Source: Thioalkalivibrio sulfidiphilus
GTDB lineage: Bacteria > Pseudomonadota > Gammaproteobacteria > Ectothiorhodospirales > Ectothiorhodospiraceae
Assembly (NCBI RefSeq): GCF_000377945.1
Contig: NZ_KB898944.1
Location: 1-47,008, forward strand
Direction of reading: 5' to 3'
Length of the DNA stretch: 47,008 nt
How positions within the stretch are numbered: the stretch's first letter is position 1; the number at the start of each line of letters is the position of its first letter. The notes under the pieces were generated by a model that did not search any database, had not been told where the DNA came from, and saw nothing but the letters and a program-made list of their open reading frames with translations. This document shows, one piece after another, positions 1 to 47,008 of the stretch. A program made the position numbers and the translations under genes.

Positions 1-235
1 AGGAAAACACCCCGTTGGCGTAGGCATACGTCAGCACCTTCACCATCATCGCCGGATCAAACGGCTGTCGGCGCCTGCCATCGCCTTCATAGCGGGCATG
101 AAACGCCGTGAGATCCAAGGCGTCCACCGCATCGGAGACGAAGTAGGCCAAATGCTGCTCCGGAAGCCACTCCTTGAGCGACGCGGGCAACAGTAACTGC
201 TGATCGGGATTGTAGGGGCGGTAGGTCGTCGGCAT
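1..235 (-). CDS. IS1182-family transposase, N-terminal part (truncated by window edge)
   Basis: The 78 visible residues begin MPTTYRPYNPDQQLLLP and continue with LKEWLPEQHLAYFVSD and FDPAMMVKVLTYAYANGV. This is the characteristic DUF772 N-terminal region of IS1182/IS5-like transposases. The catalytic DDE domain is not in the window. The reading frame is open to the edge, so there is no sign of decay in what is visible. An identical copy in the opposite orientation ends the window on the right. Family assignment rests on recognition of this N-terminal pattern. Confidence 0.85.
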   Translation of the reverse strand, partial: MPTTYRPYNPDQQLLLPASLKEWLPEQHLAYFVSDAVDALDLTAFHARYEGDGRRRQPFDPAMMVKVLTYAYANGVFS

Positions 236-278
236 AGCCAATTCTAACGCTGCAGGTTTCTACCGCCCAGGCTCCTAG
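1..278 (-). mobile_element. Terminal 278 bp of an IS1182-like element, left window edge
   Basis: This segment is the exact reverse complement of the last 278 bases of the window. Matching stops abruptly at position 278, which marks the IS boundary. The outer end reads CTAGGAGCCTGGGCGGTAG, and the first four bases, CTAG, could be a shared target sequence rather than IS sequence. It contains the 5' untranslated part and the start of the transposase gene. The remainder of the element lies beyond the window. Confidence 0.85.
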
Positions 279-317
279 GGTCAGGATCAGGGAAAGCGAT
301 GCCAGGGATGTGTTCAT
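279..317 (-). pseudogene. 5' end of a secreted-protein gene cut by the IS element
   Basis: An ATG preceded by GGAGG six bases upstream starts the peptide MNTSLASLSLILT, which resembles the start of an export signal. After 13 codons the frame runs into the IS boundary. The rest of the gene, if it survives, should lie on the far side of the IS, outside the window. The protein cannot be identified from this fragment. What is seen is a good ribosome binding site, a signal-peptide-like start and an abrupt IS junction. That the gene is disrupted is inferred. Confidence 0.55.
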
Positions 318-475
318 GTTGCGCCTCCATGTGCTCGGACTGGGTGCCGTGTGTGTTGCCCCGTGATGGGACGGTCTCCGGCCGTTTTCCGTGCCGGCCT
401 GCGCGCATCATAGCGCCAGCGGATTGCCGGGGCGAGCGCCCGGGCGAGTCACCCTCCCGGGGACATTCCATGAAA

Positions 476-503
476 AAGGCCATGCCCGTTCGGGCATGGC
501 CTT
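476..503 (-). terminator. Rho-independent terminator
   Basis: A perfect 12 bp stem (AAGGCCATGCCC) with a four-base loop is followed on the minus strand by a run of T. It lies about 40 bases past the stop codon of the small membrane-protein gene on the same strand and should terminate that transcript. Confidence 0.85.
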
Positions 504-540
504 GATGAGGGGCGGTGCGGCAGCAGCCAGGGACTGATGC

Positions 541-846
541 CTACTGCGGGCGCCGGAACAGCTCACTATTGCGGGCGGTGTCGCGGTCGGAGACCACCGG
601 GATCTGCACGTCCTCGATCTCCTCGTTGGCCAGCTGATCCCCTTCCACCATGGGCGGCGGGGTCTGGGGCCGCATCTCGAACACCTGGGAGATGTCCGGC
701 AGCTGGACCCGGGAGATCAGCTCCGCAGCGGAGTCACGGGCCATGGGGTTCTGCAGGGTCAGTACCAGCCCGGTGGACAGCACCAGCGCGGAGAGCATGA
801 ACCGCTGGTCGCCAAGAAGAGTGTTCAAACGTTCGGTGAGGTGCAT
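541..846 (-). CDS. Small single-pass membrane protein, unknown function
   Basis: This 101-residue protein has one probable membrane helix near residues 17-33 (FMLSALVLSTGLVLTL) and a polar tail that is proline-rich and acidic. No cysteine pair, enzyme motif or known family was recognised. The strong terminator just downstream supports it as a real, separately transcribed gene. Translation starts at the first ATG, though the internal methionine at residue 17 is a possible alternative. The upstream 500 bp contains no other convincing gene. Confidence 0.6.
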   Translation of the reverse strand: MHLTERLNTLLGDQRFMLSALVLSTGLVLTLQNPMARDSAAELISRVQLPDISQVFEMRPQTPPPMVEGDQLANEEIEDVQIPVVSDRDTARNSELFRRPQ

Positions 847-1349
847 GGGCTATGCCTCTGGGATTGCTTGATGGTGAAACCGTAAGCCCGCGGCTCCCCG
901 GGGTCAAGTCTCCCTCCGACCCGTGCGGCCATGGGGCTGCGCTTCTTTTGCCTTGTTTTTGCAGGGTTTTGTGCACCAATCCGGTGCCAGGTACCGTGGT
1001 CCTGGAAGCGGCCAGAACGTGGGTTTGTACGGAGAGAGCCGTCTGGCCGGCCGTGTACCCATGGGTGACGAGGTCTGGTCGGAATCATGCGCAGGATCAT
1101 GGGTGTCCATATTCGTGATCCGGGTGTCCATATTCGTGATCCGCGAACAGCCGGCAATTTATGGATGCGCCTGGTCGAGATGGCATTCCGTGCCCGGACA
1201 GATACCGAGGACCAACGGCGGTGTTTCTCTGATGGATGGAAGATTCTGCGCCGCTCCGTAAGGTTATCGTCGAGGGGCCAGGACCCCAAACCCCAGGGGA
1301 CACCATTACGGGCCTGGAATCGCGCGAGGCTCTGACGAGATGGCACTGC
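847..1349. other. 500 bp intergenic region without a convincing gene
   Basis: The only overlapping frames are low-complexity shadows without ribosome binding sites. The region separates divergent genes and presumably holds both promoters. The one clear structure is a 21 bp tandem duplication described separately. No tRNA or obvious riboswitch was seen. Confidence 0.5.
1101..1142. repeat. Tandem pair of identical 21 bp units
   Basis: The unit GGGTGTCCATATTCGTGATC plus a final C occurs twice head to tail with no spacer. A GGATCA just upstream and the TGATCC inside each unit form partial dyads, so the pair could be a double operator. It could equally be an interspersed repeat. It lies about 210 bp upstream of the YeeE/TusA/GGDEF operon. 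Confidence 0.75.
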
Positions 1350-2462
1350 ATGGATGACTCCCCCTTCACGCTGATCGTGGTCGCATCAGCGCTCATTGGC
1401 CTGGTGGCCGGTTTCGTCATGCATCGTTCCGATTTCTGTGTCACGGCCATGTTCCGTGACCTGTTCCTGGTGAATGACCGGTTCCTGCTGCGCATGCTCG
1501 CGCTGCTGGTGGTGGTGAGCATGATCGCGTTTGAATTTGCCCGCCTCGGCGGACAGCTTTCCCCCTATCCCTTTCCGCTCCTGGGCCCCGCTTCACTGAC
1601 CACCCTGGTGGCAGGCGTGCTGTTTGGCATCGGCATGGTGCTCGCCGGTGGCTGCGTCGTGGGAACCCTCTACAAGCTGGGCGCGGGCAGCGTGGTGGCC
1701 GCGGTCGCCTTCATTGGTCTCCTGGTCGGTTCCGTGCTCTACGCCGAATGGCACCCTTGGTGGAGCGCTCTGGCCCGTTCCACGGCACTGCATTCGGCGG
1801 TCACCCTGCCGGAACTGCTGGGCCTGCAGCCCGCCTATCTGATCCTGCCCCTGGCACTGGTGGGGCTGGTCTACCTGGTGCGATGCCAGCGTCTCGGCCT
1901 GCTCAGCCGCCCGGCCTTTGCCCGGGGCCACATCGCGCCCTGGCAGGCAGCCTTGGTGCTGGCGGCCCTGGGCCTCATCTCTTGGTACGTGATCGGCATG
2001 CCCCTGGGGATCACCACTTCCTATGCCAAGCTCGGCGCCACCCTGGAATCCCTGGTCCAGCCCGAGCGGGTCGCAAGTCTCGCCTTCTTTCAGACACAGG
2101 GCCTGAACTACACGCCGCCGTTCGCGGACGCTGCGGTGCAGGGCGGGGCGGGCCCGCAACTGGATGCCATCGCCGCCATCCAGTATCCGCTGATCGCCGG
2201 TATCGTCCTGGGGGCCGCCGTGTCAGCCCTGAGCGTGGGCGAGTGGCGCTTGCGCTATCGCATTCCTGCCCGCCAGTATGCCTCGGCCCTGTTGGGAGGG
2301 ATTCTGCTGGGCGCCGCTTCGCGCATGGTCCCGGGGTGCAACATCTGGCATCTGTGGGGCGGGGTTCCCATACTGGCCACGCAGAGTCTGCTGTTTCTGC
2401 TCGGCCTGGTGCCTGGGGCATGGATTGGCAGCAAGCTGCTGTCCAGGATGGTGATTCGCTGA
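1350..2462 (+). CDS. YeeE/YedE family membrane protein, probable thiosulfate or sulfur-compound transporter
   Basis: This 370-residue polytopic protein belongs to the YeeE/YedE family, whose characterised member TsuA imports thiosulfate. Family hallmarks are the two glycine-cysteine motifs, AGGCVVGTLYKLG in the first half and VPGCNIWHLWGG near the C-terminus, plus MHRSDFCVT near the N-terminus. About nine to ten hydrophobic segments are evident. The ATG giving MDDSPFTLIVV was chosen because the frame upstream of it is not membrane-like. Its stop overlaps the start of the TusA-like gene, an arrangement typical of YeeE-TusA pairs. Inference: it delivers reduced sulfur to the TusA-like partner. 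The exact substrate is unknown. Confidence 0.88.
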   Translation: MDDSPFTLIVVASALIGLVAGFVMHRSDFCVTAMFRDLFLVNDRFLLRMLALLVVVSMIAFEFARLGGQLSPYPFPLLGPASLTTLVAGVLFGIGMVLAGGCVVGTLYKLGAGSVVAAVAFIGLLVGSVLYAEWHPWWSALARSTALHSAVTLPELLGLQPAYLILPLALVGLVYLVRCQRLGLLSRPAFARGHIAPWQAALVLAALGLISWYVIGMPLGITTSYAKLGATLESLVQPERVASLAFFQTQGLNYTPPFADAAVQGGAGPQLDAIAAIQYPLIAGIVLGAAVSALSVGEWRLRYRIPARQYASALLGGILLGAASRMVPGCNIWHLWGGVPILATQSLLFLLGLVPGAWIGSKLLSRMVIR

Positions 2463-2716
2463 TGGCCGAGAGTACACAGGACAACGTCGTGCTTGATATC
2501 AGGGGGCAGATCTGTCCCTCCTGTCTGTTGTTGGCCCTGAAGGAGCTCAACCGATACGGCGAGGCGGTACGCAGCGGCAGGCTGGAGATCGTCGTGATCA
2601 CCGACGACCGGCAGGCCACCAGTACCATTCCCGCCGCCGTGGACAAGATGGGCTACATCGCGGAAGTGACGCACATCCCGGAAGGCTACCGGATCTGCCT
2701 GCGCGGAGGGGTTTAA
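2462..2716 (+). CDS. TusA-like sulfur carrier with a CPxC motif
   Basis: This 84-residue protein has the TusA/SirA fold signature: LDIRGQICPSC, then an amphipathic helix, then the IVVITDDRQATSTIP strand-turn region. TusA proteins carry persulfide sulfur on the cysteine of a CPxP motif. Here the second proline is replaced by cysteine (C18-P19-S20-C21), giving a thioredoxin-like dithiol. The ATG overlaps the TGA of the upstream transporter gene, so the two are translationally coupled. It probably accepts sulfur from the transporter. The CPxC variant may allow disulfide chemistry in addition to persulfide transfer, but that is inference. Confidence 0.85.
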   Translation: MAESTQDNVVLDIRGQICPSCLLLALKELNRYGEAVRSGRLEIVVITDDRQATSTIPAAVDKMGYIAEVTHIPEGYRICLRGGV

Positions 2717-2717
2717 G

Positions 2718-4997
2718 GTGAGCGGCGTGGGGATGGACTACCAGTCGGAGTACTACAAGGCGATCTCCTATATCCGGGACAAGATCGATCAGATGCTGAC
2801 CCTGATCGGGACGCTGCCGCTGCGCCCCGAGGAGCTGGACGATCGCACCCTCATCGATCTCGATCCCATCGGCATCGTCAGCGATGCCTTCGGGCAGATC
2901 CTCTCCCACCTCCATGACACCAATCAGAAACTCGATGTGGCGCGTCAGGAGATCCGGGCCATTTTCGATTCCATGGATGCTGCCGTCGTCGTGGTCAACC
3001 ACGATGGCAGCATCGATGATTGCAACCGGCAGGCCCGGGAGTGGCTGTTCGGAGATCTGGATGCCCATCTGCTGATCGGAAGACCGCTGGCGGAATTGTG
3101 TCCCTGCGACAGTGAAATGCAGCAGCAAGTGCTGTCGGGCAGGGGGCGTGGGCAGACGATAGAGGTGGGCGGCCGCCATCTTCAGATCATCGTCTCTGAC
3201 ATCACCGACGCCCATCAGAACAGCATCAAGAAGGTGGTCATCTGTTTCGACGTCACGCAACAGAAGAAGACGGAGGCAAGCCTTGGCCTGTATGGCAAGG
3301 TCTTCGAGAGCACGGCGGAAGGGATCGCCATCACCGACAGCAGAATGCGTTTTCTGCAGGTCAACGAGGCCTACTGCCGGATCACCGGGTACAGTGACGG
3401 GGAACTCCTGGGCCGGACGCCTCGCATGCTCAAGTCTGGCCATCATGATGCGGCCTTCTATGCGGATATCAGCAAGACGCTGGAGGTCCGGGGACACTGG
3501 CGGGGCGAGATCCTGGATCGCACGCGTGATGGCCGCGTCATTCCCCTGCTGCAGACCATCAGCGTGGTACGCGACACCCAGGGCGCGGTGAGCCACTACA
3601 TCACCATCGTGACCGATATCTCGTCCATCAAGGAGACCCAGAGTCGCTTGGACTTTCTGGCCCACCACGACCCGCTCACCGAGCTTCCCAATCGGCTGCT
3701 GTTCACGGCACGGCTCGAGCATGCCATCGACTGGGCGGTGCGCAACCAGGCGCACTTCGGTCTGCTGTTCATCGACCTGGACCGTTTCAAGACCATCAAC
3801 GACAGCCTGGGTCATCAGCTCGGCGACAGGCTGCTGGTGCAGGTGGCCAAGCGGTTGCGGGGGCTGGTGCGCAAATCGGACACCATCGCCCGCCTGGGCG
3901 GTGACGAGTTCGTGGTGCTGGTCGAGGGCATTCATACCTCCAGCGAGGCGGAATTGCTTGCTGAGAAGCTGGTGCATGCCATGCGCCAACCCTTCTTCCT
4001 GGAAGAGGCCGAACTGCACATCGGCTGCAGCATCGGTATTACCCTCTACCCTGAGGACGGCGAGGATCCGGTGACCCTGCTGAAGAATGCCGATGCCGCC
4101 ATGTACCGGGTCAAGGACTTCGGGCGCGACGGGTTCTACAAGTTCAGCCAGGATCTGGCCGAGGCCGTCGACGAAAGACTGGAGCTTGAGACCGCGCTGC
4201 GCCAGGCCTTGCGTGAAAATCAGCTGCAGGTGCACTACCAGCCGGTGATCGACCTGACACAGGGTCGGATGGTGGCGGTGGAGGCCCTGGCGCGCTGGCA
4301 GCATGCGGAGCGGGGCGAGATATCGCCCAGCAGCTTTATCCGCCTGGCCGAGGAGACCAAGCTCATCCTGCCGCTGGGCGGGTGGATGGCCCGCACGGCC
4401 ATCGGACAATTCCGCCTCTGGCGTGACCGTGGTGTCGAGCTGGATTACGTCTCCATCAATACCTCGGGGATCGAGCTGTTCGACCCCGGCTTCGTGGACG
4501 GCTTGTTCGAGGCCCTGGAAGAGCACGGCCTGGAAGGCAGCCACCTGCAGATCGAGTTGACGGAGAACGTGCTCATGCAGGACTTCGAGTCCTGCCGTTC
4601 GGTGCTGGCCCGACTGCGCGAGCAGGGGATCCGCATCGCCATCGATGACTTCGGCACCGGCTATTCATCCCTGGCCTACCTCAAGCAGCTGCCCATCGAC
4701 ATGCTCAAGATCGACAGGTCCTTCATCAAGGACGTGCCCAGCGATCCCGGTGACTGTGCCATCGTGGAAACCATCATCGCCATGGCCCACCGGCTGGGGC
4801 TCGCCACGGTGGCCGAGGGCGTGGAAACCGAGGAGCAGGAAGACTATCTGCTGGCCATCGGCTGTCAGCGCTTGCAGGGATACCGTTATGCCCGGCCTCT
4901 GGATCCCGTCTCGCTGGAGCGCTTACACGCGGCTTCAGTCCGGCAAGCGGCGCCGGACAGTGCCTTGAGTGCTGCTAGGGTTCCAGGGGGCAGGTAA
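2718..4997 (+). CDS. PAS-PAS-GGDEF-EAL cyclic-di-GMP enzyme
   Basis: This 759-residue cytoplasmic protein has an N-terminal helical region, a PAS-like domain at about residues 75-190, and a clear PAS domain at about 195-305 (MRFLQVNEAYCRITGYS). A GGDEF domain follows with intact GGDEF at 394-398 and an inhibitory-site RKSD at 385-388, then an EAL domain with EAL at 522-524 and DDFGTGYSS from residue 643. Both cyclase and phosphodiesterase signatures are intact, so it could make or degrade c-di-GMP. No membrane segment is seen. The GTG start one base after the tusA stop is preceded by GGAGGGG. An ATG at codon 6 is an alternative start. It is cotranscribed with the sulfur-uptake genes and a second cyclase. 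Confidence 0.92.
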   Translation: MSGVGMDYQSEYYKAISYIRDKIDQMLTLIGTLPLRPEELDDRTLIDLDPIGIVSDAFGQILSHLHDTNQKLDVARQEIRAIFDSMDAAVVVVNHDGSIDDCNRQAREWLFGDLDAHLLIGRPLAELCPCDSEMQQQVLSGRGRGQTIEVGGRHLQIIVSDITDAHQNSIKKVVICFDVTQQKKTEASLGLYGKVFESTAEGIAITDSRMRFLQVNEAYCRITGYSDGELLGRTPRMLKSGHHDAAFYADISKTLEVRGHWRGEILDRTRDGRVIPLLQTISVVRDTQGAVSHYITIVTDISSIKETQSRLDFLAHHDPLTELPNRLLFTARLEHAIDWAVRNQAHFGLLFIDLDRFKTINDSLGHQLGDRLLVQVAKRLRGLVRKSDTIARLGGDEFVVLVEGIHTSSEAELLAEKLVHAMRQPFFLEEAELHIGCSIGITLYPEDGEDPVTLLKNADAAMYRVKDFGRDGFYKFSQDLAEAVDERLELETALRQALRENQLQVHYQPVIDLTQGRMVAVEALARWQHAERGEISPSSFIRLAEETKLILPLGGWMARTAIGQFRLWRDRGVELDYVSINTSGIELFDPGFVDGLFEALEEHGLEGSHLQIELTENVLMQDFESCRSVLARLREQGIRIAIDDFGTGYSSLAYLKQLPIDMLKIDRSFIKDVPSDPGDCAIVETIIAMAHRLGLATVAEGVETEEQEDYLLAIGCQRLQGYRYARPLDPVSLERLHAASVRQAAPDSALSAARVPGGR

Positions 4998-6704
4998 GTG
5001 CGACGTCAGCTGAGCATCCTGCTGTTCCTGGCCATCCTGCTGGCCTCCCTGGGCACCGCCCTGGTGGTGGCCCTCTCCATGCACAGGGAGCTGGTGGCCA
5101 GCAGCGATGCGCATGTCTCCAGGCTGCACGATCAGCTCCGGGATCGTTTCCATGCCTTCGACCTGTTGCTCGCGGAACAGGAGCAGGGCCTGAACCGCCG
5201 CCTGGAGGGCATCCTGCCCCGGGTGGCGCAGGAGCTCGAGGCCATGGTCGATGACCCCCTGGGCGCCACGCCCGAGCAGCTGGATCTGCTCAGCGACCGC
5301 CATGGGGTCTCCTATCTCTACCTCATCGACCGCGCAGGCCGGGTGGTGGCCACCAATTTCGCACCGGACCTGGGCCTTGATCTGGCGGCCGCCGGCGAGG
5401 GCATGCGGCAGATGTTCGAGCGCCTCTACGGCAGCGGCCAGATCAACGCGGACCGCTTCAATGCCTCCATCCACACCGGTCGGCTCTACAAATACGCCTA
5501 CTACGGCCCCCGTGACCGGGACTACATCCTGGAGGCGGCGGTGGACCTGCGCCACTACCTGCAGACCGAGGTGAGCCCGCGCATGGACCAGTTCCTGTTC
5601 AGGGATCTGCTGCGCCTGGGCACCGCGGACAATGGGCAGGTGACGGATTTCGACCTGTTCATCGCCACCGAGTACGGCGGCTGGTCCCTGTGGCGGGAAG
5701 GCCGCCGCCTGGAGGCGCAGGTGCTGGCAGCCCTGTACGAGGAGGACCGCGTGGTGCTGCAGGACAACGGCAGCCTGGCCGTCTACGAACACCTGCGCCG
5801 GGTGGACGCGGACGGCGCCGAGACCGACAGTCTCATCACCCTGGTGGCCCACGATCGCAGCGACCAGGAGCGGCTGCTGATGACCTCGGTGGGATTCGCC
5901 CTGCTGCTGGCCATGGCGCTCGGGATGCTGGCCTTCCTGGTGGCCCGTGTGATCATGCAGCGCAGCCTGCTGCGGCCGGTCTTGCAGATCGTCAGCCGGC
6001 TGGACGACGTGAGCCGGGGGGAGTTCCGTCGCCTGCCCACCACCGGGGTCTCGGAGCTGGACGTGATCACCCGGGGCGTGAACACCATGCTGGAGCGCAT
6101 CGACGACCGCGAGGAACGCCTGCTGGAGGCCAAGCATGAACTGGAGCGGCGGGTGCAGGAGCGGACCGCGGCACTGGAGTCCCTCAATGAACAGCTAGCG
6201 CACCTGGCCACCACCGACCCGCTGACCGGGCTCGCCAACCGGCGAAGCTTCTTCCAGGCCGCCGAGCGGGAGCTGGGTCGCGCGCGGCGCGCCGGCTACG
6301 CCACGGTCGTTGCCATGCTGGACCTGGATCACTTCAAGGACGTCAACGACACCCACGGCCACGCCGCGGGGGACCGCATCCTGGAACTGGTCAGCCGCGT
6401 GCTCGTCAAGGAACTGCGCGACGCCGACCTGGTGGGCAGGCTCGGCGGCGAGGAATTCGGCCTGCTGCTGGTGGATGTGAGCGTGGCCCATGCCCGGGAG
6501 ATCGTGGAACGCATCCGCACCCGGGTCATGCACTGCGACACGGGCCTGGATCTCAGCGTGACCCTGAGTGCTGGAATCGCCGACTGCGATCCCGCCATGG
6601 TCGGGCTCGACGTGGCCATGGCCCTGGCGGACCGCGCCCTGTACGAGGCCAAGCACCAGGGGCGCAACCGGGTCATCACGCGGGCCATCGGCAGCCCGTC
6701 ATGA
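4998..6704 (+). CDS. Membrane diguanylate cyclase with periplasmic sensor, HAMP and GGDEF
   Basis: This 568-residue protein has a membrane helix at about residues 5-27, a periplasmic sensor of about 270 residues that may be Cache-like, and a second helix at about 298-320. A HAMP-like linker and coiled coil lead into a GGDEF domain with GGEEF at 483-487 and an inhibitory RDAD motif five residues before it. The motifs are intact, so active c-di-GMP synthesis is expected. The GTG start directly follows the TAA of the GGDEF-EAL gene with AGGGGG upstream. The ligand is unknown. Its operon position suggests a periplasmic signal linked to sulfur compounds, which is inference. Confidence 0.9.
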   Translation: MRRQLSILLFLAILLASLGTALVVALSMHRELVASSDAHVSRLHDQLRDRFHAFDLLLAEQEQGLNRRLEGILPRVAQELEAMVDDPLGATPEQLDLLSDRHGVSYLYLIDRAGRVVATNFAPDLGLDLAAAGEGMRQMFERLYGSGQINADRFNASIHTGRLYKYAYYGPRDRDYILEAAVDLRHYLQTEVSPRMDQFLFRDLLRLGTADNGQVTDFDLFIATEYGGWSLWREGRRLEAQVLAALYEEDRVVLQDNGSLAVYEHLRRVDADGAETDSLITLVAHDRSDQERLLMTSVGFALLLAMALGMLAFLVARVIMQRSLLRPVLQIVSRLDDVSRGEFRRLPTTGVSELDVITRGVNTMLERIDDREERLLEAKHELERRVQERTAALESLNEQLAHLATTDPLTGLANRRSFFQAAERELGRARRAGYATVVAMLDLDHFKDVNDTHGHAAGDRILELVSRVLVKELRDADLVGRLGGEEFGLLLVDVSVAHAREIVERIRTRVMHCDTGLDLSVTLSAGIADCDPAMVGLDVAMALADRALYEAKHQGRNRVITRAIGSPS

Positions 6705-7123
6705 ACATCCGTCACGCCAGCGAAGAGGCCGATCTCGTTGCCTGCTACCCGGTGATGCACGCGCTTCGCCCACGGCTTGATCTGGAAGATTTCATCGCCC
6801 GGGTGCGACGCCAGCAGGCCGGCGGCTATCGCCTCGCCATGCTGGAGGCGGACGGCCAGGTGGTGACCGTGGCCGGCTATCGCCTGGGTGACAACCTGGC
6901 CTGGGGCCGCTTCCTTTACGTGGATGACCTGGTGACCCTGGAGAGCGCCCGTTCCCGGGGTCACGGGACCCGGATGCTGGCCTGGCTGCGTGCCGAGGCC
7001 CGCCGCGAGGGCTGCGTCCAGTTGCACCTGGACTCGGGCGTGCAGCGCGAGGATGCCCACCGTTTCTACCTGCGCGAGGGCCTGCAGATGACCAGCCTGC
7101 ATTTTGCCGAACGCCTGGACTGA
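6701..7123 (+). CDS. GNAT-family N-acetyltransferase
   Basis: This 140-residue protein fits the GNAT fold. It has a central beta region (LYVDDLVTLESARSRGHGTRML) containing the acetyl-CoA-binding R-x-x-G-x-G/A-like loop (RSRGHGTRM), and a C-terminal HRFYLREGL motif typical of the family. Length and motif order are normal for a single-domain GNAT. The ATG overlaps the stop of the diguanylate cyclase gene, so it ends the sulfur/c-di-GMP operon. The substrate is not predictable from the sequence. Confidence 0.88.
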   Translation: MNIRHASEEADLVACYPVMHALRPRLDLEDFIARVRRQQAGGYRLAMLEADGQVVTVAGYRLGDNLAWGRFLYVDDLVTLESARSRGHGTRMLAWLRAEARREGCVQLHLDSGVQREDAHRFYLREGLQMTSLHFAERLD

Positions 7124-7264
7124 TCCCTGGCCGATCCGGAGCTGCGTTGTTGCTATGACGGGCCGGACCCTTTGAACTGTCCAGCCGTTGTACTGTCATT
7201 GGGAAGGTAAGACTGCCCAATCTGTCGACAACGACGGCCACTGCCTTCCTTAAAGGATCTCACC

Positions 7265-8002
7265 ATGACCCACCCGCGCACCTTGATCTGGGCGATGCTC
7301 ACCCTGCTGCTGACCATTCCCCAGGTCCAGGCCCAATGGGAACTGGGCGTGGGCGTGATCGCCCGTGACGCCATCCAGAAGGGTGCCGACAGCGACCCCT
7401 TCGTGGTGCCCCTGATCACCTACTCCGGAGAGCGCGTCTACTTCCGCGGCATCGAGGCCGGCGTGCGCCTGTACGACACGGAACAGCACAGCACCACCCT
7501 GTTCGCGCGTCCCCGGCTGGACGGTTTCAAGGGCACGGACGATCCCTTCCTGGAGGGCATGGCTTCGCGGCGCAATTCCCTGGACGCGGGCCTGCGCCAC
7601 ACCGTGCGCGTGGGGCCGTGGCAGTACACGGCGCTCGCCACCACCGACGTCCTGGGCCGCAACGACGGCCAGACGGTCTCGGGCACGGTGGGCTACGTAT
7701 TCGGTTCCATGCGAAGCCTCCTGTTCGTGCCCTACGCGGGCGTGGAATGGATGAACGCGGATCTCGTGGACTACTACTACGGCGTGCGTGATGCCGAGGC
7801 CGTCCCCGGCAGGCCGGCCTACTCGGGCTCCGATGTCTGGAACCTGGTCTACGGTGCGCGCATGGTGGCACCCATCACCCCGCGGGTGTCATTCCAGGGT
7901 GTGCTCGCAGGCACCCGCTACGGCGACAGCGTGGCCGACAGCCCGCTGACCGAAGACCGTCACCGGGCCATCGCCATCTTCGGGGTCTCCTACCGGTTCT
8001 GA
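7265..8002 (+). CDS. MipA/OmpV family outer-membrane protein
   Basis: This 245-residue protein has a signal peptide of about 22 residues ending in VQA, followed by a beta-barrel. The sequence matches the MipA/OmpV family pattern: an N-terminal WELGVGV strand, a YFRGIEAGVRLYD segment and a terminal aromatic FGVSYRF. E. coli MipA is an MltA-interacting scaffold, while other members are porin-like or stress-related. The gene stands alone with about 140 bp upstream. A GC-rich hairpin some 15 bases past the stop lacks a T-run and is only a weak terminator candidate. The specific role is unknown. Confidence 0.87.
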   Translation: MTHPRTLIWAMLTLLLTIPQVQAQWELGVGVIARDAIQKGADSDPFVVPLITYSGERVYFRGIEAGVRLYDTEQHSTTLFARPRLDGFKGTDDPFLEGMASRRNSLDAGLRHTVRVGPWQYTALATTDVLGRNDGQTVSGTVGYVFGSMRSLLFVPYAGVEWMNADLVDYYYGVRDAEAVPGRPAYSGSDVWNLVYGARMVAPITPRVSFQGVLAGTRYGDSVADSPLTEDRHRAIAIFGVSYRF

Positions 8003-8018
8003 AACCGGATTTCCTACC

Positions 8019-8038
8019 GGACCCCGATCCGGGGGTCC
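8019..8038 (+). terminator. Weak terminator candidate after the MipA-like gene
   Basis: A 7 bp GC-rich stem (GGACCCC/GGGGTCC) with a six-base loop follows the MipA-family stop. There is no T-run after it, so intrinsic termination is doubtful. Confidence 0.3.
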
Positions 8039-8199
8039 GCCCGGCTCGGGGCCTTGCCTGTGTCCGGTCCTCGGCCGGATCTGAACCTGCCTTTCAGGGA
8101 TGCGCCGCAGGGCATGCTTGCTGCGGTTCATGACCTGTTCGCGCTATAGTCTTCACCAAACAAGCGCCATTGGGGGCGGGCCTGGGGGTAGGCGGGTCG

Positions 8200-9198
8200 A
8201 TGTTTTCCTGGTTCAGACGCAAACACAAACCGCAGCCCGAGGGGTTCACGCTGGCGGCTGCGCGCGCGCTGGCCCCGGAGAGCGACGCGGCGCCGGCTGC
8301 AACCGCCGTCCCCGAAGCCGCCGAGATCCATCGGCGCTACCTGGCCAGGCTGTTCCGTGCCGCCGTCGATGCCGATGCCGCCCTGCGGGAGGACGAGGCC
8401 GCCTGGCTGCGGCAGCGCGAAGAGGAACTGCGTTCGAAGCATGTGAGCCTGCTGGAACAGGTGCCGCGCCTGCCGTCGGTGATGCCGCGCCTGCTGGCGG
8501 CCATCAATGACCCGGCAAAGGGCAATGCCCGGGAACTGGCCGCCCTGCTGGAGAGCGATCCCGTGCTCGCCGCCAACGTGCTCGGCGTGGTCAACACGCC
8601 GGCCCTGCGGGTGCGCCGGGAGCCCATCGAAAGCCTGGAACAGGCGGTGGTCATACTGGGCTTTTCCGGCATGCGCGAGGTGATTGCCGCCGCCGCCATC
8701 AGCCCCATCGTGAACTTCAACCGTGACCGTCGTCTGGACGGGGAGGTCGTCAAGGGTCTCTGGTCCCAGAGTCTCGACGTGGCCGTGGCCATGCGCACGG
8801 CGGCCCGCAGGACGGCCTCGCCCCACGGTTTCGAGCTCTACCTGGCCGGGCTCACCCACGCCAGCGGTCTCATGGCCCTGCTCCGCGGCTTGGGCAGCCT
8901 GACCGCGGCCGCGCCCAGCGGGGCGTTTCTCAGCGGCCTGGAATCCCTGTCACGACGCTACACGGTCGCCATCGTGCGTCACTGGGGGCTGCCCGAGCAC
9001 ACGGCCCATGTGCTCTCCTGCCGGACGGGCGGGCGTTGCAGCCATCCGGAGGCGGCCATGCTTGAACAGGCCGTGACCCTCATGCGCGCCTGCGTGCTGG
9101 GGCAGGCGGGATTGCTGGATCAGACGCAACTGGCAGCCCTGCGTCAGCGGTTGCCGGACTACGCCGAGGGCTGGTGCCAGGGCGCGGCACATGCCTGA
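8200..9198 (+). CDS. HDOD-domain signalling protein
   Basis: This 332-residue cytoplasmic protein has a variable, alanine-rich N-terminus and an HDOD domain from about residue 90. The domain start shows VPRLPSVMPRLLAAINDP and the LESDPVLAANVLGVVNTP region typical of HDOD. HDOD domains resemble HD phosphohydrolases but lack the catalytic HD pair and act as signalling scaffolds, often near c-di-GMP enzymes. The ATG giving MFSWFRRKHKP was chosen over an upstream frame extension that is glycine-rich and unlikely. No output domain is attached. Confidence 0.85.
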   Translation: MFSWFRRKHKPQPEGFTLAAARALAPESDAAPAATAVPEAAEIHRRYLARLFRAAVDADAALREDEAAWLRQREEELRSKHVSLLEQVPRLPSVMPRLLAAINDPAKGNARELAALLESDPVLAANVLGVVNTPALRVRREPIESLEQAVVILGFSGMREVIAAAAISPIVNFNRDRRLDGEVVKGLWSQSLDVAVAMRTAARRTASPHGFELYLAGLTHASGLMALLRGLGSLTAAAPSGAFLSGLESLSRRYTVAIVRHWGLPEHTAHVLSCRTGGRCSHPEAAMLEQAVTLMRACVLGQAGLLDQTQLAALRQRLPDYAEGWCQGAAHA

Positions 9199-9225
9199 GC
9201 TTCATATCCAGGGGCCCGGCGTGGC

Positions 9226-9669
9226 ATGAAGATCTGGGTGGACGCCGACGCCTGTCCCGGGGTGATCCGGGAGATCCTGTTCCGTGCCTCGCAGCGTACC
9301 GGCGTGGCGCTGACCCTGGTGGCCAACCAGCCGGTCAAGGTGCCGCCCTCACCCCACATCAGCATGCTGCAGGTGTCTGCGGGTTTCGACGTGGCGGACA
9401 ACGAGATCGTCAAGCGTGTCAGCGCGGGCGACCTGGTGATCACCAGCGATATCCTCCTGGCGGCGGAGGTGATCGCCAAGGGAGGCCATGCCCTGAGTCC
9501 CCGGGGCGAACTGCACACCCGGGAGAACATCGGCGCGCGGCTCAACATGCGCGACTTCATGGACACCCTGCGTGCCAGCGGCATCCAGTCCGGCGGTCCG
9601 CCGGCGCTCAACCAGAAGGACCGCCAGGCCTTCGCCAATCAGCTGGACCGGCTGCTCGCCAAGCGTTGA
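9226..9669 (+). CDS. yaiI: YaiI/YqxD family protein (UPF0178)
   Basis: This 147-residue protein matches the YaiI family along its full length, beginning [17 protein letters not shown] and containing the [15 protein letters not shown] core and the [11 protein letters not shown] motif. The fold is predicted to be PIN-like, with acidic residues in the first motif. The biochemical function of the family is not established. The start 27 bases after the HDOD gene suggests cotranscription. Confidence 0.92.
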
Positions 9670-9822
9670 CGGCGGCGCCCGGCGACGCCTGTGCACGGAT
9701 CAATATTCCGTAGTCCACGGGCCATCGGTAGGTTTATGCTCAGACTCCGGAAGCCCGGCATTCATCTTCGAGCTGCCATGGCATGGAATGCCGATCATCC
9801 CTTACATGCGAGGTCATCCCGT

Positions 9823-10272
9823 ATGCGTAGCCGTCTCGTTTCCCTGCTGCTGGTTTTCCTGGTCGCGTCTTTGTCCGCTGTTTCTCTTGCCGCCGACACC
9901 GAGGGCAAGCCCTTTGCCGAGAAGCGCGTGGTCCTGCAGATCAGCGAGGACTCGGTGCAGCGCCAGACCCTGGTGCTGAACGTGGCCAACAACCTGATCC
10001 GTCACTACGGACCCGACAAGGTGGACGTGGAGATCGTGGCCTTCGGCCCGGGGCTCAACATGCTCATCAAGGGAAACGCCAATGACGAGCGCATCAACAC
10101 CATGGCCCAGCAAAATGGCGTGCGCTTCGCCGCCTGCCTGAACACCTTCTCCAACATGACCCGCACCCTGGGCTACGAGCCCGAGCTCAACGCCAACGCC
10201 GTCAAGGTGGATGCCGGCGTGGTGCGCATGATCGACCTCACGGAACAGGGCTACGTGCTGATCCGTCCCTGA
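9823..10272 (+). CDS. Periplasmic DsrE/DsrF-like protein
   Basis: This 149-residue protein has a clear signal peptide (cleavage near SLAADTEG) followed by a DsrE-type domain. Recognisable parts are VVLQISEDSVQRQTLVLNVA, the FGPGLNMLIKG strand-turn, and a GVRFAACLNTF segment holding the single cysteine. DsrE-family proteins handle sulfur in oxidative sulfur metabolism or act as small subunits of sulfurtransferases. Exported versions are common in sulfur-oxidising gammaproteobacteria and poorly understood. The ATG at MRSRLVSLL was chosen because it starts the signal peptide and has GAGG upstream. A strong hairpin follows the gene. Confidence 0.85.
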   Translation: MRSRLVSLLLVFLVASLSAVSLAADTEGKPFAEKRVVLQISEDSVQRQTLVLNVANNLIRHYGPDKVDVEIVAFGPGLNMLIKGNANDERINTMAQQNGVRFAACLNTFSNMTRTLGYEPELNANAVKVDAGVVRMIDLTEQGYVLIRP

Positions 10273-10279
10273 AGCCCCG

Positions 10280-10310
10280 GCGCCGGGCAGGATGCCGTCC
10301 TGCCCGGCGC
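10280..10310 (+). terminator. Strong stem-loop terminator after the DsrE-like gene
   Basis: A perfect 13 bp GC-rich stem (GCGCCGGGCAGGA) with a five-base loop starts eight bases past the stop codon. It is followed by a pyrimidine-rich stretch with only a short T-run, so termination may be partly factor-dependent. Confidence 0.7.
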
Positions 10311-10425
10311 GCTCTCCTTTCCTGTACGCATCCTGTGGTCTTTGCCTCCCCCATCGGGGGCGGTGTCTGCATCTCGTGCGTCTGCTATGGTATCTAAATC
10401 GAGCGATTTCCCGAGGAGACGAACC

Positions 10426-10761
10426 ATGGCTGGATTGACCGCTGAGACCTGTGAGGCTTGTCGCGTCGGCGCGCCGACGGTGACCGAGGAGGAGATGCAG
10501 ATCCTGGGCAAGGAAGTGCCTGAATGGAAGGTGGTGGAGGTTGACGGCGTGAAGCAGCTGGAGCGCCAGTTCAAGTTCGACAACTTCGTCGATGCCCTGG
10601 CCTTCACCAACCGGGTGGGTGAGCTGGCGGAGTCCGCCGGTCATCATCCCGCCATCCTCACCGAGTGGGGCAAGGTGACCGTGAACTGGTGGTCCCACAA
10701 GATCCGCGGCCTGCACCGCAACGACTACATCATGGCGGCCAAGACCGACGCCCTGGTCTGA
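10426..10761 (+). CDS. phhB: Pterin-4a-carbinolamine dehydratase
   Basis: This 111-residue protein matches the PCD/DCoH family, which dehydrates 4a-hydroxytetrahydrobiopterin to recycle the cofactor of phenylalanine hydroxylase. The active-site pattern [19 protein letters not shown] followed by HRNDY is intact. The ATG has GAGGAGA upstream and gives the usual family length. No phenylalanine hydroxylase gene is present in the window, so it may serve another pterin enzyme or act in a different setting. Confidence 0.93.
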
Positions 10762-10802
10762 TACCGCGACAGCAAGGCCCGCATCACCCACAGGACGCAA
10801 GC

Positions 10803-11126
10803 ATGGAACTGAAGGTCATCATCGACCAGGACGAGTACACCCTGAACGTGCCCGACGAGATCATCGCCGGCGCCGGCGAGGTATTCGATCGCATGGACCG
10901 GGACATGGACGGCGGCTGGCAGATGGGCCGCGACTGGGTGGCCGAGCCCAGCGTCGAGGACCGCATCAAGATCGTCGGCGACAAGCTGCTCACGGCACTG
11001 GAACAGGAAGACCACAACCTCGGCCGCGTCATGGCTGCCTACATCCTCAGCCGCGCCCCGCACATCGACTGCCTGCGCCTGGATACCTCCGGCGAGGTGT
11101 CCAGCAGCGAGGTGAAGTACCGCTAG
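10803..11126 (+). CDS. Conserved-looking hypothetical protein downstream of phhB
   Basis: This 107-residue soluble protein is acidic and mostly helical in appearance after an N-terminal beta-hairpin (LKVIIDQDEYTLNVPDE). It contains repeated charged segments such as EVFDRMDRDMDGGWQMGRDW. No known family was recognised. It starts 41 bases after phhB on the same strand and may be cotranscribed with it. Codon usage resembles the neighbours. Confidence 0.7.
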   Translation: MELKVIIDQDEYTLNVPDEIIAGAGEVFDRMDRDMDGGWQMGRDWVAEPSVEDRIKIVGDKLLTALEQEDHNLGRVMAAYILSRAPHIDCLRLDTSGEVSSSEVKYR

Positions 11127-11186
11127 CGGGGCTGATCGTCCCTGCAGCGCATCTCAAGCCGCTGCCTGGCTTGACCGGAGGTCGGT

Positions 11187-11327
11187 ATGTTCATCAGCGT
11201 GCTGGACCTGTTCAAGATCGGCATCGGGCCCTCCAGTTCCCACACCATGGGGCCTATGGTGGCCGCCGGCAATTTCGCCAAACGCATCCGGGAGTACCTC
11301 GCCGACCATCCCGGTCTTCAGGGATAG
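11187..11327 (+). pseudogene. sdaA: Remnant of L-serine ammonia-lyase (5' fragment)
   Basis: The 46 codons encode [20 protein letters not shown] and continue [10 protein letters not shown], the highly conserved N-terminus of iron-sulfur L-serine dehydratases, which are normally about 450-460 residues. The frame ends at a TAG after 46 residues and no downstream sdaA sequence is seen before the next gene. A GGAGG ribosome binding site is retained. This is a deletion remnant unless the short peptide is made. It is too short for many gene finders. Confidence 0.85.
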
Positions 11328-11376
11328 CAGGCGCGGATCAGCGCCCGGTTTTCCTGGCAATAGGAGTCATGACCCA

Positions 11377-11838
11377 ATGAAAAAATCCGCAGTGATGATC
11401 GGTGCCCTGCTCGGGACCGCCGTGATGGCCGTGCCTCTGTGGGCCGCGGGTCCCGGTGGTGCAGGCCAGGGCATGGAACAGGCGCGAGACGCTCTGATCC
11501 TCGCCCAGGGCCAGGGCGGTGGCATGGGCGGCGGCGCAGGTGCCGGCCGTGGCCAGGCCCAGGATCCCGCGCGTGTCGAGGAGCGGGTCCGCGAGCAGGT
11601 GCGCGAAAACGAGGCCGACAGGGAACAGGCGGAGCGTGCCCGGGAGCAGATCCGCCAGGAGACCCAGCAGCGTCAGGACGGTGCCGGTCCCCAGGACAAC
11701 CGTGGCATGCAACAGCAGCGTGAGCGCGTGATGGAGCAGGAACAACGTGAACTAGGCCGCGGCTCCGAGCAGGGGCAGGCAGCCCGGGAAGAACATCGCA
11801 GGAAGTGGTGGCGCTTCTGGGATCGTTCCGGCGAGTGA
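11377..11838 (+). CDS. Exported Gly/Gln/Arg/Glu-rich coiled-coil protein
   Basis: This 153-residue protein has a signal peptide (MKKSAVMIGALLGTAVMAV, cleavage near WAA). A glycine-rich stretch follows, then a long, highly charged region rich in E, R and Q with heptad character at about residues 60-135. It ends in a basic and aromatic cluster, KWWRFWDR. No family was recognised. Low-complexity exported proteins of this type may bind the envelope or nucleic acid, but no function can be assigned. Confidence 0.7.
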   Translation: MKKSAVMIGALLGTAVMAVPLWAAGPGGAGQGMEQARDALILAQGQGGGMGGGAGAGRGQAQDPARVEERVREQVRENEADREQAERAREQIRQETQQRQDGAGPQDNRGMQQQRERVMEQEQRELGRGSEQGQAAREEHRRKWWRFWDRSGE

Positions 11839-12024
11839 TTCCGCGCTCCAATCCGAGATTCCAGTGCAAGGGCGGCGTGTGAGCACGCCGGCCTTTGTTT
11901 ATCGGCATTCCTGGTGCCTGCGAGATGGTGTTTCCGTACAGGTGGATCGGCCCTGGAGCAGAGGTCGGCACAGAGGAGACCCAGGCCAAGGAGTCGGCCT
12001 CGCCGGTGTGTTACCGGGGCGAAC

Positions 12025-12672
12025 ATGACTGAGCTGAACTGCCCCCTGTGTGCCGCGATCGCCCCCTGGTACACGGCCGACCAGTACCGGGACTTCTTCC
12101 TCTGCCCGGATTGCGACCTGCTGTTCGTCGACCCGGGAACCCATCCATCCCCGGATGAAGAGCGGGTCATCTACGACCTGCACGAGAACGATCCCGCCGA
12201 TGCCGGTTACCGGCGTTTCCTGTCACGCCTCACCGGTCCGCTGATCGAGCGCCTGGAGCCCGGACATGCCGGGCTCGACTTCGGCTGCGGTCCGGGGCCG
12301 GCGCTGTCGATGATGCTGGCCGAGGCGGGTTTCGAGGTGGCGCTCTACGATCCCCTGTATGCCCCCGATGCGCGGGTGCTGGAACGCCGCTACGACTTCG
12401 TCTCCTGCACCGAGGTGGTGGAGCATTTCCATGATCCTGCCCGGGACTGGCCTCGGCTGATGCAGCTGCTGCGCCCGGGCGGCTGGCTGGCGGTGATGAC
12501 CCGCATGCGGGTGCCTTTAGAGAAGTTCCCCGGCTGGCAGTACAAGAACGACCCCACCCATGTGTGTTTCTACAGCCCGGCGGTGATCCAGTGGCTCGCG
12601 CGCCGGCTGGGGCTCGAACTGCATCTGCACGAGGGCGATGTGGTGCTGTTCCGGCGTCCTGTTTCGAAGTGA
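12025..12672 (+). CDS. Class I SAM-dependent methyltransferase with N-terminal zinc motif
   Basis: This 215-residue protein starts with a CPLC...CPDC pair (LNCPLCAA, FLCPDCDLLF) that probably binds zinc. The methyltransferase core shows motif I as GLDFGCGPGPALSM, the acidic strand-end ALYDP, and CTEVVEHF as motif II. This combination resembles methyltransferases with a rubredoxin-like N-terminal finger. The ATG at MTELNCPLC was chosen because the upstream extension is arginine-rich and low in quality. The substrate is unknown. Confidence 0.88.
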   Translation: MTELNCPLCAAIAPWYTADQYRDFFLCPDCDLLFVDPGTHPSPDEERVIYDLHENDPADAGYRRFLSRLTGPLIERLEPGHAGLDFGCGPGPALSMMLAEAGFEVALYDPLYAPDARVLERRYDFVSCTEVVEHFHDPARDWPRLMQLLRPGGWLAVMTRMRVPLEKFPGWQYKNDPTHVCFYSPAVIQWLARRLGLELHLHEGDVVLFRRPVSK

Positions 12673-12694
12673 GTGTCGATGCGCTGAAAAGCGA

Positions 12695-12770
12695 TCCTCT
12701 CACGGGGACACGGAGCCACGGAGGTTGAGTGCGCAAGCATTCCCCGTGTCTCTGTGGCTCCGTGAGAGGA
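12695..12770. repeat. Octad palindromic element, family A (CACGGRGN)
   Basis: The left arm carries tandem 8-mers of the type CACGGGGA, CACGGAGC, CACGGAGG, and the right arm carries the inverted set ending CTCCGTGAGAGGA. The two arms can pair over roughly 25 bases. It is the first of three consecutive hairpins filling the convergent junction between the methyltransferase and aceK genes. Confidence 0.85.
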
Positions 12771-12807
12771 TGAGGATTTGGTTGCTTCGATGTGCGAATA
12801 AACCCCG

Positions 12808-12895
12808 TTCTCTCGTGGGGGCGCGGAGGCGCGGAGGCGCTGAGAAAAAACACTTCTTGAGTTTTCCCCTGCGTCCCCGCGCCTCTGCGAGAAAA
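12808..12895. repeat. Octad palindromic element, family B (GCGCGGAG)
   Basis: The left arm has tandem copies of GCGCGGAG with a TTCTCTCGTGG edge. The right arm has the inverted copies ending CTCTGCGAGAA. It is the second hairpin in the methyltransferase-aceK junction. The same family occurs in the two compound elements near 22 kb. Confidence 0.85.
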
Positions 12896-12932
12896 CAGGC
12901 TTTTCCCAGCTGAAAAATCCTAAAACACGATG

Positions 12933-13004
12933 TCTCGCCAAGACGCAAAGACGCCAAGTAATTCCAGTTCAAGATTTCTTCGCGACTTTGCGTCTTGGCA
13001 AGAG
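12933..13004. repeat. Octad palindromic element, family C (CAAAGACG)
   Basis: The left arm is TCTCGCCAAGACGCAAAGAC and the right arm is the inverted CTTTGCGTCTTGGCAAGAG. The 8-mer unit is C(C/A)AAGACG. It is the third hairpin of the junction and ends 17 bases from the aceK stop. Family C also appears near 22.0, 22.6 and 31.7 kb. Confidence 0.85.
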
Positions 13005-13021
13005 CACAGGGTTTTATCCCG

Positions 13022-14791
13022 TCAGGGTTCGGCGGTCAGCGCCTCTTCCTGCTGCTTGACGGCACTGCCTTCCGGGCGCGGGAAGCGCAGGCGTCGCGGA
13101 TAGGGGAACACGTCGCCATACACGCCGCGCTCCACCTCCGCCTGGCGTGCCTGCCAGTAGCGGTAGTCGAACAGTTCCGGATGCAGCTCCCTGATCAGGC
13201 GCCGCTGGGCCGGGTCGGTGGTGAGGAAGGTGGGGAACTCTTCGGGGAAGATGTCGTTGGGTCCCACGGAATACCAGGGCTCGGCGCTCAGCTCATCCTC
13301 GGGGGTGCGCGGCGGCGGGATCCTGCGGAAGTTGCACTCGGTCAGGTAGCAGATCTCGTCGTAGTCGTAGAACACCACCTTGCCGGCGCAGGTCACGCCG
13401 AAGTTCTTGAACAGCAGGTCGCCGGGGAAGATGTTCACCGCCATGAGCTGCTTGATGGCGCGTCCCCAGTCGTCCAGGGCCTCGCGCATCTCCTGGGGGT
13501 CCGCCTGCTCCAGGTAGAGGTTGAGCGGCGCCATGCGCTTCTCGATGTACAGGTGTCGGATGAACAGCTGATCGCCGTCGATCTCCATCTTGGAGCCGAT
13601 CTGTTCCCTGAAGGCCTCGATCAGTTCCGGCGGGAAACGGTCCAGGGGGAAGGCCACGTCGGAGAACTCCAGGGTGTCGGCCATGCGCCCCACGCGGTCG
13701 TGCATCTTCACCTGCTGATAGCGCTTGCGCACCAGGTCGGCGGTCACCTGCTTCTGGGGCGCGAAATGGTCGCGGATCACCTTGAACACGTAGGGATAGG
13801 AGGGCAGGGTGAACACGGTCATCACCAGACCGGGCGTGCCCGGGGCCATCTGGAAGGCGTCGTCGGTCTGCTCCAGGTGATGCAGGAAGTCGCGGTAGAA
13901 CTCGTTCTTGGCCTGCTTGTGGAAGCCGATGGCCATGTACAGTTCGGCGATGGGCTTCTCCGGCATCAGGTCCTTGAGGAAGCACACCGTGGCCGCCGGC
14001 ACCGGGGTCTTCACCAGGAAGTAGGCCCGGGCGAAGCTGAACACCGCTTCGGCCCGCTCCTCGGTGGTGAGCAGGGTGTCGGCGTAGATGCCGCCGTGCT
14101 CGTTGTTGATCAGCGGCACGATGAACGGGTGGGCCTCTGCGCCGCGCACCACGCGTCCGATCAGGTAGGCCCCCTTGTTGCGGAAGAACGGGAACTCCAT
14201 GACGTCGATGCGCACCTGGTGCAGGTCGCCGCCGGCCAGCGGTGAACGGGCGCGCAGGGCCTCGGCGATGCGCCGGGCATCCCGGTCGATGTCCTCGTAG
14301 GGCACGTTGAAGTAGAAGGCGGAGAGGATCTCCCAGGCGCAGGTCTCAAGCCCCCCGTCACGGGGATGGAAGGACATGAAGCCCCGGTAACGGCTGGCCA
14401 GGGCGGCTCGGTCGGCCACCGACTCCACGAAGATGTTGCGGTTGTTGAAATACTTGCGCTCGAACAGCTGGCAGAACACCGAGTTGTAGAAGGTCTCCGC
14501 CAGCTCCGGACGACTGTGCTGCTTGAGCAGCCCGGTGTAGACGGTCTTGACCTCCTGCCACAGGGGTTCGTCCAGTGCCTGGATGCCGAAACTGGTGCGC
14601 AGCTTGTCGATGGTCTCGCGCACCCGCTGGTCATAGAAGCTGATGCGCTTGGCGGCGGCGTGGCGGGCCGCCTCCCAGGCCGCCTCCTCGAAACGCTCCC
14701 GGGCACCGCTGGTGATCTCCTGGAAGAAGGAGAAGTGGCGCTCGAAACCGGTGAGGATGGAGCGGGCCAGTTGTTGGGCCTTGTCGATCAT
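13022..14791 (-). CDS. aceK: Isocitrate dehydrogenase kinase/phosphatase
   Basis: This 589-residue protein matches AceK end to end. AceK phosphorylates and dephosphorylates isocitrate dehydrogenase to divide carbon between the TCA cycle and glyoxylate shunt. The ATP-loop region APGTPGLVMTVF lies near residue 316, the lysine in YVFKVIRD near 337, and the catalytic aspartate in YDYDEICYL near 475, close to the E. coli numbering. The ATG giving MIDKAQQLARSIL aligns with the family start, whereas the longer TTG frame adds seven residues. Unlike in E. coli, it is divergent from aceA rather than downstream of it. Confidence 0.97.
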   Translation of the reverse strand: MIDKAQQLARSILTGFERHFSFFQEITSGARERFEEAAWEAARHAAAKRISFYDQRVRETIDKLRTSFGIQALDEPLWQEVKTVYTGLLKQHSRPELAETFYNSVFCQLFERKYFNNRNIFVESVADRAALASRYRGFMSFHPRDGGLETCAWEILSAFYFNVPYEDIDRDARRIAEALRARSPLAGGDLHQVRIDVMEFPFFRNKGAYLIGRVVRGAEAHPFIVPLINNEHGGIYADTLLTTEERAEAVFSFARAYFLVKTPVPAATVCFLKDLMPEKPIAELYMAIGFHKQAKNEFYRDFLHHLEQTDDAFQMAPGTPGLVMTVFTLPSYPYVFKVIRDHFAPQKQVTADLVRKRYQQVKMHDRVGRMADTLEFSDVAFPLDRFPPELIEAFREQIGSKMEIDGDQLFIRHLYIEKRMAPLNLYLEQADPQEMREALDDWGRAIKQLMAVNIFPGDLLFKNFGVTCAGKVVFYDYDEICYLTECNFRRIPPPRTPEDELSAEPWYSVGPNDIFPEEFPTFLTTDPAQRRLIRELHPELFDYRYWQARQAEVERGVYGDVFPYPRRLRFPRPEGSAVKQQEEALTAEP

Positions 14792-14825
14792 GCGCAGCGG
14801 ATGCTCCCGCAATCGGAGAGGATAG

Positions 14826-14846
14826 CATTCAGTCTAGACAAGAATG
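14826..14846. promoter_or_regulatory. Near-perfect 21 bp dyad in the aceK-aceA divergent region
   Basis: The sequence CATTC-N-GTCTAGAC-NN-GAATG is an almost complete palindrome lying 35 bases upstream of the aceK start and about 165 bases upstream of aceA. It could be an operator controlling aceK. The cognate regulator is unknown. Confidence 0.45.
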
Positions 14847-15012
14847 ACGGGTGTGTTTATTGGATTTTTTAATGATTACCATTGGAAATTGACCTCTGTT
14901 TCAGCCGTCGGGGCTGGGGTAGTGTCGCTGTCATGCGCTTGTAAAGCGCGCCGCGCAGCCCTGCTGCGCGAGCCACAACGACAGCAAATCACCAGCAGAC
15001 GAGGACGAGACC

Positions 15013-16329
15013 ATGAACAGAGAACAGCAGATCAAGGCCCTGGAGCGCGACTGGGCGGAGAACCCCCGCTGGCAGGGTGTTGCCCGGGGCTACAGCGCCG
15101 CCGACGTGGTCCGTCTGCGTGGTTCCCTGCAGCCGGAATACACCATTGCCCGGCGTGGCGCCGAGAAGCTCTGGCGCCTGGTCAACGGCGAGGCCAAGAA
15201 GGGTTACGTGAACTGCCTGGGCGCGCTCACCGCCGGCCAGGCCCTGCAGCAGGCCAAGGCAGGCGTGGAGGCCATCTATCTCTCCGGCTGGCAGGTGGCG
15301 GCGGACAACAACAGTTCCGAGACCATGTACCCGGACCAGTCCCTGTACGCCTATGACTCCGTGCCCACGGTGGTGCGGCGCATCAACAACACCTTCAAGC
15401 GCGCCGACGAGATCCAGTGGAGTCGCGGCATCTCCCCCGAGGACGACAACGGCGTGGACTTCTTCCTGCCCATCGTGGCGGATGCCGAGGCGGGCTTCGG
15501 CGGTGTGCTCAACGCCTTCGAGCTGATGAAGAATATGATCACCGCCGGCGCCGCCGGGGTGCATTTCGAGGACCAGCTGGCGGCGGTGAAGAAATGCGGC
15601 CACATGGGTGGCAAGGTGCTGGTGCCCACCCAGGAGGCGGTGCAGAAGCTCATCGCCGCGCGTCTGGCCGCCGACGTGATGGGTGTGCCCACCGTGCTGC
15701 TGGCGCGCACCGACGCCGAGGCCGCCAACCTGCTCACCTCCGACGTGGACGACAACGACCGGCCCTTCATCACCGGCGAGCGCACCAACGAGGGCTTCTA
15801 CCGGGTGAAGAACGGCCTGGAGCAGGCCATCAGCCGCGGCGTCGCCTACGCCCCCTACGCGGACCTGGTGTGGTGCGAGACCGGCACGCCGGATCTGGGC
15901 TTCGCCCGGGAGTTCGCCGAGGCGGTGCGGGCGAAGAACCCGGACCAGCTGCTGGCCTACAACTGCTCGCCGTCCTTCAACTGGAAGAAGAACCTGGACA
16001 TGAAGACCATCGCCGGCTTCCAGGACAAGCTCTCCGAGTACGGCTACAAGTACCAGTTCATCACCCTGGCCGGCATCCACAGCATGTGGTTCAACATGTA
16101 CGACCTCGCCTATGACTACGCCCGGGGCGAGGGCATGCGCCACTACGTCGAGAAGGTGCAGGAGCCCGAGTTCGCTGCCCGCGAGCGCGGCTACACCTTC
16201 GTCTCCCACCAGCAGGAGGTGGGCGCCGGCTACTTCGACGACGTGACCACCACCATCCAGGGTGGCGCGTCCTCGGTGACGGCCCTGACCGGCTCCACCG
16301 AAGAGGCCCAGTTCGAGGAAACCCACTGA
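15013..16329 (+). CDS. aceA: Isocitrate lyase
   Basis: This 438-residue enzyme cleaves isocitrate to succinate and glyoxylate, the first step of the glyoxylate shunt. The signature KKCGHMGGK has its catalytic cysteine at residue 195, the E. coli position. The metal-binding [10 protein letters not shown] segment and the C-terminal [13 protein letters not shown] motif are intact. The ATG follows GACGAGGACGAG, a plausible ribosome binding site. It is divergent from aceK and followed by a strong hairpin before rraA. Confidence 0.98.
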
Positions 16330-16340
16330 CGCGTCCTGCC

Positions 16341-16387
16341 GCCGTCGCGCCTCGCGACTATCATTAGAAGTCGTGAGGCGCGACGGC
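16341..16387 (+). terminator. Long stem-loop between aceA and rraA
   Basis: An 18 bp stem with a single G-T pair (GCCGTCGCGCCTCGCGAC against its complement) and an 11-base loop is followed by GCCGTTTTG. It probably terminates aceA. The T-run is short, and the TATCAT in the loop could be a -10 element for rraA. Confidence 0.65.
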
Positions 16388-16409
16388 GCCGTTTTGCGAG
16401 GGCAAGCCC

Positions 16410-16895
16410 ATGGAACCTGCAGCCTACGGACTGACCGCCACCGCCGACCTGTGCGACCAGCACGGCGAGGCGGCGAGCGTGTGCGAGACCCACTTCGGCG
16501 ATTACGGCGGCATCACCGCCTTTGCCGGAGAGATCGTCACGGTGCGCTGTTTCGAGGACAACGTGCTGGTGCGCCAGACCCTGGAGGGGGAAGGCCGGGG
16601 CAAGGTGCTGGTGGTGGACGGCGGAGGCTCCCTGCGCTGCGCCCTGTTCGGCGACATGCTGGCCCAAACGGCGCTCGACAACGGCTGGGCGGGGGTGATC
16701 GTCAACGGCTGCATCCGCGACGTGGCGGTGATCGTCACCCTGCCCATCGGCGTGAAGGCTCTGGGTACCCATCCCCGCAAGAGCGAGAAGCGCGGCGAGG
16801 GTGCGGTGAACGTGCCGGTGAGTTTCGGTGGCGTCACCTTCCGGCCGGGGGAGCGGGTGTTTGCGGATGAGGACGGGGTGGTGGTGCTGAAGTAG
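16410..16895 (+). CDS. rraA: Ribonuclease E activity regulator RraA
   Basis: This 161-residue protein matches RraA, a trimeric protein that binds RNase E and inhibits RNA processing. Visible motifs include THFGDYGGI near the start and [20 protein letters not shown] in the core. The C-terminus ends DEDGVVVLK and the stop codon TAG lies inside the left arm of an inverted repeat, so the repeat may have replaced the original end of the gene. RraA is structurally related to some aldolases, but this sequence is clearly the RraA type. Confidence 0.95.
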
Positions 16896-17037
16896 GAAGT
16901 GTGAATTGGGAAGTGGGAAAGAAAACCACCCTCACCCCAACCCTCTCCCTGAGGGAGAGGGAGGAGTTTTGCTTCTCACTTCCCAATTCACACTTCCTAC
17001 TTCCTTTCCCACTTCTCAATTCACACTTCGTACTTAC
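16889..17037. repeat. Heptad palindromic element, GAAGTGN family (copy 1), with hairpin cargo
   Basis: A 31-base left arm built of GAAGTGN/GAATTGG 7-mers pairs with an inverted right arm at 16973-17003 with one mismatch, and a second inverted array follows to 17037. The arm contains the rraA stop codon. The right side ends three bases before the aceB stop, so the element fills the convergent junction. The loop holds the CCCTCTCCC hairpin repeat. Confidence 0.92.
16926..16964. repeat. CCCTCACCCC hairpin repeat, copy 1
   Basis: The conserved stretch CCACCCTCACCCCAACCCTC leads into a 9 bp stem CCCTCTCCC/GGGAGAGGG with a TGA loop. It is nested in the loop of a GAAGTGN heptad element. Related copies are near 29.1 and 42.65 kb. 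Confidence 0.85.
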
Positions 17038-17040
17038 GTT

Positions 17041-18621
17041 TCACTCCAAATGTTCGTACGCAATCAGCGTCAGGAAATCCGCCAGTTCCTCCGCCTTCGT
17101 GATGTCCGCGAACAGCTTCGCGGCGAGTTGATAGTGGCCTGACGCGAAGGCCTCATCACCCACCTCCTGGCGGATCGTCTCCATCTCCTCGGGTATGAGT
17201 TGCTCGACCATCTCCAGGCTCACGCGCCGCCCGTCGTCCAGCACGCCGCCCGGATGGCGGATCCACTGCCAGATCTGGCAGCGGGAGATCTCGGCGGTGG
17301 CGGCGTCTTCCATGAGGTTGTGGATGGGCACCGCACCCCGCCCGCCCAGCCAGGCGGCCATGTACTGGATGGCCACGTTGATGTTGTTGCGCAGCCCCGC
17401 CTCGGTGATCGTGCCCTCGGGCACGGCGATCAGCTCATCCCGGGTGGGATCCACGTCGGGGCGTTGGCGCATGATCTGGTTGGCGTCGGGCATGTATTCG
17501 TTGAACACCGCCATGGCCACAGGCACCAGGCCGGGGTGTGCCACCCAGGTGCCGTCGTGGCCGTCCTTGACCTCGCGCTCCTTGTCGGCGCGCACCTTGG
17601 CGAATGCCGCCTCGTTGGCGGCCTCGTCACCACGCACCGGGATCTGCGCCGCCATGCCGCCCATGGCAAAGGCGCCGCGGCGGTGACAGGTCTTGATCAC
17701 CAGCTGGGAATAGGCGCGCATGAAGGGCACGGTCATGGTGACCTGGGCGCGGTCCGGCAGCAGGCGGTCGGGGTGATTCCGGAAGGTCTTGATGTAGCTG
17801 AAGATGTAATCCCAGCGGCCGCAGTTCAGGCCGACGATGTGGTCCTTCAGTTCCCAGAGGATCTCGTCCAGCTCGAACACCGCCGGCAGGGTCTCGATGA
17901 GCACCGTGGCCTTGATGGTGCCGGCGGGGATGCCGAGGTGCTCCTGGGCAAACAGGAACACCTCGTTCCACAGCCGCGCCTCGGTGTGGGCCTGGAGCTT
18001 GGGCAGGTAGAAGTAGGGGCCGGTCCCCTGGTCCAGCAGGGTGCGGGCGTTGTGGAAGAAGTACAGGCCGAAGTCGAACAGGGCGCCGGGAATGGCGCGA
18101 CCGTTCACCCGCATGTGCTTCTCCGGCAGGTGCCAGCCCCGGGGGCGCACGATCAGCACCGCGGTCTGCGCATTGAGCGTGTAGTGCTTCCCCTCCGGGG
18201 AGGTGAAGTCGATGCTGCGGTTGACCGCGTCGCGCAGGTTCACCTGGCCCTCCAGGCCGTTGCGCCAGGTGGGGGAGTGGGCGTCCTCCAGGCAGGCCAT
18301 GAAGCATTTCGCGCCGCTGTTGAGCGCATTGATGAGCATCTTGCGGTCCGTGGGGCCGGTGATCTCCACGCGCCGGTCGCGCAGATCCTCGGGTATGGTG
18401 CCGACGGTCCAGTCGGCGGCGCGGATCTCCCGGGTCTCGGCCAGGAAGTCCGGCAGTTCGCCGGCATCGAAGCGGGCCTGGCGGGCCTTTCGGGCGGCCA
18501 GCAGGGCATCCACCCGGGGGGCGAAGTGCTCGTGCAGGGCCACCAGGAATTCCAGGGCCTCGGGGGTGAACAGGTCCTCGAAGCCCTCGATGGGGGCGGT
18601 GAAGCTCACGGCCTCGTGCAT
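17041..18621 (-). CDS. aceB: Malate synthase A
   Basis: This 526-residue enzyme condenses glyoxylate with acetyl-CoA to malate, completing the glyoxylate shunt. The family signature is clear: [20 protein letters not shown], the [11 protein letters not shown] segment, [17 protein letters not shown] containing the catalytic region, and [16 protein letters not shown]. An ideal AGGAGG ribosome binding site precedes the ATG. It is transcribed toward rraA and divergent from the LysR gene, which is a plausible regulator. Confidence 0.97.
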
Positions 18622-18693
18622 GGTGGTTCCTCCTGCCGTCGGTCGGCTTATTCTGGTTTGTGGTTCGACCTAAGGTAGAAAACCCGCCACTAT

Positions 18694-18710
18694 TTGACTA
18701 GCTTATTCAA
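18694..18710. promoter_or_regulatory. LysR-type dyad in the aceB-lysR divergent region
   Basis: TTGACTAGCTTATTCAA is a partial dyad (TTGA-N-TA-NNN-TA-N-TCAA) that contains the T-N11-A pattern bound by LysR regulators. It lies between the divergent aceB and lysR genes in the most AT-rich stretch of the area, so it is a candidate autoregulatory site. Confidence 0.5.
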
Positions 18711-18727
18711 CCTATACTGACTATTAA

Positions 18728-18737
18728 ATTGATCAAT
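18728..18737. promoter_or_regulatory. Perfect 10 bp palindrome ATTGATCAAT upstream of lysR
   Basis: This palindrome lies 14 bases before the LysR start codon, where regulator binding could repress its translation or transcription. It may be a second half of the LysR operator region. Confidence 0.35.
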
Positions 18738-18751
18738 GAGGCTGGCAGCCC

Positions 18752-19765
18752 ATGAGCCGATCCGCCGCGCCCCCCGCCACCCCCAACCGCCTGCGCCAGC
18801 TGCGTGCCTTCTGCCAGGCGGCCCAGACCGGCAGCATCTCCCGGGCCGCCGAGCGCCTGTGCGTGAGCCAGCCCTCGGTGTCCCTGCTGATCAAGGGGCT
18901 GGAGCAGGACCTCAACGTGCTGCTGTTCGAGCGCCGCGGCCCGCGCATCGAACTGACCGCGGCCGGCCAGGTGCTGCTGGAGACCAGCCTGCCCCTGGTG
19001 GAGGGCATGGACCACCTGCCGGAGGTGTTCGCCGCGCGCCTGGGTGAGGCGGGGCAGGGCAGCCTGGACCTGGCGGCGGGGGAATCCACCATCCTTTACC
19101 TGCTGCCCGAGTACGTGAAGCGTTTCAGCGAGCGTTACCCGGCGGTGAAGCTGCACCTGCACAACGTCACCGGCCGGGACGGACTGAAGATGCTGCGCGC
19201 GGGCGAGGTGGACTTCGCCGTGGGCTCCATGATCGACGTGCCCGAGGACATGCACTACCACCCCATCTTCACCTACGAGCCCATGCTCATCACCGCCCTC
19301 AACCATCCCCTGGCGAAGAAGAAGAAGGTGAGCCTGGAGGACGTCTCCCCCTGCGGCCTGATCCTGCCGCCGCGGCATCTCTCCACCTGGTCCATCGTGG
19401 ACCTGGTGTTTCATCAGCACGGCCTGGATTACCACGTGGTGCTGGAGGCCGGCGGCTGGGAGGTGATCAAGAAGTTCGTGGAACTGGACATGGGCGTGTC
19501 CATCGTCACCAGCATCTGCCTGACCGGCGAGGAGAAGCTGGCCGCCATTCCGCTGAGCGACTATTTCCCCAAGCGCACCTACGGCGTGGTGATGCGCAAG
19601 GGCAAGTTCCTGTCACCCCAGGCCTGCTCCTTCCTGGAGCTTATGGATCCGGATTTCACCCGCTGCCGGCATGCCGACCAGATGCGCATGCTGGGCACGG
19701 GCCGCGTCGCGGACATGGTGGAGCAGAGCGTCGATTTCACCGGTCACGACCGCTCCTACCCCTGA
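18752..19765 (+). CDS. LysR-family transcriptional regulator, probable aceB regulator
   Basis: This 337-residue protein has an N-terminal winged helix-turn-helix (LRAFCQAAQTGSISRAAERL then VSQPSVSLLIKGLEQDL) and a LysR substrate-binding domain (residues about 100-310). The architecture is normal, with a slightly long C-terminal tail. It is transcribed divergently from aceB, the usual arrangement for a LysR protein controlling its neighbour. The inducer is unknown. Control of the glyoxylate shunt is inferred from position only. Confidence 0.9.
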   Translation: MSRSAAPPATPNRLRQLRAFCQAAQTGSISRAAERLCVSQPSVSLLIKGLEQDLNVLLFERRGPRIELTAAGQVLLETSLPLVEGMDHLPEVFAARLGEAGQGSLDLAAGESTILYLLPEYVKRFSERYPAVKLHLHNVTGRDGLKMLRAGEVDFAVGSMIDVPEDMHYHPIFTYEPMLITALNHPLAKKKKVSLEDVSPCGLILPPRHLSTWSIVDLVFHQHGLDYHVVLEAGGWEVIKKFVELDMGVSIVTSICLTGEEKLAAIPLSDYFPKRTYGVVMRKGKFLSPQACSFLELMDPDFTRCRHADQMRMLGTGRVADMVEQSVDFTGHDRSYP

Positions 19766-19814
19766 AAAAAAATGTCAGAATGACGAACGAGCTCATGCGC
19801 CCCTGGACCTGCCC

Positions 19815-20570
19815 ATGATGAAAGTACAGGTACACCACAAGGACAGTCTGATCGCCGTGCAGGCGCTCCCACCCGGCACGACCCGCATCGGGCGCAAGGA
19901 AGACAATGACATCGTGCTGCCCGACCGGACCGTGAGCGGGCACCATGCGCGCATTCACCACGCCTACGGCCTGGCAGTGCTCGAGGACCTGGGCAGCACC
20001 AACGGCAGCTCCGTCAATGGCAAGCGCGTCACCCGCCGTGCCCTGGAGAACGGCGACATCATCGTCATCGGCAATTGCCAGTTGCGCTTCGAGACCGATG
20101 AGAAGGTGCGTACTGACGAGCCGGAGACCCAGGACAGCGGGCCGCCCACCCAGATCCTGCGCGTGAACACGCCCGGGATGCCCCCCGGCCCCGTGGGCGG
20201 GAAGGCCACCCAGCACATCCGCAAGCTGCGCGCCGGTGTCTCGTCCGATCCGGCGGAACTCTCCCTGCGCCTGCGCTTCATGAGCGGCCGCAACCAGGGC
20301 CGGCATCTCGATCTCATCAATACCGTCACTGCCCTCGGCCAGCCGGGGCAGGAGGTGGTGGCGCTGGTGCGCGAGGCTGGCGGACTGATGCTTCGGGTCA
20401 TCGAGGTCAACGAGGGCCTGGTGCTGGTCAACGGCGAGGTCGTGGCCGGCGGCACGCGCGCACTCAAGCATCACGACATCATCCAGCTGGGTGAGGTGCG
20501 CATGATGGTGCTCTTCGAGCATCCCATCGCCGCCATGGAAAAGGGCACCGAGGACTGGTCCCTGGATTAA
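19815..20570 (+). CDS. FHA-domain protein
   Basis: This 251-residue protein begins with a canonical forkhead-associated domain at about residues 18-95: RIGRKEDNDIVLPD, SGHHARI and LGSTNGSSVNG. The phosphothreonine-binding G-R, S-x-x-H and N-G residues are all present. The C-terminal half (about 145-240) looks like a second, degenerate FHA-like sandwich with GLVLVNGEVV, without the conserved GR and SxxH. Its partner kinase or pathway is not in the window. The start at MMKVQVHHK was chosen because the longer upstream frame lies in the tail of the lysR gene. Confidence 0.88.
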   Translation: MMKVQVHHKDSLIAVQALPPGTTRIGRKEDNDIVLPDRTVSGHHARIHHAYGLAVLEDLGSTNGSSVNGKRVTRRALENGDIIVIGNCQLRFETDEKVRTDEPETQDSGPPTQILRVNTPGMPPGPVGGKATQHIRKLRAGVSSDPAELSLRLRFMSGRNQGRHLDLINTVTALGQPGQEVVALVREAGGLMLRVIEVNEGLVLVNGEVVAGGTRALKHHDIIQLGEVRMMVLFEHPIAAMEKGTEDWSLD

Positions 20571-20772
20571 GGTCCCTTGTGCCGAATCATGCCTCGTGAT
20601 GGTGCGTCCTGCGCACTGATCGGGCATATCCGCCAGGCGGTTGTGCGCTCGCCATACCTTGAAGATGCAGCGGGAACAGGCATCAATGCTGTTATCGGTG
20701 CCTGATATTTGTGCCTTCGTGCCGTGATGAACGCATCCGGGTCTGTCGGCCGCCGATTCCCCTAAAAAATAC

Positions 20773-20788
20773 TGGTTCGGTTCTTGCT
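20773..20788 (+). promoter_or_regulatory. Sigma-54-type promoter candidate
   Basis: TGGTTCGGTTCTTGCT matches the -24/-12 pattern TGGCACG-N4-TTGCW with GG and GC ten bases apart. It lies about 75 bases upstream of the next ATG. No activator site was identified. Confidence 0.45.
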
Positions 20789-20860
20789 TTGCTGATGGGT
20801 TGTGATGCCTGTACCCGGCATCCAAACCCGGATTCCAACCGCACAGGGCCAGACCAGACC

Positions 20861-21295
20861 ATGACCGACCTGCACCTCTCCCCCGAAGCCATGCGACTCA
20901 TGATCCAGCTGCGGCGCCTGCTGGCCTCGGATCACGATGTGCACGTGGACATGGCGGCAGAGCAGCCCTGGGTGCAACTGTTGGACGCCACCCGTGAATG
21001 TCGTGATCGCAAGGCGGATATGATGGCCGAGGCGGTGTGCGACGCGCTCAGTCGGAGCAACCCGGACTCGCTGGTGGACGCGCTGCGCGCGCGCCTGCGC
21101 CCCGGTTTCAGCCCGCCCCTGCACGAGCGGCAGGTGGGTTTTCGTCCTGGCAAGGTCTACCGGGGGCAGCGGGTACGCGACGAGCAGCCCTCGGCGCCCT
21201 CGCCCGGGGCCGCTCCTGTCGCGCCTGAGCCTGAGCAGCCGGATGCACCGCCGCGCCGCGTACTGGTCTATCGGGGACAGAAACGGGTGGTGTGA
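20861..21295 (+). CDS. Hypothetical protein with two VYRGQ motifs
   Basis: This 144-residue soluble protein has a helical N-terminal half (LHLSPEAMRLMIQLRRLLAS) and a proline-rich linker. The motif VYRGQ occurs twice, once near residue 105 and once near the C-terminus (RVLVYRGQKRVV). No known family was recognised. The ATG was chosen as the first start after the candidate sigma-54 promoter. The duplicated motif suggests a binding peptide, but no function is assigned. Confidence 0.6.
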   Translation: MTDLHLSPEAMRLMIQLRRLLASDHDVHVDMAAEQPWVQLLDATRECRDRKADMMAEAVCDALSRSNPDSLVDALRARLRPGFSPPLHERQVGFRPGKVYRGQRVRDEQPSAPSPGAAPVAPEPEQPDAPPRRVLVYRGQKRVV

Positions 21296-21423
21296 GCCGT
21301 GCCGGGACAGTGACCGTGCGTGGCTGAAGCATCCGTCACCCGACGGGGCAGATCTTTGGGCTCACGGGTGACAGCCCTTGCGCGCGGTTATACTCAGGCG
21401 GTCATGGGCTGCCGGGGTTATTC

Positions 21424-21969
21424 ATGGACTCTTTCAACCGGACTTCTCGCGTGCTCGTCGCCTTGCTGCTGACTTCGCTGCTGCCGGGCGCGGCAGTCGC
21501 GGCCGATGAGGGTCGTTTCCAGGTGCTGGACGATGCGGTCGTGCTCGATCGCCAGACGGGGCTGATGTGGATGCGTTGCAGCCTGGGCCAGCGCTGGGAG
21601 AACGGGCGCTGTGCCGGCACCCTCGGCGAGTACAGCTGGGACGCGGCCCGTGCCGCGGGCACGGGCTTCAGTCACGCCGGTTTCGATGACTGGCGTCTGC
21701 CAGAGATCGACGAGTTGCGCAGTCTGATCCGCTGTTCCGAGGGCATGGATGGCGAGGGCCGGGAGGCGCGTTGCCGTGCCGGTTCTGCCATGCCCACCAT
21801 CGATACGGATCTCTTTCCCGATACCCCGGACGGCTACTACTGGTCCGCCACGCCGTTTCGCGGCGATCCGCGTCATGCCTGGATCGTGCTGTTCCGCGAT
21901 GGCGGCGCTTACGACGGGTATGACCGGGACTGGGATCATCACGTGCGGCTGGTGCGCGAAGTGCGCTGA
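21424..21969 (+). CDS. Secreted DUF1566 (Lcl C-terminal domain) protein
   Basis: This 181-residue protein has a signal peptide (about residues 1-27, ending GAAVAA) followed by a DUF1566 domain. The domain is recognised by VLDRQTGLMWMRCSLGQRW, the WDAA helix, FDDWRLPEIDELRSLI, and a final YYWSATPF ... VRLVREVR. The family is common among surface and exported proteins, with no defined biochemistry. Three cysteines could form disulfides. A compound octad repeat begins 13 bases after its stop. Confidence 0.87.
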   Translation: MDSFNRTSRVLVALLLTSLLPGAAVAADEGRFQVLDDAVVLDRQTGLMWMRCSLGQRWENGRCAGTLGEYSWDAARAAGTGFSHAGFDDWRLPEIDELRSLIRCSEGMDGEGREARCRAGSAMPTIDTDLFPDTPDGYYWSATPFRGDPRHAWIVLFRDGGAYDGYDRDWDHHVRLVREVR

Positions 21970-21982
21970 ATTCAAAGGACTG

Positions 21983-22206
21983 CTCTCTCGCGGAGGCGCG
22001 GGGGCGCGGAGAAAGACAAGACGATCTCTCGCCAAGACGCTAAGACGCCAAGAAATTATTTTGAATGGCTCTCTCCGTGTCCCCGTGGCCCCGTGAGAGA
22101 AAATTGGTTTTCTCCCGGATCAAGTCAAAACCCCGTCCTCTCACGGAGCCACGGGGACACGGAGGAAAGATTCAAAGCGCTTTTCCCCGCGCCTCCGCGA
22201 GAGAAT
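21983..22206. repeat. Compound octad palindrome, copy 1 (families B, C, A nested)
   Basis: The outer arms are family B (TCTCTCGCGGAGGCGC ... GCGCCTCCGCGAGAGA). Next inward is one family C array (TCTCGCCAAGACGC), and the core is a family A inverted pair of about 28 bases around TTGGTTTTCTCCCGGATCAA. The whole is a nested palindrome of about 220 bp. It is nearly the same as the copy at 22532-22762. Confidence 0.9.
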
Positions 22207-22264
22207 CATCCTTTCAACGTTCAAGATAGATGACGAACGCGCGCCGATGCCGTAGGCTCGACCC

Positions 22265-22519
22265 ATGCGCGGACTTGTCCCTCCCGATCCCGAAACCGGC
22301 GTCTCCATGCCCCGCTACGCGGTGGTGTACATGCCGGCCCGTGCGCGCAAGCGTTTTCCCGCCGGTTGCGTGCAACTGATGGAGTCCGCGGAGGCTGCCC
22401 TGAATGCCGCCGATCCCGCCGCCCGGCAGTTCGCCGCCCAGGTGCTCGGCCCCTCCAAGTCCTCGGAGGGGCAGTACCTCTACTACCTGCTGGAATGGCT
22501 CGATCCGGCTGCGCCCTGA
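22265..22519 (+). CDS. Small hypothetical protein between two copies of a compound repeat
   Basis: This 84-residue soluble protein has a YAVVYMPARARKRFPAGCVQ segment and an ALNAADPAARQFAAQVLGPS helix, with one cysteine. No family was recognised. Translation could instead start at the internal ATG giving MPRYAVVYM. The gene is bracketed by two direct copies of the same nested palindromic repeat, which is unusual and suggests that gene and repeat may have moved or been duplicated together. Confidence 0.55.
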   Translation: MRGLVPPDPETGVSMPRYAVVYMPARARKRFPAGCVQLMESAEAALNAADPAARQFAAQVLGPSKSSEGQYLYYLLEWLDPAAP

Positions 22520-22531
22520 TCCGGAAAGGCT

Positions 22532-22762
22532 CTTCTCTCGCGGAGGCGCAGAGGCGCTGAGAAAAACAATGCGATCTCTCGCCAAGACGCCAAGATGCGA
22601 AGAAATTATTTCGAATGGCTCTCTCCGTGTCCCCGTGGCTCCGTGAGAGAAAATTGGTTTTCTCCCGGATCAAGTCAAAACCCCGTCCTCTCACGGAGCC
22701 ACGGGGACACGGAGGAAAAATTCAAAGCGCTTTTCCCCGCGCCTCTGCGCCTCCGCGAGAGA
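22532..22762. repeat. Compound octad palindrome, copy 2
   Basis: It has the same nested architecture and orientation as the copy at 21983-22206, and by eye it is close to 90% identical to it. The central loop and family A arms are identical for long stretches. Differences concentrate in the octad counts of the outer B arms and in the C array. It follows the small gene by 12 bases. Confidence 0.9.
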
Positions 22763-22847
22763 ACAGGCTCTTGCACTCATCGCAGGGGCTCCCGCACGGT
22801 CCCGGTTTCGTTATAGTGCCGCCAGGTCAGAGCACAGGATCAAGACC

Positions 22848-23033
22848 ATGAATACACTGCCCTGGTATGCGGCCGGTCTCGGCGCGGCCCTGTTGTGGGG
22901 GATCCACTATCCCCTGTTCGTGGTGCTGTTCACCTGGCTCCTGTTTCGCCAGGTGCATGTCACGCCCAGCGCCGCCATCGGCGGCGTGCTGGTGATGGCG
23001 GGTGCGGCGCTGATCATCTGGAATCATCCCTGA
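22848..23033 (+). CDS. Small two-helix membrane protein resembling an internally deleted EamA transporter
   Basis: This 61-residue protein opens with WYAAGLGAALLWGIHYP, like the first helix of EamA/DMT transporters. It then passes directly into LLFRQVHVTPSAAIGGVLVM and AGAALIIW, like the last two helices of the same family. Full-length members are about 280-300 residues. Either it is an in-frame deletion product or a genuine small membrane protein. The start has a weak upstream purine stretch. Confidence in a functional product is moderate. Confidence 0.6.
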   Translation: MNTLPWYAAGLGAALLWGIHYPLFVVLFTWLLFRQVHVTPSAAIGGVLVMAGAALIIWNHP

Positions 23034-23115
23034 GTCAGGGCAACGGCGGGTTTCCAGGGCGGCCCCGGTCCGGGATAATCGGTCCCGCACATTCACTCAT
23101 ATCGAGGACAGACAT

Positions 23116-23397
23116 ATGGCCATGGCAAGCGCCCGCCACCTGCTGGTGGACTCCGAGGAACTCTGCAACGAACTGAAGGCCCGCATCGAGGCTGGCGAGG
23201 ATTTCGCCGCCCTGGCCAAGGAATACTCCTCCTGCCCCTCCGGGCAGCAGGGCGGTGAGCTGGGCCGATTCGGCCGCGGCCAGATGGTGCCGGAGTTCGA
23301 CCGGGTGGTGTTCTCCGCACCGGTAAACACCGTGCAGGGGCCGGTGAAGACCCAGTTCGGTTATCACCTGCTGGAGGTCACCTCCCGGCAGGATTGA
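23116..23397 (+). CDS. ppiC: Parvulin-type peptidyl-prolyl isomerase C
   Basis: This 93-residue protein has exactly the length of E. coli PpiC and the same motifs: SARHLLV, FAALAKEYSSCPSGQQGGELG, GQMVPEFDRVVF and TQFGYHLLEV. It is a single-domain cytoplasmic rotamase acting on proline peptide bonds. No signal peptide is present. A rho-independent terminator follows directly. Confidence 0.96.
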   Translation: MAMASARHLLVDSEELCNELKARIEAGEDFAALAKEYSSCPSGQQGGELGRFGRGQMVPEFDRVVFSAPVNTVQGPVKTQFGYHLLEVTSRQD

Positions 23398-23418
23398 ACC
23401 TGCAGGTTCCGCATGACG

Positions 23419-23451
23419 AGCCCGGTCGATGCATGTCGGCCGGGCTTTTTT
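23419..23451 (+). terminator. Rho-independent terminator of ppiC
   Basis: The stem AGCCCGG/CCGGGCT encloses an inner CGA-TGCATG-TCG hairpin and is followed by six T. It begins 21 bases after the ppiC stop. Confidence 0.88.
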
Positions 23452-23456
23452 GTTTC

Positions 23457-23558
23457 TCAGCCTTGCGCCTGATAATCGCCGGCCCGCGCGCGGCTCAGCG
23501 CCCAGATCCCCAGTGCCGGTCCCGGCAGCAGGAGCCAGCGGTTGTTGTGCGTGCTCAT
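23457..23558 (-). CDS. Possible small membrane peptide (33 aa)
   Basis: A short frame encodes a peptide containing RWLLLPGPALGIWAL, a possible membrane segment, and ending DYQAQG. It has no clear ribosome binding site and no recognisable family. It is listed only because it is the sole frame of note on the minus strand between ppiC and the lipoprotein gene. It could be spurious. Confidence 0.2.
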   Translation of the reverse strand: MSTHNNRWLLLPGPALGIWALSRARAGDYQAQG

Positions 23559-23616
23559 GGTGTGTTCAGGCGCCGCTGCCTATGATCGTCATGGACGGTT
23601 GAACGGAGGTGGAACG

Positions 23617-23922
23617 ATGCTGTTGAAAAGAATGGCCGCGTTACTGGCCGTGCTCCTGCTGCTCGCGGCCTGTGCCCAGATGCGGTCCCAGGGTGGCGAG
23701 GCCGTCCTGCCCGAGCCTCGCGGCGGGTTCGTCACGGACATGGCCGCCTTCGAGCAATTCATCGCCACGCGCCCGCGCCCCGAGGACTTCCGCAGGGTCT
23801 ATCCGGACGTGCTGCTGGTGCTGCCCGGCGACATCGCCACCCGGGAGTACCGCATGAACAACAGCCGCTACTTCGCAAGCCTGGATGAGGCGGGGCGCAT
23901 CACCGGCGGCCAGTTCCAGTAA
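23617..23922 (+). CDS. Small lipoprotein
   Basis: This 101-residue protein has a lipoprotein signal peptide with lipobox LLAAC at about residues 15-19. The mature part is short, with a DFRRVYPDVLLVLPGDIATR segment and a C-terminal ASLDEAGRITGGQFQ strand. GGAGGTGG lies upstream of the ATG. No family was recognised. It is probably anchored to the inner leaflet of the outer membrane. Its stop is only four bases from the stop of the convergent MscS-type gene, the one convergent junction here without a repeat. Confidence 0.8.
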   Translation: MLLKRMAALLAVLLLLAACAQMRSQGGEAVLPEPRGGFVTDMAAFEQFIATRPRPEDFRRVYPDVLLVLPGDIATREYRMNNSRYFASLDEAGRITGGQFQ

Positions 23923-23926
23923 GGCA

Positions 23927-25090
23927 TCAGCCGTTGCGCGGTGCGGGCGGCGTGCGTTCGTAGAGCGGCTCCATGACCGGCTTGAGCCCCTTGGCGTCGT
24001 CGATGAACAGCTGCAGGTGCGGGAAGGGGATCTCGATGCCGGCGGCGTCCAGGGCCTCCTTGATCTGCTCCAGCAGCTGCGCGCTGATGCGCGGCTGGAT
24101 GTCCATCTTGTCCGGGGTGATCCAGTACAGCACCCGCAGCTCCACAGAGGAGTCCGCCAGCTCCGAGGCGGACACCCCGGGCATCATGTCCGGCGCCTTC
24201 AGGACGTCCGGGTGGGCCTCGAGGATGGGCAGGATCACCTCGCGGGCGGCCTTGATGGATTCCTTGTAGGCGATGCCCACCGGGATGCGCACCCGGGTGG
24301 GACCCTCGGCGCTGAAGTTGATGATGTCCGAGGAGGCGACGCTGTCGTTGGGGATCATGGTGAAGATGTTGTCCCGGGTGCGCAGCCAGGTGGTGCGCAG
24401 GGCGATCTTCATGACCTTGCCTTCCTGGTCGTGGATCCTGACCCAGTCACCGATGCGAAACGGCCGCTCGATGAGGATGGTGATACCGGCGATGAAGTTG
24501 GACAGCGTGGACTGGGCGGCGAATCCCACTGCGAGCCCGACGATGCCGAGACCCGCCACCACCGAGAGGATGTCGAAGCCGAACTGGGCGAGCACCGTGA
24601 CGATGCCGAAGGCCACGATCAGCACCGAGACCACGTTGCGCAGCAGCTGCTCGATGGAGGGGTCCAGGTTGTAGCGCTGCAGCAGGGTGATGAGGATGCG
24701 CGTGACCACCGCCCAGGCCAGGTAGAACATGAGCGCGATGAGCGCCGCCTTGGCCACGGCGCCGAGCAGCTCGGTTTTCACCCCCAGCTGGGCCATGATG
24801 GCCAGGGCGGTAAGCAGGAAGAAGGCGTAGCGCAGACCGATGAGCAGGGGGTGGAGCACCGTCTCGGTGAGCCGGAAGCGGCGCAGGGTCACCTGCATCA
24901 GCCAGCGGATCAGCAGGTAGCCGGCGAGGAAGATGGTGATGAGGATGGCCGAGACGATGAGCTGGCTGGCGATCTTCGCCAGCAGGGCGGTGAAGTCCAC
25001 ATCCCCGGGGCCCAGCACGCTGAAGGTGTCCGACAGGCTTTGTCTGAGGGCCTGCAACAGGTCGGTGGTGAATCCGCTTTCCTGGTCCAA
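23927..25090 (-). CDS. MscS-family mechanosensitive channel
   Basis: This 387-residue protein has four to five membrane helices. The last is the glycine/alanine-rich pore helix (GLGIVGLAVGFAAQSTLSNF), followed by the beta domain (IERPFRIGDWVRI) and a C-terminal alpha/beta cage domain. It releases solutes on hypoosmotic shock, which fits a halophile. The only plausible start is TTG with GAGGGCAGG upstream. It is somewhat longer than E. coli MscS, with an extra N-terminal helix pair. Confidence 0.92.
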   Translation of the reverse strand: MDQESGFTTDLLQALRQSLSDTFSVLGPGDVDFTALLAKIASQLIVSAILITIFLAGYLLIRWLMQVTLRRFRLTETVLHPLLIGLRYAFFLLTALAIMAQLGVKTELLGAVAKAALIALMFYLAWAVVTRILITLLQRYNLDPSIEQLLRNVVSVLIVAFGIVTVLAQFGFDILSVVAGLGIVGLAVGFAAQSTLSNFIAGITILIERPFRIGDWVRIHDQEGKVMKIALRTTWLRTRDNIFTMIPNDSVASSDIINFSAEGPTRVRIPVGIAYKESIKAAREVILPILEAHPDVLKAPDMMPGVSASELADSSVELRVLYWITPDKMDIQPRISAQLLEQIKEALDAAGIEIPFPHLQLFIDDAKGLKPVMEPLYERTPPAPRNG

Positions 25091-25179
25091 TGTCCTGCCC
25101 TCGTGTGATGGGATCCGGTCGATAGCTTATCATTGTGCCCCTGCCCATCCCGCCCCGAAGGGCACGAGGTTTTTTCCGG

Positions 25180-25392
25180 ATGCTCAAGTTCCTCACATTG
25201 CTGGCCCTGATCTGGTTCGTCTGGTGGCGCGTACGGCGCTTCCTGTGGCACCGGCGTCTGCGTCGGGAGGGCCGGGAGATCCCCGTTGAGAAGGGGCCGC
25301 GCCCGATCACCCTGATGGCGGGCCTGCTGCTGGCGGTCTATGGCGGTTACATGCTCTGGCACCTGTTCAGTCTGAGCGGTTCGGGGGCCTGA
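25180..25392 (+). CDS. Small two-helix membrane protein
   Basis: This 70-residue protein has helices at about residues 3-18 (FLTLLALIWFVWWRV) and 45-65 (ITLMAGLLLAVYGGYMLW), separated by a strongly basic loop. No family was recognised. An ATG preceded by CGAGG was chosen. A 15-residue extension to an upstream start is possible but rich in proline and arginine. It is divergent from the MscS gene. Confidence 0.65.
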   Translation: MLKFLTLLALIWFVWWRVRRFLWHRRLRREGREIPVEKGPRPITLMAGLLLAVYGGYMLWHLFSLSGSGA

Positions 25393-25702
25393 GCACCCTC
25401 TTGGCCCGGACAATGCACCCAGGCGGCCGCCGGCCTGTCGAGGTGCCAGCGGTCTCGCACCCTGTCTCGTTTGCATGGGGCGGCCCTGGCCGCCTGCCGA
25501 CCGCGAACCTGCGGCTGATGGCGGGCACGGCCCGCCCTATGCTGTTCAGGAAGGCTGACAGGGAGAGACAGGCGCTGAGGTCACGATCATCGCGATCCCT
25601 GGTGCAATGTCCTGGCCAGGCATGCCGGCGGCGCCGGGAAGGTATAGAATGCCCGGTCCGGCGATTTGCCCCGGGATTCATGCGTATACACGAAGGTCAG
25701 CC
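25393..25702. other. Intergenic region, 310 bp
   Basis: No convincing gene was seen on either strand. Short inverted GC-rich segments such as GGCGGCCCTGGCCGCC and GGGCACGGCCCGCCC occur. A TATAGAAT about 55 bases upstream of the DUF3581 gene could be its -10 element. Confidence 0.4.
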
Positions 25703-26416
25703 ATGTTCCTTGCCCCCTTTCATGCCAGCGCCAACGGCCTGGTGACCATCAGTGCCGAGCAGGGCAGTCGCTTTGCCAAGGAGATCGCCGGCGATTTCAA
25801 TCCCATCCACAACCCGGATGCCAAGCGCTTCGTGGTGCCGGGCGACCTGCTGTTCTCCCTGGTGCTGGACCGCTACGGCCTGAACCGGCGCATGGCCTTC
25901 AGCTTCACGGGCATGGTGGGGGCCGGGGTGGCTCTGCGTTTCCCCGAGACCGACGCGCCTGCCTTCGCGGTGGAGGACACCAGCGGCAAGGGCTATCTGA
26001 ACGTGGAGCGGGAAGGCGCCGTGAGCCGCGAACCGGGCCTGGTGGAAGGTTTCACCCGCGCCTACGTGGCCTTCTCCGGCCAGACCTTCCCCGGCGTGCT
26101 GGTGCCGCTGATGCGCGAGCACGGCGTGATGATCAACCCGGAGCGCCCGCTGGTGATCTACGAGGGCATGAGCTTCGATCTCAAGCACCTGGACTTCGTT
26201 GCGCCGCAGCTGGAACTGGTGGATGCCAGCCTGGCGGTGAGCGGCAAGCGGGGCGACGTGAGCCTGCGCTTCGGCATCCGCGCCGACGGCGCCCAGGTGG
26301 GCACCGGCGCCAAGAAACTGGTGCTCAGCGGCCTGCGGGAGTTTGACGAGGACGACATGGACGCCCTGGTGGATCAGTACGCGGGCTGGAAGGTCGCCTA
26401 CCAGGGGGGGCTGTAA
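25703..26416 (+). CDS. DUF3581 family protein
   Basis: This 237-residue protein matches a gammaproteobacterial family of unknown function. The diagnostic stretch FAKEIAGDFNPIHNPDAKRF followed by VVPGDLLFSLVL resembles the hydratase motif of MaoC-like hotdog proteins (D-x-N-P-x-H). This hints at an acyl-CoA or acyl-ACP binding fold. Nearness to fabA is suggestive but the genes are convergent. The start is the ATG at MFLAPFHAS, which fits the family N-terminus. The hotdog idea is inference. Confidence 0.87.
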   Translation: MFLAPFHASANGLVTISAEQGSRFAKEIAGDFNPIHNPDAKRFVVPGDLLFSLVLDRYGLNRRMAFSFTGMVGAGVALRFPETDAPAFAVEDTSGKGYLNVEREGAVSREPGLVEGFTRAYVAFSGQTFPGVLVPLMREHGVMINPERPLVIYEGMSFDLKHLDFVAPQLELVDASLAVSGKRGDVSLRFGIRADGAQVGTGAKKLVLSGLREFDEDDMDALVDQYAGWKVAYQGGL

Positions 26417-26423
26417 CGCCGGT

Positions 26424-26498
26424 CCGTAGGTCAGGCTTTTCAGTCCGACAAGCGTGTCTGCCGAAGCATCGCTGTCGGGCTAAAAGCCCGGCCTACGG
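26424..26498. repeat. GTAGGTC-type inverted repeat at a convergent junction
   Basis: Arms of about 26 bases (CCGTAGGTCAGGCTTTTCAG... against ...AAAAGCCCGGCCTACGG) pair around a 22-base loop. It fills the gap between the convergent DUF3581 and fabA genes. It resembles the GTAGG-type palindromic intergenic repeats seen in many bacteria and could act as a bidirectional terminator. Confidence 0.85.
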
Positions 26499-26513
26499 GT
26501 GAGGGCCTCAGGA

Positions 26514-27026
26514 TCAGAAGTTGTCGGTGGAGGTGAACAGGCCCACGCGCAGGTCCTTGGCGGTGTAGATCTCCCGGCCGTCGACGCTGACGGTGCCGTC
26601 GGCTATGCCCAGGATCAGCTTGCGGGTGATGATCCGCTTTACGTCCACCTGGTAGGTGACCTTCTTGGCCTTGGGCAGCACCTGGCCGGTGAACTTTACC
26701 TCGCCCACGCCCAGGGCCCGTCCGCGGCCCGGGTTGCCCAGCCAGGCCAGGTAGAAACCCACCAGCTGCCACATGGCGTCCAGGCCCAGGCAGCCGGGCA
26801 TCACAGGGTCGCCGGGGAAGTGGCATTCGAAGAACCAGAGGTCCGGATGGATGTCCAGCTCGGCCTTCATCTCGCCCTTGCCGAAGGCACCACCCTCGTC
26901 GGCGATGCGCGTGATGCGGTCCATCATGAGCATGTTGGGCACGGGCAACTGGGCGTTGCCGGGGCCGAACATCTCCCCATGGCCGCATTTCAGGAGCTGG
27001 TCACGATCGAAACTTTCTACGCGCAT
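26514..27026 (-). CDS. fabA: 3-hydroxydecanoyl-ACP dehydratase/isomerase
   Basis: This 170-residue enzyme dehydrates 3-hydroxydecanoyl-ACP and isomerises the product to start unsaturated fatty acid synthesis. The active-site segment [20 protein letters not shown] is intact, with the catalytic histidine at residue 69 and aspartate at 83. Length and sequence are typical of FabA rather than FabZ. No fabB is adjacent, unlike in many gammaproteobacteria. Confidence 0.97.
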
Positions 27027-27103
27027 GAAGGCATCCGGTCACAGTCAGAAAGCCGCCTATTGGACCGGATTCTGCGCCGAGGTACAAGGTTACGGGGCTT
27101 TAC

Positions 27104-27138
27104 CTTGCCACTTGAGACTTGCCACTAGCCACTTCTCT
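27104..27138. repeat. Heptad array, CTTGCCA family
   Basis: Five consecutive 7-mers read CTTGCCA, CTTGAGA, CTTGCCA, CTAGCCA, CTTCTCT. The last runs into the TAA stop of the adjacent minus-strand gene. Only one arm is present. It has the same period and the same 3'-end position as the other heptad families in the window. Confidence 0.75.
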
Positions 27139-27458
27139 TATCCATCCCATGGCAGCCGCGCCAGCTCCGCCCGGGTGAAGAAGCGCCCATGGCGCATGAA
27201 GCCCGCGATGATGCCATCCTTGAGCGCGGTGATGCGGCCTTCCTCGTCCCGTTCCACCACCCAATGATCCGGCAGGCTGTCCAGCAGGTGCACGGCAGAC
27301 AGGCTGCCGTCCAGATTCACCGAGAGGTGGGTTTCCTGGCTGTCCAGGTCCCGGAAGGCGGGCAGAAAGCCCAGGATGGCCGCGCCGGCGGTCATCTCCG
27401 GGATCTCCCGGTAGGCGGGGCTGGTGATGCGGTCGTGGGTCAGTTCGCTGCTGTGCAT
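27138..27458 (-). CDS. Hypothetical protein
   Basis: This 106-residue soluble protein has a mixed alpha/beta appearance, with a LSVNLDGSLSAVHLLDSLPD segment and a C-terminal FMRHGRFFTRAELARLPWDG. No signal peptide, metal motif or family was recognised. Its stop codon coincides with the edge of a heptad array. It lies upstream of fabA on the same strand and is divergent from the large coiled-coil membrane protein gene. Confidence 0.65.
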   Translation of the reverse strand: MHSSELTHDRITSPAYREIPEMTAGAAILGFLPAFRDLDSQETHLSVNLDGSLSAVHLLDSLPDHWVVERDEEGRITALKDGIIAGFMRHGRFFTRAELARLPWDG

Positions 27459-27619
27459 GGTCCGGGCTCTCCGTGAGGGCGGTGGTCTGTTCCCCTGTTA
27501 TGCTTTACGGCAGCGCCCGGGAATTCTTTAATGGGATCTGCGCGCGAACCGATGGGGACCCCGGTGACGGGGCGGTGGGAGGCCTCTTCCCATGGAACAC
27601 ACAAGAACAAGGAGTCTGC

Positions 27620-29038
27620 ATGTCCGCTGAAGCCCTGCTTGGCCTGTGGGCCGAATCGCTGCCGGTGTCCCTGATCATCTGGCTGGTGCTGCTGGTGGTG
27701 GTGCTTTACGCCGGCCGGCGCTGGATCGAGCCCCTGGCAGCGACCGTGCTGGGCGGGGTGGACCGGATGCTGCGCTACAGTGCCCGCTCGGTGCGCGCCG
27801 CGGCCCGCTGGGTGGACCGCCGCCAGCGCCTGTACCTGCGCTGGCTGGAGCGGGAACGCCTGGACCAGCGACTGTACCGGGAGCTGCGCGGCCTGCATGA
27901 CCGGGTGAACCGGGACCTGGGGGGGTATCCGGTCCTGCAACACAGCCTGCATGCCCAGATTCAGCGCCTGGAGCGGGACTATCACGCCACCGAGGACGTG
28001 CCCCCGCCGGAACCGGCCTGGCTGCGCACCGTGGCGGACCTGGCCGCCAACCCGCCCCAGGGGGATCCCGCGGTGGCGCGGGTGCTGGAAGACATCCATG
28101 ACGGCCTGCAGCGGGCCAGCCGCGCCTCCCTGGAGCAATACCAGGCGGCCAGCCGCAAGCGACTGGAACTGCTGCGGGACATGCTGCCCGCCTGGCGTGC
28201 CCTGGGTGAGCGGCTGCGGGGCGTGGAACAGGCCATCCAGGGGGTGACCGCGCGCAGCCGTCAGGTGGACGAGGTGCTGTCCCGGGAACGGGCCCTGGCC
28301 GATGGCGGTCCGGAGCTGGACGCGGGCCTCGGTGTGGGGGCCATCGGGCGCACCCTGCTGGGCCTGCTGTTGCTGGGTCTCATGGCCGTGGCGGCGGTGA
28401 TGAGCTTTTATCTCATCCAACGCCCCATGGCGGAGAGTTTCGGCATGACCGAAACCCTGGGTCCCTGGCCGCTGGCCTCCGTGGCCGCGGGCCTGCTCAT
28501 CGCCCTGGGGATCGCCGCGGGCCTGCTGATGACCGAGACCCGGCGGGTGAGCGGCCTGGTGCCCGCCCTGGGCACCCTGGATCAGCGTGCCCGGGCGCGG
28601 CTGTTCTGGGCCGGTCTGTTGGTGCTGCTGGTGGTGGCGAGCCTTCAGGGTGCTCTGGCCTTCTCCCGGGACATGCTCCTGGGCCGCGACCAGTGGCTGG
28701 CCCTCATCATGTCTGGGGAGCCGGATCCCGTGATGGCCGCGACCCAGTGGATTCCCGCCCTGACCCAGATGGTGATGGGCGTGCTCCTGCCCCTGCTGCT
28801 GGCCTTGAGCGCCGTGGTCCTGGACACCTGCCTGCGCCACGGCCGGGCCGTGCTGGGCATGCTTGCCGCTCTTGCCCTGCACCTGCTGGGATTTGCCCTG
28901 GGCCTGGCGGGCAGGCTGGTACGCTGGATCGCTGCAATCGTGATGGTGATCTACGGCCTGTTGATCTTCGTGCCGGTGAAGCTTGAGGCCCTGGTGCGGC
29001 AGAAGGTCAACGGTCGGGTGCCGGAAGTCGGGAGGTGA
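27620..29038 (+). CDS. Large membrane protein with coiled coil, unknown function
   Basis: This 472-residue protein has an N-terminal membrane helix (SLIIWLVLLVVVLYAG), a long arginine/glutamate-rich coiled-coil region at about residues 45-225, and then five or six further membrane segments. The last ends near FVPVKLEALVRQK. The layout resembles mechanosensitive-channel-like or scaffold proteins but no signature was found. GGAGTC precedes the chosen ATG. The C-terminus PEVGR runs into the left arm of a heptad element, so the native end may have been altered. Confidence 0.75.
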   Translation: MSAEALLGLWAESLPVSLIIWLVLLVVVLYAGRRWIEPLAATVLGGVDRMLRYSARSVRAAARWVDRRQRLYLRWLERERLDQRLYRELRGLHDRVNRDLGGYPVLQHSLHAQIQRLERDYHATEDVPPPEPAWLRTVADLAANPPQGDPAVARVLEDIHDGLQRASRASLEQYQAASRKRLELLRDMLPAWRALGERLRGVEQAIQGVTARSRQVDEVLSRERALADGGPELDAGLGVGAIGRTLLGLLLLGLMAVAAVMSFYLIQRPMAESFGMTETLGPWPLASVAAGLLIALGIAAGLLMTETRRVSGLVPALGTLDQRARARLFWAGLLVLLVVASLQGALAFSRDMLLGRDQWLALIMSGEPDPVMAATQWIPALTQMVMGVLLPLLLALSAVVLDTCLRHGRAVLGMLAALALHLLGFALGLAGRLVRWIAAIVMVIYGLLIFVPVKLEALVRQKVNGRVPEVGR

Positions 29039-29193
29039 AGTCGGAAGGGTGAATTGGGATGTGGGAAATAAAGAAAGGCCGTTCAACTCACCCCAACCCG
29101 CTGCCTGAGGGTAGAGGGAGTTGGTTTGATTCGCACTTCCCAATTCACACTTCGTACTTCCGTTCCCACTTCCCAATTCACCCTTCCAACTTC
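29037..29193. repeat. Heptad palindromic element, GAAGTGN family (copy 2), with hairpin cargo
   Basis: The 31-base left arm pairs with 29163-29193 with two mismatches, and a further inverted array lies at about 29130-29160. The upstream gene's TGA overlaps the arm by two bases, and the rhodanese stop on the other strand is three bases beyond the right arm. The loop contains the second CCCTCACCCC-type hairpin, in a slightly degenerate form. Confidence 0.92.
29086..29120. repeat. CCCTCACCCC hairpin repeat, copy 2 (degenerate)
   Basis: It reads ACTCACCCCAACCCGCTGCC then TGAGGGTAGAGGGAG, a weakened version of the hairpin nested in the first GAAGTGN element. It occupies the same loop position here. 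Confidence 0.7.
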
Positions 29194-29195
29194 AA

Positions 29196-29627
29196 TCAGC
29201 ACTGCTCCCACGGCAGCCCGTGAAAGCGCCAGCCGCCCTTGCTGGAGCGGTGGTGGTGTTCGTCCAGGTCGCCCTCGAAACCCTCGTTCACGTTGAACAC
29301 CTTCCGGATCCCTGCCTCCAGCAGGGCGCGGCCGGCCTCCTTGGAGCGTTTGCCGCTGCGGCAGATGAGCACCACCGGCGCGCAGTCCTCCGGCCCTTCG
29401 CACAATACCCCGCCCAGCAGCAGCTTGCGCACCTCGGTGACGAAGTGCGGGTTGATGGTCCAGTCCGGCTCGTCCATCCAGGGGATGTGGATCGCCCCCA
29501 GCGGATGCCCCACGAACAGGAATTCCATGGTGGAGCGCACATCCACCAGCAGGGCACGAGGGTTGCCGTGGACCAGTTCGTGGGCCTCCTGGGGGCTGAG
29601 GCCCACGGGGGTGAGAGGGTCAGTCAT
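29196..29627 (-). CDS. Rhodanese-like sulfurtransferase
   Basis: This 143-residue single-domain rhodanese has the family order LLVDVRSTMEF, HIPWMDEP and the active-site loop ICRSGKRS with an intact catalytic cysteine. A FNVNEGFEGDLDEHHHR tail is typical of one bacterial subgroup. It could transfer sulfane sulfur, and may work with the TusA and DsrE-like proteins elsewhere in the window, though there is no direct linkage. The ATG at MTDPLTPVGL was chosen over a longer TTG start. Confidence 0.9.
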   Translation of the reverse strand: MTDPLTPVGLSPQEAHELVHGNPRALLVDVRSTMEFLFVGHPLGAIHIPWMDEPDWTINPHFVTEVRKLLLGGVLCEGPEDCAPVVLICRSGKRSKEAGRALLEAGIRKVFNVNEGFEGDLDEHHHRSSKGGWRFHGLPWEQC

Positions 29628-29719
29628 GGCGCATGCTCCCGGGGTGATCTGCTTCAAGCATAGCCTAGCAGTGCATGGGTCAAGGTTTCCGGGATGAATT
29701 CAGACTTTGCTTATGTTTA

Positions 29720-29733
29720 TTGATCCGCATCAA
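29720..29733 (+). promoter_or_regulatory. FNR/ANR-type box upstream of ompW
   Basis: TTGATCCGCATCAA is a perfect match to the FNR consensus TTGAT-N4-ATCAA. It is centred about 105 bases before the ompW start. For an activating site centred at -41.5, transcription would begin near 29768, leaving a 5' leader of about 64 bases. Confidence 0.8.
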
Positions 29734-29831
29734 TTGTTGTCGATCGCGCACCAGTTAGCGTTCCTCTCATGGACACCGCCAAAGACGGTGACGCTCGGTT
29801 TCCAACAACCCTTCAGAGGGGAGATGCAATC

Positions 29832-30488
29832 ATGAAAAAATGGCAATCATTCGCAGCCGCCAGCTGCCTGGCACTTTCCGCCGCCCCCGCCATGGCCCTG
29901 GATCAGGGCGACATGCTGCTGCGCTTCGGACCGACCTGGGTGATGCCCAATGATGATAGTGGGGCTGTCAGCGCGAACGGCGCTGCTATCGCGGGTTCTG
30001 GGGTTGAGGTGGATAATGGCGTTGCGCTCGGGATCAGCTTCACCTACATGATGACGCCGAACCTGGGTGTCGAGGTGCTCGCGGCCACCCCGTTTTCCCA
30101 TGACGTGAAGGGCAAGGGGAGTCTGCAGGGTGAGGGTACTATTGCCACCATCAAGCACCTGCCGCCCACCGTGTCTCTGCAGTATCACTTCTCGGACTTC
30201 GGTCAGTGGCGTCCCTATGTGGGCGCGGGCATCAACTACACCACCTTCTTCGACGAAAAAGGCAAAGGTAACTTCGCGGGTGCGGACGTGAGCCTCAAGG
30301 ACTCCTGGGGCTGGGCCTTGCAGGCAGGGATGGATTTTGATGTGAACGATCGCTGGTTCGTGGGCGCCAGTGCCTACTACATCGCCATCGACACCACCGC
30401 GACCATTCGCGATGGGGGAACCACCTATCGCGTGAACGTGGATATCGATCCCTGGGTCCTGATGGTCGGCGGCGGTCTGCGCTTCTAA
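29832..30488 (+). CDS. ompW: OmpW-family outer-membrane protein
   Basis: This 218-residue protein has a signal peptide ending PAMA and an eight-strand barrel with OmpW motifs: GDMLLRFGPTWVMP, the ATPFSHDVKG strand, KHLPPTVSLQYHF, YVGAGINYT and the terminal GGGLRF. OmpW forms a narrow hydrophobic channel, and in E. coli its gene is controlled by FNR. That agrees with the consensus FNR box upstream here. GAGGGGAGATG precedes the start codon. Confidence 0.95.
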   Translation: MKKWQSFAAASCLALSAAPAMALDQGDMLLRFGPTWVMPNDDSGAVSANGAAIAGSGVEVDNGVALGISFTYMMTPNLGVEVLAATPFSHDVKGKGSLQGEGTIATIKHLPPTVSLQYHFSDFGQWRPYVGAGINYTTFFDEKGKGNFAGADVSLKDSWGWALQAGMDFDVNDRWFVGASAYYIAIDTTATIRDGGTTYRVNVDIDPWVLMVGGGLRF

Positions 30489-30495
30489 ACGGCCA

Positions 30496-30574
30496 ATTCA
30501 ACATTCAAAATTCAAGATTCAAAGGGAGGGCAACGGTCTCTCTTCCCTTGAATCTTGAATCTTGAATCTTGAAT
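30496..30574. repeat. Heptad palindromic element, ATTCAAG family
   Basis: The left arm has tandem ATTCAAA/ATTCAAG 7-mers and the right arm four inverted CTTGAAT copies. The arms pair over about 31 bases with one extra base on the left. The element fills the convergent junction between ompW and the small gene on the minus strand, starting eight bases past the ompW stop. Confidence 0.9.
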
Positions 30575-30587
30575 TCCGAATCGCGCC

Positions 30588-30821
30588 TCAGCGCGCCCGC
30601 TTCTCCCGCACCAGGTTCACCAGCCTGAGCAGCATGCCCAGGTTCTGTTTCTCCACGGCGCTCACCTTCGGGTCCCGTTCCACGGCATCGCGCCCCAGGC
30701 GCTCCAGTTCCGTCAGTTCCTCGTCGCTCAGCTTCTCGAAGTTGAAGCCCTCGCCATAACGGGCCTCCAGGCTGTCGAAATAATCCGCCAGGGGCGGGCG
30801 GTAGTCGTCGTCTGTGCTCAT
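30588..30821 (-). CDS. Small acidic hypothetical protein
   Basis: This 77-residue soluble protein is highly charged. It has YRPPLADYFDSLEARYGEGF at the start and a helical ELTELERLGRDAVERDPK centre, and ends LVNLVREKRAR. No family was recognised. The ATG was taken because it gives a compact charged protein, while the longer frame reads through a non-coding-like region. A heptad repeat ends 13 bases from its stop. Confidence 0.65.
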   Translation of the reverse strand: MSTDDDYRPPLADYFDSLEARYGEGFNFEKLSDEELTELERLGRDAVERDPKVSAVEKQNLGMLLRLVNLVREKRAR

Positions 30822-30971
30822 GGCGCGGGCTCTTTGGAATGGATTCGCGCCGATTGTAACAGTCCTGAAAACCGTTCCGTTGCGCCGTGTTATGTGACTT
30901 TCGCACGGCAGCCTGCGGGCAGGGGCACGTAGAATGTGGCGGTTTTCCTTAGTCCTGCCGGAGGTCTCCGC

Positions 30972-31631
30972 GTGAAGTCCGTTGTGCTGCTGCTCTGCCT
31001 GCTCCTGTTCTCCGCCGCGCTGCACGCGGAGACCGCCTATATCAGCGACGACCTCAACGTGGCCATCCGTTCCGGCAAGACCTTTCAGCACCGCATCATG
31101 CGCTTCGTGCCCAGCGGCGCCCGGGTGGAGGTGTTGCAGCGGGACGAGGATGGCTACGTGCTGATCCGCACCCAGGAGGGCACCGAGGGCTGGCTGGAAG
31201 GCAGCAACCTCGCCAACCAGCCCCATGCCCGGGATCGGCTCGCCCAGGCGGAACGTCAGCTCGCGACCCTGCGCGATCAGCGGGGAGAGCTACAGGGCCA
31301 GATCCAGACCCTGCGCGGCGAGCGTGACGAGGCCCTGGGCCAGGTGCGGCAGACCCAGGCCGAGCTGGAACGCCTGGCCACCGAGATGGAGAATCTGCGC
31401 CAGGCCGCCGCCCGGCCCCTGGAGCTGGCCCAGGACAACGAGCGCCTGCGCGGTCTGCTGAGTCAGACGCGCACCCGGGCCGAGACCCTGGAGCGGGAAC
31501 TGGCCGAGGTGAAACAGACCGAGCAGCGGGAGTGGTTCATGGTCGGCGCCGCCGTCACCGTGGGCAGCATCCTGCTGGGCATCATCCTGACCCGCATCCG
31601 CTGGCGCCGCCGCAACGACGGCTGGTCCTGA
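30972..31631 (+). CDS. SH3-domain, coiled-coil membrane protein (TIGR04211/YgiM type)
   Basis: This 219-residue protein has a signal peptide (VVLLLCLLLFSAALHA) and a bacterial SH3 domain at about residues 22-85 (YISDDLNVAIRSGKTFQHRI). A long coiled coil follows at about 90-185, and one C-terminal membrane helix (MVGAAVTVGSILLGIILTRI) is followed by basic residues. Domain order and length match E. coli YgiM, whose role is not well defined. GTG is used as start with GGAGG nine bases upstream. Confidence 0.9.
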   Translation: MKSVVLLLCLLLFSAALHAETAYISDDLNVAIRSGKTFQHRIMRFVPSGARVEVLQRDEDGYVLIRTQEGTEGWLEGSNLANQPHARDRLAQAERQLATLRDQRGELQGQIQTLRGERDEALGQVRQTQAELERLATEMENLRQAAARPLELAQDNERLRGLLSQTRTRAETLERELAEVKQTEQREWFMVGAAVTVGSILLGIILTRIRWRRRNDGWS

Positions 31632-31639
31632 TCTGCATC

Positions 31640-31717
31640 GATCTCTCGCCAGGGCCAGGGCGGGTCGTTCAGATTGGCAGGTATTGACGACTTGTCTTGG
31701 CGACTTTGCGAGAGATC
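31640..31717. repeat. Octad palindromic element, family C (degenerate)
   Basis: The left edge GATCTCTCGCCAGGGCC and the right edge CTTGGCGACTTTGCGAGAGATC form an inverted pair around a 30-base loop. It is a decayed relative of the CAAAGACG family, located ten bases past the SH3-protein stop. Confidence 0.75.
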
Positions 31718-31809
31718 GGCTCTCCCGTTCCGAATGACGGGCTTTGACGGCACGGGATCGAGGGGGATATATTCGGCACATCGAATGTCTCCCTGCCGGA
31801 GTGCCTCCC

Positions 31810-32748
31810 ATGGTCCGATTCCTTGCCGCGCTGGCCGTACTGGCTGCGCTGCTCACCACTGTCCAGGCCGATGAGCTGGACGAGATCCTCAAGCCCATCC
31901 AGGTCACCGAGCGGGTCTGGTACTTCAAGGGCTCCCTGGAGGGCCGCACCTACGAGAACCAGGCCTTCAACAACAACCTGGCCTTCGTGGTCACCGATGA
32001 GGGTGTGGCGCTGATCGACAGCGGCCCGTCCAGTCAGGTGGCCGAGCGCGTGGCCCGGGCCGTGGCCATGGTGAGCGACAAGCCCATCCGCTGGGTGATC
32101 AATTCCGGCAGCCAGGACCATCGCTGGCTCGGCAACAGCTACTTCGCCGATCAGGGCGCCGAGATCATTGCCCTGAAGCGCACCGCCGAGACCCAGGCCC
32201 GCTTCGCCGATCAGCACATGGCCCGTCTGCAGGGGATCCTGAAGGAGCGCCTGGAGGGCACCCGCCCCATGCCGGCCCCCGAGCCGGTGGACGCGGACCG
32301 TCATGCCGTGACCCTGGGCGGCGTGGATTTCGAGCTGATCTACGCGGGCGACGCCCACTTCCCCGGCGATGTGCTGGTGTGGCTGCCCGGCGAGAAGACC
32401 GTGTTCACCAGTGACGTGGTCTATCTGGAACGCATGCTGGGTATTCACCCCTGGAGTGACATCCGGGGCTGGCTCGAGGCCTTCGCGGCCCTGGAGGCCC
32501 TGGAACCCGAGCACGTCATCCCCGGCCACGGCCGGGCATCGGATCTGGCCCAGGCCCGGGCCGAGACCGGCGACTACCTGCGGGCCATCCACGACGGCGT
32601 GCGCGAGGGCCTGGAGAACTGGGAGCAGCTGGACCAGACCGTGGAGCGCCTCGGCGAGATGCCTGAATTCCGCCACCTGACCCACTACGACGAGTGGCAC
32701 CGGATGAACATCAACCGGGTCTACCTGGACCTGGAAGCCAATCCCTGA
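31810..32748 (+). CDS. Metallo-beta-lactamase-fold protein with altered zinc motif
   Basis: This 312-residue protein has a signal peptide (cleavage near VQADELDE) and an MBL fold with FVVTDEGVALIDSGPS, DAHFPGDVLVWLP, VFTSDVVY and VIPGHGR. The metal motif HxHxDH is replaced by the shorter GSQDH at residues 100-104. The first two histidines are absent while D103 and H104 remain. The later ligands H183, D202 and H240 are present. It may bind one metal or be non-hydrolytic. Relatives are annotated as periplasmic MBL hydrolases of the quinoprotein or sulfur-oxidation type, but the substrate is unknown. Confidence 0.87.
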   Translation: MVRFLAALAVLAALLTTVQADELDEILKPIQVTERVWYFKGSLEGRTYENQAFNNNLAFVVTDEGVALIDSGPSSQVAERVARAVAMVSDKPIRWVINSGSQDHRWLGNSYFADQGAEIIALKRTAETQARFADQHMARLQGILKERLEGTRPMPAPEPVDADRHAVTLGGVDFELIYAGDAHFPGDVLVWLPGEKTVFTSDVVYLERMLGIHPWSDIRGWLEAFAALEALEPEHVIPGHGRASDLAQARAETGDYLRAIHDGVREGLENWEQLDQTVERLGEMPEFRHLTHYDEWHRMNINRVYLDLEANP

Positions 32749-32772
32749 GCCCTCGTACACAGATGTCGCTCT

Positions 32773-32844
32773 TGTAGGAGGCCCGACCCCGGGCCGAACG
32801 GGGTTTGGCTCGCAGGTGTTCGCGGCGGGGTCGCCGTTCCTACA
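32773..32844. repeat. GTAGGAGGCCCGACCCC inverted repeat, copy 1
   Basis: The left arm TGTAGGAGGCCCGACCCCGG pairs imperfectly with CGGGGTCGCCGTTCCTACA on the right. It follows the MBL gene by 24 bases. The second copy after mnhG shares 26 bases of the left arm exactly. Confidence 0.8.
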
Positions 32845-32888
32845 GATAACTCAGGACACTAGCCGCCTGCATGATCCGCGCGACCTAG

Positions 32889-33116
32889 CGGGCGCTGCCC
32901 CTGCTGCGCGTGGAAATTTCCGGTCTGTCCATTCGCCTCAAGGGTTGGCGCCAGGACAGCCCCCCGGCCATTGCCCGCATCGAGTACGAGATCATCGTCA
33001 GGAACGAGGCCGACGAGGAAATGCTCGATCTCCTGCACCGCAATATCCAGAAAGGCACCATCTTCCACACCCTTAGTAAGGCTACTGCGCTCAAAGACAC
33101 CGTCCGCGCCGCCTGA
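32889..33116 (+). pseudogene. C-terminal fragment of an OsmC-family protein
   Basis: The frame opens after a TAG and encodes about 75 residues, including ARIEYEIIVRNEADEEMLDL and GTIFHTLSKAT. This matches the second half of OsmC/Ohr-like proteins (normally 135-180 residues). The first half with the catalytic cysteine is missing, and a palindromic repeat lies just upstream. A GTG at the eighth codon is possible but has no ribosome binding site. It is most likely a remnant of a truncated gene. Confidence 0.6.
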
Positions 33117-33135
33117 TCGTCGCAATAATGGGGTT

Positions 33136-33163
33136 CTTGCATCTTGTCTCTTGTATCTTGTCT
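33136..33163. repeat. Heptad array, CTTGTCT family
   Basis: Four tandem 7-mers, CTTGCAT, CTTGTCT, CTTGTAT, CTTGTCT, lie 20 bases past the OsmC fragment stop. No inverted partner was found nearby, so this is a single arm. Confidence 0.75.
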
Positions 33164-33282
33164 CTAGCGCTCTATTTGAAACCCCCGTCCCGCTTCGGTA
33201 GGATTCGGCGGGTTCGAGCGCCAGCCCCGCCGAGCCTGGCGCAGCCCATAACCCACAAGAACACGGTAGCCACCATTCCCCC

Positions 33283-35583
33283 ATGCTGTTCGCCGTCCTC
33301 TCGGGATTCCTGATCGCCGCGATCGCACCGTGGCTGCACCGCCTCTCCGGCCGCCACAGCGGCTGGCTGCTGGCCTTGCTGCCCGGCGCCCTGTTCGTCT
33401 ACTTCCTCGGATTCATCCCGGAGGTCTCCGACGGCTCGGCGGTGCGCCTGGTCTATCCCTGGGTGCCGGGGCTCGATATCCAGCTCTCCTTCCTGGTGGA
33501 TGGCCTGTCGCTGCTGTTCGCCCTGCTGATCTCCGGCATCGGCTTCTTCATCGTCGCCTACGCCGGCCGCTACCTGGAAAAACACCGGGACCTGGGCCGC
33601 TTCTACGTGCTCATCCTGTCCTTCATGGCCTCCATGCTGGGCCTGGTGCTGGCGGATAACCTGATCGCCCTGTTCGTGTTCTGGGAACTGACCAGCATCA
33701 CCTCCTACCTGCTGATCGGCTACAACCACGAGGACAAGTCCGCCCGCCAGTCGGCCCTCCAGGGCCTGTTCGTGACCGTGGGCGGCGGCCTGGCCCTGCT
33801 CACCGGCTTCATCATGCTGGCCATCGTCGGTGGCAGTTACGAGCTGTCCGAGATCCTGGCCTCCGATGGTCTCCAGGAGCATGCCTGGTACCTGCCCATG
33901 CTGCTGCTGATCCTGGCCGGGGCCTTCACCAAGTCCGCCCAGGTGCCGTTCCATTTCTGGCTGCCCAACGCCATGGCCGCGCCCACGCCGGTGTCTGCCT
34001 ACCTGCACTCCGCCACCATGGTGAAGGCGGGCGTGTACCTGCTGGCACGCCTCAACCCTGGTCTGGGCGGCACCGAGACCTGGCTGCTGATCCTGTCCCT
34101 GTTCGGCGGGCTCACCATGCTCACCGGCGTGTTCCTCTCGGCGCGTAGCACGGGGGTGAAGAAGGTGCTGGCCTATTCCACGGTCATGGCCCTCGGCACC
34201 CTGGTCATGCTGATCGGCGTGGGCACCGAGACCGCCATCATCGCCGCCGTGACCTTCCTGCTGGCCCATTCCCTGTACAAGGGCGCGCTGTTCCTGATCG
34301 CCGGCATCCTGGACCATGAGGCCGGCTGCAAGGACTTCCTGCAGACCGGCGGTCTGCGTCGTGCATTGCCGGTGACCACCTTCTTCGCCGCCATCGCCGC
34401 CCTGTCCCTGGGCGGTGTGCTGCCCCTGTTCGGTTTCATCGCCAAGGAGCTGATGCTGGAGGCGGTGCTCGAGGCCCCGAGGGTCGCCGGCATCCTGACC
34501 GCCTTCGCCGTGCTCACCGCCATCCTGGGCGTGCTGGTGGCCGCCATCGTGGGCATCAAGCCCTGGTTCGGCCCCCGGGTGGAGACCCCCAAGACGCCCC
34601 ACGAGGCGCCCCCGGCCATGCTCGCCGGTCCCGCCGTGCTGGCCTCCCTGGGCCTGATCTTCGGCCTGGCGCCGTGGCTCGCCGAGGGCGGCATCCTGGC
34701 CGCCGCCGCCACGGTCGTGTACGGCGCGCCGCTGACGCCGAAGCTGGCGCTCTGGCATGGCATCAACGCGCCGCTGATGATCAGCATCGCCGGGCTGGTG
34801 CTGGGTCTTTTGCTTTACACCCAGTGGGCGCGCTTCCGTGCCGCCTTCACCTGGCTGGACCCCCTGGCCAGGCAGATCGGGCCGGAACGCCAGTACGAGC
34901 GCATCATGGCCGCCATGGTGGCCAGTGCCGACTGGCAGACCCGGGTGTTGCAGAACGGTTACCTGCGCTACTACCTGCTGGTCATCCTGATCACGACCCT
35001 GCTGATGGTGGGCATCACGGCGCAGATCTACGACATCTCCATCGGGGAACTGTCCTTCAGCGGCGTGCAGCTGCAGGAATGGGCCATTCTGGGCATCATG
35101 CTGGCCGCCGCGTTCGTTGCGGTCACCTTCCGTTCCCGTCTGGGCGCGGTGGCCTCCCTGGGTGCGGTGGGCTTCGCCGTGGCGCTGATCTACGTGCTGT
35201 TCAGCGCGGCGGACGTGGGCATCACCCAAGTGCTGGTGGAGACCCTCACCGTGTTGCTGCTGGTGCTGGTGCTGTTCCGCCTGCCGGGCTTTTTGAACCT
35301 GTCCTCGCGACTGGTGCGTATCCGCGACGCCATCGTCGCCCTGTCCGTGGGCGGCATGATGACCCTGCTGATGCTGAGCACCACCCACACCCGTCTCTAC
35401 GACAGCATCTCCAGCTATTTCGTGCAGGAGAGTGTTCCGTTGGGCTATGGCCGCAACATCGTCAACGTGATCCTGGTGGACTTCCGCGCCCTGGACACCC
35501 TGGGTGAGATCTTCGTGCTGGCACTGGCCGCCGTGGGTGTCTACGCCATGATCAAGCTGCGCGCGGAGGACAGCCGCAAATGA
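33283..35583 (+). CDS. mnhA: Na+/H+ antiporter subunit A (MnhA/MrpA) with fused MbhD/E-like C-terminus
   Basis: This 766-residue polytopic protein is the large subunit of the Mrp-type antiporter and is related to complex I subunit NuoL. Key motifs are [47 protein letters not shown] (shown in parts: [21 protein letters not shown]) and [11 protein letters not shown]. The C-terminal 130 residues contain the MbhD-like [17 protein letters not shown] and the MbhE-like [15 protein letters not shown]. The complex exchanges Na+ for H+ and supports salt and alkali tolerance. No strong ribosome binding site precedes the ATG. Confidence 0.96.
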
Positions 35584-36005
35584 ACATGCAGTCCCTGATC
35601 CTGCGCACCGCGGCCCACTTCCTGCTGCCGCTGCTGATGCTGTTCTCCGTGTTCCTGCTGTTGCGCGGCCACAACGAGCCGGGCGGCGGTTTCATCGGCG
35701 GCCTGGTGGCCGCGGCGGCCATCCTGCTGCATCTGTTCGCCATGGAGATCAAGTCCGCCCGCAGTGTGCTGCACGTGGATCCGCGCACCCTGATGGGCGT
35801 GGGCCTGGCGCTGGCGTCCCTGTCCGCCGTGCCCGCCGCCTTCCTGGGCCAGGCCTTCTTCACCGCCCAGTGGCTGACCCTGGACGTACCGGCCCTGGGC
35901 GAACTGAAGGTGGGCACCGTGCTGCTGTTCGACATCGGGGTGTACCTGGTGGTGATCGGTGCGGTGCTGACCATCATGCTGTCGCTGGCCGAGGCGGAAG
36001 ACTGA
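35580..36005 (+). CDS. mnhB: Na+/H+ antiporter subunit B (MnhB/MrpB)
   Basis: This 141-residue protein with four membrane helices has the MnhB signature [19 protein letters not shown]. Its ATG overlaps the mnhA stop, showing translational coupling. It is normally followed directly by mnhC, but here a 519 bp insertion carrying inverted repeats and another gene begins directly after its stop codon. Confidence 0.96.
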
Positions 36006-36008
36006 TTT

Positions 36009-36524
36009 GAAGTGGGAAGTGTGAATTGGGAAGTGGGAATGGAAGTGCGAGGTGGGAATTGGGAAGTGAGAAGTGAATAGATAACGATCAGGGAGGCTCC
36101 GGGTCATGGATGATTTGCGGGGCAGGACGAAGCGCCTGGCGCTTAACGTAATTCGATTTGTGGGGCAGCTGCCGGGGTCAATGGAGGGGCGAATCATCGG
36201 TAGGCAGGTACTGCGCTCGGCGACATCGGTGGGCGCGCATTATCGGGAATGCCGACACAGCCGCTCCCGGGCGGAGTTCAGAAGCAAGCTGGGCCTCGCC
36301 CTGCAGGAGCTTGAAGAGACGCTCTACTGGCTGGAATTGTTGAAAGAATCCAAGGTGTCCGCGGGCCCAGGGCTTGAGGCACTCATGTACGAATGCGACG
36401 AGTTGATCGCCATATTGATTGCATGCATCAAAACAACCAAACAATCAGGCAAGGCATGATGGCCAATGCGAGGGTAGGTGAAGCGGGTTTCCATTCCCAC
36501 TTCCCAATTCTCCCTTCCCATTTC
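36009..36524. mobile_element. GAAGTGN heptad element carrying a four-helix-bundle gene (copy 3)
   Basis: A 34-base left arm (36009-36042) and right arm (36491-36524) are inverted repeats with 31 matches. Extra heptads on the left run to about 36080. The arms enclose a single gene for a four-helix-bundle protein. The left arm starts three bases past the mnhB stop and the right arm ends at the base before AGGAGC, the mnhC ribosome binding site. The unit is therefore inserted precisely in an operon junction. The same arms occur without this gene at four other loci here. Confidence 0.85.
36106..36459 (+). CDS. Four-helix-bundle protein (23S rRNA intervening-sequence protein family)
   Basis: This 117-residue protein has the family core: GRQVLRSATSVGAHYRECRH, then FRSKLGLALQELEETLYWLE, and a last helix with YECDELIAILIACIKT. 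Members include the proteins encoded inside 23S rRNA intervening sequences and the Avd accessory protein of diversity-generating retroelements. They form pentameric basic barrels in known cases. GGGAGG lies 11 bases upstream of the ATG. It is unrelated to Na+/H+ antiport and sits inside the mnh operon only because of the repeat-bounded insertion. Its function is unknown. Confidence 0.92.
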   Translation: MDDLRGRTKRLALNVIRFVGQLPGSMEGRIIGRQVLRSATSVGAHYRECRHSRSRAEFRSKLGLALQELEETLYWLELLKESKVSAGPGLEALMYECDELIAILIACIKTTKQSGKA

Positions 36525-36538
36525 AGGAGCGTTTCCAC

Positions 36539-36886
36539 ATGGAAACGTTAATGGCTTTCGCCGTCGGCGGCCTCTATGCCGCCGCCATCTACATGATGCT
36601 GCGCCGCTCCATCGTGAAGCTGGTGATCGGCCTGGTGCTGCTGTCCAACGCGGCGAACCTGCTGATCTTCACCGCTGCGGGCATGGACCGCGGCCTGCCG
36701 CCGCTGATCCCGGAAGGTATGCTGGTGCCCGACGGCCCGGTGGCCGATCCCCTGGCCCAGGCCCTGATCCTCACCGCCATCGTGATCGGCTTCGGTGTGC
36801 TGGCCTTCGCCGTGGTGCTCATTCACCGGGCCTACGAGGTGGTGCGCGCCGATGACATGGACCAGATGAAGGACACCGACACATGA
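36539..36886 (+). CDS. mnhC: Na+/H+ antiporter subunit C (MnhC/MrpC)
   Basis: This 115-residue protein with three membrane helices is related to NuoK. The motif [20 protein letters not shown] and the [17 protein letters not shown] segment identify it. AGGAGC precedes the ATG by eight bases and directly abuts the inserted element. Its stop overlaps the mnhD start. Confidence 0.95.
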
Positions 36887-38400
36887 GCACCATGGTCGCG
36901 TTGCCCGTACTGCTCCCGTTGATCGCGGGTGCGGTGTCCCTGGCCCTGTGGCGGTCGCGCTTCGCCCAACGCTCCATCGGCGTGGTGGCCAACCTGGCGC
37001 TCATGTGGGTGTCGGTGGAACTGCTGCTGCTCACCTGGAACGAGGGCATCCAGGTCATGCACATGGGCAGCTGGCCGGCGCCCTTCGGCATCGTGCTGGT
37101 CTCCGACATGCTGGGTGCCATCATGGTGGTGCTCACGGCCATCATCGGCCTGGCCACCGCCGTGTATTCCCTCTCCGGGGTGAGCCGGCGCCACGAGCAC
37201 TACGGGTACTACCCGCTCATGCACCTGCTGCTGGCGGGTGTGAACGGTGCCTTCCTCACCGGCGACATCTTCAACATGTACGTGTGGTTCGAGGTGATGC
37301 TGGTGGCCTCCTTCGCCCTGCTGATCCTGGGCGGCGAGCGGGCGCAGATGGAGGGCGCCATCAAGTACGTGACCCTGAACCTGCTGTCCTCGGCCCTGTT
37401 CCTGTCGGGCATCGGCCTGCTCTACGGGCTGACCGGCACCCTGAACATGGCGGACATCGCCATGAAGCTGAACAGCGTGGAGGACACCGGCCTGATCACC
37501 GTGATCGCCATGCTGTTCATGGTGTCCTTCGGCATCAAGGCCTCCGCCTTCCCTTTCTTCTTCTGGCTGCCGGCCTCCTACCACACGCCCCAGGTGGCGG
37601 TCTCGGCCCTGTTCGCCGGCCTGCTCACCAAGGTGGGTGTGTACGCCCTGTTCCGGGTGTTCAGCCTGATCTTCGACCACGACGTGGGTTACACCCACAC
37701 GCTGCTGCTGTGGATGGCGGCGCTCACCATGCTCACCGGCGTGCTCGGCGCGGCTGCACAGTTCGAGTTCCGGCGCATCCTGTCCTTCCACATCATCAGC
37801 CAGATCGGCTACATGATCCTGGGCCTGGCCCTGTTCACGCCGCTGGCCATCATCGGCGGCGTGTTCTACCTGATGCACCACATCATCGTGAAGGCCAATC
37901 TGTTCCTGGTCAGCGGCGTGGTGTATCGGCTCAAGGGTACCCATGAACTCAAGGACCTGGGCGGGCTGTACCGCAGCCATCCCTGGCTGGGCGTGCTGTT
38001 CCTGATCCCGGCCCTGTCCCTGGCCGGTCTGCCGCCCCTGTCCGGCTTCTTCGCCAAGTTCATCCTGATCCGCGCCGGCGTGGAAGTGGAGGCCTGGTGG
38101 GTCGTCGCCGTGGCCCTGGTGGTGGGTCTGCTGACCCTGTATTCCATGATCAAGATCTGGGCGGAGGTGTTCTGGAAGGCCCAGCCGGAAGGTGTGTCGC
38201 ACCCGGTGGATCCCGCGGCCCACCAGGGTGGCCTCTGGCTCATGGTGCTGCCGATCGTCGGTCTGGGACTCATGACCCTGTTCATCGGCCTCTGGGGCCA
38301 GCCCATCTACCTGCTGGCCGAGCGGGCCGCGGTGGAGATGCTGGATTCGTCCCGCTATATCGATGCGGTGCTGGGCTCGGCCCAGGGGGTGCGGCCGTGA
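36883..38400 (+). CDS. mnhD: Na+/H+ antiporter subunit D (MnhD/MrpD)
   Basis: This 505-residue polytopic protein is the NuoM/N-like subunit. Recognisable parts are [39 protein letters not shown], and [16 protein letters not shown] near the C-terminus. Conserved charged residues in the proton channel (the E of WFEVML and the K of GIKASAF) are present. The ATG overlaps the mnhC stop. Confidence 0.96.
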
Positions 38401-38870
38401 TCGCCCTGGTCTGGAACTTCGCCCTGGCCCTGGCTTGGGTGGCGCTCACCGGCAGTTTTACCGGCGTCAACCTGCTGGTGGGTTTCGTGCTCGGCTACGT
38501 GATCCTGGGCTTTGCCCTGCGCCACAAGCCGGTGTTCGCCAACTACGTGAGCAAGGTGCCGCGCTTCATCCGTTTCATCGGCTTCTTCATTTCCGAGCTG
38601 GTCATGTCCAACCTCAAGGTGGCCTACGACGTGCTCACCCCCACCCATCACATGCGCCCGGGGGTGATCGCCTTTCCGCTCGAGGCGCGCACCGACGGTG
38701 AGATCACCATCGTGGCCAACCTGATCTCCCTGACGCCGGGCACCCTGAGCCTGGACGTCTCCAGCGACAAGAAGGTGCTCTACATCCACGTGATGTACCT
38801 GGATGACGAGCGGCAGGTCCATGACAGCATCAAGTACCTGGAGTCCCGGGTGCTGGAACTGCTGCGTTGA
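38397..38870 (+). CDS. mnhE: Na+/H+ antiporter subunit E (MnhE/MrpE)
   Basis: This 157-residue protein has two or three membrane helices and a soluble C-terminal part. The family pattern is [20 protein letters not shown] with [12 protein letters not shown] is the start, overlapping the mnhD TGA, with CAGGGGG about eight bases upstream. The longer frame that extends into mnhD is rejected. Confidence 0.94.
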
Positions 38871-38881
38871 ACGGAGGAGCC

Positions 38882-39157
38882 ATGCTGCAGATCGCCGCCA
38901 TCCTGTCCTACCTGCTGCTCAGCCTGGCCCTGCTGTTCGGCTTCATCCGCCTGGTCAAGGGTCCAACCCTGCCGGACCGGGTGGTGGCCCTGGAGCTGAT
39001 CGCCTCGCTGACCATCGGCTACATCGCCGTGTACGTGATCACCAGCGGCAAGACCGCGTTCCTGGACGTGGCCATGGTGCTGGCGCTCACCGCCTTCCTG
39101 GCCGCCGTGGGTTTTGCCCGTTACCTGGAGAAGGGAGGCCAGCGCGATGATGATTGA
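38882..39157 (+). CDS. mnhF: Na+/H+ antiporter subunit F (MnhF/MrpF)
   Basis: This 91-residue protein with three helices shows the family motif RLVKGPTLPDRVVALELIAS and DVAMVLALTAFLA. GGAGGAG immediately precedes the ATG. It overlaps mnhG by 11 bases. Confidence 0.94.
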   Translation: MLQIAAILSYLLLSLALLFGFIRLVKGPTLPDRVVALELIASLTIGYIAVYVITSGKTAFLDVAMVLALTAFLAAVGFARYLEKGGQRDDD

Positions 39158-39536
39158 GATTCTCACCGGCATCCTGCTGGTGGTGGGCGCCGCGTTCATG
39201 CTGATCGCCGCCCTGGGCGTCTGGCGCATGCCCGACCTGCTCACCCGCATGCACGCCACCACCAAGGCCGGCGTGCTGGGCGCGGGCCTGATGCTCGCGG
39301 GCGTGGCGATCTTCTTCGCCGAGGTCAACGTGCTGGTGCGCGCCCTGGCGGTCATCATCTTCGTGATGCTCACCGCGCCGGTGGCTGCCCATGTCATCGG
39401 TCGTGCCGGCTACTTCGTGGGCGTGCCCCTGTGGGAGCACACCCTCAAGGACGAACTCAAGGGCCGCTACGACGACGAGACCCATACGTTGGCGAGCCCG
39501 CCCGAGGCCGCTCAGCGGCCGAAGGATGAAGGGTAG
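39147..39536 (+). CDS. mnhG: Na+/H+ antiporter subunit G (MnhG/MrpG)
   Basis: This 129-residue protein with three helices has the motif LGVWRMPDLLTRMHATTKAG and a middle segment ending LTAPVAAHVIGRAGY. It completes a full seven-subunit mnh operon. Two adjacent ATG codons are possible starts, with GGGAGG upstream. The C-terminal 25 residues are hydrophilic. Confidence 0.94.
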   Translation: MMIEILTGILLVVGAAFMLIAALGVWRMPDLLTRMHATTKAGVLGAGLMLAGVAIFFAEVNVLVRALAVIIFVMLTAPVAAHVIGRAGYFVGVPLWEHTLKDELKGRYDDETHTLASPPEAAQRPKDEG

Positions 39537-39562
39537 GCCCGAATCACAAGCCATCGACCCCG

Positions 39563-39633
39563 TGTAGGAGGCCCGACCCCGGGCCGAACCGCCCAAGCCT
39601 CGGCGAGTTCGGCCCGGGGTCGGGCCTCCTGCG
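39563..39633. repeat. GTAGGAGGCCCGACCCC inverted repeat, copy 2
   Basis: Two arms of about 26 bases (GTAGGAGGCCCGACCCCGGG... and its near-perfect inverse) flank a 17-base loop. It is 27 bases past the mnhG stop and could terminate the operon. Confidence 0.88.
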
Positions 39634-39701
39634 GCGTTTGACAGGTCCGCGGATCCGCGCCAGCCTCTTCATCTGAGTCTCTGCGAGCGTCACCTCCCCC
39701 G

Positions 39702-40187
39702 ATGAATGTCCGTGACCTGATGACCCCCGAGCCGATCACCGTGGCACCGGACACCCCGGTCGCGCAGGTGATCGCCCTGCTGGTGAGCCAGGGCGTGAAT
39801 GGCGTGCCGGTGGTGGATGCCTCGGGCGCGCTGCTCGGCATGGTGACCAGCGGTGACCTGATTCATCGCCTGGCCGACGAGCGCCTGGAACCGCAATCCT
39901 CCCTGTGGCGCGAATCCTTCTACCGTTCCGTGTTCAGCGCGGCCCATCGGGATGCCCCGGACCCCGCCGAGGGCGCGACCGCCGCCCAGGTCATGAGCCG
40001 CGACACCGTGTGCGTGGCGCCGGAGGATGACATGGTGGTGGCGGCGCGCCTGCTCATTGCCCACGGGGTGAAGTCCCTGCCGGTGCTGGAGAAAGGTCGT
40101 CTGGTGGGCATGATCTCGCGCATGGACCTGCTGCGCTGTCTGCACGCCCATCCCGACTGCTGCAATCCCCTCAAGAAGACCGACTGA
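39702..40187 (+). CDS. Two-CBS-domain protein
   Basis: This 161-residue soluble protein has a pair of CBS domains at about residues 5-60 (MTPEPITVAPDTPVAQVIAL, GVNGVPVVDASGALLGMVTS) and about 95-150 (MSRDTVCVAPEDDMV, GVKSLPVLEKGRLVGMISR). Such modules bind adenine nucleotides and regulate partners. It lies 37 bases upstream of arsB on the same strand and may modulate that transporter or simply be cotranscribed. No ribosome binding site is obvious before the ATG. A cysteine-rich tail (HPDCCNP) follows the second domain. Confidence 0.9.
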   Translation: MNVRDLMTPEPITVAPDTPVAQVIALLVSQGVNGVPVVDASGALLGMVTSGDLIHRLADERLEPQSSLWRESFYRSVFSAAHRDAPDPAEGATAAQVMSRDTVCVAPEDDMVVAARLLIAHGVKSLPVLEKGRLVGMISRMDLLRCLHAHPDCCNPLKKTD

Positions 40188-40223
40188 GTCCATGCCCCGG
40201 TCCGAACTGCGCGGTGTCCGAAC

Positions 40224-41513
40224 ATGCTGCTGACCGCGCTGGCCATCTTTGTCGTCACCATCGTGCTGGTCATCTGGCAGCCCCGGGGGCTTGGCATCGG
40301 CTGGAGTGCCGTGGCCGGCGCCCTGGTGGCGCTCGCCACCGGCGTGGTGGGTCTCGCCGACGTGCCGGTGGTGGTGGACATCGTCTGGAACGCCACCCTC
40401 ACCCTGGTGTTCATCATCATCATCTCCCTGCTGCTGGACGAGGCGGGCTTCTTCGAGTGGGCGGCGCTGCACGTGACCCGCTGGGGGGCGGGCAGCGGTC
40501 TGCGTCTGTACGTGTTCATCGTGCTGCTGGGGGCGGCGGTCTCGGCCATGTTCTCCAACGACGGCGCGGCGCTCATGCTCACGCCCATCGTGCTGGAGAT
40601 CCTGCGCGCCCTGGGCTTCGGCGCCGGGGCCATGCTGGCCTTCGTCATCGCGGCGGGCTTCATCGCCGACACCGCGAGTCTGCCCCTGGTGATCTCCAAC
40701 CTGGTGAACATCGTCTCGGCGGACTTCTTCGGCATCGGCTTCCTGGAATACGCCCGGGTCATGGTGGTCGTGAATATCGTCTCGGTGCTGGCCTCGCTGG
40801 CCGTGCTGGTGCTGCTGTTCCGCCGCCGCATCCCCGCCCGCTACGACCCCTCGCAGCTGCGCGCGCCCCACGAGGTGATCCGGGACGGGGCGGTGTTCCG
40901 TGCCGGCTGGTGGGTACTGGGCCTGCTGCTGGCCGGCTTCGTGGTGCTGGAGCCCATGGGGGTGCCGGTGTCCTTCGTGGTGGGTCTGGGTGCGGCCCTG
41001 CTGCTGGGCGTGGCGGCCCGGGGGCGAGTCATCGCCATCCGCCGGGTGCTGGGCAATGCCCCCTGGCAGATCCTGATCTTCTCGGTGGGCATGTACCTGG
41101 TGGTCTACGGTCTGCGCAATGCGGGGCTGACCGCGGAACTGGCGGGGCTGCTGGACTGGTTCGCCGGGCAGGGGGTGACGGTGGCGGCGCTGGGCACCGG
41201 TTTCCTGGCGGCGTTCCTGTCCTCGGTGATGAACAACCTGCCGGCGGTGATGGTGGTGGCGCTCGCCATCGACGAGTCCGGGGCCGCGGGGCTGGTGAAG
41301 GAGGCGATGATCTACGCCAACGTGATCGGCTCGGATCTCGGCCCCAAGATCACACCGATAGGAAGCCTCGCCACGCTGCTCTGGCTGCACGTGCTGGCCC
41401 GCAAGGGGATCACCATCACCTGGGGTCAGTACATGCGCATCGGGCTGCTGATCACCCCGCCGGTGCTGTTGGTGACGCTGCTGGCGCTGGCGGGGTGGAT
41501 CTCTTTGAAGTGA
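40224..41513 (+). CDS. arsB: Arsenite efflux transporter ArsB
   Basis: This 429-residue protein matches E. coli ArsB closely in length and motifs: [74 protein letters not shown], and [20 protein letters not shown]. It exports arsenite and antimonite using the proton gradient. No arsR, arsC or arsA is present nearby. The gene's stop codon TGA lies inside the left arm of a GAAGTGN repeat, which supplies the final lysine and stop. Confidence 0.97.
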
Positions 41514-41581
41514 GAGGTGTGAATTGGGAAGTGCGAAGTGAAAATCCTGCTTCCTACTTCCCAATTCACCCTTCTCACTTT
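41507..41581. repeat. Heptad palindromic element, GAAGTGN family (copy 4)
   Basis: Arms of 31 bases (41507-41537 and 41551-41581) pair with about five mismatches and a 13-base loop. The left arm contains the arsB stop and the right arm contains the stop of the convergent OsmC gene. It has no cargo. Confidence 0.92.
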
Positions 41582-42024
41582 TCAACCACTTCCAGCGTCA
41601 CCTCCACATTCCCATGCAGGGCCTTGTGCACCGGGCACTGGTCGAGCATGCGGTAGAGGGTCTGGCGACCCATCTCGTCCAGTTGCGTATCCACGTGCAG
41701 GCGTACCCGCAGGGCGTCGATGCAGCACTGCTGCACGCTCACGCCCCAGTGCATCTCGATGCGCAGGGTGGGGGGGAGCTTGCGGCGTTCCAGGAAGCGG
41801 CCGGCGAATTCCGACAGGCAGCCGCCCAGGGCCACGGCCAGGTGTTCCACCGGGCGCAGGCCCAGCACGCCTTGGTCGGATGCATCCCGGGGCTCCAGCT
41901 GCAGCTGTCCGTCGGCCCCGCGATGCAGGACCAGCGTGCCGCTGGATGGGGGTTTGGCGCCACCGGGATAGGACGGCGACGAGGGGGGCGAGACGGGCAG
42001 GGCGTTGGCTTCCGTTTCCATCAT
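41575..42024 (-). CDS. OsmC-family protein
   Basis: This 149-residue protein matches the OsmC fold of peroxide-reducing and related proteins. The conserved cysteine region EHLAVALGGCLSEFAGRFLE and the second cysteine motif LDQCPVHKALHG are both present, so the redox pair is intact. An N-terminal 35-residue extension is low in complexity. It is convergent with arsB and its stop lies in the repeat arm. It probably reduces organic or other peroxides. The substrate is uncertain. Confidence 0.88.
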   Translation of the reverse strand: MMETEANALPVSPPSSPSYPGGAKPPSSGTLVLHRGADGQLQLEPRDASDQGVLGLRPVEHLAVALGGCLSEFAGRFLERRKLPPTLRIEMHWGVSVQQCCIDALRVRLHVDTQLDEMGRQTLYRMLDQCPVHKALHGNVEVTLEVVEK

Positions 42025-42197
42025 GATTCCTGAGGCTAGTAGTACGGCGGGGATGGGGAAACAGCCACTTTGGGATATGCCTCAGGAAAAATGGGGATAC
42101 TGGCCCGGGCCGGGTCACTTGTATGCCCGGGGTGGCATCCGCTAGCCCGCATATTTCACCAAGGCGGCCGGCGGCTTATCCGGGGGAGGGGATCAGG

Positions 42198-42644
42198 ATG
42201 GAGACGGTAACTCGGGAGCGGCTCAATATCGGCGTGCTGGCCACCAGCCAGGCCTTCTACAGCATCACGGCCATCACGGTCATGACCCTGAGTGGCCTGG
42301 TGGGTCTGCACCTGAGCCCCGATCCGGCGCTGGCGACCCTGCCGGTTTCCGCCATGATGCTCGGCACCCTGCTCACCACCCTGCCGGCCTCCCTGTACAT
42401 GCAGCGGGTGGGTCGCCGGACGGGTTTCCTGACCGGCACGACCCTCGGTGGCCTGGGCGGCCTGCTCAGCGTCTGGTCCATCGGCATCGGTTCCTTCTGG
42501 ATGTTCTGCGCCGCCAGCCTCCTGTTCGGCGTGCTCATTCACCAGGTGGGCTGGGCAATGCTCAACCTGGCCATGATGCCCTTCGTGCTGATCGTGCTGC
42601 TGGCGGCGCTGTGGCTGCGGGGCAGGGGGCTGCGTGAGGTGTAA
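42198..42644 (+). pseudogene. MFS transporter with a large in-frame internal deletion
   Basis: The frame begins METVTRERLNIGVLATSQAF and contains the first four helices and the RVGRRTGF loop of an MFS transporter. At about residue 113 it changes directly to VGWAMLNLAMMPFVLIVLLA, which resembles the last helix of the same family. Normal members are about 390-410 residues, while this is 148. The reading frame is preserved, so a short membrane protein could be made. I read it as a deletion remnant. A hairpin repeat starts just past the stop. Confidence 0.7.
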
Positions 42645-42646
42645 AA

Positions 42647-42684
42647 CCACCCTCACCCCGACCCTCTCCCTGAGGGAGTGGGAG
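42647..42684. repeat. CCCTCACCCC hairpin repeat, copy 3
   Basis: It repeats the sequence of the 16.9 kb copy with two or three changes (CCACCCTCACCCCGACCCTC then TCCCTGAGGGAGTGGGAG). Here it is next to a TAACCCC heptad array rather than inside GAAGTGN arms. Confidence 0.85.
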
Positions 42685-42693
42685 AAAAACGCC

Positions 42694-42755
42694 TAACCCC
42701 TAACCCCTAACCCCTAACCCCTAACCCCTAACCCCTAACCCCTAACCCCTAACCC
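42694..42755. repeat. Telomere-like heptad array (TAACCCC) x8
   Basis: Eight perfect TAACCCC units and a partial ninth end three bases before the cytochrome c stop codon. The minus strand is (GGGGTTA)n and could form G-quadruplexes. No inverted partner is present. It fills the convergent junction together with the hairpin repeat. Confidence 0.95.
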
Positions 42756-42757
42756 TA

Positions 42758-43210
42758 TCAATAAATCCCCACCGCCCGCTGTTCCTGGCGGATCCAGGCG
42801 ATGATGTGCGCGGCGTCCTCGCCGTCCACGGCGGGGATGGGCGGCATGTCGCCGAAGTTCCAGTGATGCTGGTGCACGCCCCGCGCCATGGCGATATAGA
42901 AGGCGAGGTCGGAGTGGTGGGAGGGCTCGTAGATGCGATGGATCAGGGGTGGGCCCTGGTCCGTGCCCCGGGCCTCGGCGCCGTGGCACTGCATGCAGTT
43001 GGCCTGGAACAGTTCCCGGCCCCGACGTGCGTCGGTCTGGAATCCCTCGGGGGGGATTCGGAAGTCGGCGCGTGGGGTGACGGTCTCGGCCGGTGAGGTG
43101 GTGCGTGTCGGCTCGGTGCTCGTCGCCGGTGGAGTGTTCTCGGGCGATTCGCCGCAGGCAACGAGCAGGCCGAGCAACGCGCTGAGCAGTACGGTGGTGT
43201 GAATCTTCAT
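42758..43210 (-). CDS. Lipoprotein c-type cytochrome
   Basis: This 150-residue protein has a lipobox LLVAC with the lipidated cysteine at residue 19 and a proline/threonine-rich linker. A single haem-binding motif CMQCH lies at 72-76. The likely axial methionine is in FGDMPPIP near the C-terminus. Family features such as GRELFQANC and IIAWIRQEQ are clear. It should be anchored in the periplasm and carry electrons. The start at MKIHTTVLL has AGGA nine bases upstream. An ATG three codons earlier lacks spacing for a binding site. Confidence 0.9.
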   Translation of the reverse strand: MKIHTTVLLSALLGLLVACGESPENTPPATSTEPTRTTSPAETVTPRADFRIPPEGFQTDARRGRELFQANCMQCHGAEARGTDQGPPLIHRIYEPSHHSDLAFYIAMARGVHQHHWNFGDMPPIPAVDGEDAAHIIAWIRQEQRAVGIY

Positions 43211-43291
43211 CGACATCATTCCTGTGCTGGGTAGTCAAACCGATCCGGCGGGCAGTGCGCGACCGCCCTGGCCGGACAAAGGCGAGATGCA

Positions 43292-43639
43292 TCAGGCGAT
43301 GTCGGGTGGCCTGAGGCTGCCCGGCGGGAGATGTTCGATCGTGGATTGAGACAGTATGGAGGCGATGACGAAGCGGCCCGGGTGCGGGTCGTTCAGCAGG
43401 CGCCACAGGCTGGCGGACAGGCAATGTCCGCAGGAGCCGCAGTGATCGCAGGCGTGATCGGTGGTGACCTGTCCGTCGGAGAGTTGTCCGTTCGGCGCCT
43501 GTGCCGGGTGGTCAGCGCAGTGCGCCGTGCCAGCCGTGGAATCCATGCTCGATGCCATGGACCACGCGCCGCCCACGGGGGCCAGGATCAGCGACCAGGC
43601 GATCAGCAGACTGAGCAGGATGCGAAGGCGTCGGGACAT
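43292..43639 (-). CDS. Exported Cys/His-rich small protein
   Basis: This 115-residue protein has a signal peptide (LLSLLIAWSLILAPVGGAWS) and a histidine/cysteine cluster DHACDHCGSCGHC that could bind copper or another metal. It resembles small exported proteins found beside copper-handling genes, such as the DUF2946 type, but the match is not firm. It lies upstream of the cytochrome gene on the same strand. Confidence 0.65.
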   Translation of the reverse strand: MSRRLRILLSLLIAWSLILAPVGGAWSMASSMDSTAGTAHCADHPAQAPNGQLSDGQVTTDHACDHCGSCGHCLSASLWRLLNDPHPGRFVIASILSQSTIEHLPPGSLRPPDIA

Positions 43640-43725
43640 GAACGGTACGGTCGATGGGATCTCGGATCACGCCACTGTACCACAGCGGCCCGACCACTCA
43701 GGTTTCCTCGTGTCCTGATCCAGAC

Positions 43726-43772
43726 CCCAAGCAAAAGCCCCGGCGCGAATGCGCCGGGGCTTTTTGCTTGGG
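43726..43772 (-). terminator. Long perfect terminator hairpin
   Basis: A stem of about 21 bp (CCCAAGCAAAAGCCCCGGCG...) with a GAAT loop has T-runs built into both arms, so it can work on either strand. It lies 30 bases past the stop of the minus-strand barrel-protein gene. Confidence 0.92.
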
Positions 43773-43801
43773 CGTTAGGGACGTCCCGGCCCCGACGCGC
43801 A

Positions 43802-44251
43802 TCAGGCCGCGTGACGGGCCTTGGCTTCCCGGGCGGCCTTGGCCTCCTCCTCGGAGTAGCCCTTGCCGGCCCACAGCATGTCGTAGGCGATCTCCTCGTT
43901 GCCGTTCTCGCACAGGGCCAGCACGTCCTGGAACAGGGGCTGGAAGGTCTCGCTGCGATGGGAGGCCTCGTGCTCTTCCATGCTGCGCCAGAAGGTGACG
44001 ATCAGCGCTTCCTTGCCCTTCAGCGGACTTTCAACGGCCTGGCCCACGGTGGAGCCCTCGTTGGAGACATCACCGCTGTTGAGGCACACGAAGCCGCCCA
44101 CGAAACCGGTGTCGGAGTGGTAGGTCTTCACGTTCTCGCACAGCACGGCCACCCGCTCCTGCAGGTCGTCCACGGTAAAGCCGTCCTTGAGGATCACGCG
44201 ATTCACGGTGACCACGCCGTCGTGGGGGAAGTTGGGGATCAGGCTGCTCAT
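43802..44251 (-). CDS. Dimeric alpha/beta-barrel protein with weak sulfur oxygenase reductase similarity
   Basis: This 149-residue protein has the ferredoxin-like pattern of antibiotic-biosynthesis-monooxygenase domains: GVVTVNRVILKDGF, TGFVGGFVCL, and LIVTFWRSMEEHEASHRSET. The last stretch resembles the TFWKDWKDHEEMHRQ iron-ligand segment of sulfur oxygenase reductase, which also has H-x3-H. The preceding GFVG and a cysteine upstream are also similar. SOR itself is about 310 residues, so this would be a single-domain relative. A plain ABM-family protein is the safer reading. A strong promoter and a terminator flank the gene. Confidence 0.75.
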   Translation of the reverse strand: MSSLIPNFPHDGVVTVNRVILKDGFTVDDLQERVAVLCENVKTYHSDTGFVGGFVCLNSGDVSNEGSTVGQAVESPLKGKEALIVTFWRSMEEHEASHRSETFQPLFQDVLALCENGNEEIAYDMLWAGKGYSEEEAKAAREAKARHAA

Positions 44252-44301
44252 GATGTCTCTCCTTGTTCAGATTGAATGGACTGATAAGCACATCAGTGAG
44301 T

Positions 44302-44332
44302 ACTAATATAAATATCCTAGTTTAGATGTCAA
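44302..44332 (-). promoter_or_regulatory. Sigma-70 promoter with overlapping dyad
   Basis: On the minus strand TTGACA and TATATT are separated by 16 bases, a near-consensus promoter about 55 bases upstream of the barrel-protein start. An imperfect 20 bp dyad (ACTA-NN-ATA-NN-TAT-NN-TAGT) overlaps the -10 element and is a likely repressor site. Confidence 0.7.
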
Positions 44333-44485
44333 CTATTGTCCGGAGGATTCTCGGGATATGGCCTGGACACCCCACAAATTGTGTTCTCGAGACCTAAAAA
44401 GCCCCATATGACGTGGTAAGCTTGCGGCCACTGACCGGATCGACCGGTCCGGCACCTACAAGCCCAAATCCAGAGGAGAGACACC

Positions 44486-45055
44486 ATGCGTATGGCAAGA
44501 CTGCTCGCCGCCGCCCTGCTGGCCGGCGCTGGCGCCACGGCCCAGGCCGGTGGCATCGAGGCCTACCTGAGCAACAAGACCGCCCAGCTGACCTTCACGG
44601 GTGATGCATCCGGTATCGGCCTGGCGGGGGCGGAGATGTCCTTCGGCCTGTTCTACAGCGACGACAAGGACTACATGGGCAGCTTCGGCCTGCATGCCGC
44701 CGGCACCCCGGCAGGCGACATGCCCCTCACCTTCGGCCTGGGCGGCAGGATCTACGTGGGCAGCACCGACCGCCCGGACCAGAACTTCCAGGCCCTCGCC
44801 CTGGGTGGCGGGGTGCGTTACACCATTCCCGCCAACATGCCCATGGCGATCGCGGCGGACATCCACTTCGCTCCCTCCGTGACCAGCTTCAGCGACGCCG
44901 ACCAGCTGCTGGACGTGGGCGTGCGTTACGAACTGGAGGTCACCCCGGGCGTGTCCGGCTTCCTGGGCTATCGTGAGCTGACCCTGGATCTGGACCGGGA
45001 CAGCAGCTACAAGGTGGACAAGCACGTCCATTTCGGCGTGCGCTTCAGATTCTGA
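44486..45055 (+). CDS. YfaZ-family outer-membrane protein
   Basis: This 189-residue protein has a signal peptide ending AQA and a small beta-barrel with family features: GGIEAYLSNKTAQLTF near the start, MSFGLFYSDDKDYMGSFGLH, and a terminal VHFGVRFRF ending in phenylalanine. AGAGGAGAG precedes the ATG. YfaZ proteins are porin-like with unknown substrates. It is two bases from mazG, so the two may be cotranscribed. Confidence 0.9.
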   Translation: MRMARLLAAALLAGAGATAQAGGIEAYLSNKTAQLTFTGDASGIGLAGAEMSFGLFYSDDKDYMGSFGLHAAGTPAGDMPLTFGLGGRIYVGSTDRPDQNFQALALGGGVRYTIPANMPMAIAADIHFAPSVTSFSDADQLLDVGVRYELEVTPGVSGFLGYRELTLDLDRDSSYKVDKHVHFGVRFRF

Positions 45056-45058
45056 TCC

Positions 45059-45859
45059 ATGTCCAGTCAAGACCTGCCGGAGGATCCCCTTGAGCGGGTG
45101 CTGGCCATCATGGCCCGCCTGCGGGATCCCGAGGCAGGCTGTCCCTGGGACCTGAGGCAGACTTGGGAGACCATCGTCCCCCACACACTGGAAGAGGCCT
45201 ACGAGGTGGCCGATGCCATTTCGAGAAGGGACTTCGAGGCCGTGCGCGGGGAGCTGGGGGACCTGTTGCTGCAGGTGGTCTTCTACGCCCGCATCGCCGA
45301 GGAGGAGGGGCGCTTCGACATCCAGGACGTGGCGCGGACCCTGGCCGAGAAACTGGTGCGCCGCCATCCCCACGTGTTTGCCGATGTCCGCTATGACACC
45401 GAGGCCGAACATCACGCCGCCTGGGAGGCGGAGAAGGCCCGCGAGCGGGTCGAGGCCGGCGAGGGTCGCGGGCCTCTGGACGGCGTGGCCCTGGCGCTGC
45501 CCGCGCTCACCCGCGCGGTGAAGCTGCAGAAGCGTGCCGCCCGGGTGGGTTTCGACTGGGACGGCCCAGGTCCGGTGCTGGACAAGGTGCTGGAGGAGTT
45601 CGAGGAGATCCGCGCCGAGATCGAGGCCGAAGCCCCCGAGGCCCGGCTCAGGGACGAGGTGGGTGACCTGCTGTTCTCCGTTGCCAACCTGGCCCGCCAC
45701 CTGGGCGTGGACCCCGAGGCCGCCCTGCGTGGCACCAATGCCAGGTTCGAGCACCGCTTCCGCTTCATGGAGCAGGCCCTGGCCGCCCAGGGCCGGCGCC
45801 TCGAGGACGCGGACCTTCAGGAGCTGGACGGGCTGTGGGAGCAGGCCAAACAAAAGTAG
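45059..45859 (+). CDS. mazG: Nucleoside triphosphate pyrophosphohydrolase MazG
   Basis: This 266-residue protein has the two MazG helical domains. The first shows GCPWDLRQTWETIVPHTLEE and EEAYEVADAI with ELGDLLLQVVFYARIA. The second shows KVLEEFEEIRAEIE and LRDEVGDLLFSVANLAR. The E-x-x-E...E-x-x-D metal motifs are present in both. It hydrolyses NTPs to NMP and pyrophosphate. The stop codon TAG lies inside the left arm of a GAAGTGN element, as in rraA. Confidence 0.96.
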   Translation: MSSQDLPEDPLERVLAIMARLRDPEAGCPWDLRQTWETIVPHTLEEAYEVADAISRRDFEAVRGELGDLLLQVVFYARIAEEEGRFDIQDVARTLAEKLVRRHPHVFADVRYDTEAEHHAAWEAEKARERVEAGEGRGPLDGVALALPALTRAVKLQKRAARVGFDWDGPGPVLDKVLEEFEEIRAEIEAEAPEARLRDEVGDLLFSVANLARHLGVDPEAALRGTNARFEHRFRFMEQALAAQGRRLEDADLQELDGLWEQAKQK

Positions 45860-45941
45860 GAAGTGGGAATTGGGAAGTAAGGTCTTTCACTTCCTACTTC
45901 CCAATTCCCACTTCTTACTTCAATTCCCCCTTCTCACTTCC
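45854..45941. repeat. Heptad palindromic element, GAAGTGN family (copy 5)
   Basis: The left arm contains the mazG stop and pairs with an inverted arm at about 45890-45920. A further inverted array runs to 45941. The loop is only a few bases. It has no cargo. Confidence 0.9.
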
Positions 45942-45997
45942 GACCCGATTCCCTGTTACCCTTGGGCCACACACCGATAGCCCGCGTCACGCCCAAC

Positions 45998-46723
45998 ATG
46001 AACCACATCGCCACCGCCCCCGAGGGGATGCTCCCCGCCACCATCGTCGAGATCCGGCAGGAGACCCCGCACATCAAGTCGCTGCTGCTGGAGGTGGGCG
46101 AGCGCTTCAGCTACCGGCCCGGCCAGTGGATCGACCTGGTGGCGCAGGTAGAGGGTGAGTGGGCCGTCGGCGGCTATTCCCTGGTCTCCACGCCTTCCCT
46201 GCGAGGGCGCATCCAGCTGGCCGTGAAGGCGGCGGATCACCACGGCGTGACCCGCTACCTGCACGAGAGCGCCCGGGTGGGGGACACGGTGTACCTGTCA
46301 CCGCAGGGACAGGGCGGTTTTTATTTCGAACCCCATATGGCGGACAAGGTGGTGTTGCTGGGCGCCGGGATCGGGGTCACGCCGCTCATCGGCATCCTGC
46401 GTTCCATCCATGAATCCATGCCCCAGGTGCAGGCAACCCTGGTCTACAGCGTCACCGAGAGCGCGGAGATCCTGTTCCGGGACGAACTGGAGCGCATGGG
46501 GCTTGCGCCCAACATCCGCTGCGTGATCACCGTGACACGGGACGCCGAGGACTGGCGCGGTCACACCGGGCGCATCAGTCATGACCTGCTCTCTGCCATG
46601 AACCTGCCGAAGGATGCCCTCTACTACTACTGCGGCAGCCGCGACTTCATCGAGGACATGACAGAGCTGCTCGCCGGCATGGGTATCCCCAGGGAACGGC
46701 TGGTGTTCGAGAAGTGGTGGTAG
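45998..46723 (+). CDS. FAD/NAD(P)-binding oxidoreductase (ferredoxin reductase-like)
   Basis: This 241-residue protein has an N-terminal FAD-binding barrel with FSYRPGQWIDL and GGYSLVSTP (the flavin R-x-Y-S motif with glycine in place of arginine). The NAD(P)-binding half has LGAGIGVTPLIGILR and YYYCGSRDFIEDM, ending FEKWW. It fits flavin or ferredoxin reductases without an iron-sulfur domain. The electron acceptor is unknown. The ATG at MNHIATAPEG was chosen as it gives the usual barrel start. An upstream in-frame ATG lies beyond the repeat. Confidence 0.9.
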   Translation: MNHIATAPEGMLPATIVEIRQETPHIKSLLLEVGERFSYRPGQWIDLVAQVEGEWAVGGYSLVSTPSLRGRIQLAVKAADHHGVTRYLHESARVGDTVYLSPQGQGGFYFEPHMADKVVLLGAGIGVTPLIGILRSIHESMPQVQATLVYSVTESAEILFRDELERMGLAPNIRCVITVTRDAEDWRGHTGRISHDLLSAMNLPKDALYYYCGSRDFIEDMTELLAGMGIPRERLVFEKWW

Positions 46724-46730
46724 GAGGGCG

Positions 46731-47008
46731 CTAGGAGCCTGGGCGGTAGAAACCTGCAGCGTTAGAATTGGCTATGCCGACGACCTACCGCCCCTACAAT
46801 CCCGATCAGCAGTTACTGTTGCCCGCGTCGCTCAAGGAGTGGCTTCCGGAGCAGCATTTGGCCTACTTCGTCTCCGATGCGGTGGACGCCTTGGATCTCA
46901 CGGCGTTTCATGCCCGCTATGAAGGCGATGGCAGGCGCCGACAGCCGTTTGATCCGGCGATGATGGTGAAGGTGCTGACGTATGCCTACGCCAACGGGGT
47001 GTTTTCCT
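46731..47008 (+). mobile_element. Terminal 278 bp of an IS1182-like element, right window edge
   Basis: It is the exact inverse of the left edge. The IS begins at or just after CTAG, seven bases past the oxidoreductase stop. The window ends at the same internal base as the left copy. Confidence 0.85.
46774..47008 (+). CDS. IS1182-family transposase, N-terminal part (truncated by window edge)
   Basis: Seventy-eight residues identical to the left-edge copy are visible, with the PDQQLLLPASLKEWLPEQHL signature. The catalytic domain lies outside the window. Identity with the left copy indicates a recently active or still active element family in this genome. Confidence 0.85.
   Translation, partial: MPTTYRPYNPDQQLLLPASLKEWLPEQHLAYFVSDAVDALDLTAFHARYEGDGRRRQPFDPAMMVKVLTYAYANGVFS

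Follow-up and report, generated by a model that had tools for sequence, protein, structure and literature searches.

The sensing of external sulfur by regulators has been described as poorly understood (PMC11582611). The Thioalkalivibrio sulfidiphilus DNA analyzed here (the window, a stretch of 47,008 nucleotides) carries a group of five genes in which proteins for sulfur uptake and for signaling are encoded side by side. An earlier note proposed that the availability of sulfur compounds may be coupled to c-di-GMP, with either the dithiol of a TusA-like carrier or the periplasmic sensor of a membrane GGDEF protein as the link. The locus raises the question of which of these genes belong together, and of whether imported sulfur could itself be the signal.

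A tightly packed gene group

Pfam matches and a reading of the gene junctions confirm the earlier observation that the five genes overlap or abut on one strand with no terminators between them (Table 1). The yeeE stop codon and the tusA start codon share one base (TGATG at 2460), the tusA stop codon (TAA, 2714-2716) is followed by the GTG start of the sensor gene at 2718, the sensor stop codon (TAA, 4995-4997) directly precedes the GTG start of the membrane GGDEF gene at 4998, and the last two genes share four bases at their TGA and ATG codons (ATGA at 6701). A scan of positions 800-8300 yielded six terminator-like sites, compared to 3.2 expected from shuffled sequences, and all of these lie within genes or outside the group rather than in its junctions. 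The yeeE reading frame is open from position 1236 on, and the 370-aa YeeE frame of Thioalkalivibrio denitrificans begins at the equivalent of position 1350.

Table 1. Genes and sensor domains of the five-gene group in the window
Feature	Position	Strand	Remarks
YeeE/YedE-family importer	1350..2462	+	370 aa; core gene 1; Pfam PF04143
TusA-like sulfur carrier	2462..2716	+	84 aa; core gene 2; Pfam PF01206
ND-PAS-PAS-GGDEF-EAL sensor	2718..4997	+	759 aa; core gene 3; Pfam PAS, GGDEF, EAL
ND, sensor N-terminal domain	2733..2993	+	~87 aa; stops at edge of first PAS
First PAS domain of sensor (PAS1)	2994..3278 (approximate bounds)	+	Cysteine-rich family-wide; CPC in window
Membrane HAMP-GGDEF protein	4998..6704	+	Abuts cassette; outside conserved unit
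GNAT acetyltransferase	6701..7123	+	Pfam PF00583; abutting

Conservation is confined to the first three genes

Only the first three genes, for the YeeE importer, the TusA-like carrier, and the ND-PAS sensor, form a conserved unit. The five-gene order was seen outside the window in a single genome, that of the close relative G044, where collinearity extends through the next three genes, and the N-terminal 399 aa of the membrane GGDEF protein have a match in 2 of 47 genomes of the family. As a result, we regard the membrane GGDEF gene as a local addition, reject the five-gene operon as a conserved unit, and conclude that the periplasmic sensor encoded by this gene is not a general link. The GNAT gene, for which loci L010-L021 gave no match at E 1e-5, shows no sign of belonging to a conserved unit. 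Both downstream genes are best explained as local additions, and they are probably co-transcribed with the cassette. The earlier note had suggested a check of the five-gene order across sulfur oxidizers, and had held that an order unique to this strain would count against its proposal. This is nearly the situation for genes 4 and 5, and clearly is not for genes 1 to 3.

The three-gene cassette emerged from a profile search for ND, run without reference to YeeE, that recovered 121 loci beyond the seeds (135 in all). Genes for YeeE and TusA adjoin the sensor gene in 110 of these 121 loci, with the same order in 107. Exceptions include four loci with carrier and sensor in which no YeeE was found, one (L108) in which YeeE is split and TusA was not found, and two (L201 and L288) with ND alone, where 6 kb upstream was read. 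At E 1e-3, ND is absent from all 67 other YeeE loci (L022-L088, some of them short). The 135 do not include nine sites with weak ND matches (E 8e-5 to 8e-4), one of them a second site in a strongly matching genome (G995); the flanks of the weak sites in G092 and G185 gave no ND at E 1e-4, with a weak ND in G092.

Most of the loci are not from sulfur oxidizers, the organisms in which the earlier note had suggested looking for conservation. One class accounts for 105 of the 135, a count to be read with the uneven search effort across groups in mind. This class, that of L021, holds a Desulfuromonadales MAG and is taken here as Desulfuromonadia (101 of 277 genomes match). The other loci are from Gamma-, Beta-, and Alphaproteobacteria and from one MAG labelled Myxococcota. 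Beyond the cassette, the commonest same-strand neighbor occurs in only 22 of 135 loci (clusters sorted by eye, antisense frames disregarded, offsets rough for some minus-strand loci), which leaves the carrier without another evident partner.

Other lines of evidence were set aside. Correlations between the pairwise distances of YeeE, TusA, ND, and PAS1 exceed those of 200 permutations, but with Spearman values of 0.18-0.37 over 116 loci they are too weak to serve as main evidence. None of the ORFs listed contains both TusA and ND, and so a carrier-sensor fusion cannot be offered as direct evidence of contact. The YeeE-TusA fusion in G044 is only apparent, as the tail of yeeE differs there by a single base. 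Titles and the beginnings of abstracts of open-licence papers gave no description of a YeeE-TusA-ND-PAS cassette, a scope within which absence is not proof.

A YeeE-family importer and a distinctive carrier

The window YeeE matches the entire Sulf_transp profile (PF04143, 164.2 bits, cut-off 27, profile positions 1-310 of 310), and a profile search matches the structures 6leo, 8k1r, and 8j4c with the cysteine columns aligned. Residues Cys30, Cys102, and Cys330 align with Cys22, Cys91, and Cys293 of Spirochaeta thermophila YeeE (StYeeE), the three relay cysteines, which are kept in every cassette YeeE having the column (118/118, 120/120, and 117/117). They are no mark of signaling, however, because YeeEs outside the cassette keep them too (55, 57, and 56 of 57). 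The StYeeE residues Arg28 and Glu261, named as YeeD contacts in PMC11073785, align with invariant Arg36 and Glu298. In a quick tree with four long outgroup branches, two of which carry a warning that they meet, the cassette YeeEs form one side of a branch that parts them from 32 others (SH-aLRT 100). The YeeE alignment lacks 4 of the 124 cassette YeeEs because of their short length. The window protein falls short of the NCBIfam equivalog models for TsuA (124.6 of 400 bits for NF052577, 70.3 of 645 for NF041049).

The carrier matches PF01206 with 43.5 bits (cut-off 28.6). Its structural model (pLDDT 89.7) finds SirA-like 3hz7 as the best Foldseek match (E 1.9e-4), followed by YeeE-YeeD (8j4c/8k1r) and TusA (1dcj/3lvk) at E 2e-3 to 1e-2, so that its best matches are TusA-fold proteins. 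A sequence profile of the carriers searched against the PDB returned no TusA structure, giving a weak copper-ATPase match alone. Where ordinary TusA has CPxP, the window carrier has CPSC, with Cys18 as the first cysteine of the motif, and the second proline is absent from all 127 readable cassette carriers (128 in the set). CPxP is present in 9 of 12 TusA-like ORFs from YeeE loci outside the cassette, and this genome has a separate CPxP TusA next to frames that, judged by eye, resemble rhodanese and HdrC. A second motif cysteine occurs in only 29 of 128 carriers (CPSC in 19, CPAC in 10), and so a dithiol is rejected as the general mechanism, whereas a single cysteine can be. Of the dithiol link put forward in the earlier note, it is the carrier cysteine that remains plausible.

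A cysteine-rich sensor with exchangeable outputs

Across 13 sequences, 22 of the 87 ND columns are invariant. No Pfam family was reported with its best stretch on ND, and ND found no match by sequence in the PDB at E of 1 or below. It is predicted, with modest confidence, to be helical, and a long helix appears to lead into the PAS domain. The 50 fold matches listed for a model of ND plus PAS1 are essentially PAS-type or sensor proteins, which leaves ND itself without an assigned fold.

PAS1 averages 3.73 cysteines over its 95 aa, whereas the 95 aa that follow it average 1.95. Two or more are present in 123 of 128 PAS1 domains versus 73 of 128 control segments, and at least one in 127 versus 112; the PAS1 of locus L206 has none. 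The pattern is not uniform, with a triad in 80 of 128, CxC in 25, and either in 95 (control segments: triad 27, CxC 1).

The signature motifs RLGGDEF and EALAR are intact in the window sensor, which by its sequence would qualify as a GGDEF-EAL enzyme. Over the 135 loci, outputs classed by similarity to four reference segments (with a Pfam check on 17 sensor frames) comprise 61 histidine kinases, 48 GGDEF-EAL, 3 GGDEF, and 23 with none recognized; 18 full-length sensor frames lack a recognized output, and a few of these are probably interrupted genes. The sensor genes of L152 and L236 may be interrupted, and L108 is tallied as having no output, though PAS-GGDEF-EAL is encoded by a separate frame immediately downstream. 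Along the YeeE tree, kinase and GGDEF-EAL outputs have changed at least six times (counts of 10 and 6 with cut-off sensors left out, 17 with them in). Of the proposed coupling of sulfur availability to c-di-GMP, what is upheld is a conserved gene arrangement linking sulfur import and signaling, in which c-di-GMP is one of several outputs.

A possible sulfur relay and its alternatives

These observations suggest that imported sulfur serves the cell as a signal. We favor, as the somewhat more probable account, a self-contained transporter-coupled signaling cassette of genes 1 to 3 in which the carrier relays sulfur to the sensor. Thiosulfate, polysulfide, or a similar sulfane-sulfur compound would travel inward along the cysteines of the YeeE-family protein, and the sulfur would be accepted by the conserved cysteine of the dedicated carrier. 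Once loaded, the carrier might dock on the helical ND, and the cysteine-rich PAS1 would either receive the sulfur or read the loaded carrier. The ND-to-PAS helix could convey the change to the exchangeable output, which elsewhere is a histidine kinase and in the window is a GGDEF-EAL enzyme that may raise or lower c-di-GMP. On the bolder claim, that this is a new class of transporter-coupled signaling whose messenger is a non-CPxP TusA persulfide that docks on an unnamed ND, loads a cysteine-rich PAS, and drives any output, we are evenly divided.

A quite different reading, unlikely in our judgment but the one to be taken most seriously, is that the sensor binds an independent PAS ligand (heme, flavin, or a redox signal) and regulates the importer or sulfur metabolism, so that YeeE and TusA are neighbors as its regulated uptake system. 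Pairs of sensor and target genes are common, the Foldseek matches of the ND plus PAS1 model include, alongside further PAS proteins, heme PAS domains such as those of FixL, Aer2, and DosP, and DosP is discussed as sulfide-responsive in PMC9918477. Control of uptake, however, needs neither a dedicated carrier variant nor a conserved ND, a GGDEF-EAL enzyme offers no direct route to operon control, and the cysteine enrichment of PAS1 is left unexplained.

Instead of sulfur, the substrate could be an ion or element of related chemistry (selenium, tellurium, or another oxyanion). The window YeeE scores 105 bits with the NCBIfam selenium YedE/FdhT model versus 124.6 with thiosulfate TsuA, both below cut-off, and the carrier weakly matches YedF (23.5 of 79 bits). 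We consider this improbable, since the relay cysteines of thiosulfate transporters are present and no selenium gene was recognized by eye among the recurrent neighbors. That a sulfur-uptake pair came to lie beside unrelated signaling genes by chance is true of genes 4 and 5, but it is refuted for genes 1 to 3 by their linkage in several classes at loci found without YeeE, and as an account of the locus it deserves hardly any credence.

The cassette, frequent in one Desulfobacterota class, encodes import, carrier, and readout together in a compact system in which c-di-GMP or phosphorylation could be read directly. It also provides an annotation unit for sensors whose N-terminal domain had no Pfam family in our scans, and a non-CPxP TusA becomes a sequence mark for carriers likely to serve signaling.

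Comparison with known systems

NreB is likewise a PAS histidine kinase that senses sulfide, with a tusA homologue in its cluster, but the main text of its description leaves YeeE unmentioned and suggests heme as the sensing group (PMC9918477). The type II YTD cluster (yeeE-tusA-dsrEFH) of Desulfobacterota also joins YeeE and TusA in a sulfur delivery unit, although the acceptor described there is DsrEFH (PMC13293266). No DsrE was found among nine scanned window proteins, and no dsrEFH was recognized by eye among neighbor clusters present in at least eight loci.

The YeeE-YeeD (TsuA-TsuB) system shares the pairing of an importer with a small TusA-fold partner and the three cysteines (PMC11073785). 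Of the four contact residues named there, Arg28 and Glu261 are kept in the window YeeE, Arg98 is conservatively replaced by Lys, and Glu101 is lost to Ala. YeeD, however, has CPxP and is described as serving assimilation, whereas the cassette has CPSx or CPAx and a sensor gene next to the carrier gene.

A precedent is SoxT1B of Hyphomicrobium denitrificans, a YeeE-like protein described as signaling to the repressor SoxR rather than importing in bulk, with TusA suggested as one source from which the regulator might receive sulfur (PMC11582611). No ArsR-type match was found among the nine scanned window proteins (541 to 9666). SoxT1B, as described, acts on a transcriptional repressor whose gene belongs to a soxSRT arrangement, whereas the cassette includes its own TusA variant and addresses an ND-PAS protein with swapped outputs.

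A conserved three-gene cassette within a five-gene group

The window is an entire contig of a 3.05 Mb genome, and the nearest named relative within our YeeE scan is Thioalkalivibrio denitrificans (YeeE 78%). The earlier note described five genes here as an operon that may link sulfur-compound availability to c-di-GMP, with the dithiol of the TusA-like carrier or the periplasmic sensor as the link. The arrangement itself is borne out from sequence: the five genes adjoin on the plus strand, and a scan of positions 800-8300 revealed no terminator-like site at any of their junctions and no promoter-like site. At 1101-1142, approximately 200 bases 5' of the YeeE start, a 21-base unit, GGGTGTCCATATTCGTGATCC, is perfectly repeated in tandem (two copies). 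An HDOD protein gene (8170-9198), located after a MipA-like gene, is a possible further signalling gene nearby.

The five adjoining genes in the window
Gene	Product	Positions	Strand	Remark
1	YeeE	1350-2462	+	adjoins gene 2
2	TusA-like	2462-2716	+	
3	PAS-GGDEF-EAL	2718-4997	+	
4	HAMP-GGDEF	4998-6704	+	
5	GNAT	6701-7123	+	

As an account of sulfur and c-di-GMP coupling, the proposal was right in spirit, given that genes 1-3 recur as a cassette, but wrong in extent, as genes 4 and 5 are local. Residues 1-399 of the membrane GGDEF protein find a match in only two of 47 family genomes, namely the window genome and its close relative G044, where the whole run of eight genes, YeeE through DUF188, is collinear with the window at 90-98% identity. 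This arrangement of genes 4 and 5 is a local trait of close relatives. In G044 (locus L112), one additional base near the end of yeeE shifts its tail into the tusA frame, reflecting either a mutation or a sequencing error. At locus L013, a different GGDEF gene lies at the end of the sensor, and its dCache-like sensor part scores 44.1 bits, just below the Pfam cut-off of 45.

A pattern-based scan of the YeeE protein against 84,980 species genomes yielded 79 retained loci, 12 of which (L010-L021) are close to the window YeeE (47-78% identity). All 12 exhibit the order YeeE, TusA-like carrier, PAS sensor, and their records are labeled Gammaproteobacteria, Burkholderiales/Thiobacillaceae/Hydrogenophilus, Magnetovibrio, Desulfuromonadales, Deltaproteobacteria and Myxococcota. 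The sensors terminate in a histidine kinase (4/12) or in GGDEF-EAL (8/12), and they share an N-terminal domain (ND) of about 87 amino acids that extends to the boundary of the first PAS domain, with 22 of 87 columns invariant among 13 sequences. Pfam scans of the sensors gave no family whose best stretch falls on ND, and an ND profile matched no PDB chain at E<=1. The predicted structure of ND is helical, with a long helix entering the PAS domain that is plausibly a transmission element (pLDDT averages 78 and is about 62-75 for most of ND itself; pTM 0.58).

Genes found beside ND

Whole genomes were also searched with the profile of ND alone, counting a genome at E<=0.001. Within the window's own order, ND occurs in three of 47 genomes, the same three that have a close YeeE, and two of five genus members have no match. 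Other samples gave 5/369 genomes for Gammaproteobacteria (counting the window genome and two weak matches), 7/349 for the order of the Hydrogenophilus locus, into which the Burkholderiales MAG also falls (including two seeds and three weak matches), and 1/289, a seed, for the class of the Magnetovibrio locus. ND is far more frequent in the class of L021 (101/277, of which two are seeds and two show weak matches only), which we take to be Desulfuromonadia because the Desulfuromonadales MAG L019 belongs to the same class. A phylum sample around L021 gave 22/297, one of them weak and several overlapping the class set. Each of the 12 seed genomes carries a single ND.

Flanks of all new matches below E 1e-14 from the Gammaproteobacteria, Hydrogenophilus-order, L021-class and phylum searches were combined with the loci of the 12 seeds, G044 and the window into a set of 135, some sharing one genome. 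The class of L021 accounts for 105 of these and the rest of its phylum for 14, leaving 16 others. The order is YeeE-TusA-sensor in 121, sensor-YeeE-TusA in three (L151, L157 and L163), TusA-sensor in four, YeeE-sensor in one and sensor alone in six. When the 13 seeds and G044 are left out, both partners are present at 110 of 121 loci; of the 11 exceptions, L248 and L286 lie where a contig ends, L159 and L250 come from short contigs, and the remainder are real or diverged. At E 1e-3, ND is found in none of 67 other YeeE loci, some of which are short. From this linkage and this absence, we conclude that ND, the non-CPxP carrier and the module YeeE clade belong together.

Two loci depart from the usual layout. 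L108 (G181, 4784-8355) encodes two half-length Sulf_transp genes, after which ND-PAS and PAS-GGDEF-EAL occupy distinct frames, with no TusA found between the Sulf_transp genes and the ND-PAS frame. L110 (G092, 8645-8984) retains an 89-amino-acid YeeE N-terminal remnant and, after it, a short stretch matching the last part of the window sensor's EAL domain (E 0.001), which resembles what a deletion across the cassette would leave behind.

A constant input with exchanged outputs

The 135 sensors carry a histidine kinase (61), GGDEF-EAL (48), GGDEF only (3) or no recognized output (23), with contig ends cutting two of the three GGDEF-only sensors and five of the 23. Several sensors without recognized output are frames of about 335 amino acids in complete or partial cassettes (L164, L168, L172, L176, L186, L245, L246 and others); the single such frame checked with Pfam, L164, has PAS domains only. 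A quick phylogeny covering 128 non-redundant YeeEs sets the 96 from the module apart from all others across a single branch (SH-aLRT 100). For full-length sensors, this tree requires at least 10 changes among kinase, GGDEF-EAL and none (88 rows; mean of 100 shuffles 34.3), and at least six between kinase and GGDEF-EAL (78 rows; mean of 100 shuffles 25.0). Outputs are thus clustered, yet have been exchanged repeatedly. Retention of the input alongside this exchange is what would be expected if genes 1 and 2 serve as the input of the sensor.

Outside the cassette, the commonest same-strand neighbor occurs at 22 of 135 loci. At 96 loci a frame begins no more than 200 bases after the sensor; judged by motif, with two cases confirmed by Pfam, this frame is a sigma-54 activator at nine kinase loci (L202, L204, L238, L239, L269, L278, L283, L284 and L287) and seven GGDEF-EAL loci (L154, L156, L160, L162, L166, L170 and L171). 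A receiver domain is present in L202, the sole kinase case checked with Pfam, and absent from L160, the sole GGDEF-EAL case.

Cysteines along the putative relay

Cys30, Cys102 and Cys330 are retained in all module YeeEs having the respective column (118/118, 120/120 and 117/117). Their aligned counterparts in Spirochaeta thermophila YeeE are Cys22, Cys91 and Cys293, described as the relay in PMC11073785. Judged by conservation, these cysteines are family-wide, because 57 non-module YeeEs also keep them (55, 57 and 56, respectively).

The carrier has a TusA-like fold in its predicted structure, and its motif (n=128) reads CPST (51), CPSS (24), CPSC (19), CPSA (11), CPAC (10), CPAT (7) or CPAS (5), with one unread. 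TusA-like ORFs in non-module YeeE loci have CPxP (9/12) or CPHT (3/12), and the other TusA of the window genome has CPxP.

Cysteines also concentrate in the 95 residues after ND, with a mean of 3.73; the mean drops to 1.95 for the next 95 and to 1.31 per 95 across the remainder. At least two are present in 123 of 128 sensors versus 73 in the next 95 residues, and at least one in 127 versus 112. The segment contains C-x(3-5)-C-x(6-11)-C in 80 sensors, CxC in 25 and either in 95, compared with 27 sensors having the triad and one having CxC in the next 95 residues. Because this pattern varies, we favor a persulfide relay at these positions and regard a metal site as a possible, less favored alternative. 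The three-gene cassette is firmly supported; the mechanism is probably a sulfur relay, in which sulfur would pass from the importer via the carrier to the sensor.

Comparison with known systems

The available parts of PMC11582611, PMC13293266 and PMC9918477 describe neither ND nor the three-gene cassette, and our literature search for the cassette found no other paper on it. At L019 and L147, the kinase is followed by a frame (11102-11413 and 4228-4539, respectively) that by eye resembles a small ArsR-type regulator and recalls SoxR. In these reports, a YeeE-like protein acts in signalling to SoxR, with TusA raised as a possible donor in that system (PMC11582611); YeeE-TusA is proposed to deliver to DsrEFH (PMC13293266); and a sulfide-responsive PAS kinase belongs to a gene cluster that also includes a tusA homologue (PMC9918477).
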